Of a stretch of DNA of 32,506 bases, positions 1 through 32,506 are shown piece after piece; position 1 is the first letter of the stretch; each line of letters starts with the position of its first letter. A model generated the notes under the pieces. The model had not been told where the DNA came from. It made no database searches and saw only the letters and a list, made by a program, of their open reading frames with translations. A program made the position numbers and the translations under genes. The stretch lies in contig CAMZNU010000035.1 in the NCBI GenBank assembly GCA_947313885.1, positions 1-32,506 of the forward strand, written 5' to 3'. The DNA is from an uncultured Clostridia bacterium. Its GTDB lineage: Bacteria > Bacillota > Clostridia > Lachnospirales > CAMZNU01.

Positions 1-111
1 AATAAAAGGTGTAAAAAAAGGAATAATAGTAATGTAGAAAAAATATGTGAATAAAAATTAGTAAAGTTTTTAAATTACACGACATTTTAATTAACGAATA
101 GTTATAAAATA

Positions 112-140
112 TTGACATTATAATATTTTTCGCATATTAT
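112..140 (+). promoter_or_regulatory. Promoter of the first type III antitoxin RNA
   Basis: TTGACA at 112-117 and TATTAT at 135-140 are separated by 17 bases, a good match to the housekeeping sigma-A consensus. The first 36-bp repeat begins about 25 bases downstream, so transcription would start just ahead of the repeat array. Confidence 0.75.
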
Positions 141-165
141 AATAATATAAGTAGTAAAAATTAAA

Positions 166-323
166 TGAGACTTAAAAAAGTGGGTGATTCTCTACCTTAA
201 GTGAGACTTAAAAAAGTGGGTGACTCTCTACCTTAAGTGAGACTTAAAAAAGTGGGTGACTCTCTACCTTAAGTGAGACTTAAAAAAGTGGGTGATTCTC
301 TACCTTAAGTGAGACTTAAAAAG
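166..323 (+). ncRNA. Type III toxin-antitoxin RNA antitoxin: 36-bp tandem repeats
   Basis: Four complete 36-bp repeats start at 166, 202, 238 and 274, and a fifth of 14 bases starts at 310. They are identical except for one T/C change in the GGTGAYTCTC segment (T in copies 1 and 4, C in copies 2 and 3). Within each unit, GAGA can pair with TCTC and GGT with ACC around an A-rich stretch, compatible with the compact pseudoknot of known ToxI RNAs. The order promoter, direct repeats, terminator, toxin gene is the diagnostic layout of a type III system, in which the RNA repeats are cut from the precursor by the toxin and then hold it inactive. The pseudoknot is inferred, not shown. Confidence 0.85.
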
Positions 324-358
324 AAAAACAGAGTAGCCAAATGGTTATTCTGTTTTTT
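324..358 (+). terminator. Attenuating terminator between antitoxin repeats and toxN
   Basis: Arms AAAAACAGA (324-332) and TCTGTTTTT (349-357) pair perfectly. They enclose a second stem, GTAGCCA with TGGTTAT (two G-U pairs), closed by a 2-base loop, and a U run follows. In type III systems such a terminator makes antitoxin RNA exceed toxin mRNA. Confidence 0.85.
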
Positions 359-375
359 ATATATAGGGGGGATAT

Positions 376-851
376 ATGAAAAACTTAAAATTATATAAAA
401 TTAAAGATGAGTACATAGAATATTTGTTAGAATATGATAAAAATGTTATACATAACAAAAAAGAAAGCCGACCTTATGTAGGGATAGTTTTAGAAATAAA
501 TAATAGGACATACTATGCACCTTTATCATCGCCAAAAGAAAAACATAGAAAAATCAAAAAGATGTATACAAAATAGATGATGGAGAACTTGGAATAATAA
601 ATTTAAATAATATGATACCTGTATCTAATGATGATCTAATAGAAATGAATATAGAAACAGAAAAAGACGAAAAATATAAAAATATTTTGATAAGACAATA
701 TAATATTATAAGAAAAGATAAGGACGAAATATTAAAAAAAGCAAATAAGTTATATAAAATACTAAGGAAAATAGATAAAGATACATCCCTATATAAAAGA
801 TGCTGTAACTTTATAATGTTAGAGGAGAAAGTAAAAGAATATTTAAAATAG
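376..851 (+). pseudogene. ToxN-like type III toxin, frameshifted
   Basis: The frame from 376 encodes the N-terminal half of a ToxN endoribonuclease, including YVGIVLEINN and the core motif YYAPLSSPKEKH, and stops at 576. The rest of the toxin (IDDGELGIINLNNMIPV through the C-terminal helices ending LEEKVKEYLK) is in the -1 frame from about 555 to 851. The break lies in the A-rich stretch at 551-573; one extra A in the AAAAA run at 556-560 would join the halves as KIKK-DVYKIDDG. Even rejoined, the protein is about three residues shorter at this point than the intact paralogue at 13794-14300. The ribosome binding site is a G-rich run (366-371) just before the ATG. A sequencing error, a phase-variable run or a true pseudogene are all possible. 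Confidence 0.8.
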
Positions 852-889
852 AAACAGATAAATTATTAGTAAATGTAAAAGAAAATACA

Positions 890-918
890 TTGATAAAAGT
901 AAAAAAATAATATATAAT
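890..918 (+). promoter_or_regulatory. Promoter of the SRP RNA
   Basis: TTGATA at 890-895 and TATAAT at 913-918 are 17 bases apart. The predicted RNA 5' end is 17-18 bases further on. Confidence 0.7.
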
Positions 919-935
919 ATAAAGGTATTAAAATT

Positions 936-1200
936 TCCGTGCTAGCTGGGGAATTAGCGGTACCCTGTTGCCAACAACCCGCTATAGTTGGAGTGATGTT
1001 TGTGCTAGGAGTATGTTTATAAGGTTGCCTTATATAGGAAATGTTGAGAATTAAGTCTTACGCAATAAAAACTTACGAACCGTGTCAGGTCAGGAATGAA
1101 GCAGCACTAAGTAATCATTTTTATGTGCCGTGAGGTCACTTAATTTGAGTGGAATACATAAGAAGCACTTATAAGTGTACTACAAATACAAATGCACGGA
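936..1200 (+). ncRNA. ffs: Signal recognition particle RNA (large bacterial type)
   Basis: The 5' end TCCGTGC pairs with the 3' end GCACGGA, closing an RNA of about 265 nt. This is the length of the Bacillus/Clostridium large SRP RNA, which carries an Alu domain. The hallmark apical region GTCAGGTC...GGAATGAAGCAGCA, bound by Ffh, is at about 1084-1106. The 5' segment GTGCTAGCTGGGGA...TAGCGGTACCCTGT follows the family's Alu-domain sequence. The RNA scaffolds Ffh and directs nascent membrane and secreted proteins to FtsY and SecYEG. It is flanked by its own promoter and terminator. Confidence 0.95.
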
Positions 1201-1212
1201 TTCATTAAAAAG

Positions 1213-1246
1213 TTATTAGCTTATGTAAAGAGGCTAATTTTTTTTG
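1213..1246 (+). terminator. Terminator of the SRP RNA
   Basis: ATTAGC (1215-1220) pairs with GCTAAT (1233-1238), and a T8 run follows directly. Confidence 0.75.
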
Positions 1247-1310
1247 CAAAAAAATAAAAAAGGAATTATTAACATAAAAATATAAATAGCTGTTAAGATG
1301 TGGATAAAAA

Positions 1311-1338
1311 AATAAAAAGCCTTAATAGGCTTTTTATT
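1311..1338 (-). terminator. Terminator downstream of the TraX-like gene
   Basis: Perfect 11-bp arms (1311-1321 and 1328-1338, core AAAAAGCC/GGCTTTTT) flank a 6-base loop. A/T runs on both sides could make it work in both directions. Confidence 0.75.
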
Positions 1339-1352
1339 TTATAGATATTAAA

Positions 1353-2009
1353 TTATATAAAAAATAAAAAGTAAAAAATATAAATAACGCCAAAATGTAA
1401 CGGATAATAAATATAGAAAAAATATTTATTTATGTGACGTCCTTTTTTAAAGTTGTAATTACTAATAGGCATAAATGAAAACATAGAAAAGAAAATAAGA
1501 TTAATAGAAAATGGATAAGTTAATAAACTAAAAATAGAAATATATAAAAAAGTAAAAAACTTGTTTGGACTAGTATAAAGAAATAAAATTAATAGAATAC
1601 CTAAAACCCCATAATCAACATTTATTAAAAAACCTATGTAAGGAAAAACAGGAATTAAAAATAAATATAAAAAATCACGATTTTCGTTAAATTTTTTTAA
1701 AGAGGCACAAGAAACAGCTCCTAAAAATAGTGTATAAAAGATAATTCTGCCATGTGCTATAGATATAGAACTCTTTAAAATAAAAGTCCCTAAAAACGCA
1801 AAAAAAGATATAAATAAAGCAAAACCTAATAATGATAATAAATAACGTCGTAAATTATTAGTATATTTAATACCATTACCAATAAGGAATGCAAAAATGG
1901 GAAAAGAAATACGTCCAATCATTCTAAATGAATTTATATCAAAAAAGAAACCTATGTGATCAATAGTCATAGTTACAATTGCAATAATTTTAAGTGTAAA
2001 AAAAGTCAT
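1353..2009 (-). CDS. TraX-family multispanning membrane protein
   Basis: This 218-residue protein is almost entirely hydrophobic, with about seven or eight predicted membrane segments. Its N-terminus (KIIAIVTMTIDHIG, then FRMIGRISFPIFAFLIGNG) matches the conserved start of the TraX family, named for the F-plasmid protein that N-acetylates pilin. In chromosomes of Firmicutes, TraX-like proteins are common, of unknown substrate, and often taken to be membrane acyltransferases. The conserved Asp-His pair (about residues 17-18) in the first helix is present. The ATG is preceded by AGGAG. The gene stands alone between the aminopeptidase gene and a terminator. Family assignment is fairly firm; the function here is open. 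Confidence 0.75.
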   Translation of the reverse strand: MTFFTLKIIAIVTMTIDHIGFFFDINSFRMIGRISFPIFAFLIGNGIKYTNNLRRYLLSLLGFALFISFFAFLGTFILKSSISIAHGRIIFYTLFLGAVSCASLKKFNENRDFLYLFLIPVFPYIGFLINVDYGVLGILLILFLYTSPNKFFTFLYISIFSLLTYPFSINLIFFSMFSFMPISNYNFKKGRHINKYFFYIYYPLHFGVIYIFYFLFFI

Positions 2010-2069
2010 AAAATCTCCTAAAGAAAAATAAAAATAAAAAGGCGCATGCCTTTTTATTTTTTTGTAATA

Positions 2070-3185
2070 TTATTTTAAATTTTCTGGATTTAAGTTTTTA
2101 AGTTCATCGATAACAAAAAGTCCATCTTTACGAATTAAAACGTCATCAAAGTAAATTTCACCACCGCCAAATTCTGGACGTTGGATACAAACAAGATCCC
2201 AGTGTAAAGAACTTTTATTTGAATTACAAGCTTCATCATAAGAAGAGCCAGGAGTGAAGTGGAAAGAACCAGCTATTTTTTCATCAAATAAAGTGTCTTT
2301 CATAGGTTCTAAAATGTATGGGTTAACACCAATAGCGAATTCGCCGATATATCTTGCACCATCATCTATATCAAAAATTTTATTAATTCTGTCTGTGTCA
2401 TTAGCAGTAGCTTTAATAATTTTACCGTCTTTAAATTCAAGGCGAATATTTTCATAAACAAAACCGTCACGTAAAGCAGGTGTATTATAAGAAATATAAC
2501 CGTTAACAGAATCTTTTATAGGAGCAGTAAAAACTTCACCATCTGGTATATTAAGTTTACCGTCACAAGGAATTACAGGTATATCTTTAATCGAAAAAGT
2601 TAAGTCGGTATCAACACCTGTAACACGAACTTTATCAGTTTTTTTCATTAAAGAAACTAAAGATTCCATAGCACGACCCATTTTAGCATAATCTAAAGTA
2701 CAAACGTTATAATAAAATTCTTCAAAAGCTTCTACACTAGTGCCGGCAAATTGAGCCATAGCACTGTTAGGATATCTAAGAACGACCCATTTTGTATTAG
2801 GAACACGAATTTCGCTGTGTAGGGGAGTGCTATAATGTTTACTATTAATAGCCATATTACTTTGAGGAACGTCGGCATTTTCGGTAATGTTATTAGAGGC
2901 ACGAACACCAATATAAGCATCCATATCGTCCATACGTGGACATTCATATTTAGCCATTAATTTAGAATGAGTTTCATCAGTACCTAATAATAAATTTCTT
3001 TTTATACAATCAGGTTTAATGCTTACAAAAGGATAACCTTTAGCTTTATAAACTTCTTTTACGATACAGTTAACAAGTTCAATACTATCAGTACCGTGAC
3101 CTTCTATTAATATTTTTTCACCTTCTTTAATACTACAAGAGTAATTAACTAAGTTTTTTGCTAGTTGTTTGTTTCTAATATCCAT
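2070..3185 (-). CDS. M29-family metallo-aminopeptidase
   Basis: This 371-residue cytosolic enzyme belongs to peptidase family M29 (AmpS/PepS/aminopeptidase T), which removes N-terminal residues from peptides using a two-metal centre. The expected ligand and catalytic residues can be seen: E217 (DGEVFTAP), E282 (GEFAIGVNP), H309 and Y316 (SFHFTPGSSYDE), then H328 and D330 (SSLHWDLV). The N-terminal domain has the usual KEGEKILIEG start. Length is slightly below the roughly 400 residues typical of the family. A good AAGGAG site sits 7 bases before the ATG. It is probably monocistronic: the HAD gene upstream is separated by 93 bases containing a short tandem repeat. It most likely acts in peptide turnover. 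Confidence 0.9.
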   Translation of the reverse strand: MDIRNKQLAKNLVNYSCSIKEGEKILIEGHGTDSIELVNCIVKEVYKAKGYPFVSIKPDCIKRNLLLGTDETHSKLMAKYECPRMDDMDAYIGVRASNNITENADVPQSNMAINSKHYSTPLHSEIRVPNTKWVVLRYPNSAMAQFAGTSVEAFEEFYYNVCTLDYAKMGRAMESLVSLMKKTDKVRVTGVDTDLTFSIKDIPVIPCDGKLNIPDGEVFTAPIKDSVNGYISYNTPALRDGFVYENIRLEFKDGKIIKATANDTDRINKIFDIDDGARYIGEFAIGVNPYILEPMKDTLFDEKIAGSFHFTPGSSYDEACNSNKSSLHWDLVCIQRPEFGGGEIYFDDVLIRKDGLFVIDELKNLNPENLK

Positions 3186-3240
3186 ATTATAACTCCTTTT
3201 TTATATTTAGTAATAAGTTAGTGTCAGCTAAATTATATAA

Positions 3241-3282
3241 AACTATAAATAACTATTCAATAACTATAAATAACTATTTTAA
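3241..3282. repeat. Two-copy 21-bp tandem repeat between the HAD and M29 genes
   Basis: The unit beginning AACTATAAATAACTATT occurs at 3241-3261 and again, nearly unchanged, at 3262-3282. The second copy runs across the stop codon of the HAD gene (3279). Confidence 0.6.
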
Positions 3283-4115
3283 AATTTTATGTCAAAAAAC
3301 TTTTCACAAACTTCTTTAATGGCATCGTTGTTGTTATCATTTTTAGTAATGTAATTGGCGATATTTTTTAAAGGTTGAACGGCATTACAAACAGCAACGC
3401 CAACACCAGCATTTTCAATTAAAGTAATGTCATTAAAATTATCACCGACAGAAACAGCTTTAGAAATATCTATATTTAATTTATCACATAGAAATTTAAG
3501 ACCGTTACCTTTGTGAGCATCTTTGCTAATAAATTCATAATATTTAGTAGCAGAATAGAAGTGGTTACAACTATTATTAATGTTAGTTGGTAATGATTTA
3601 ATAAATAAATCTAGTTCACTACGTTCACCAGTAAAAAGAATTTTAGAGACGTCGCCAGTAAGTTCAGAAATTTCTATAGGTGGTTCACATTTAATTTTAC
3701 CGACTTGTTCATAGTATGCCGTCATTGGTGTTAATTCATCTGTAAAAAGTTTATTGTTTTTATAGATTAAAATAGAAATGTTAAAATCTTTAGAAATTTC
3801 ATAAAGTTCTTTAACTATATCTGTTGAAAAAGAAAATTCTTTTACAAGTTGTTTAGTATGAGAATTATGGATTAAACTTCCGTGAAAACCAACACCAAAG
3901 GTGTTAGGCGTACCAACACCAAAGGCGTTAGGTGTATTAAGACCTAATTGTTCTTCAAAACTGCTAATAGACGAAAGACCACGTCCAGAACATAAAGCTA
4001 TATGAACTCCTTTTTCTTTTAGAAGTTTTAAAGCTTTTAAATTACCTGTAGAAATTTCTTGTTTATCATTTAATAAAGTGCCATCAATATCCGTTACTAA
4101 TAATTTATAATCCAT
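3279..4115 (-). CDS. Cof-type HAD-IIB phosphatase
   Basis: This 278-residue protein has all HAD motifs of the Cof/YidA/YbjI group: motif I DIDGT with nucleophile D9 and acid/base D11, motif II LCSGR, motif III lysine in AHKGNGLKFL, and motif IV GDNFNDITLIENAG. The C2B cap lies between motifs II and III. Such enzymes dephosphorylate sugar phosphates, flavin precursors or pyridoxal phosphate; the substrate cannot be told from sequence. A strong AAGGAGG precedes the ATG. Oddity: residues in the stretch TPNAFGVG-TPNTFGVG are an 8-residue tandem duplication from a 24-bp repeat (3889-3936), inserted just before the FHGSLI strand where relatives have a single copy. Confidence 0.9.
   Translation of the reverse strand: MDYKLLVTDIDGTLLNDKQEISTGNLKALKLLKEKGVHIALCSGRGLSSISSFEEQLGLNTPNAFGVGTPNTFGVGFHGSLIHNSHTKQLVKEFSFSTDIVKELYEISKDFNISILIYKNNKLFTDELTPMTAYYEQVGKIKCEPPIEISELTGDVSKILFTGERSELDLFIKSLPTNINNSCNHFYSATKYYEFISKDAHKGNGLKFLCDKLNIDISKAVSVGDNFNDITLIENAGVGVAVCNAVQPLKNIANYITKNDNNNDAIKEVCEKFFDIKF
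3889..3936. repeat. 24-bp in-frame tandem duplication inside the HAD gene
   Basis: The units 3889-3912 and 3913-3936 are nearly identical and encode TPN[A/T]FGVG twice, keeping the frame open. Confidence 0.8.
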
Positions 4116-4215
4116 AATTAAAAATCCTCCTTATTTTAAAATAGTATAACATATATATATATAAATATATAACAATGTGATATATTTATATATAATAAAT
4201 AGGGGGGTAGACAAT

Positions 4216-4668
4216 ATGTATTATGAAAAAAATATAAATAAATTAGAAAAAAAAAATATACGCGTAACTAAAGGGAGAGAAAAAATATTAAAAGTGATGT
4301 TGCAATGTCATCATTTCACACCATTAGAATTAAAAAATTTAGTAAATGAGCAATATAAAGAAATAGGAGTAGCGACGGTATATCGGACAATAACTTTATT
4401 TGAAGAAGCTAAAGTAATAAGTAAAAGAGTAGGAGTGGATAATATAGCATATTATGAAATAATTAAAGAAGAAGATGGGCATAATCATCATCATTTAATA
4501 TGTAGCAACTGTAATAAAATTATAGATATGAAAGATGATTTATTAGAACAGATGGAAAAAATAATCTCTCTTAGTTATGAGTTTGAGATTAGAAATCATA
4601 ATGTAGATTTTTATGGAATATGTAAACAATGCAATAACACGGAAGATATGAGAATAAAAGAAAAATAA
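4216..4668 (+). CDS. Fur-family metalloregulator (Fur/PerR/Zur)
   Basis: This 150-residue DNA-binding repressor has an N-terminal winged helix, with recognition helix GVATVYRTITLFEEAKVI, and a C-terminal metal-binding dimerisation domain. The structural zinc site is shown by CSNC and CKQC, and the regulatory metal site by the histidine-rich stretch HNHHHLIC. The start is the ATG at 4216 with a GGGGGG site eight bases upstream; an in-frame GTG at 4177 adds only poor hydrophobic residues. Sequence alone does not distinguish Fe, Zn or peroxide sensing; a PerR-type role would be reasonable in an anaerobe. The 3' end runs into the 41-bp tandem array, whose first copy contains the stop codon. It is divergent from the HAD gene. 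Confidence 0.88.
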   Translation: MYYEKNINKLEKKNIRVTKGREKILKVMLQCHHFTPLELKNLVNEQYKEIGVATVYRTITLFEEAKVISKRVGVDNIAYYEIIKEEDGHNHHHLICSNCNKIIDMKDDLLEQMEKIISLSYEFEIRNHNVDFYGICKQCNNTEDMRIKEK

Positions 4669-4860
4669 AAAATAAAACATAGAATGCAAGATTATAAAAA
4701 GAAAAATAAAAAACAAAACATAGAGTATAAAACTATAAAAAGAAAAATAAAAAACAAAACATAGAGTATAAAACTATAAAAAGAAAAATAAAAAATAAAA
4801 CATAGAGTATAAAACTATAAAAAGACAAATAAAAAATAAAACATAGAGTATAAAACTATA
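4657..4860. repeat. 41-bp tandem repeat array, five copies, after the fur-like gene
   Basis: The CATAGA element recurs at 4678, 4719, 4760, 4801 and 4842, exactly 41 bases apart. The unit is an A-rich block followed by CATAGAGTATAAAACTATA. The first copy is the most diverged and holds the stop codon of the fur-like gene. The last copy runs directly into the palindromic terminator. No open reading frame or promoter is evident in it. Confidence 0.9.
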
Positions 4861-4909
4861 AAATGAAATAAAAAAAAGAAGATTTTATCTTCTTTTTTTT
4901 ATTTCATTT
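4861..4909. terminator. Perfect 49-bp palindrome, bidirectional terminator overlapping the parB stop
   Basis: Arms of 23 bases (4861-4883 and 4887-4909) are perfectly complementary around a 3-base loop. GAAGAT/ATCTTC forms the core and is followed by A8/T8 on either strand. The stop and last codons of parB (4899 onward) lie inside the right arm. It would terminate parB on the minus strand and anything reading out of the fur-like gene on the plus strand. Confidence 0.85.
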
Positions 4910-5771
4910 TATTAAAAATAGAAAGTAGTCTATTAAGGTCTTTTTCAGAGGAAAAAGAAATTTCTATTTTACCAGTGCCGTTTTTTTTATTGGTTTTTAG
5001 ATTAACATTACTGCCTAAAATGGAATTTAATTGTTTTGAAATAGAATCGAATCGTTTAACATAATCTATAGTGCTGGGTGTACTAAGTGAAGTAGTAGTT
5101 TTTTTAATTAGAAGAGATTTTATTTTTTTATCAGCTTCTTTAACAGATAGAGAATGTTTTAAAATATAATTAGCAGTTTCTATTTGTAAAGATGGATTTT
5201 TAATAGAAAGTAGCAATTTACCATGAGCTACAGACAAATTATTATTAATTATAAGGTGTTGTACTTCTTCAGTTAGAGAAAGTAGAGAAATACTGTTACT
5301 AATAGTAGTTTTATTTTTAGAAACTTTTTTACTTATGTCAGTTATTGAAAATAAAAATTCATCTTTTAATTTTTGATAACATAATCCTTCTTCTATAGGA
5401 TTCAAATTATCACGTTGTATATTTTCTATTAAAGATAATTGCAACAAAGTCGCATTATTACAAGTTTTAACTATACAAGGTATAGTTTCTTTATTTGCAA
5501 TAACAGATGCCCGAAATCGACGTTCTCCAGCTACAATCATATACTTATCTTCAACGCCCCTGACTATAATAGGTTGAATAACACCGTGTTCTTTAATAGA
5601 TTCACTAAGTTCTATAAGTGCTTGTTCATTAAAATATTTACGGGGCTGTTCTTTATTAGGTTCAATTTTAGATAATAGAATATTGAGGATTGGTAAGGTA
5701 TCAGAATGTTCTTTTGCTACCGAATTGGTAGTAATAAGAGAGTCAAGCCCTCTTCCTAGTCCACGTTTCAT
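4899..5771 (-). CDS. parB: ParB/Spo0J chromosome-partition CTPase
   Basis: This 290-residue protein starts with the typical MKRGLGRGLDSL ParA-interaction motif. It continues with the CTP-binding ParB domain (IEPNKEQPRKYF, then GERRFR at 82-87 and ENIQRDNLNPIEEG at 116-129), a helix-turn-helix region around residues 135-160 (ISKKVSKNKTTISNSI), and a C-terminal dimerisation domain. ParB loads on parS sites near the origin, slides as a CTP-dependent clamp, recruits SMC and stimulates ParA. In sporulating relatives (Spo0J) it also links segregation to sporulation onset. Its ATG overlaps the parA stop by one base (TAATG), and its GGAGG site lies inside parA, so the pair is translationally coupled. 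Confidence 0.95.
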   Translation of the reverse strand: MKRGLGRGLDSLITTNSVAKEHSDTLPILNILLSKIEPNKEQPRKYFNEQALIELSESIKEHGVIQPIIVRGVEDKYMIVAGERRFRASVIANKETIPCIVKTCNNATLLQLSLIENIQRDNLNPIEEGLCYQKLKDEFLFSITDISKKVSKNKTTISNSISLLSLTEEVQHLIINNNLSVAHGKLLLSIKNPSLQIETANYILKHSLSVKEADKKIKSLLIKKTTTSLSTPSTIDYVKRFDSISKQLNSILGSNVNLKTNKKNGTGKIEISFSSEKDLNRLLSIFNKMK

Positions 5772-6541
5772 TATTTTGTTCCTCCATTTCCTATAACAGT
5801 TTTTGCTAAATCTAAATAAGCGATAGCACCTTTTGATGTAGGATCATATGCGGTAATTGGCAAACCATGGCTAGGTGCTTCACTAAGTCTGATATTTCTT
5901 GGAATTACAGACATGTACATAGAATCAGCAAATTTTTTCTTAACTTCTTCTACTACTTGTAAAGATAAGTTAGTACGACCATCAAACATGGTAAAAACAA
6001 TACCCTCAATTTTAAGTTTAGAATTTAATCTTTCTTTAATTATATCGACAGTATGTAATAAAGAGGATAAACCTTCTAATGCATAAAATTCACATTGAAT
6101 AGGAACTAGTAAAGTATCAGATGCTGTTAAAGCATTAATAGTTAAAGTGCCTAATGATGGCGGACAATCTATAATAATAAAGTCATATAAAAATTTAGCT
6201 TTTTTAATAAATGAATCTAAAATATATTCTCGTTTATCAGATGCAATCAAGTCTATTTCAGCACCAGATAAATTTATATTAGATGGTATGACAAAAAGAT
6301 TTTCAAAATTTGTTTTTATAATAGCTTGTTCTATATAGCATTCGTTTAAAACAAGTTCGTACGAACTGTAGTTAATGTTGTACTTGTCAATGCCTACACC
6401 AGTAGTTGCATTACCTTGTGGATCAAAGTCAAGTAAAAGAACTTTTTTACCAAGAGTAGCTAATGATGCAGAAAGATTAACGGCAGTTGTAGTTTTACCA
6501 ACGCCACCTTTTTGATTAGATATGGAAATTACACGGCTCAA
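5771..6541 (-). CDS. parA: ParA/Soj chromosome-partition ATPase
   Basis: This is a MinD/ParA-family ATPase with deviant Walker A (NQKGGVGKTT), switch I/A' motif LLLDFDPQGNATTG and Walker B FIIIDCPPSLG. It dimerises on DNA with ATP and works with ParB in origin segregation; Soj also controls DnaA. I place the start at the TTG at 6541 (MSRVISISNQKGG...). The AAAGGGG site lies 8 bases ahead of that TTG, whereas the GTG at 6550 directly abuts it; the shorter form also matches the usual Soj N-terminus. It gives 256 residues. It forms an operon with parB and is divergent from the thioredoxin-like gene, with a perfect inverted repeat between them. Confidence 0.95.
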   Translation of the reverse strand: MSRVISISNQKGGVGKTTTAVNLSASLATLGKKVLLLDFDPQGNATTGVGIDKYNINYSSYELVLNECYIEQAIIKTNFENLFVIPSNINLSGAEIDLIASDKREYILDSFIKKAKFLYDFIIIDCPPSLGTLTINALTASDTLLVPIQCEFYALEGLSSLLHTVDIIKERLNSKLKIEGIVFTMFDGRTNLSLQVVEEVKKKFADSMYMSVIPRNIRLSEAPSHGLPITAYDPTSKGAIAYLDLAKTVIGNGGTK

Positions 6542-6567
6542 AATATTCACCCCTTTATGTTTTTTTT

Positions 6568-6612
6568 AATATAAGTATATCATAATAAATGTAAATTTGA
6601 TATACTTATATT
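6568..6612. promoter_or_regulatory. Perfect 15-bp inverted repeat in the parA/thioredoxin-like divergent region
   Basis: AATATAAGTATATCA (6568-6582) is the exact reverse complement of 6598-6612, with a 15-base spacer. A third partial copy of the half site (ATAAGTATAT) occurs at 6622-6631, just before the ribosome binding site of the plus-strand gene. The arrangement suggests an operator for a dimeric regulator controlling one or both divergent promoters. No cognate regulator can be named. Confidence 0.55.
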
Positions 6613-6643
6613 AATGACAACATAAGTATATAGGAGGTGAAAT

Positions 6644-7063
6644 GTGAAGAAAACTAAAATAAATCCAAGAATTATAAGACTAGGCATTTTAATTATAATA
6701 GTCCTCTTGTTTTATAATGTGGTAATTAAAACAAGAGGAGAAGTTATAGAAATATATAGTATAGAGAACTTGTTAGAAAGTAAAAAAAATGAATATTTAT
6801 ATTTTGGTTTATCTCGTTGTAAAGTATGCGAAGAATTAGATCCAATAATGGAGGAAATGGCAAAAAAATACAATAAAAAAATATACTACATAGATATATA
6901 TCAGTATTTAGAGCATAGCGAATTCGAAGAAATACAAAAAAAATTAATATTATATGGCGTGCCTACGATTTATAAATTAGAAAAGGGTGAAAGAAAAAAA
7001 CGCGTAGTAATAAGTAAGATAGATGATGAAAATATTAAAAGGATAGAAGAGTTGTTTAAGTAA
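6644..7063 (+). CDS. Membrane-anchored thioredoxin-like protein
   Basis: This 139-residue protein has a short basic N-terminus, one membrane segment (about residues 11-29) and an extracytoplasmic thioredoxin fold. It has a CKVC redox motif (C59, C62) after the strand YLYFGLSR and a cis-proline motif GVPT (P107). It resembles the small thioredoxin-like and bacteriocin-accessory proteins that reduce or form disulfides at the outer membrane face. The start is GTG, with AGGAGGTG 5-6 bases ahead; the nearby ATG is followed at once by a stop. The gene is alone between the parA divergent region and a strong terminator. The partner protein is unknown. Confidence 0.8.
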   Translation: MKKTKINPRIIRLGILIIIVLLFYNVVIKTRGEVIEIYSIENLLESKKNEYLYFGLSRCKVCEELDPIMEEMAKKYNKKIYYIDIYQYLEHSEFEEIQKKLILYGVPTIYKLEKGERKKRVVISKIDDENIKRIEELFK

Positions 7064-7076
7064 ATATAAAATTACA

Positions 7077-7130
7077 ATAAAAGACATAATAGTAAAATCA
7101 ATTCGATTCTATTACTATGTCTTTTATTTT
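7077..7130 (+). terminator. Terminator of the thioredoxin-like gene
   Basis: A long hairpin pairs AAAAGACATA...TAGTAA on the left with TTACTATGTCTTTT on the right, with inner pairing of ATC and GAT. A T run follows. Confidence 0.8.
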
Positions 7131-7344
7131 TTTACATAAATAAAGTTATTTGAAATTAATACACTGTACATAATTAAAATGAAAAAATATATAAAAAATC
7201 AAATTTATTACAGTAGTAGAAACAGAAAAGCAGGAATACAATTTGTGATTATTTTAATGTGAAAAAATGTGAAGGCGGAACATCATTTTTAAAATATATT
7301 TAATAAATTTCAAAAGATATTAAGCCGACTATAAAAAACTAAGT

Positions 7345-7373
7345 TTGACAAGTAAATAAAAAGTGATTAAACT
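7345..7373 (+). promoter_or_regulatory. Promoter of the HPr-like gene
   Basis: TTGACA (7345-7350) and TAAACT (7368-7373) are 17 bases apart. An AAGGAGG site and the ATG follow at once, so the leader would be short. Confidence 0.6.
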
Positions 7374-7396
7374 TAAAATAAAAAGGAGGCAATAAA

Positions 7397-7627
7397 ATGA
7401 ATATAGTAAAAATTAAATTAGATTCAATAGACAAGGTAAAAGGGTTTGTACACAAAGTAGCGGTAATAGATTCAGACCTTGATTTAGTAAGTGAAAGATA
7501 TACGATAAATGCAAAATCAATAATGGGTATATTTAGTTTAGATTTAAGTAAGGAGTTACAATTAGTAATTCATACAGAAAGTGAAGTAGAGGCAGTAAAA
7601 AAGGCATTAAAAGAATATTTAGTATAA
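7397..7627 (+). CDS. HPr-like protein lacking the phosphocarrier histidine
   Basis: This 76-residue protein has the size and fold signature of the PTS phosphocarrier HPr. The conserved central motif NAKSIMGIFSLDLSKE corresponds to the regulatory Ser46 region. The HPr active-site loop, normally containing H15 in a H-A-R-P context, is replaced here (VIDSDLDLVSERYTI), so it cannot relay phosphate from Enzyme I in the usual way. Similar His-less HPr homologues are common in Clostridia and their role is unknown. It may be a Crh-like regulator acting through the serine, but that is inference. It is monocistronic, with its own promoter and terminator. Confidence 0.8.
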   Translation: MNIVKIKLDSIDKVKGFVHKVAVIDSDLDLVSERYTINAKSIMGIFSLDLSKELQLVIHTESEVEAVKKALKEYLV

Positions 7628-7640
7628 AAGAATAAAAACA

Positions 7641-7677
7641 AAAGGAAAGTTTAATTAGTTTAATTAAACTTTCCTTT
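7641..7677. terminator. Bidirectional terminator between the HPr-like and MFS genes
   Basis: A perfect 17-bp stem (7641-7657 with 7661-7677, AAAGGAAAGTTTAATTA) closes on a 3-base loop. It serves the plus-strand HPr-like gene and contains the stop codon of the minus-strand MFS gene. Confidence 0.8.
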
Positions 7678-8913
7678 TATTTTGTCTTTTTCTCTATAAG
7701 CAATAAATAAAATTAAAGCAGAGGAAAACCGCATAAGAGAATTAATTTGTAAAGCGGTGCTAGGGCTTGTAAGTTTTAATATAAAATAGCTAAAAATAGG
7801 TGAAATAGCTAAGGTGAAGTTAATGCACGTGTTATAAAGTCCGATATAAATAACTCGATTATTTTTAGGTGTGTGCTTTATTAAAGCGTCAGTTAAGCTA
7901 ATAGCAATACCAGAGGTAGAGAAGCCACTAAACCCAGCAAAAAGAGTTAAAACAATTAAGTTAGGAGATAAAGAAATGAGGATAGTATTAATACTCATAG
8001 CAATAATTGCAAAAACAAGGGTGTTAATGCTACCTATTTTTTGAATAGTATTACTCCAAAGGGTAGTTGAAAAAAAGGCAACTAACCCGCCAGAAATAAG
8101 ACTAAGAGAAAGCCAAAATTCATTAGTATTTAAAACATCTAGTTGGTAAATTGCGACTAGAGGCCAGCCAGATTGCCAAGCGAAGTAAAAACATAAAGTA
8201 GTAATAGAATATTTCAAAAAAACTTTATCTTTAGAAATTTCTTTAAGAGAACCCTTAAATTTTAAAGGTTTTTTAATATGATTATCGTTAAGAGGTGTAA
8301 GAGAGCGAAAAAAATAAAACTCTAATAACCCGATTAAAAAGCAAATAAAAAATAAAATTTTATAATAAAAAAAAGTTTCTGTTTCGGATGTAGGTAAATC
8401 GTTAAGAATGTATCCAGCGAGTAAAATTATAAAGGGGGTAATAAGTCTAGAAAACTTAGTTCTAATACTTATAGCTATGGAAACATTTTTTTCTTTAAAG
8501 ACGTCACGGGTAAAACTTTGAACAGATGCTACAGTTATTTCTTCAGTAACTCTAAGTAGAGAAATAATAATAACAAAAGTAATAGCTCTATACTGTGAAG
8601 GAACTATAGGTATAAGAAAAATAGGTAGTAATAAAAAACTTCTAGTAATTAAAATAAAATAAGAAGTTGTTTTTTGGATACAATGACTTTTGTTAATAAA
8701 AAATAAGAACGGAAATAAAGTGAGCATAACAAAAAGTCCAGGTAAAGAAGTGTATAAAGTTATGTGAAAGCTATTACCACCAAGACGAGAAATAAGTTTT
8801 AAACCAAATTGTTTATAAAAAGTCATAACAAGTTGAGAAAACAAGCCGTACATAGTGAAGTAAAAATAATTTTTATTTTTAACAGATAAGTTATTAATAG
8901 TTTTAGCGAGCAT
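7660..8913 (-). CDS. Major facilitator superfamily transporter
   Basis: This 417-residue integral membrane protein has about 12 hydrophobic segments split by a central cytoplasmic loop around residues 205-235 (LTPLNDNHIKKPLKFKGSLKEISKDK), the usual 6+6 MFS layout. A cytoplasmic loop near residues 120-150 contains RVTEEITVASVQSFTRDVFKEKN, resembling the charged loop segments of drug/solute MFS carriers. Substrate cannot be inferred; sequence-similar carriers are usually called drug or uncharacterised exporters. AAGGAG precedes the ATG and lies inside the end of the upstream small membrane-protein gene (9 bases apart), so the two are co-transcribed. Confidence 0.82.
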   Translation of the reverse strand: MLAKTINNLSVKNKNYFYFTMYGLFSQLVMTFYKQFGLKLISRLGGNSFHITLYTSLPGLFVMLTLFPFLFFINKSHCIQKTTSYFILITRSFLLLPIFLIPIVPSQYRAITFVIIISLLRVTEEITVASVQSFTRDVFKEKNVSIAISIRTKFSRLITPFIILLAGYILNDLPTSETETFFYYKILFFICFLIGLLEFYFFRSLTPLNDNHIKKPLKFKGSLKEISKDKVFLKYSITTLCFYFAWQSGWPLVAIYQLDVLNTNEFWLSLSLISGGLVAFFSTTLWSNTIQKIGSINTLVFAIIAMSINTILISLSPNLIVLTLFAGFSGFSTSGIAISLTDALIKHTPKNNRVIYIGLYNTCINFTLAISPIFSYFILKLTSPSTALQINSLMRFSSALILFIAYREKDKIKGKFN

Positions 8914-8922
8914 AGAGACTCC

Positions 8923-9165
8923 TTATTTTATACGAGAAATATGAAATTTTATATAAGACATAACAGAAATTAAAAAAGCCATAATAATAAAATATTTATT
9001 ATGGGGATAGTTATAAAAATATGAAAAACCAGTAATTATAAAAATGCTAGTAGAAATTAATGAGCTAAAAATAATTAAATTTTTAGTAGCTTTAGAATAT
9101 TTGTGTAAGAAATAAGTATCAAGGAAATAAAAAAATCCGAGACATAAGAAAAATAAATAAGTCAT
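8923..9165 (-). CDS. Small membrane protein upstream of the MFS gene
   Basis: This 80-residue protein has three hydrophobic segments (about residues 2-20, 29-46 and 56-73) and a basic C-terminus. I do not recognise the family. A good site (AAGGTGG) lies 6 bases before the ATG, and the gene is tightly linked to the MFS transporter downstream, so it may be an accessory subunit or a membrane protein of related function. A terminator separates it from the gene upstream. Confidence 0.6.
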   Translation of the reverse strand: MTYLFFLCLGFFYFLDTYFLHKYSKATKNLIIFSSLISTSIFIITGFSYFYNYPHNKYFIIMAFLISVMSYIKFHISRIK

Positions 9166-9206
9166 AGAAAACCACCTTATAAAGTATATTTGTTTATTTC
9201 GTTAAT

Positions 9207-9260
9207 AATAACATAAAAAGCCAACTTCTTAAGCCTAAGAAGGTGGCTTTTTATGTTATT
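9207..9260 (-). terminator. Long terminator hairpin after the 146-residue protein gene
   Basis: A 25-bp stem with a single mismatch (9207-9231 with 9236-9260) closes on a 4-base loop. The core AAAAAGCCA/TGGCTTTTT is followed by a U run on the minus strand. The stop codon of the gene at 9259 lies at its edge. Confidence 0.8.
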
Positions 9261-9699
9261 ATTTTTTCTTTTTTGCTTCAAGTTTTTTATTTTTTTTAAG
9301 TTGTTTCATTTCGCTTTTAGATTTCATGCCAACTACAGAAACTATGTAAATACCGGCTATTTCACATTTAAAAGTTTTTTTAACAGTTAAAGTGTTATAA
9401 ACTTCTTTAGAACACATAAGTGTAATAATTTGAGGTCCAATTTTAGCTTTAATAAAATACATTTTTAAAAACTTGTAGTATTTAGGCATTTGTTCAGTAA
9501 CCATTTTAGGCATTTGAACGTTTTGAATTTTGTCGCGTCGTTTGTCGATTATATATGCCGACATAAATTGTTTATTAGTGCTTATAAATTGTTGTTGTTC
9601 AGAATTTTTCTTTATAGCCCATTTATTAAGGTAATAAAGTCCAACACCGATAACACCAACGACAATCATAGATATAATAATAATATCACCAATACTCAT
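9259..9699 (-). CDS. Conserved-type membrane-anchored protein of unknown function
   Basis: This 146-residue protein has one N-terminal membrane segment (about residues 4-24), a cytoplasmic basic middle (FISTNKQFMSAYIIDKRRDKI), a domain of about 80 residues (YYKFLKMYFIKAKIGPQIITLMCSKEVYNTLTVKKTFKCEIAGIYIVSV) and a lysine-rich tail. The size and single anchor recall YajC-like or RNA-associated membrane proteins, but I see no defining motif and do not assign a family. AGGAGG precedes the ATG. It is divergent from serS, with 146 bases between them, and ends in a strong terminator. Confidence 0.65.
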   Translation of the reverse strand: MSIGDIIIISMIVVGVIGVGLYYLNKWAIKKNSEQQQFISTNKQFMSAYIIDKRRDKIQNVQMPKMVTEQMPKYYKFLKMYFIKAKIGPQIITLMCSKEVYNTLTVKKTFKCEIAGIYIVSVVGMKSKSEMKQLKKNKKLEAKKKK

Positions 9700-9845
9700 A
9701 AAAACCTCCTATATTGTGTACTAAAAGCATTATAACAAAAACAAGAAAAATAATAAACAAATATTTAGTACAAAATACAAAATAAGTTGCAAACATATAA
9801 TGAATAGTTTAAAATTAAGGAAAATATTTAGAGGAGGGATTTAAA

Positions 9846-11120
9846 ATGATAAGTGTAAAAGAGTTAAGAGAAGATTATGAAAAAGTAGTAAAAAGCTTAA
9901 GTAAAAGAGAGGGCGAATTTAATTTATCCCTCTTCAAGGAATTAGACGAAAAAAGAAAAAATTATATATTAGAAGTAGAAAAGTTAAAGAGTGATCAAAA
10001 TAAAGTATCGAAACAAGTGCCTATAATGAAAAAAGAGGGACAAGATGTAACAGAAGTTTTAAAAGAGATGAAAGAGCTATCAAATAAAATAAAAGAGTTA
10101 GATCCAAAACTTAAAAGCGTAGATATGGAAATAGAACAATTGTTATTATCTATACCAAATGTACCAGACGATTCAGTACCAGCAGGAAAATCAGATGAAG
10201 AAAATGTAGAAATGAGAGTAGTAGGGGAAATAAGAAAATTTGATTTTGAGCCAAAGCCACATTGGGATTTAGGAGAGGACTTAGGAATATTAGACTCAGC
10301 AACAGCGGGAAAAGTAACAGGGTCAAGATTCCATTTTTATAAAGGAGATGGAGCAAGATTAGAAAGAGCGTTATATAATTTTATGTTAGATACACATAAC
10401 GATAACGGGTATACAGAATTAATAGTACCAGCAATGGTAAATAAAGATAGTATGCAAGGAACGGGGCAGTTGCCAAAATTTGAAGAGGATTTATTTAAAG
10501 TAGAAGATACAAACTATTACATGATACCGACGGCAGAAGTTCCAATAACAAATTTCCATAGAGATGAAATATTAAAAGGTAGTGATTTACCGTTAAAATA
10601 TTGTGGATTATCTACAAATTTTAGAAAAGAAGCAGGATCAGCAGGACGAGACACTAGAGGATTAATAAGACAACATCAATTTGCTAAAGTTGAATTAGTT
10701 TTATTTGTAAAAGAAGAGGAATCATTTAAAGCATTAGAAGAGTTAACAAAAGATGCAGAAAGAATATTACAACTATTAAAGTTACCGTATAGAGTGGTTA
10801 ATTTATGTACAGGAGATTTAGGATTTTCATCTACAAAAACATACGACATAGAAGTATGGCTACCTAGTTATAATAGATATGTAGAAATATCAAGTTGTAG
10901 TAATTTTGTAGGATTCCAAGGAAGAAGAGCAAACATTAGATATAAAGAAGATGTAAAATCAAAAACAAAACATGTTCATACGTTAAATGGAAGTGGTTTA
11001 GCATTAGGAAGAACAGTAGCGGCAGTATTAGAAAACTATCAACAAGAAGATGGAAGCATATTAATACCAGATGTATTAGTACCATATTTCAGAAAAGAAA
11101 AAATAGAAAAAAGTAAATAA
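9846..11120 (+). CDS. serS: Seryl-tRNA synthetase
   Basis: This 424-residue class II synthetase charges tRNA-Ser with serine. The N-terminal antiparallel coiled coil that grips the long variable arm of tRNA-Ser spans about residues 27-105. Motif 2 is seen in [23 protein letters not shown], and motif 3 in [20 protein letters not shown]. The serine-binding TAEVPITN segment is also present. Length is normal for the family. A strong GAGGAGGG site precedes the ATG. No T-box leader is visible upstream, so regulation is not apparent. A terminator at 11227-11252 follows the gene. Confidence 0.97.
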
Positions 11121-11226
11121 AAAAGATGTATAAAAATATGTACGAAGGTTAATAATAGTAATGTACTAAAGAAATGAAGTACACAAAAATATCCCCCCAT
11201 AGTATATTTTTAATAACTTAATAAAG

Positions 11227-11252
11227 AAACGCACTGACAAAGTGCGTTTTTT
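11227..11252 (+). terminator. Terminator of serS
   Basis: AAACGCACT (11227-11235) pairs with AGTGCGTTT (11241-11249) around a 5-base loop, followed by a T run. Confidence 0.85.
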
Positions 11253-11400
11253 TATGTAATAAAAGAGAAAAAAGATTTTTTTTAATATGAAGTTGAAGAT
11301 AAAAAAAGAGTTATAAACATTTATAAGTAAAGAGAGTTAAAAGTTAAAAATAAATGGAGAGTTATAAACAATTGTAAACATAGAATGTTAGTAAAAGAGG
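11253..11400. other. A-rich spacer between convergent serS and lysS
   Basis: This stretch lies between the serS and lysS terminators. It contains imperfect direct repeats of GAGTTATAAAC and GTTAAAA, and no open reading frame or recognisable RNA. Confidence 0.4.
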
Positions 11401-11441
11401 AACAAAAAAAGATATTCACTATGTGAATATCTTTTTTTGTT
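11401..11441 (-). terminator. Terminator of lysS
   Basis: A perfect 19-bp stem (11401-11419 with 11423-11441) has GATATTCAC/GTGAATATC as its core and a 3-base loop. The flanking A/T runs would allow termination on either strand. Confidence 0.85.
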
Positions 11442-11452
11442 TTTAAATTTAA

Positions 11453-12934
11453 TTACTCATTAGAGTTATTAATAGGTTTCATAGCAGGGAATAATAAAAC
11501 GTCTCTAATAGATGGCGAGTTAGTAAGTAACATAACAAACCTATCTATACCAAGCCCTAAGCCACCACAAGGTGGAAAACCGTATTCTAAAGCTAATAAG
11601 AAATCTTCATCAATCATATTAGCTTCGGCATCGCCTAATTGTCTTAAACGTTCTTGATTCATAAAACGTTCACGTTGATCAATAGGGTCATTAATTTCTG
11701 AGTATGCATTAGCAAATTCACGACCTACAACAAATAACTCAAATCTTTCAACAAACATTTCATCGTAAGGAGTTTTTTTAGTAAGAGGCGAAATTTCTAT
11801 AGGATACTCTGTAATGAAAGTAGGTTGAATAAGGTTCTCTTCAACGAATTCATCAAAGAATAAGTTAAGTATGTCACCTTTTTCGTGTCTATCTTCAAAT
11901 TTTATATGTTTTTCTTTAGCGATTTTTTTAGCTTCGGCTGTATCTTTAATAGTTTTAAAATCAACACCAGAATATTTAAGAACAGATTCTGTCATAGTCA
12001 TTCTAATGAAAGGTTTGCTAAGATCAACTTCATGTTCACCATAAGTAATTTTATCGGTATTATTAACTTTAATACAAACTTCACGCATAAGAGATTCCAT
12101 AAGTTCCATCATACCTTCGTAGTCTGTATAAGCTTCATAAAGTTCTAAAGAAGTAAATTCAGGGTTATGTTTTATACTAAGCCCTTCGTTTCTAAAAACA
12201 CGACCCATTTCGTAAACTCTAGGTAATCCACCTACAACTAATTTTTTTAGGGGAAGCTCTAAAGCGATACGTAAAAACATATCAAGATTTAGAGAATTAT
12301 GATGAGTAGTAAAAGGTTCGGCACTAGCACCACCATAAACTTGTTCAAGAACAGGTATTTCAACTTCTAAATATTCACGTCTATCAAGAAAAGCACGAAT
12401 TTCTTTAATAATATTAGAGCGTTTAACGAAAGTATCGCGAACATCTTTATTCATCATAAGATCTAAGTAACGATGTCTGTATCTAGTTTCTACATCTGTA
12501 AGACCGTGAAATTTTTCAGGTAAAGTTTGTAAAGTTTTAGATAATAAAGTAATTTTACTAACTCTAATAGAAATTTCTTCTTTTCTAGTTTTAAAAACGA
12601 CACCGACAACACCGATAATATCACCTATATCATATTTTTTAAAATCGTCATAAAATTCTTCGCCGATATTATCTTTACCTACGTAACATTGGATTCTACC
12701 GTCGCGATCTTCAATATCACAAAAAGAAGCTTTACCCATAAGGCGACGTGACATAATACGCCCAGGAATACGAACTTCTTTTCCTTCGAAAGCATCAAAA
12801 TCATTTAAAATATCTGATGAATAATTAGTAAAATCAAATTTTACTTCTTTAAATGGATCTTTATTTTGTAATTGTAAATTTTTTAATTTATCTCTTTTTA
12901 TTTGTAGTAAGTCATTAATATCTTCTGTACTCAT
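11453..12934 (-). CDS. lysS: Lysyl-tRNA synthetase, class II
   Basis: This 493-residue enzyme charges tRNA-Lys. It has an N-terminal OB-fold anticodon-binding domain (about residues 50-160, with VRIPGRIMSRRLMGKASFCDIED), then the class II catalytic core. Motif 2 is VFRNEGLSIKHNPEFTSLE and motif 3 is GLGLGIDRFVMLLTNSPSIRDVLLFPAM. AAAGGAG precedes the ATG. It lies 13 bases after greA and is transcribed with it from the promoter at 13460-13488; greA-lysS is a common Firmicute pairing. Confidence 0.97.
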   Translation of the reverse strand: MSTEDINDLLQIKRDKLKNLQLQNKDPFKEVKFDFTNYSSDILNDFDAFEGKEVRIPGRIMSRRLMGKASFCDIEDRDGRIQCYVGKDNIGEEFYDDFKKYDIGDIIGVVGVVFKTRKEEISIRVSKITLLSKTLQTLPEKFHGLTDVETRYRHRYLDLMMNKDVRDTFVKRSNIIKEIRAFLDRREYLEVEIPVLEQVYGGASAEPFTTHHNSLNLDMFLRIALELPLKKLVVGGLPRVYEMGRVFRNEGLSIKHNPEFTSLELYEAYTDYEGMMELMESLMREVCIKVNNTDKITYGEHEVDLSKPFIRMTMTESVLKYSGVDFKTIKDTAEAKKIAKEKHIKFEDRHEKGDILNLFFDEFVEENLIQPTFITEYPIEISPLTKKTPYDEMFVERFELFVVGREFANAYSEINDPIDQRERFMNQERLRQLGDAEANMIDEDFLLALEYGFPPCGGLGLGIDRFVMLLTNSPSIRDVLLFPAMKPINNSNE

Positions 12935-12947
12935 AATGTTGTCTCCT

Positions 12948-13421
12948 TTAAGTAACGTCTAAAATTTTATATTTGATAAGTCCAGCAGGTGACATAAATT
13001 CAATGTCTGAACCTTTTTTATTTCCGATAAGAGCCTTTCCAAGTGGCGATTCGTTAGAAATTTTAGAAGCACTAATGTCCGCTTCTACAGAACCTACAAG
13101 GTAATAAGTAACTTCCTCATCAAAGTCATAATCATAAAGCTTTACAGTACGACCAAGAGCAACGACATTTTTATCAATATGTGCATCATCAATAATAGTA
13201 GCATTAAGAAGTAAATGTTCAATTTCTAAAATTCTAGCTTCCATATCTTTTTGTTCGTCTTTAGCAAAATCGTATTCAGCATTTTCCGATAAATCCCCTT
13301 GAGCTCTAGCTTCTTTAATTCTTTGAGCTACTTCTTTACGTGTAACTACTTTTAAAGTGTGAATTTCCTGTTCTAATTTTTCATACCCTTCTTTTGTTAA
13401 AATTATTTCTTTGCTTCCCAC
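12948..13421 (-). CDS. greA: Transcription elongation factor GreA
   Basis: GreA binds the RNA polymerase secondary channel and induces cleavage of backtracked RNA. The N-terminal coiled-coil finger carries the conserved tip GDLSENAEYDFAKDEQ, whose acidic residues help coordinate the catalytic metal. The C-terminal FKBP-like domain contains SPLGKALIGNKKGS. I take the GTG at 13421 as the start: it follows AGGAGGT by 6 bases and gives 157 residues, the normal GreA length. An in-frame ATG nine codons upstream (13448) would put the ribosome binding site inside the gene. It is the first gene of the greA-lysS unit. Confidence 0.95.
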   Translation of the reverse strand: MGSKEIILTKEGYEKLEQEIHTLKVVTRKEVAQRIKEARAQGDLSENAEYDFAKDEQKDMEARILEIEHLLLNATIIDDAHIDKNVVALGRTVKLYDYDFDEEVTYYLVGSVEADISASKISNESPLGKALIGNKKGSDIEFMSPAGLIKYKILDVT

Positions 13422-13459
13422 AATAATACCTCCTGTAAAATTACGCATTTAATAGTGAA

Positions 13460-13488
13460 ATTATATAGTAAAAAATATTTGAAGTCAA
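13460..13488 (-). promoter_or_regulatory. Promoter of greA-lysS
   Basis: On the minus strand TTGACT (13488-13483) and TATAAT (13465-13460) are exactly 17 bases apart, close to the sigma-A consensus. The -35 box nearly touches the hairpin that begins the 21-bp repeat array at 13492. Confidence 0.75.
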
Positions 13489-13491
13489 TAA

Positions 13492-13690
13492 GTCGGATTG
13501 GCACAATCCGACAAGGAGGATTGGCACAATCCGACAAGGAGGTGGCACAATCGGAGAAGGAGGTGCCCCAATCGGAGAAGGATGTGGCACAATCGGAGAA
13601 GGAGGTGGCACAATCGGAGAAGGAGGTGGCACAATCGGAGAAGGAGGTGGCACAATCGGAGAAGGAGGAATTGTTCCAATCGAATAAGAC
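13492..13690. repeat. 21-bp tandem array with a 9-bp hairpin, abutting the greA promoter
   Basis: Eight units begin at 13500, 13523, 13544, 13565, 13586, 13607, 13628 and 13649 (first spacing 23, the rest 21), with a degenerate ninth near 13673. The common unit is GGCACAATCGGAGAAGGAGG plus T; the two units nearest greA read AATCCGACAAGG instead. The promoter-proximal end forms a perfect hairpin, GTCGGATTG (13492-13500) with CAATCCGAC (13504-13512). Each unit carries AAGGAGG on the plus strand, but no gene follows. Since 21 is a multiple of three, open frames cross it on both strands; I judge these to be by-products. Confidence 0.9.
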
Positions 13691-13767
13691 AGATTGTAGT
13701 CGAAGAAAGAAAATTATATTATAGAAACTTTATGAAATCTTAAATACAGTTAAAAATAAAAGTGCAT

Positions 13768-13796
13768 AAAAAAAGAAACTAAAAAGTTAGCTTCTA
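13768..13796 (-). terminator. Terminator of the intact toxN gene
   Basis: On the minus strand GAAGCTA (13794-13788) pairs with TAGTTTC (13781-13775) with one G-U pair, and a T7 run follows. The stem starts at the stop codon. Confidence 0.6.
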
Positions 13797-14300
13797 GAAT
13801 AAGCATAAGTTAGCTTCTTTTTGGTATTCTATAGATTTTTTTTCTAATAATTTAAAGTCATAACAAATAGCTAATAATTTTTCACTATTACCGTTTGTAC
13901 GTGCTTCATATAGAGAAGTTGCACGGGATTTTATTGTTTTACGATTTTTATTTATATACCGTATTTGGTTTGTTAAATACTCTTTATATTTTAAGTCATC
14001 AATATTAATGTTAATGATTTCAGACTCTAATACAGGTATCATATTAATTAAACTTACTACTCCGTATTCACCGTTCTTTATTTTATATGCAGTAAAAGAA
14101 TTATCTTTTATTTTTTTATGTTTTTTTGGTTTAAAGCTTGTAAGAGGTGCGAAATATGTATGGGTATTTATTTTTAAAACAATACCTATGTATAGTCGTT
14201 TGTTTTTTTCCATTACTTTAGAATCATGAGATGCTAGAAAATCAATATATTTTCCTTTAATACGATAAAGCATAAGTTTGTTATTTTTTTTATTAGTCAT
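13794..14300 (-). CDS. ToxN-like type III toxin (endoribonuclease), intact
   Basis: This 168-residue protein is a full-length match to the ToxN/AbiQ family of sequence-specific endoribonucleases, in which an RNA antitoxin folds into the active groove. Recognisable segments are YRIKGKYIDFLASHDSKVM, YIGIVLKINTHTYFAPLTS followed by K-rich PKKHKKIKD, YGVVSLINMIPVLESEIININ, and the C-terminal helices ending DFKLLEKKSIEYQKEA. The usual S-P-K of the active loop reads S-F-K here. It is clearly paralogous to the broken copy at 376-851. The ribosome binding site (AAGGGA) is weak, as expected for a toxin. A terminator (14317-14345) lies directly upstream. The gene sits between the dusB cluster and greA. 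Confidence 0.88.
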   Translation of the reverse strand: MTNKKNNKLMLYRIKGKYIDFLASHDSKVMEKNKRLYIGIVLKINTHTYFAPLTSFKPKKHKKIKDNSFTAYKIKNGEYGVVSLINMIPVLESEIININIDDLKYKEYLTNQIRYINKNRKTIKSRATSLYEARTNGNSEKLLAICYDFKLLEKKSIEYQKEANLCLF

Positions 14301-14316
14301 AATATCCCTTATTTAT

Positions 14317-14345
14317 AAAAAAAAGAAGACGTTAATCTTCTTTTT
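14317..14345 (-). terminator. Attenuating terminator upstream of the intact toxN
   Basis: Perfect arms AAAAAGAAGA (14320-14329) and TCTTCTTTTT (14336-14345) surround a 6-base loop. On the minus strand a U8 run follows. Its place just before a ToxN gene mirrors the antitoxin/toxin spacer terminator of type III systems. Confidence 0.8.
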
Positions 14346-14346
14346 A

Positions 14347-14475
14347 AAATTATTAAAATAAAAAAACTTTAACGGTAGTTTTAAACCCATTTATGGTACA
14401 TAAACATTTTTTAATGCAGTGTGTTTTATACAAGTCGCATTATACGGTAGCTCGTCACCGAATAAAAATAATTAT
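14347..14475 (-). ncRNA. Candidate RNA antitoxin element, copy A
   Basis: Read on the minus strand, this begins with TATAAT, then CGGTGACGAGCTACCG, which folds as a 5-bp hairpin CGGTG/TACCG. It continues through GCGACTTGTATAAAACA and GGGTTTAAAACTACCGTTAAAG to a T run. The core is about 95 nt (14460-14366). It is about 80% or more alike to copy B apart from an insertion of roughly 16 nt in the middle. It lies immediately before the terminator and toxN, the position of the antitoxin in type III loci, but the unit is two to three times longer than known ToxI repeats. Function is inferred from position and repetition only. Confidence 0.45.
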
Positions 14476-14542
14476 ATACTAATTATATGACATTAAAATA
14501 ATAATCGCAACAAGAAATAGAATAAAAATTATTAAATGCTTA

Positions 14543-14652
14543 TTATTAAAATAAAAACTTTAACGGTAGTTTTAAACCCATGTATGAAACATAGTATGTT
14601 TTATACAAGTCACATTATGCGGTAGCTCGTCACCGAATAAAAATTATATAAA
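14543..14652 (-). ncRNA. Candidate RNA antitoxin element, copy B
   Basis: This is the second, shorter copy (core 14635-14557, about 79 nt). It keeps the same ends, TATAAT, CGGTGACGAGCTACCG, ACTTGTATAAAACA, and GGGTTTAAAACTACCGTTAAAG with a T run. The two copies are separated by about 70-80 bases of unrelated A/T-rich sequence, so this is not a tight tandem array; each may be a separate transcript with its own -10 box. No convincing -35 box is seen for either. Confidence 0.45.
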
Positions 14653-14664
14653 TTAAAACAATAA

Positions 14665-15624
14665 TTATTTAATACTATTTTTATAATCTAAATAATGTGA
14701 ATGAGATAATGGTTTATTAAGTCTAAAAAAAGAATGGATACGTACGTCATTATAAAGTAGTTCATTTTTAATTTTAGAATTAGAAGAAAGACGATTATAT
14801 TTTTTGAAATTGCGATAATAATTAGATTTAACGTAATATGCAAGTTCAAAATCTAAAAGATTATAAATGTTGCCATAATAATTTAAATTTAAATTATCAA
14901 TAGTTAAAACGTCCATACGTTTAAGGCAAAGGTTGTAAGTACTATTTTTATTCATAGATAAATCAATAAAAATAGCACCAGATTTTAAACTATGAACAGG
15001 TTCAAAAAAATCATTTTTCAAATAAATAACTATATCAGCGCTACTAATGATACTAGAATCATTTTTAAAAGTGGTAATATTTAAACCGTTATCGTTGTAA
15101 ACTTTTTCAATTAAAGAAGAATGATCAAAAGAAGTAACAAGAGATAAATAATTTATGTGGTTGTAAATATTTTCTATTATAATGTTAGTGTGAACAGAGC
15201 CGTCGTCAATAATAGCAATTTCAATATTTTTAAAAATTTTACCAACTTTTGAAATAGAGTTTTCTAAAATAGGAAAAATTAGAAAACTCATAATAGAAAC
15301 AGGGTTGGGAGTGTACATATTATGAGAGCATGGAAAAGAAGAGGTAATAATTTCAACGCCATCATTTTTTAATGTTTCTAAAGTTCTACTGAATAGATCT
15401 TGGAATAAAGTAGGGTCATTAATCATTTCATCATGGGTTAGAGCAAGCTTAATGTCTAGTCCTGTACTTTTACCTAAAGTAATTTCATTTTGTATAAAAG
15501 GATTAAACTTACTTATGTACCAATTTTTAAAACTATCAATTTTAGACAATTTGAATTTAATAGGAAGTAAATTTTTATCTATTACAAAATCAATTTTTGC
15601 AAACTTAACATTTTCATTTATCAT
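14665..15624 (-). CDS. Rossmann-like protein of unknown function, downstream of dusB
   Basis: This is a 319-residue soluble protein. The middle (about residues 133-215) looks like a nucleotide-binding Rossmann fold: strand EIAIIDDGS, helix, strand NYLSLVTS, and a later DIVIYL strand typical of shikimate or other NAD(P) dehydrogenases. The first Gly-rich loop is replaced by DDGSVHTN, so cofactor binding is uncertain. The N-terminal part (TLGKSTGLDIKLALTHDEMI) and the asparagine-rich C-terminus show no motif I recognise. The ATG follows AAAGGCG. It is 73 bases downstream of dusB and likely in the same transcript. I do not assign a function. Confidence 0.6.
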   Translation of the reverse strand: MINENVKFAKIDFVIDKNLLPIKFKLSKIDSFKNWYISKFNPFIQNEITLGKSTGLDIKLALTHDEMINDPTLFQDLFSRTLETLKNDGVEIITSSFPCSHNMYTPNPVSIMSFLIFPILENSISKVGKIFKNIEIAIIDDGSVHTNIIIENIYNHINYLSLVTSFDHSSLIEKVYNDNGLNITTFKNDSSIISSADIVIYLKNDFFEPVHSLKSGAIFIDLSMNKNSTYNLCLKRMDVLTIDNLNLNYYGNIYNLLDFELAYYVKSNYYRNFKKYNRLSSNSKIKNELLYNDVRIHSFFRLNKPLSHSHYLDYKNSIK

Positions 15625-15697
15625 AAAATCACGCCTTTACAAACTTTTTAATATATTTTATGAAGGTAATACAATAGTTATGAATATATGTTTAATT

Positions 15698-16657
15698 TTA
15701 AATTAAAGATTTTAATAATGTTGTAATTTCGTCAAAAGTCGTTGCTTTATTAATAAGGGTGCGAAGTTCGGATGAACCGTATAGACCTTTAGTGTACCAA
15801 CCTATATGTTTACGCATTTCGCGGATACCTTTATAATCACCTTTATAAGTCATAAGCATTTCTAAATGCCTAATAGCAAGATTAACGACGTCGTTAGTAG
15901 ATGGGCGTTGTTTTATAGTGCCATCTTTTAAATAAGTTAAAATTTCATCTATAAGCCATGGGTTACCGCGAACACCACGACCGATCATAATAAAATCGCA
16001 ACCTGTGTAATCTAACATATATTTAGCTTCTTGTGGTGTTGTAATATCGCCGTTACCTATAACAGGAATACTAACAGCATTAACAACTTTTTTAATTATT
16101 TCTATATCACTTTTGCCACTATAAAATTGTGAACGTGTACGACCGTGAACAGCAATAGCCGATGCTCCATTATCTTCAACTATTTTAGCAATTTCTACGG
16201 CGTTAACATTATTTTCGTCGAAACCGCGACGTATTTTAACAGTAACAGGCTTAGAAGTATTACTAACTACAGATTTAACAATTTCACCAATCAACATAGG
16301 ATCTTTCATAAGAGCGGAACCTTCGGCATTACGAGTAACTTTAGGTGCAGGACAGCCCATATTAATATCTAAAATGTCATAAGTATCGTTATCCATAATT
16401 TTAGCAACAGAGCCTAAAACGTTTTTATCACCACCAAAAAGCTGTAAAGCAGTAGGGCGTTCATTAGGATCGATTTGACAAAGCTTTAAAGTATTTTCGC
16501 TGTTGTAAATAATTCCTTTAGCACTAACTAGTTCAGTATAGGTGTAGCCAACACCAAATTCTTTACAAATAAGTCGATATGGAAGGTCAGTAATGCCAGC
16601 CATAGGAGCAAGGACTACGTTATTTTTAAATTCTATGTTACCAATTTTTAAAGTCAT
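15698..16657 (-). CDS. dusB: tRNA-dihydrouridine synthase DusB
   Basis: This 319-residue FMN enzyme reduces uridines in tRNA D-loops using NADPH. It has the TIM-barrel start VVLAPMAGITDLPYRLI and the catalytic cysteine C102 in DINMGCPAPKV. FMN and tRNA contacts are seen in VKIRRGF, AIAVHGRTRSQFYSG, PVIGNGDI and FIMIGRGVRGNPW. A helical tRNA-binding domain forms the C-terminus (HIGWYTKGLYGSSELR). AGGAAA precedes the ATG. It lies after coaX, in the coaX-dusB-greA-lysS order often seen in Firmicutes, but greA is now 2.3 kb away, beyond a Rossmann-like gene and a toxin locus. Confidence 0.95.
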   Translation of the reverse strand: MTLKIGNIEFKNNVVLAPMAGITDLPYRLICKEFGVGYTYTELVSAKGIIYNSENTLKLCQIDPNERPTALQLFGGDKNVLGSVAKIMDNDTYDILDINMGCPAPKVTRNAEGSALMKDPMLIGEIVKSVVSNTSKPVTVKIRRGFDENNVNAVEIAKIVEDNGASAIAVHGRTRSQFYSGKSDIEIIKKVVNAVSIPVIGNGDITTPQEAKYMLDYTGCDFIMIGRGVRGNPWLIDEILTYLKDGTIKQRPSTNDVVNLAIRHLEMLMTYKGDYKGIREMRKHIGWYTKGLYGSSELRTLINKATTFDEITTLLKSLI

Positions 16658-16699
16658 AATAATTTCCTATCTATTTTAAGTTTCTTAATTGTTTGAAAA

Positions 16700-17030
16700 G
16701 TTCTATTTATTTTCATCAAGTAATAATTCAATACCGTCAAGATGGTATTATTAAAAAGTTCTATTTATTTTCATCAAGTAATAATTTAATACCGTCAAGA
16801 TGGTATTGAGAAAAGTTCTATTTATTTTCATCAAGTAATAATTCAATACCGTCAAGATGGTATTATTAAAAAGTTCTATTTATTTTCATCAAGTAATAAT
16901 TCAATACCGTCAAGATGGTATTATTAAAAAGTTCTATTTATTTTCATCAAGTAATAATTTAATACCGTCAAGATGGTATTATTAAAAAGTTCTATTTATT
17001 TTCATCAAGTAATAATTTAATACCGTCAAG
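16700..17030. repeat. 58-bp tandem array made from the 3' end of coaX
   Basis: GTTCTATTTATTTTCATCAA recurs at 16700, 16758, 16815, 16873, 16931 and 16989 (spacing 58, 57, 58, 58, 58). The copy at 16989 is the true end of coaX. The five others lie downstream of its stop; each repeats the last 13 or so codons (DGIKLLLDENK and stop) plus a 16-base linker. On the minus strand each unit contains AATACC and GGTATT arms able to form a 6-bp hairpin. Units differ only in ATTCAATACC/ATTTAATACC and small linker changes, so the amplification looks recent. Confidence 0.92.
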
Positions 17031-17762
17031 AGTTAGAGTAGTATCAACAAAATCAATAATATCAGTTCCATCAGAAATAATAGAAGATAACCCGCCAGTT
17101 ACAATAACTTTCATATCGGGTTTATTAAGTTCTTTTTTTATTTTGTTAACGATATATTCAGTTTGTCCAATTTGTCCATAGATGAGACCGACTTGTAAAC
17201 TTTCTAAAGTGTTAGTAGGTATAAAAGATTCGGGCTTACTAATTTGAAAAGTGCCAAGGAGAGAAGCTTTTTGGCTAAGGGCATCAGCAGAAATTTTAAT
17301 ACCAGGAGAAGTAATACCAGTTACAAAGTTACCATTTTTATCAATGACATCATAGGTAGTTGCAGTTCCAAAATCGATAATAATAGCATTACCACCATAT
17401 TTATTAAAGCCAGCGATACAATTTACGTAGCGGTCGACACCTAAAAAATTAGGGTCTTCAAAGACATCCAAAGAAATATTACTAGACATAGTACAGTTAG
17501 CAATAATCGGAGTAATATTAAAATATTTCAAAATGCTATTTTCTAGAGAATGCATAACATTAGGTGCGACGCTAGAAATAATAACGTGTTGAATTTTTTT
17601 AGAATCAATATCCCAACGAGTAAGAAGATTATCAATAAATAATCCAAACACATCAGATGTAGATACGTTACTAGTAGCATAACGCCATAAGTGTAAAAGT
17701 TTGTCATTGTTATAAACACCAATAACTATATTAGTGTTTCCAACATCAAGAATTAAGTCCAT
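16992..17762 (-). CDS. coaX: Type III pantothenate kinase
   Basis: This 256-residue enzyme catalyses the first step of coenzyme A synthesis, ATP-dependent phosphorylation of pantothenate. Type III enzymes belong to the ASKHA fold. The phosphate-1 loop LDVGNTNIVIG, the pantothenate-site segment FLGVDRYVN, the phosphate-2 motif IIDFGTATTYDVID and the adenosine-side GITSPGIKIS are all visible. Length matches the family. GGGGG precedes the ATG. It lies 26 bases after the DUF6145-like gene, in one transcript reading on to dusB. Its 3' end seeds the tandem array beyond the stop codon. Confidence 0.95.
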   Translation of the reverse strand: MDLILDVGNTNIVIGVYNNDKLLHLWRYATSNVSTSDVFGLFIDNLLTRWDIDSKKIQHVIISSVAPNVMHSLENSILKYFNITPIIANCTMSSNISLDVFEDPNFLGVDRYVNCIAGFNKYGGNAIIIDFGTATTYDVIDKNGNFVTGITSPGIKISADALSQKASLLGTFQISKPESFIPTNTLESLQVGLIYGQIGQTEYIVNKIKKELNKPDMKVIVTGGLSSIISDGTDIIDFVDTTLTLDGIKLLLDENK

Positions 17763-17788
17763 AAAAAATCCCCCTTTTTTTAGAACGA

Positions 17789-18103
17789 CTATTTATTTTT
17801 GAAATAAATAGAATACCAAGTTTCAAGATTATTAATAAATTCACGTTCGTAATTATAAATACGTTTAAGCTCTAAATTTGCACCGATAATATCGTAAGAC
17901 AAGTCTCTAGGATCAGAGGTACAAGTTAAAAAAAGTTCTCCATCATCATAAAAGCCTAATGAAACAATACCTCTAGTTAGTTCAGAGGATTGTAATAAGA
18001 TGCTTTTAATTTCATCGGTAATAGATGCGGGTAAATCGAACAATTTGTTATTAAAAAAATATTTTTTTGAATAGAAGTTGCTAACGGCCATGATTATTTC
18101 CAT
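17789..18103 (-). CDS. DUF6145-like small protein
   Basis: This small acidic protein of 104 residues has no membrane segment. The pattern YSKKYFFNNKLFDLPASITDEIKSIL, GIVSLGFYDDGELFLT and ANLELKRIYNYEREFINNLE resembles DUF6145, which I recall from Lachnospirales; its function is unknown. I set the start at the ATG at 18103, 6 bases after AAAGGAGA. The longer open frame to 18223 would run through the promoter and would have a non-conserved hydrophobic extension. It is the first gene of the cluster with coaX and dusB. Confidence 0.65.
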   Translation of the reverse strand: MEIIMAVSNFYSKKYFFNNKLFDLPASITDEIKSILLQSSELTRGIVSLGFYDDGELFLTCTSDPRDLSYDIIGANLELKRIYNYEREFINNLETWYSIYFKNK

Positions 18104-18131
18104 AAATTCTCTCCTTTGTAGTTTTAATTTA

Positions 18132-18160
18132 ATTATAATATGTAAAAATTTATACTGCAA
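18132..18160 (-). promoter_or_regulatory. Promoter of the DUF6145-coaX-dusB transcript
   Basis: On the minus strand TTGCAG (18160-18155) and TATAAT (18137-18132) are 17 bases apart, about 30 bases upstream of the chosen start codon. Confidence 0.65.
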
Positions 18161-18252
18161 TGATGAAAAAAAATATATATACAAACTTGTAAAGAACTGT
18201 ATAATATAATAAAATGAATACAAAATAAAAATAAAAATAAAAGGAGATATTT

Positions 18253-19959
18253 ATGGATTTAGAGTCAGCACCATTTAATTTAAAAGAGGAACAAATACAT
18301 TGGGTAGACGGGATACTAGCAAATATGACAATAAGTGAAAAAATTGGTCAAATGTTAATTATTCACGGAATTCAGAATTCTAATAACAATTTAAAAAATG
18401 TAGTAAGTAAGATTCAACCAGGGGGTGTATTTTTAAAATATGATAAAAAAGATGTTTTAGAAAATACGTCAAGTACAATAAATGAATCGTCAAAAACACC
18501 ACCGTTAATATGTGGTTCATTTCAAAATGGATACAATGAAATAATATCAAGAGGAGTGTCTTTTGGTAGTGAAATGCAAATAGCAGCTACAAAAAATTTA
18601 GAATATGCAAAAAAAACAGGAGAATTTATAGGTGAAGGTGTAAAAGATGTAGGAATAAACACTAATTTTGGTCCAAATGTAGATTTACATCACAATTGGA
18701 GGTCAGGATTAAATGCTATAAACACATATGGTAGCAATCCACAGGAGGTTAGCGATTTTAGTTTAGCAACGATAGGTGGATTTGAAAGTAAAAATGTTTT
18801 ATCGATAGTAAAGCAATTTCCAGGTGATGGAATAGATGAAAGAGATTATAGAATGTTAAGTACTGTAAACACACTACCAACAGATGAATGGGATGAAAGT
18901 TATGGAGAAGTTTATAGAAAATTAATAGAAGGCGGGTTAAAAGCTATAATGGTTGGAAACATAGCGTTGCCACACTATGTTAATGAAAGTGGACCAGAAG
19001 ACGAGTATGAGTATAAATTACCAGTAAGTTTATCAAAAGTATTATTGCAAGAATTATTAAGAGATGACTTAGAATTTAATGGATTAATAGTATGTGATAG
19101 TACGACGTTATTAGGATTTTCATCGGAACAAACGAGAAGTGATGTATTGCCAAGAGCGATAGAAGCTGGGTGCGATATGATAGTATGCTCGAAAGATTAT
19201 ATAAAGGATTATGTATATATATTACAAGGAATAAAAAAAGGGTTAATAAGTATAGAAAAAATAAATGAATCAGTAAGAAGAATATTAGCAACAAAAGCAT
19301 CAATAGGTTTAGGGAAAGTCAAAGACGCATCTGAAAAAAATATGAATATAAGCTACGACATAAGAAAGCATATATCTTTATCAAAAAGCATTGCAGATGA
19401 TGGAATAACATTAGTAAAAGATTATCAAAAGATATTACCATTATCTGAGAAGTATAAAAAAATATTAATAGTTACGGCAAATAACAAAAACGAAGGAACA
19501 GAAAGGTCAAAAAATGCAATAAAATTATTAAGATTAAATCTTGAAAACATGAAAAGGACTACAGAAGAAAGGTCTTTAAATAAGTTAAAAAATAGCGTAT
19601 TAATGCCAGGTGAAAGTATAAATTCATTTACGGCAAAATATGACCTAGTAATATTTTTATTTAATATAAAAAGTGATAGAGCAGGAAGTATATTAAATTT
19701 AAGTGAAGAAAGAGATGTAGCGTTAAAGTCACCACTTTTAATAGAGGAAGTTCCATCAATATTCATATCACTAGCTAACCCTTATCATTCATTTGAATTA
19801 CCAATGTTTAAAACATTTATAAATTGCTATAGTGAAAATAAAGAAACGATAGAAGTATTAGTAAAAAAACTAGTAGGGAAATCAAGTTTTACAGGTCAAT
19901 CACCAGTAAATGTAGTATTTGATTTTTACGGTAATCCGATAGAGCCAGAAGAAGAATAA
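18253..19959 (+). CDS. Glycoside hydrolase family 3-like protein, altered acid/base motif
   Basis: This 568-residue protein has no signal peptide and is probably cytosolic. Residues 1-350 form a GH3 N-terminal barrel (MTISEKIGQMLII, GVNTNFGPNVD-like GINTNFGPNVD, NPQEVSDFS), followed by a smaller C-terminal domain. The nucleophile aspartate is retained (D282 in GLIVCDSTT). The family's K-H-F-P-G...D-x-H motif, holding substrate-binding Lys-His and the acid/base histidine, reads KQFPGDGIDERDYR here: Q188 and R200 replace the histidines. Catalysis of a normal beta-glucosidase or N-acetylglucosaminidase type is therefore doubtful. AAGGAG precedes the ATG. It is followed 11 bases later by a paralogue. 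Confidence 0.82.
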   Translation: MDLESAPFNLKEEQIHWVDGILANMTISEKIGQMLIIHGIQNSNNNLKNVVSKIQPGGVFLKYDKKDVLENTSSTINESSKTPPLICGSFQNGYNEIISRGVSFGSEMQIAATKNLEYAKKTGEFIGEGVKDVGINTNFGPNVDLHHNWRSGLNAINTYGSNPQEVSDFSLATIGGFESKNVLSIVKQFPGDGIDERDYRMLSTVNTLPTDEWDESYGEVYRKLIEGGLKAIMVGNIALPHYVNESGPEDEYEYKLPVSLSKVLLQELLRDDLEFNGLIVCDSTTLLGFSSEQTRSDVLPRAIEAGCDMIVCSKDYIKDYVYILQGIKKGLISIEKINESVRRILATKASIGLGKVKDASEKNMNISYDIRKHISLSKSIADDGITLVKDYQKILPLSEKYKKILIVTANNKNEGTERSKNAIKLLRLNLENMKRTTEERSLNKLKNSVLMPGESINSFTAKYDLVIFLFNIKSDRAGSILNLSEERDVALKSPLLIEEVPSIFISLANPYHSFELPMFKTFINCYSENKETIEVLVKKLVGKSSFTGQSPVNVVFDFYGNPIEPEEE

Positions 19960-19970
19960 AGGAGACTTGA

Positions 19971-21785
19971 ATGAAAGAAGAAGAAATAACATTTGAAGAA
20001 TTAGGAAAAGAAGAAGCACAGTGGGTAGAAGAAACATTAAAAAATATGAGTACTAGAGAAAAAGTAGGACAATTGTTCATAATTGAAGGGTATGTAAAAT
20101 TACAAAGTGTGCACACAAAAATAATAGAGGAAATTAAACCAGGAGGCTATTTATTTAGAGCTGGAGAAGAGATAGATATTATAAGTGCTACTGTAAATGC
20201 ACAAAACAAATCAGAAATACCAATGTTCCTAATAGCATCTATAGAAAAAGGTGGAAACGGGATATATACAAACGGCGAAAACTATGGAAACAATATGTTA
20301 ATAAGTGCAACAGGAAACTCAGATTATGCATATAAAGTAGGCAAACATGGCGGAATAGAAGCACGTAGACATGGAATTAATGCAGTTATAGACCCTATAG
20401 TAGATATAAATTATAATTATAATTCAATAGACACAAACATAAGAACTTTTGGAGATAATCCTAAACAAGTATTAGAAATGTCGCAAAAATTTATAAAAGG
20501 TGTAAAAGACGCACAGATAGCAACAATAATAAGGGGTTTTCCAGGAAACGGAGTAGATGGAAGAAATAGTAACATAGTAAAAACAAGTAACTACTTATCA
20601 TACGATGAATGGGAAGATAGTTATGGAAAAATGTTTAAAAGTTTAATAGAAAAAGGTGTAGACGGCATAGTAGTGTCAGCAACGTCGTTACCATCATATA
20701 TAAGTAAAGCAAAAGAAAACCCGAGTAAAGATGAACTTTTTGAAGCTAGTAACATGTCAAAAGAAATATTAGAAGGTTTGTTAAGAAAAAAATTAGGATA
20801 TAAAGGATTAATAGTATCAGATTCTACAACGTCATCAAGTGTAGCGGGAGAAGGTAAAAGGAAAGAAGTTTTAACAAGATTAATAAATGCAGGTTGCGAT
20901 ATGCTTTTATTCACAAAGAACGACGAAGAAGATATAGAATATGTTGTTAATGCAGTAGAAAGTAATGAAATAAGTCAAGATAGATTAAACACAGCCGTAA
21001 AAAGAATATTAATAGCAAAAGCAAGAAGAGGGATAAATACAAATGATGTAATACCAAAAAATATACAACACGATGCAAAAGAGTGCCGAGTATTATCAAG
21101 AAGCATAGCAAAAGAAGGTATAACATTAGTAAAAGCAAAAAAAGGGCTGTTACCGTTATCACCAAAAACAAAAAAAAAGGTATTAATAATTAAATTAGCC
21201 GATAATAAAAAACAAGATGAGGAAAAGTTAAAACTAATAAACCAGTCTTTAGTAAAGATATTAGAAAGAAAAGGGTTTATGGTTACAGCGGAAGATGTAA
21301 TGTCTGCAAGTTACGGTGTTAAAAATGCGAAAAAAAGAATAGAGGCTCAAAGGAAAGAAGTAGATGTAGTAATATATATAAGTAGCGTAGAGCCGTCTAA
21401 TTTAAGAAGTACATTAAAGATAAAATACAATTCTTTAACGGGGATAGATACGCCATGGTTTGTAAAAGAAATAGATACAATATTTGTATCGTTAGGTAGT
21501 CCGTACCACATGAAAGAAGTTAGCAACATCGAAACATTTATAAATGGATATGCTTTTACAGATAGTGTATTAAAGGAATTAGGTAAAAAACTAATAGGAG
21601 AAAGCGACTTTACGGGAGTTTCACCAGTACATGAAAATTTCGATGAACTAGGAAGACAAGTAAGAATTCTAGCCTTAAATAGTAAAGAATTTGAAAATGA
21701 ATTGGAAGAAGGAAAAAAATCTTTTTTACCTAAAACAAACAATACGAAAGAGGAAGTAATAAAAATAAAAAAATTTGATGAATAA
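19971..21785 (+). CDS. Second GH3-like protein, strongly degenerate active site
   Basis: This 604-residue paralogue of the preceding gene is collinear over its whole length (MSTREKVGQLFIIEG, VIDPIVDINYNYN, FGDNPKQVLEMS, SYDEWEDSYGKMFKSLIEKG). The equivalent of K-H-F-P-G...D-x-H is RGFPGNGVDGRNSN: R188, G189 and N201 replace the Lys, His and acid/base His. The aspartate of GLIVSDSTT (D284) remains. A charged C-terminal extension (about residues 575-604, ELEEGKKSFLPKTNN...) is absent from its neighbour. AAGGAG precedes the ATG; the operon ends in a terminator at 21843-21880. It is probably a pseudoenzyme or has a changed reaction; a complex of the two proteins is conceivable. Confidence 0.8.
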   Translation: MKEEEITFEELGKEEAQWVEETLKNMSTREKVGQLFIIEGYVKLQSVHTKIIEEIKPGGYLFRAGEEIDIISATVNAQNKSEIPMFLIASIEKGGNGIYTNGENYGNNMLISATGNSDYAYKVGKHGGIEARRHGINAVIDPIVDINYNYNSIDTNIRTFGDNPKQVLEMSQKFIKGVKDAQIATIIRGFPGNGVDGRNSNIVKTSNYLSYDEWEDSYGKMFKSLIEKGVDGIVVSATSLPSYISKAKENPSKDELFEASNMSKEILEGLLRKKLGYKGLIVSDSTTSSSVAGEGKRKEVLTRLINAGCDMLLFTKNDEEDIEYVVNAVESNEISQDRLNTAVKRILIAKARRGINTNDVIPKNIQHDAKECRVLSRSIAKEGITLVKAKKGLLPLSPKTKKKVLIIKLADNKKQDEEKLKLINQSLVKILERKGFMVTAEDVMSASYGVKNAKKRIEAQRKEVDVVIYISSVEPSNLRSTLKIKYNSLTGIDTPWFVKEIDTIFVSLGSPYHMKEVSNIETFINGYAFTDSVLKELGKKLIGESDFTGVSPVHENFDELGRQVRILALNSKEFENELEEGKKSFLPKTNNTKEEVIKIKKFDE

Positions 21786-21842
21786 AAATAAAAAAGATTA
21801 AACTGTCTCAAAGAAGGATATAATAAAAAATTATAAAGAAAG

Positions 21843-21880
21843 AAGCTGATTTCTGTATTTTACAGGATTCAGCTTTTTTT
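21843..21880 (+). terminator. Terminator of the GH3-like operon
   Basis: A 15-base stem with one mismatch and one G-U pair (21843-21857 with 21861-21875, AAGCTGA/TCAGCTT ends) is followed by a T8 run. Confidence 0.75.
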
Positions 21881-21908
21881 AAATATAATTCTAGATTGCT
21901 TTCCATTT

Positions 21909-22004
21909 TCACTCCCTGTTATAAAATATGGTGTGATACGTTTTACCTTTAGAATTTGTTCTTAAATTTTCAACTTCATTTTTGGTAAAAAATACTTTAC
22001 TCAT
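21909..22004 (-). pseudogene. Possible remnant of a transposase N-terminus
   Basis: A 31-codon frame starts MSKVFFTKNEVENLRTNSKG and runs to IFYNRE before a stop. This recalls the first residues of helix-turn-helix transposase proteins found in Clostridia (K-x-x-x-T-K-x-E-x-x-x-L-x-x-N). It has no ribosome binding site and no continuation in any frame. The nearby plus-strand sequence AAACTGTCTCAAAG (21800-21813) could be an insertion-sequence end. The evidence is weak; it may be chance. Nothing else is seen in 21881-22030. Confidence 0.25.
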
Positions 22005-22031
22005 GACAGCAACACTTTATATTTTATTGTA

Positions 22032-22082
22032 TAAAAAAAGAACCTATATAATAGACTTTTTTAGTGTCTATTGTAAGGTTCT
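22032..22082 (-). terminator. Terminator of murG
   Basis: AGAACCT...AATAGAC (from 22039) pairs with GTCTATT...AGGTTCT (to 22082), with a small internal loop. On the minus strand a U7 run follows. Confidence 0.75.
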
Positions 22083-22109
22083 AATTTATTTTTTGTACAG
22101 TTGTCTTTT

Positions 22110-23162
22110 TTATATATGGCTGTTTATAATGTCAATAACATTTTTTGTACCATTGCTAAAACTACTAGAATCCATAGTGTTAATAAAAACTTTTTTATTA
22201 CGATAAAGCAAATTTATGTTGTCAACAAATGATTTATCTGTAATGTGATCAGTAGAAAGACTTTTACTGAAGCCTTTTTTTACGAATTCTTCGGCATTTA
22301 AAATTTGATCCCCACGACTAACCTTTTTAGAAAGAGGAATAAGTAAATTAGGTTTTTTAAGAGCTAAAAGTTCGAAAATACTATTTGCCCCACTACGAGA
22401 TATAACAATGTCAGCACATTGTAAAAGGTGCGGGAATTCGTCTTTAACATATTCGAATTGTAAGTAGTTATCAAAATTTAAAGTAGTATCCAAATTATTT
22501 TTTCCACATAAATGAATAATATTAAAGTTGTCGAGATTAGAAATATTATTACGTAGTAGAGAGTTTAATTGGACAGAACCAAGACTACCGCCTTGCATTA
22601 ATAAAATTGGCTTAACATTTTTAAAATTACAAATATCCAACCCCTTATTTTTATCACCTGTAAAAATTTCCGTTCTAATAGGAGTGCCTGTTAAAATTTT
22701 TTTATCACTTTTAAGTGAAAGAAAAGTTTTTTCAAAAGTAAGGCAAACTTTTTTAGCATAAGGGATAGAAATTTTATTAGCAAGACCTATAGTAATATCT
22801 GATTCATGGATAATAATAGGTATTCGTTTAGAAGCACTAGCAAGAACAACAGGTACAATAACAAATCCACCTTTTGAAAATACTAAATCTGGTTTAACAG
22901 TGTTTAAAACTTTAAGAGCGTCAAAATATCCTTTAGAGACTTTAAAAAAATCGGTGAAGTTTTTAAAATTTAAAGAGCGTCTAAGTTTTCCAGAAGATAT
23001 ACCGTAAAAAGGAATGTTAATATCCTTAATTAATTCTTCTTCTATACTGTTTTTACTACCTATGTAGTGTATTTCGTATTTACTACGAAGGGCATTAATT
23101 AGTGCTATATTCGGCGTCACATGCCCAGCTGTTCCACCACCAGTCATTAATAATTTTTTCAT
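22110..23162 (-). CDS. murG: UDP-GlcNAc:lipid I N-acetylglucosaminyltransferase MurG
   Basis: This 350-residue GT-B glycosyltransferase makes lipid II for peptidoglycan at the inner membrane face. It has G-loop 1 (MTGGGTAGHVTPNIAL) with the catalytic-site histidine, the membrane/acceptor patch around SGKLRRSLNFKNF, the segment SKGGFVIVPVVLAS with IIIHESDITIGLAN, the second G-loop LLMQGGSLGSVQLN, and the donor-binding ISRSGANSIFELLALKKPNLLIPL. The canonical HEQN of G-loop neighbours reads HESD here. AGGAGA precedes the ATG. It lies away from other division and cell-wall genes, as is common in some Clostridia. Confidence 0.95.
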   Translation of the reverse strand: MKKLLMTGGGTAGHVTPNIALINALRSKYEIHYIGSKNSIEEELIKDINIPFYGISSGKLRRSLNFKNFTDFFKVSKGYFDALKVLNTVKPDLVFSKGGFVIVPVVLASASKRIPIIIHESDITIGLANKISIPYAKKVCLTFEKTFLSLKSDKKILTGTPIRTEIFTGDKNKGLDICNFKNVKPILLMQGGSLGSVQLNSLLRNNISNLDNFNIIHLCGKNNLDTTLNFDNYLQFEYVKDEFPHLLQCADIVISRSGANSIFELLALKKPNLLIPLSKKVSRGDQILNAEEFVKKGFSKSLSTDHITDKSFVDNINLLYRNKKVFINTMDSSSFSNGTKNVIDIINSHI

Positions 23163-23190
23163 TATGTTCTCCTATATAAATTTACTAAAA

Positions 23191-24762
23191 TTATAACATA
23201 ACTTTTTTAATAATAACAAGTTTATCAAGAGGTTTAATTTTTGACGGATCGTCAATATCGTTAACTGATAAAATATCATCGACTGTTGTATTGTATTTTT
23301 TAGATATATCCCAAAGAGTATCACCTTTTTGAACTATGTAAATAGTAACACTTGAAATATTATTAAGTTCTTCTTCGTTAAGTTCTGAAAAAGCAACAGC
23401 TTCAATCACATCATGAACTTCGTGATTTTCAACTAATACGTTAAGATTTAGAGTTATACGAAGATCGATATCGCGGTCATTAATTAAATTAAAACTAGTA
23501 TGTTCAACAAATGACGAGCTACTTATAGACATTGAGTCTAAAGCGCCTTTAGTTTCTACTATTTGGCTAAAAGGAGTAACACATTTAAAAGTACATAACG
23601 GATTATTATCATCTTCTGCAATATATAAAATATTAGTTTCAACAACGCCTTCTAATAAAACTTTGTTAGTAAGTAATGTCATATCATCGACTACACATTT
23701 GCTAGTAACCTCAAAAACTTGTAATATATTAGGTTTGTTATCATCAAGGGAAACAACTTCCTTAACAACGAATTGACTTTTGTTTCTAGTAATTAGTTTA
23801 TCAAAAGATAAAGATTTATAACTTAGATCAGATTTTTTATTTAAAATAAAAACATCGGTTAACATAGATTTTTCGACACATTTAGAAAGTTTAACTGTAA
23901 GGGAAATAACGGCTTCAAAAGAAATACGACGATCTTCACCATCATCATCAGCAGATACAGACATAAAACGATCTTGAATATCTAAATATAGTTCACAATG
24001 AACATCATCAGATAAATCTTGGAAATCAAAAAAGTTTTCAAAAGGAACTTCATGTTCAACGACTTCTATTAAGCTTTCAGAAGATGTTCCTTTATAAAGC
24101 CATGTAAAATTTAAAAAACCAGTTACGCAAATACGATCATTAATAATTTTGATATCTTTGTTAGTAACTTTTAAATTTGTTTGTAAAAGTTCGCTAATAT
24201 TAGGTGTTCCATTTCTAAGTAATATATGATCTTTTAAAACAATTTTATCGGTAAGAGTGCCAAGAAATTGATTAATGTTAATTGATCCAAACTTTAGCTG
24301 TGAATTATTAAGTTCATCAATGCCCACGATAATATCACTTTCTAAATTTTTATTACAATCGACAGTGACATCAACGATAGCTTTAAAACTTAATTTTCTG
24401 TCGTTAAGCAAAGTATAATCGATGTTAAGAACGTCCATATTAAAAAGGAAGTCAAAAGGAGATGTTGATTCATCAACGTTTAAGAAGTCTTCAATATTAA
24501 TAGAAGTCGTCATAGAATGAATAGCTTTACTATCACCTTTAGACAAATATAATATTTTTAAAATAAGAGTACCTTTAAAATGAAGTTGTGCATCTTCTAA
24601 ATCAACAGAATCAACGATAATTTCATAATCCCTTTGTAAAACCGAGTTAATATCAGGTTTAATGTCAGGGACGATAATATCACCTGTTAACATTAATTGA
24701 GTTTTTTCCGTGCCAATTTTTTCTCTTAAGTGTACATTTTCTTTTACTAAATTATAATCCAT
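23191..24762 (-). CDS. SPOCS (DUF3794) domain protein with C-terminal LysM
   Basis: This 523-residue protein has three repeats of the SPOCS domain (DUF3794), the first around residues 20-150 (IVPDIKPDINSVLQRDYEIIVDSVDLEDAQLHFKGTL), the others near 170-290 and 320-440. A LysM peptidoglycan-binding module forms the end (about 475-521, YIVQKGDTLWDISKKYNTTVDDIL). SPOCS proteins are linked to spore formation in Clostridia and probably self-assemble; LysM would tether the assembly to the spore cortex or cell wall. There is no signal peptide, as for spore coat proteins made in the mother cell. AGGAGG precedes the ATG. It is downstream of yabG-veg. Confidence 0.88.
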   Translation of the reverse strand: MDYNLVKENVHLREKIGTEKTQLMLTGDIIVPDIKPDINSVLQRDYEIIVDSVDLEDAQLHFKGTLILKILYLSKGDSKAIHSMTTSINIEDFLNVDESTSPFDFLFNMDVLNIDYTLLNDRKLSFKAIVDVTVDCNKNLESDIIVGIDELNNSQLKFGSININQFLGTLTDKIVLKDHILLRNGTPNISELLQTNLKVTNKDIKIINDRICVTGFLNFTWLYKGTSSESLIEVVEHEVPFENFFDFQDLSDDVHCELYLDIQDRFMSVSADDDGEDRRISFEAVISLTVKLSKCVEKSMLTDVFILNKKSDLSYKSLSFDKLITRNKSQFVVKEVVSLDDNKPNILQVFEVTSKCVVDDMTLLTNKVLLEGVVETNILYIAEDDNNPLCTFKCVTPFSQIVETKGALDSMSISSSSFVEHTSFNLINDRDIDLRITLNLNVLVENHEVHDVIEAVAFSELNEEELNNISSVTIYIVQKGDTLWDISKKYNTTVDDILSVNDIDDPSKIKPLDKLVIIKKVML

Positions 24763-24874
24763 TTAAAAACCTCCTAATTAAATATAAATTTACGATACAT
24801 AGTAAAAATTACTACTAGTAAAATTATATTTAAAATAAGAGGTACTTATGACAAATAAAAATAAAAATAAAATG

Positions 24875-25120
24875 TTATGAGTTTAAAGTTATTTTAACAG
24901 CCTTTGTTAGAACGTCTGTATAGCTAAAAGACAAATCGCGAGAAACATTATTACCATTATCAATAGTTTTAACAGTAAAAATACTAGGATAAGTTTTAGT
25001 AATTATCACATTGTGGGTAGTGGTACGTTGACGACCTTTACTAGAACGTAAAGTTATTTCTGTTCCTATATGCTTTTCAATATCTTTTTTTATTAAAATT
25101 AGATCTTTTTTATAATACAT
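24875..25120 (-). CDS. veg: Veg family protein
   Basis: This 81-residue basic beta-rich protein matches Veg of Bacillus subtilis in length and in the core ITLRSSKGRQRTTTHNVIITKTYPSIFTVK. Veg is known to stimulate biofilm formation and to be highly expressed; biochemical function is unclear. AGGAGC precedes the ATG. The yabG-veg gene order is the same as in B. subtilis, which supports both calls. Confidence 0.9.
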   Translation of the reverse strand: MYYKKDLILIKKDIEKHIGTEITLRSSKGRQRTTTHNVIITKTYPSIFTVKTIDNGNNVSRDLSFSYTDVLTKAVKITLNS

Positions 25121-25216
25121 AAAATCAGCTCCTAAATAATTATTTATAAAGAGTGTTACCTAAAAATTAAAAATTCAAACGTATAGTAAAATTAAAATTT
25201 TTAAAAAGGATATTAT

Positions 25217-25257
25217 AAAAAATGGCTATGTGAACAGTGTGTATGTTCACATAGCCA
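25217..25257 (-). terminator. Terminator of yabG
   Basis: Perfect 14-bp arms (TGGCTATGTGAACA at 25223-25236 with 25244-25257) surround a 7-base loop. On the minus strand a T6 run follows. Confidence 0.85.
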
Positions 25258-25266
25258 AATATTAAA

Positions 25267-26079
25267 TTATGTGTTAAAAACACTAGGCAAAGAAATGCGC
25301 TTACGCCCACGTGTTTCAATTCCACCGTAGCCATCGAGACCAAAATTAGTAGTTTCAACGGCGTCAAGAGGAGACAAATAATAATTAATAGAAGAAAAAA
25401 TTATTTTCTCTACAATAAATGAAGGGTCTAAAGCATGTACTAAAATACGTTTAGGACTACTAGCATAATTAGCACCAGCTTCAATAATTTTTTCATAACA
25501 AGATTGACATGCACCCGCTATAATAATTAAATCGTCTTTACATTTTTGAAATTCTCTAGCTTTTTTAACGCTTTCAATAAAATAATGAGAGTTTTCATAA
25601 TTATCTAGATCGAGTTCATCAGAACCTTCTATAAAAGAATCATGCCCAGTAATAACAATTATGGCAGGATCATATTTTTGAAGAAGTTTAAAAATTTTTG
25701 ACGGTTGTTCATGGATAGGCAAATAAATACCCATAGCGTTAATTCCAAGGTCTTCATAAGATTGTAAACATAAGTTTAAATATTGCATATCAGAATCTAA
25801 ATGTAGCACTGTATCTAAAAAACAAGATTTATGGTTTTCATTAATAGATCGTGCATTAAGGATACAATTAATTTTATCATTAATACGAGAACCAGCTTTA
25901 CAATCCAAAGAGTCACTATTATTTAAATCAATAGGATGAATGTCTTTTATAGTACACGTTTTAATAAATCTATATTGTAACCCTTTAAGGGTATATTCAT
26001 TATAATTATTTATATTTATAATTTCACATAAAACATTTTTATTTTTCAGTCTGTAGGTGACTATATCGCCTTTTTTCAA
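25267..26079 (-). CDS. yabG: Sporulation-specific protease YabG
   Basis: YabG is a mother-cell protease that processes spore coat and related proteins during late sporulation; in Clostridioides difficile it matures the germination proteases CspBA. The N-terminal SH3-like region (LKKGDIVTYRLKNKNVLCEI) and the C-terminal blocks are typical: GIYLPIHEQPSKIFKLLQKYDPAIIVITGHD, IIIAGACQSCYEKIIEAGANYASSP, and the family signature DAVETTNFGLDGYGGIETRGR. The start is the TTG at 26079, 7 bases after AAGGAGG; the ATG at 26109 lies beyond that site. This gives 270 residues. A mother-cell sigma factor promoter is expected. Confidence 0.93.
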   Translation of the reverse strand: MKKGDIVTYRLKNKNVLCEIININNYNEYTLKGLQYRFIKTCTIKDIHPIDLNNSDSLDCKAGSRINDKINCILNARSINENHKSCFLDTVLHLDSDMQYLNLCLQSYEDLGINAMGIYLPIHEQPSKIFKLLQKYDPAIIVITGHDSFIEGSDELDLDNYENSHYFIESVKKAREFQKCKDDLIIIAGACQSCYEKIIEAGANYASSPKRILVHALDPSFIVEKIIFSSINYYLSPLDAVETTNFGLDGYGGIETRGRKRISLPSVFNT

Positions 26080-26090
26080 AATACTACCTC

Positions 26091-26121
26091 CTTGTACTTT
26101 TATATACAATATATGTACAAG
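26091..26121. promoter_or_regulatory. Inverted repeat in the yabG leader/promoter
   Basis: CTTGTAC (26091-26097) and GTACAAG (26115-26121) form a perfect 7-bp dyad with a 17-base A/T spacer, next to the yabG ribosome binding site. On the minus strand the spacer contains CATATATT, loosely like sigma-K/sigma-E -10 boxes. It could be an operator, an mRNA hairpin sequestering the site, or chance. Confidence 0.35.
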
Positions 26122-26150
26122 AAGGCTGTATGTGTGTAAAAGATAATTAA

Positions 26151-27674
26151 TTAATCATAATAATTTGAAATATTTTCTTGCAGTTCAAAAAGGTAAGGAT
26201 AAGAAGTAGGTTCATCGAATAAGATAACCTGTTCCATATCTTGGTATCCTAAATGTAATATAGATATTAAGTGTTCACCAATTGTTAGCTTATGGCTAAA
26301 AGGAGTGACACCAACTTTAACGTTATCAACAAAAACATCAGCTCCTGTTGGGATAGTATCAATAATTAAAGTAGCTTCTTCTTTTAATTTAATAAGATCA
26401 AAATCTAAAATAGTAATTTCGTTGTCAATAGTAATAGATTCTGTTCTAGTATCGTAGCCTTGTGCCGATAATTGAACTACATAAGTGCCGTATGGTAACA
26501 TAATAGGTTCATCTAACTGGTAGACTAAATCATTAATCGTAATAATTTTGGAATCAACATTAGTTTTAACAGTTAAAGACGAATTTTTATTAGGTAATTT
26601 TAGTAGATCAAAATCAATAGGTTCATTACCATCAACAAAAATATCATTAACATACGTATCGATATTATCACCTTTAATTACTATGTGGTGAGTACCAATA
26701 GGCAAATCTACAAAAGATACATTATTTAAATTAATGAACGTATCGGTATTAATTTCGATAGTGCCATTTTCAACAGCATCTACGTTAGTAAAATTCAAAG
26801 TACCGTGACCGCGTATAAGTTTAATGAAATATAAGTTATTTTTATAACCTGACAAGTGTAAAATATCGGCTGGTGATATGTCAGATAATTGTAAATTACC
26901 TAAAGAAACAATAGTGTTGTTGTCATATTTAAAAGTATTATTTCTATATGAAATAGTATTACTGTTTACGTTAACCAATACACCTGTTGCATCGTAGTAA
27001 TTAAAACCATCTTTACTTTTTTGCAAACTATGAGCATATAAGCTGTTTTGTTTATAATAAACAGTAACAGGTATTCCTACAGATAGTTCAGAAAAAACGA
27101 TAATTTTATCGTACTCGTTGGATAATTTAGAAGTATTATCTACAATTAAAGTTTTTGAATTTAAAGAGTCAATATCTAGAACAGTTATAACTCTTTCGAT
27201 AGGGTCATAACTAGTAATGAATCCTGTAATTGCAATTAGATCAGGATCGATAACGGTTTTATCATCAGAAAACCCGATATCATTATTATCTAGAGGTTGA
27301 GAGGCTTCATTTCTATTAAAAGGGTTAGGTACACTTGTTGATAGAACAGTTTTAAAAGCATAAATAAAAATGAATATACAAGCCATTAGAGCTATTAAAA
27401 CTGTTGATATATAAAATAGAGTATAAGAAACCTTGCTACGCGGTTTAGAACTAGCATAATAAGTTTCATTTTCAAAAGGATCAAATCGCCTATTTGTATG
27501 TAGGTGATTTCTTTTATGTGGAGAAGAGCGACGGACACGTTGCTCTTTGACGTAGCTATCATTAGATGATGGCACATTAGTATGTTGCATATTAAATTCA
27601 TTTAAAACTTTATCATTTTTAATAGAGCCTCTAATAATAGTTTTATCAAATTTAGTATTTTTTCTTTTATCCAT
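26151..27674 (-). CDS. Membrane-anchored PEGA-domain protein
   Basis: This 507-residue protein has a long basic, disordered cytoplasmic N-terminus (1-83, many Arg/Lys/Ser/Asn), one membrane helix (about 84-110, TLFYISTVLIALMACIFIFIYAF) and an extracytoplasmic part. That part holds a beta-rich domain followed by three PEGA-type repeats of about 70 residues: from about 303 (GTIEINTD), from about 370 (SSLTVKTNVDSKII...YGTYVVQLSAQGYD) and from about 440 (ATLIIDTIPTGADVFVDNVKVGVTPFSHKL). PEGA domains are surface modules near carbohydrate or cell-wall functions. AAGGAG precedes the ATG. Its place between CotS-like and yabG suggests an envelope or spore role, which is inference. Confidence 0.82.
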   Translation of the reverse strand: MDKRKNTKFDKTIIRGSIKNDKVLNEFNMQHTNVPSSNDSYVKEQRVRRSSPHKRNHLHTNRRFDPFENETYYASSKPRSKVSYTLFYISTVLIALMACIFIFIYAFKTVLSTSVPNPFNRNEASQPLDNNDIGFSDDKTVIDPDLIAITGFITSYDPIERVITVLDIDSLNSKTLIVDNTSKLSNEYDKIIVFSELSVGIPVTVYYKQNSLYAHSLQKSKDGFNYYDATGVLVNVNSNTISYRNNTFKYDNNTIVSLGNLQLSDISPADILHLSGYKNNLYFIKLIRGHGTLNFTNVDAVENGTIEINTDTFINLNNVSFVDLPIGTHHIVIKGDNIDTYVNDIFVDGNEPIDFDLLKLPNKNSSLTVKTNVDSKIITINDLVYQLDEPIMLPYGTYVVQLSAQGYDTRTESITIDNEITILDFDLIKLKEEATLIIDTIPTGADVFVDNVKVGVTPFSHKLTIGEHLISILHLGYQDMEQVILFDEPTSYPYLFELQENISNYYD

Positions 27675-27692
27675 AAGTGTTCTCCTTAAGTG

Positions 27693-28682
27693 CTAATAAT
27701 TAATGTAATTGTTAATAATGTTATGAACTTTATCGACTTCTTCTAGTTTAGCAGTAGTCATTCCAAAAATTAAAGATTTATTGTTTTGGTAATGACTATT
27801 AACTAGGTCAAAATATTCATAGGGAAATAAGCAAAGTAGCTTGATAATGTTAAAAGTGTTGTCATCAATAATAAAAGCTTTGTTATAACTAGTTATGAGT
27901 TCATCAAAAGTTAAATAATCAAAAGATGAGTTATCAATATTTTTAGTTAAGTATCTTAGGATGAACTTAACGATATCATTTATTTGGCATCCTATAGAAA
28001 CTTTAGAAAAATTAGTTATGAAGATATTATTATTTTTAATTAAAAAAGATTCTTCTTTTAAAGAGTTGTGGCAAAGGTGGTTGTTAGTAATCGAGAGTAA
28101 TTCAATATTATTGTAATTAAGTTTTAGTAGTTCATTAATAGTAAATTGTCCGAGTTCTAAATAATTATTGTAGTTTTTAATATTGTATATGTCAAAATTA
28201 TTTTTCTTTTTAAGTTTATTAATAGCTTTTTTAGAATTTTTAAAGTTTTCTAAAATAGTAGAAAGTTCGGCTGTGTTGTTAGTAATAATATTTTTTTTAA
28301 AAGTTTTAAAATCAACATTATGAGTAGCTTTGTGAAAAGTAGCAAGTTTATTAATAGATTTTAAAACGTGTTCGTTATTGTTGATATCAATTTCAGTATC
28401 ACATATAAAATTTGATAAATAATATGAGTCACCTTCAAAAGAGATGAAAGGTAAATTATCTTTATTAAGTATAAAAGTAGAAATGTCATTAAAATTATTT
28501 TTGATGAGATGATCGATAACAACTTGTTGTCTTAAAATATTAGAATCTCCTTTAAAACTTTTTTTAAATTGATATGTTTGTAAATTAGTTTTAATAATAT
28601 AGTTAACTTTTTTTTGTATAGTAATAACTTTTAAAACTTTTATATTGTAATTTGAATTTAAAGTATTAATTAATTTATTCAA
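27693..28682 (-). CDS. CotS-like spore coat kinase homologue, degenerate
   Basis: This 329-residue protein has the aminoglycoside-phosphotransferase fold of the CotS/CotI/YtaA coat proteins. It has an N-lobe with VNYIIKTNLQTYQFKK, a hinge around FEGDSYYLSNFI, helix LKSINKLATFHKAT, the catalytic-loop position LCHNSLKEESFLI and the metal-loop position FITNFSKV. The kinase H-G-D is replaced by H-N-S (205-207) and the usual I-T-D-F by I-T-N-F (222-225), so phosphotransfer is unlikely; B. subtilis CotS-type proteins are also partly degenerate. The start is TTG, 5 bases after AGGAGG. It is probably a structural spore-coat protein. It lies 18 bases before the PEGA gene, likely in the same transcript. 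Confidence 0.72.
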   Translation of the reverse strand: MNKLINTLNSNYNIKVLKVITIQKKVNYIIKTNLQTYQFKKSFKGDSNILRQQVVIDHLIKNNFNDISTFILNKDNLPFISFEGDSYYLSNFICDTEIDINNNEHVLKSINKLATFHKATHNVDFKTFKKNIITNNTAELSTILENFKNSKKAINKLKKKNNFDIYNIKNYNNYLELGQFTINELLKLNYNNIELLSITNNHLCHNSLKEESFLIKNNNIFITNFSKVSIGCQINDIVKFILRYLTKNIDNSSFDYLTFDELITSYNKAFIIDDNTFNIIKLLCLFPYEYFDLVNSHYQNNKSLIFGMTTAKLEEVDKVHNIINNYINY

Positions 28683-28753
28683 TTGAACCTCCTAATAGAC
28701 ACTATTTAAATAATTATTATTAAATATTATGTGAATAAAAGGGATTTTATGAA

Positions 28754-29947
28754 TTAATTATATTGTTTTACGAGAATAGATAAGGAGTCATAGTTATTTA
28801 AATTAGGATTTTTAATAACATCATCTATAAGTAAATTTAAAATACGTCCAATATCAACACCATTTTTAACGCCTAGAGATTTCAAATCGTTACCATTTAT
28901 AGAAAGGTCTTTAATAAAAATAGGTAAGTTTAAATTTTGGCAAGTGTTTAAATGTTTAATTTGTTTAAGCATGGGAACATTGCAAAGGTCGTTTAAAATA
29001 TAAAACAAGTTATTAGTAGTATAGTAACCATATTTTTTGATTAAAAATCTAACGTCTGTATCAGAGTTAGGAATAGGTTCTAAATATGCACTTATTAAAT
29101 TGCAAACTTCTTTAATTGTTTTATTATCGAATTTTAAAAAAGTCAAAAATTTCTTTGCATCGTGAACACCCATGTTGTAAAGAAGAATAGAATACCTAAT
29201 AACTAAATCTTTTTTACTTAAATTTAAAATATTAATAATTTCGCCTAAATGAGTTTCAAGGTATTCGTGAAAACTAAGTAAATAATGTTTAAAAAGTTCA
29301 GTTTGTACGATAAAGCTAAGTTTATATATATGAGTACTTAAGAGCATTTTAGTAAATTCATCGCGAACCCGTTCAACGCTTAAGGAATTAACGAGATAAT
29401 TTTTTTGCAAAATGGCATCATAAGTAGGTAAATCAATAGTAAAATCTAGTTGTGTAGAAAATCGAATAGCTCTAAACATTCTAAGGGAATCTTCTGTAAA
29501 TCTAACAAGAGGATCACCGACACCAGAAATAATTTTATTTTCGATATCAATACGCCCGTTAAAAGGGTCAACAAAACCAGATAATTTATTGTAGGCGATA
29601 GCATTCATGTTAAAGTCGCGACGTTTAAGATCTTTGATAATATCAGTTGTAAAAACGACTTCAATGGGAGAACGATTGTTAGTATATGCTCCATCGATTC
29701 TAAAAGTAGTAACTTCATAATTTTTCTTATTTAAAACTACGGTAACTGTTCCATGTTCAATACCTGTATCAATAGTTTTTCCGAATAAATTTTTAATATG
29801 ATCAGGTTTAGCGGACGTTGTAATATCAAAATCTTTAGGAGTGTTACCCATTAGATAATCGCGAACACAACCACCAACGACAAAACTTTCAAAACCGCTA
29901 TCATTAAGTGTGTTTAAAATATAATGTACATCTTCAGTCAAATTCAT
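28754..29947 (-). CDS. cca: CCA-adding tRNA nucleotidyltransferase
   Basis: This 397-residue class II nucleotidyltransferase adds or repairs the CCA end of tRNAs. The head holds FVVGGCVRDYLMGNTPKDFDITTSAKP, with the G-G and D-x-D metal site, and FRIDGAY. Motif C reads RRDFNMNAIAYN, the sugar-ring loop is VRFTEDSLRMFRAIRFS, and the neck has SVERVRDEFTKML. A helical body and tail follow. AAGGTG precedes the ATG. The two tRNA genes next to it (30103-30271) have no encoded CCA, so they depend on this enzyme. A poly(A) polymerase role cannot be ruled out from sequence. Confidence 0.93.
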   Translation of the reverse strand: MNLTEDVHYILNTLNDSGFESFVVGGCVRDYLMGNTPKDFDITTSAKPDHIKNLFGKTIDTGIEHGTVTVVLNKKNYEVTTFRIDGAYTNNRSPIEVVFTTDIIKDLKRRDFNMNAIAYNKLSGFVDPFNGRIDIENKIISGVGDPLVRFTEDSLRMFRAIRFSTQLDFTIDLPTYDAILQKNYLVNSLSVERVRDEFTKMLLSTHIYKLSFIVQTELFKHYLLSFHEYLETHLGEIINILNLSKKDLVIRYSILLYNMGVHDAKKFLTFLKFDNKTIKEVCNLISAYLEPIPNSDTDVRFLIKKYGYYTTNNLFYILNDLCNVPMLKQIKHLNTCQNLNLPIFIKDLSINGNDLKSLGVKNGVDIGRILNLLIDDVIKNPNLNNYDSLSILVKQYN

Positions 29948-30055
29948 TTATTCACCTTCTTGTGTGTAGTTTTATAGAAGTATATCATGATTTTAATAAA
30001 TTTTCTATATATGAAAAAAATGTTGAAAAAAACATTAAAAATTTTTAGAAAATAG

Positions 30056-30084
30056 TTGACAAAAATAAAAATATATTATATTAT
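30056..30084 (+). promoter_or_regulatory. Promoter of the tRNA-Met/tRNA-Val pair
   Basis: TTGACA (30056-30061) and TATTAT (30079-30084) are 17 bases apart. The first tRNA begins 18 bases after the -10 box. Confidence 0.8.
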
Positions 30085-30102
30085 TATGAAGTTGGAAGAT
30101 AC

Positions 30103-30176
30103 GGCGGGATAGCTCAGCTGGCTAGAGCATTTGGTTCATACCCAAAGGGTCGGGGGTTCGAGTCCCTTTCCCGCTA
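30103..30176 (+). tRNA. tRNA-Met (CAT), elongator type
   Basis: The 74-nt cloverleaf has a 7-bp acceptor stem GGCGGGA/TCCCGCT (first pair G-U) and D-arm AGCTCAGCTGG. The anticodon arm is TTTGG-TTCATAC-CCAAA with anticodon CAT, and the T-arm has TTCGAGT. The overall sequence follows elongator tRNA-Met of Bacillus, not initiator or lysidine tRNA-Ile. CCA is not encoded (the gene ends GCTA then TTTT). Confidence 0.93.
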
Positions 30177-30198
30177 TTTTCAACAAAATAAATAATAT

Positions 30199-30271
30199 GG
30201 GGGCATAGCTCAGCTGGGAGAGCGTCTGCCTTACAAGCAGGATGTCATAGGTTCAAGTCCTATTGTCCCCA
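30199..30271 (+). tRNA. tRNA-Val (TAC)
   Basis: Acceptor stem GGGGGCA/TGTCCCC (one G-U pair), D-arm AGCTCAGCTGGGAGAGC, anticodon loop CTTACAA with anticodon TAC, and T-loop TTCAAGT. CCA is not encoded. It is co-transcribed with tRNA-Met, 22 bases apart. Confidence 0.94.
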
Positions 30272-30276
30272 TAGCA

Positions 30277-30311
30277 AAGTCTAGTGCAGAAATGTATCTA
30301 GGCTTTTTTTG
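30277..30311 (+). terminator. Terminator of the tRNA operon
   Basis: AAGTCTAG (30277-30284) pairs with CTAGGCTT (30297-30304) with one G-U pair, and the T run continues to 30310. Confidence 0.75.
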
Positions 30312-30342
30312 TAAATAAATTTAAAAAATAAGGGAGATTAAA

Positions 30343-30882
30343 ATGAAAAAAGAAATAGAATACAGAGAGATAAAGTTAGATGAATGTAATGAAAAGTTAT
30401 TAAAAAATTTTATAAGGTATCAAAAGATAGAAAAAAGTTTAAAGCCAGTTGAAGGTGGTTATGAAGAAATAAATAAAAGTTATGTAATAGATTGGGATGA
30501 GACGGATAGAAAAAACTTTCTTCAATTTTTTAAAGAAAGGTTAATGTATGGAAATGTATTTGTTGGGGCATTTAATAGAGGTGAGTTAAAAGGGTTAATG
30601 TTATTAGAAAACAAAATGTATGGAGAAAAATCAAGATATATAAATTTATGTAAGTTATACGTGTCAAATGATTTTAGGGGACGCGGAATAGGTAAAAAAT
30701 TATTTAATATAGCATTAGAAGAAAGTAAAAAATTAGATGGTGAAAAAATGTTTATTTCAGCGGGATCGTCAGTAGACACGATGAAATTTTATGAGAGACA
30801 AGGGTGTGTAAAAGCATTAGAAGTAATAAAAGAATATGAATATGAATGTATACCAGATTGTCCTATAGAGATAACGTTGTAA
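30343..30882 (+). CDS. GNAT-family N-acetyltransferase
   Basis: This 179-residue acetyl-CoA-dependent transferase has the acetyl-CoA pyrophosphate-binding motif A in LYVSNDFRGRGIGKKLFNIALEES (R/Q-x-x-G-x-G form). It is followed by strand KMFISAGSS, the AVDTMKFYERQG-like motif B (SVDTMKFYERQGC), and a C-terminal EYEYECIPDCPIEITL. The substrate is not predictable; relatives acetylate small amines, antibiotics or protein N-termini. AAGGGAG precedes the ATG. It is probably read independently of the tRNAs upstream, although no clear promoter is seen in the 30 bases after their terminator. Confidence 0.88.
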   Translation: MKKEIEYREIKLDECNEKLLKNFIRYQKIEKSLKPVEGGYEEINKSYVIDWDETDRKNFLQFFKERLMYGNVFVGAFNRGELKGLMLLENKMYGEKSRYINLCKLYVSNDFRGRGIGKKLFNIALEESKKLDGEKMFISAGSSVDTMKFYERQGCVKALEVIKEYEYECIPDCPIEITL

Positions 30883-30968
30883 ATAACGAAAGAAAATAAT
30901 AAAAGGCATAAACTTGTATTTAATAAAATACATTATATAGATAAATAAAAGACTATGGGGGTAAAAAA

Positions 30969-32222
30969 ATGAGTGGATATAAAAGAGTAAGTATAAACAT
31001 GGTAGAAGATAATAGGAGATATGGTATAGACAATAAAAAAGTATTTGGAAGTTGCGTGTTAGAAGAAAAAGATAATGAAAATAAAATAATAGTAAAAATC
31101 GAAAACCTAAAAAAAGAATTTGCCTATAACATATATGCTATATTTGTAAAAAAAGGACAATACATAGGTGTAGACGTGGGGAAAATAGAAAGTAAAAATA
31201 ATAGACATCAATTTAGAAGAGTAATAAAAAATGGTGTATTAGAAGATGAATTTAAAGTAACAGATATTTTAGCAATAATAGTAGGAGTCAAAGTGGAAAC
31301 AGCTATTGAAACTGTACTTGAAGGGTTTGTAAATAAAACGATCAGATACAAGGAAAATTTCTCTATTCATAAAAATGCAAATAGTTTAGTTGAAAATGAT
31401 GCGAAAAAAGCAAAAGATTTGACGAAAAGTGAGAAAGTAAAACAAGAAGAAATAAAACAAGAAGAAATAAAACAAGAAGAAGTAAAACAAGAAGAAATAA
31501 AACAAGAAGAAGTAAAACAAGAAGAAGTAAAACAAGAAGTAATAAAACAAGAAGAAGTAAAGCAAGAAGTAATAAAACAAGAAGAAGTAAAGCAAGAAGA
31601 AATAAAACAAGAAGTAAAACAAGAAGAAGTAAAACAAAAAAGGACACTATCAGAAATAATATTAGAGCAAGAAGAAAAATCAAAGGAAATGGATAAGAGA
31701 GAAAACTTTTTAAAAGAGCTTACAGAGGAAAACGAAAATGAAAACAAACTTGAGACGATAGCAAGCAAATTTAAAGAAGAGTATGATGAGATAATGGAAA
31801 TTAAAACAGGAGAACAAAGTGAATCAAAAACGTCAGTTTTACGAGTAGATGATAAAGATCCAAAAGAAAATTTAAAATATTTATTTAAATATGGAAATAA
31901 AATAGAGCCGTTTAAAAACCAAAAAAGAGAAGTTAAATGGATTACGATAAAACTAGAAGATTTATCAGCGATATATAATAACTGTTGGCAAAAAAGAAAT
32001 AATATAGTGTTATTAGAAGGATATAAAAAATATAAACATTTGATGTTAGGAAAGTATGACGAAGATGGAGAAGAACAATATATATTAGGAATACCAAATA
32101 AGTACGATGAAGAAGATAAAGAAGTAGTAATAAAAATAGGTGGCGTACAGTATAGAGAAGTAGATAGCGAAGAAATGAAAAATGTATGCCCAGGATATTG
32201 GCTTATATTAGTAAGCAATTAG
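30969..32222 (+). CDS. DUF6128-like protein with a KQEE-repeat linker
   Basis: This 417-residue protein has three parts. The N-terminal domain (1-135, MSGYKRVSINMVEDNRRYG...) resembles a beta-rich module that I recall as the start of Lachnospirales proteins ending in DUF6128. A highly charged linker (about 136-300) contains thirteen KQEE[I/V]-type repeats. The C-terminal domain (about 297-417, ENLKYLFKYGNKIEPF..., WITIKLEDLSAIYNNCWQKRNNIVLLEGYKKYKHLMLGKY, YILGIPNKYDEEDKEV) matches DUF6128 in order and pattern. Function is unknown. There is no signal peptide or membrane helix. GGGGG precedes the ATG. Assignment is from memory of the family pattern and is moderate. Confidence 0.6.
   Translation: MSGYKRVSINMVEDNRRYGIDNKKVFGSCVLEEKDNENKIIVKIENLKKEFAYNIYAIFVKKGQYIGVDVGKIESKNNRHQFRRVIKNGVLEDEFKVTDILAIIVGVKVETAIETVLEGFVNKTIRYKENFSIHKNANSLVENDAKKAKDLTKSEKVKQEEIKQEEIKQEEVKQEEIKQEEVKQEEVKQEVIKQEEVKQEVIKQEEVKQEEIKQEVKQEEVKQKRTLSEIILEQEEKSKEMDKRENFLKELTEENENENKLETIASKFKEEYDEIMEIKTGEQSESKTSVLRVDDKDPKENLKYLFKYGNKIEPFKNQKREVKWITIKLEDLSAIYNNCWQKRNNIVLLEGYKKYKHLMLGKYDEDGEEQYILGIPNKYDEEDKEVVIKIGGVQYREVDSEEMKNVCPGYWLILVSN
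31440..31631. repeat. 15-bp coding repeats (KQEE[I/V])13
   Basis: There are twelve 15-bp units and one 12-bp unit (KQEV), with the reading frame preserved throughout. Variation is confined to GTA/ATA (V/I), GAA-GAA/GAA-GTA (EEV/EVI) and AAA/AAG. The linker would be a charged helix or disordered rod whose length can vary by slippage. Confidence 0.9.
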
Positions 32223-32267
32223 AGGGGATAGAATAAACCAGCTAGTTTATAACTATATGAAAAAACC

Positions 32268-32296
32268 TTGACAAGTAAAATAAAAGAGGATAATGT
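32268..32296 (+). promoter_or_regulatory. Promoter of the candidate structured RNA
   Basis: TTGACA (32268-32273) is followed after 17 bases by TAATGT (32291-32296), with the alternative GATAAT at 32289. No open reading frame follows; a structured RNA and terminator do. Confidence 0.55.
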
Positions 32297-32302
32297 AATA
32301 AG

Positions 32303-32488
32303 TGTAAGCAATAATTAATTACCGCTACTTATGTTTATACTAACTAATAAATGGTTATAATAAATAAAAAAGCTATTTACCCTCGGCAAAGGGCAAATAG
32401 CCTAGTGGAATTAAAATACAGTATGGATTGTATGTCTTAATTAATCCAAAGAACAACTCTCAGCTTAAGAGGAGTTGTTCTTTTTTTT
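32303..32488 (+). ncRNA. Candidate rod-shaped non-coding RNA, possibly 6S-like
   Basis: About 185 nt lie between a promoter and a terminator, with no coding frame. The two ends pair: ATTAATTA (32314-32321) with 32438-32445; ACTTAT (32327-32332) with GTATGT (32430-32435); GTTTATACT (32333-32341) with AGTATGGAT (32420-32428, including G-U pairs). Then comes a large A/U-rich internal bubble (about 30 and 18 nt) and an apical hairpin GCTATTT-CCC with GGG-AAATAGC (32372-32401). A long closing stem, open central bubble and apical stem is the plan of 6S RNA, which mimics an open promoter and sequesters RNA polymerase. It could instead be a regulatory leader of a gene beyond the window. The 6S label is inference from shape only. 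Confidence 0.4.
32449..32488 (+). terminator. Terminator of the candidate structured RNA
   Basis: GAACAACTC (32451-32459) pairs with GAGTTGTTC (32472-32480) around a 12-base loop, followed by T8. Confidence 0.85.
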
Positions 32489-32506
32489 CTGTACTTTAAA
32501 CATCAA

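Follow-up and report, generated by a model that had tools for sequence, protein, structure and literature searches.

The stretch of DNA analysed here, 32,506 nt long and referred to below as the window, contains an intact ToxN-like toxin gene, toxN (13794-14300, minus strand), as the original prediction had stated. Its 168-aa product matches PF13958 in Pfam (E 9.5e-40) and the AbiQ model in PADLOC (9.8e-41), and ToxN/AbiQ is the sole significant family in either collection; CptN and TenpN are set apart through this family match. The ToxN structure 2xd0 in the PDB is matched at E 2e-18. For E. coli ToxN, K33, T52, S53 and K55 have been reported as active-site residues (PMC8860590), and R35, T54, S55, K57 and Q112 of the toxin align with K33, T52, S53, K55 and Q117 of ToxN, a set that comprises active-site and RNA-holding residues (PMC8860590). 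Judged by its sequence, then, the toxin is a member of the ToxN/AbiQ family. No relative of more than 49% identity was found among the searched genomes and the viral, phage and plasmid sets. Reading along the minus strand, the order of features is a gene of unknown function (14665-15624, minus strand; no match in Pfam or NCBIfam), a first repeat module, a spacer of about 60 nt, a second module, a terminator, toxN, greA and lysS.

The terminator (14317-14345, minus strand) is an intrinsic one between the antitoxin region and toxN, as the original prediction had noted, and consists of the hairpin AAAAAGAAGAU-UAAC-GUCUUCUUUUU(UUU) followed by a T run (-9.0 kcal/mol). This hairpin is AU-rich and has two G-C pairs only; our consensus scan omits it because the scan requires three. 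Further upstream lie the two similar elements that had drawn attention to the locus, in the antitoxin position and, as had been noted, in place of a tight tandem array: Tandem Repeats Finder (TRF) detects no tandem array of short repeats (about 34-42 nt each) upstream of toxN. Repeat comparison places module 1 at 14542-14650 and module 2 at 14349-14478 (both minus strand), each extending from TATATAAT to TTTTAATAAT. The element lengths first given (95 and 79 nt) reflect a particular choice of ends, and the shared module measures 109 nt in the first copy and 130 nt in the second. Two stretches, of 55 and 46 nt, are common to the copies with identities of 93% and 89% respectively, and the longest exact repeat is 29 nt (at most 15 nt in 500 shuffles). 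The block CGGTGACGAGCTACCG, correctly reported from each element, occurs at 14460-14445 and 14635-14620 (minus strand), and a search allowing up to three mismatches returns these two matches in the window against 0.01 expected. The main difference between the modules is an insertion in the middle of the second, estimated originally at about 16 nt and found by alignment to be 16 nt; it lies in the linker of module 2 (14388-14429, minus strand), which according to alignment and folding carries an AU-rich hairpin, UUUAUG-UAC-CAUAAA.

A TATAAT, likewise described before in each element, is found within the TATATAAT of both modules, at 14643-14648 and at 14471-14476 (minus strand). The latter copy is directly upstream of the second module's first unit and is conserved in the duplicate. 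In both modules TATATAAT lies upstream of the core of the first unit, at distances of 7 and 10 nt. Whether each module also has its own promoter, as was suggested, is answered differently for the two. Module 2 is preceded by a candidate, TTGCGA-17-TATAAT (14482-14510, minus strand; 10 of 12 consensus bases), whereas the case for module 1 is weak because no convincing -35 box was found there. The best promoter-like site of the locus falls between the two modules, and there is possibly an internal promoter before the second module. Sites of this kind are equally frequent in shuffled sequence according to the consensus scan. TATAAT itself occurs four times against 1.15 expected (2.3% of shuffles reach as many), an excess that weighs little because two of the four occurrences are the duplicated copy.

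The original prediction suggested that the elements may be large single-unit RNAs. We found instead that a module most likely contains two units, A and B, which have the size of a ToxI unit and a pseudoknot-like form; their order along the locus is A-B-A-B, so that the modules read A1-linker-B1 and A2-linker-B2. The geometry of the descriptor used was taken from sequences upstream of toxN at other loci, where the ToxI unit consists of a GGY...RCC stem, a 7-8-nt loop, a short L2 and, downstream, a segment pairing with the loop; the descriptor's ranges were widened so as to take in A, and with them it gives four matches in 356 nt. Unit A is CGGU-GACGAGCU-ACCG followed by CUUGU, which would pair with ACGAG across an 11-nt L2 to form the proposed S2. 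A1 (14605-14635, minus strand) has a stem-loop identical to that of A2 (14430-14460, minus strand) and differs from it at two positions, both in the unpaired L2. Unit B is GGU-UUAAAACU-ACC-GUUAA-AGUUUU, with S1 formed by GGU/ACC and six S2 pairs formed by AAAACU/AGUUUU. The cores of B1 (14554-14578, minus strand; descriptor and pattern search) and B2 (14363-14387, minus strand) are identical.

The support for the two units is uneven. B conforms to the strict canonical geometry, and a match of this kind alone arises in 0.19% of shuffles; A conforms only with a shifted S2, which requires the 11-nt L2 together with a 2-nt gap, departs from the common geometry and by itself does not reach significance. 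Both units within one module, under the widened ranges, are found in 0.02% of 20,000 shuffles. Between the modules, the cores differ at 2 of 65 positions (both in L2), whereas the aligned part of the linker differs at 4 of 18 (p = 0.018). Among 43 units from relatives, which were themselves selected with the descriptor, the stems covary in agreement with this geometry: 97% of cells are paired and 39 cells changed on both sides, compared with 9.5 in shuffles. The folding energy of the modules as a single structure is unremarkable (z about -1), and since the region is very AT-rich (78%), A-U stems form easily. We also considered the elements on the plus strand and rejected that reading. Although S1 is strand-symmetric, a plus-strand S2 is present in B1 and is kept neither in B2 nor in A.

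Profile searches gave a weak signal from an insensitive model. A covariance model of ToxI units from relatives scores 28 bits on a canonical array in the same window and 8.2 bits on A2 (E 1.7 across the window), and it does not pick up B on the toxin strand. However, with E values up to 1 admitted, the model is silent on almost half of 28 held-out ToxN loci, including one canonical array elsewhere in this genome (L002), and its failure on the modules is for this reason weak evidence. Similarly, an Rfam search gave no relevant match, which is uninformative because Rfam also misses canonical ToxI arrays used as a control.

Three type III loci are present in this one 1.55-Mb genome. The second lies within the window (161-851, plus strand) and has a canonical ToxI array of 4.5 x 36 nt at 161-322, on which the 28-bit profile matches fall. 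Its toxN (376-851) is broken, being split into open reading frames at 376-576 and 612-851, and the array is thus an orphan antitoxin array. Just 3' of the broken toxN, at 937-1199 (plus strand), is a large bacterial signal recognition particle RNA (RF01854, 165 bits). The third locus, L002 (contig C11, 13702-14339), has an intact toxN, a strong TTGACA/TATAAT promoter, and tandem ToxI units (3.2 x 38 nt) whose S2 is at its normal position. The core of A is nearly identical to the C11 unit: in the 14-nt stem-loop a single loop base differs, and one S1 pair has changed in a compensatory way (GGC/GCC to GGU/ACC). A joint pattern for this core is matched exactly five times in the genome, each time at one of the two intact toxN loci, while two sites with one mismatch lie elsewhere. 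The B core, searched for in the same genome-wide fashion, is found at the present locus only. DNA searches found no relevant match and no relative outside the source genome that carries the modules; one 34-nt stretch of G135 does match, but in the AT-rich linker.

Comparison with 148 other ToxN loci, a survey biased to the toxin's nearest relatives and with some redundancy, places these features in context. TRF finds a tandem array upstream of toxN in 100 of the 148; the period is 33-42 nt at 99 of these and 73 nt at the other. By eye, most of the remaining loci have tight mixed-unit arrays or arrays whose L2 includes hairpins, or else show a single unit. In four inspected relatives (L046/L053, L051, L097 and L109/L115) two unit types alternate tightly with a period of 72-80 nt. 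L046 is from Clostridioides phage pCD1602_4, and its ToxN is 44% identical to the toxin studied here. The A-B-A alternation is common to these arrays and to our locus, but theirs are spaced at about 36-40 nt per unit. Across the survey, 92% of 170 unit spacings are 30-45 nt, and most larger ones look like missed units or chance matches; at the present locus the spacings are 56, 119 and 72 nt. Because the alternation has parallels and the spacing exceeds the survey norm, the wide spacing is the unusual feature. The earlier suggestion of an undescribed architecture accordingly holds for the spacing and does not hold for the mixture of unit types. A search of the openly available literature found no publications on alternating or non-identical ToxI repeats.

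Unit length is non-uniform at several other ToxN loci as well. At L127, L134, L073, L158 and L081 it varies through an extra hairpin inside L2, and in the first three, as compared with our locus, the extra sequence therefore sits within L2 and not between units. At L021, L024, L112, L133 and L153, three quite different pseudoknots follow one another upstream of toxN, and in each of them loop and partner covary separately. At L035, L039, L043 and L143, only one ToxI-like unit can be seen upstream of the toxin gene.

The known ToxIN and AbiQ systems (ToxIN of Pectobacterium, B. thuringiensis and E. coli; AbiQ-antiQ) have a toxin of the same family, and the terminator between antitoxin and toxin and the orientation on the toxin strand are common to them and to the present locus, as is, by prediction, the GGY-N8-RCC stem with its downstream pseudoknot partner. 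Their arrays are tandem repeats of 34-36 nt in three characterised systems (PMC5086642), whereas here four units of two types are set far apart in two duplicated modules. The RNA region is therefore ToxI-like in outline but is not a tandem array, and we do not class it as an ordinary ToxI array. Most likely the locus represents a known toxin-antitoxin design in stretched form and not a design of a new kind. Given two ToxI-sized units per module, the resemblance of A to the C11 ToxI, the alternation in relatives and the wide spacing, we consider that the sequence probably represents a stretched, alternating ToxI array, in which an A-B pseudoknot pair has been duplicated into A1-B1-A2-B2.

We infer transcription, processing, binding and neutralisation, as well as the identity of the cognate unit (A, B or both), along the following lines. 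After duplication of the A-B pair, long AU-rich spacers would have replaced the usual few-base A-rich joints. Transcription would probably start at the promoter-like site before A2 (14510-14482), and perhaps also further upstream, so that the transcript would carry between two and four pseudoknots: A2 and B2, possibly with A1 and B1 if the start is farther upstream. The terminator would pass a fraction of transcripts into toxN. ToxN would then trim the RNA at A-rich sites, for example UAUAAAAC after A and CAUAAAUG before B in module 2, and the mature A and/or B knots would bind and block ToxN until their supply ends, for instance on phage infection. As 1.8 repeats suffice in the case of antiQ and 2.5 in the case of ToxI-Pa (PMC5086642), module 2 could by itself be sufficient or close to it.

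This last point leads to a possibility to which we give appreciable though less than even weight, namely that the working operon is only the promoter before module 2, A2, B2, the terminator and toxN, with a two-unit antitoxin, and that A1-B1 is a silent duplicate. It is a sub-case of the stretched array, and the confidence attached to the one overlaps with that attached to the other. The sole promoter-like site with a fair -35 box is rightly placed for it, between the modules, about 30 nt separate the stop codon of the preceding gene from the start of A1, and the repeat numbers sufficient for antiQ and ToxI-Pa point the same way; on the other hand, the cores of A1 and B1 are no less conserved than those of A2 and B2, and readthrough from the upstream gene is possible. 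We think it unlikely that each module has its own promoter and acts as one large, unprocessed antitoxin RNA (about 80-110 nt). Module 1 has no -35 box, promoter-like sites are no commoner than in shuffles, each module holds two ToxI-sized knots, and it is the knots rather than the linker that are conserved. What speaks for such an RNA is that TATATAAT has been duplicated together with A, at its 7 and 10 nt distance, that no A-rich ToxN-type cut site lies immediately 5' of A, and that the B end could serve as a weak terminator (AAAAC...GUUUU plus a T run). With a TATAAT 7-10 nt upstream and no A-rich stretch just 5' of it, the 5' end of A may be set by the start of transcription, and to this extent the original suggestion survives. 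A related and similarly doubtful proposal is that the modules are independent, each having its own start and giving two different knots, A and B, on a structured linker; ToxN might then form its complex from two non-identical knots, or A-linker-B might be a single unprocessed bivalent antitoxin.

The antitoxin region could also have decayed, with the toxin inactive or neutralised in trans by another ToxI, either that of C11 or the orphan array at 161-322. The genome does contain two canonical ToxI arrays, A resembles the C11 units, and the ToxN at 376-851 is already broken. We nevertheless regard this as improbable, since the present toxin frame is intact with its catalytic residues, the cores are conserved between the modules, and no cross-reaction is reported between the ToxI-ToxN pairs of Pectobacterium and Bacillus (PMC5086642). 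Less probable still is a dispersed repeat or an unrelated regulatory RNA that merely adjoins toxN, despite the weak sequence-profile matches and the ease with which A-U stems form at such an AT content. The region is in the correct position, from the upstream gene to the terminator and on the toxin strand, and the A core is common to another toxN locus. Copies scattered elsewhere, which the original prediction had named as the mark of a dispersed repeat, were absent from the rest of the 1.55-Mb assembly in pattern and similarity searches, and that part of the alternative is thereby removed.

Returning to the stretched array, its wider interest is in part methodological. Type III systems have been found through tandem repeats before a ToxN gene (PMC5086642), and because TRF misses the present locus, repeat-based searches would overlook others of its kind. 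It also raises the question of whether ToxN needs contiguous identical units or just a supply of suitable pseudoknots, and the mixed or alternating unit types at several ToxN loci bear on how cyclic toxin-RNA complexes are assembled. Finally, the window holds tandem repeats of other kinds. Between toxN and greA (13499-13668) are eight copies of a 21-bp repeat (TGGCACAATCGGAGAAGGAGG), and at 16696-17031 are 5.8 copies of a 58-bp hairpin-containing repeat (AATACCGTCAAGATGGTATT), which overlaps the 3' end of a type III pantothenate kinase gene and extends towards dusB. A 41-bp AT-rich repeat (5.4 copies, 4656-4877) lies between two genes, and the genome seems to be rich in intergenic tandem arrays such as this one.
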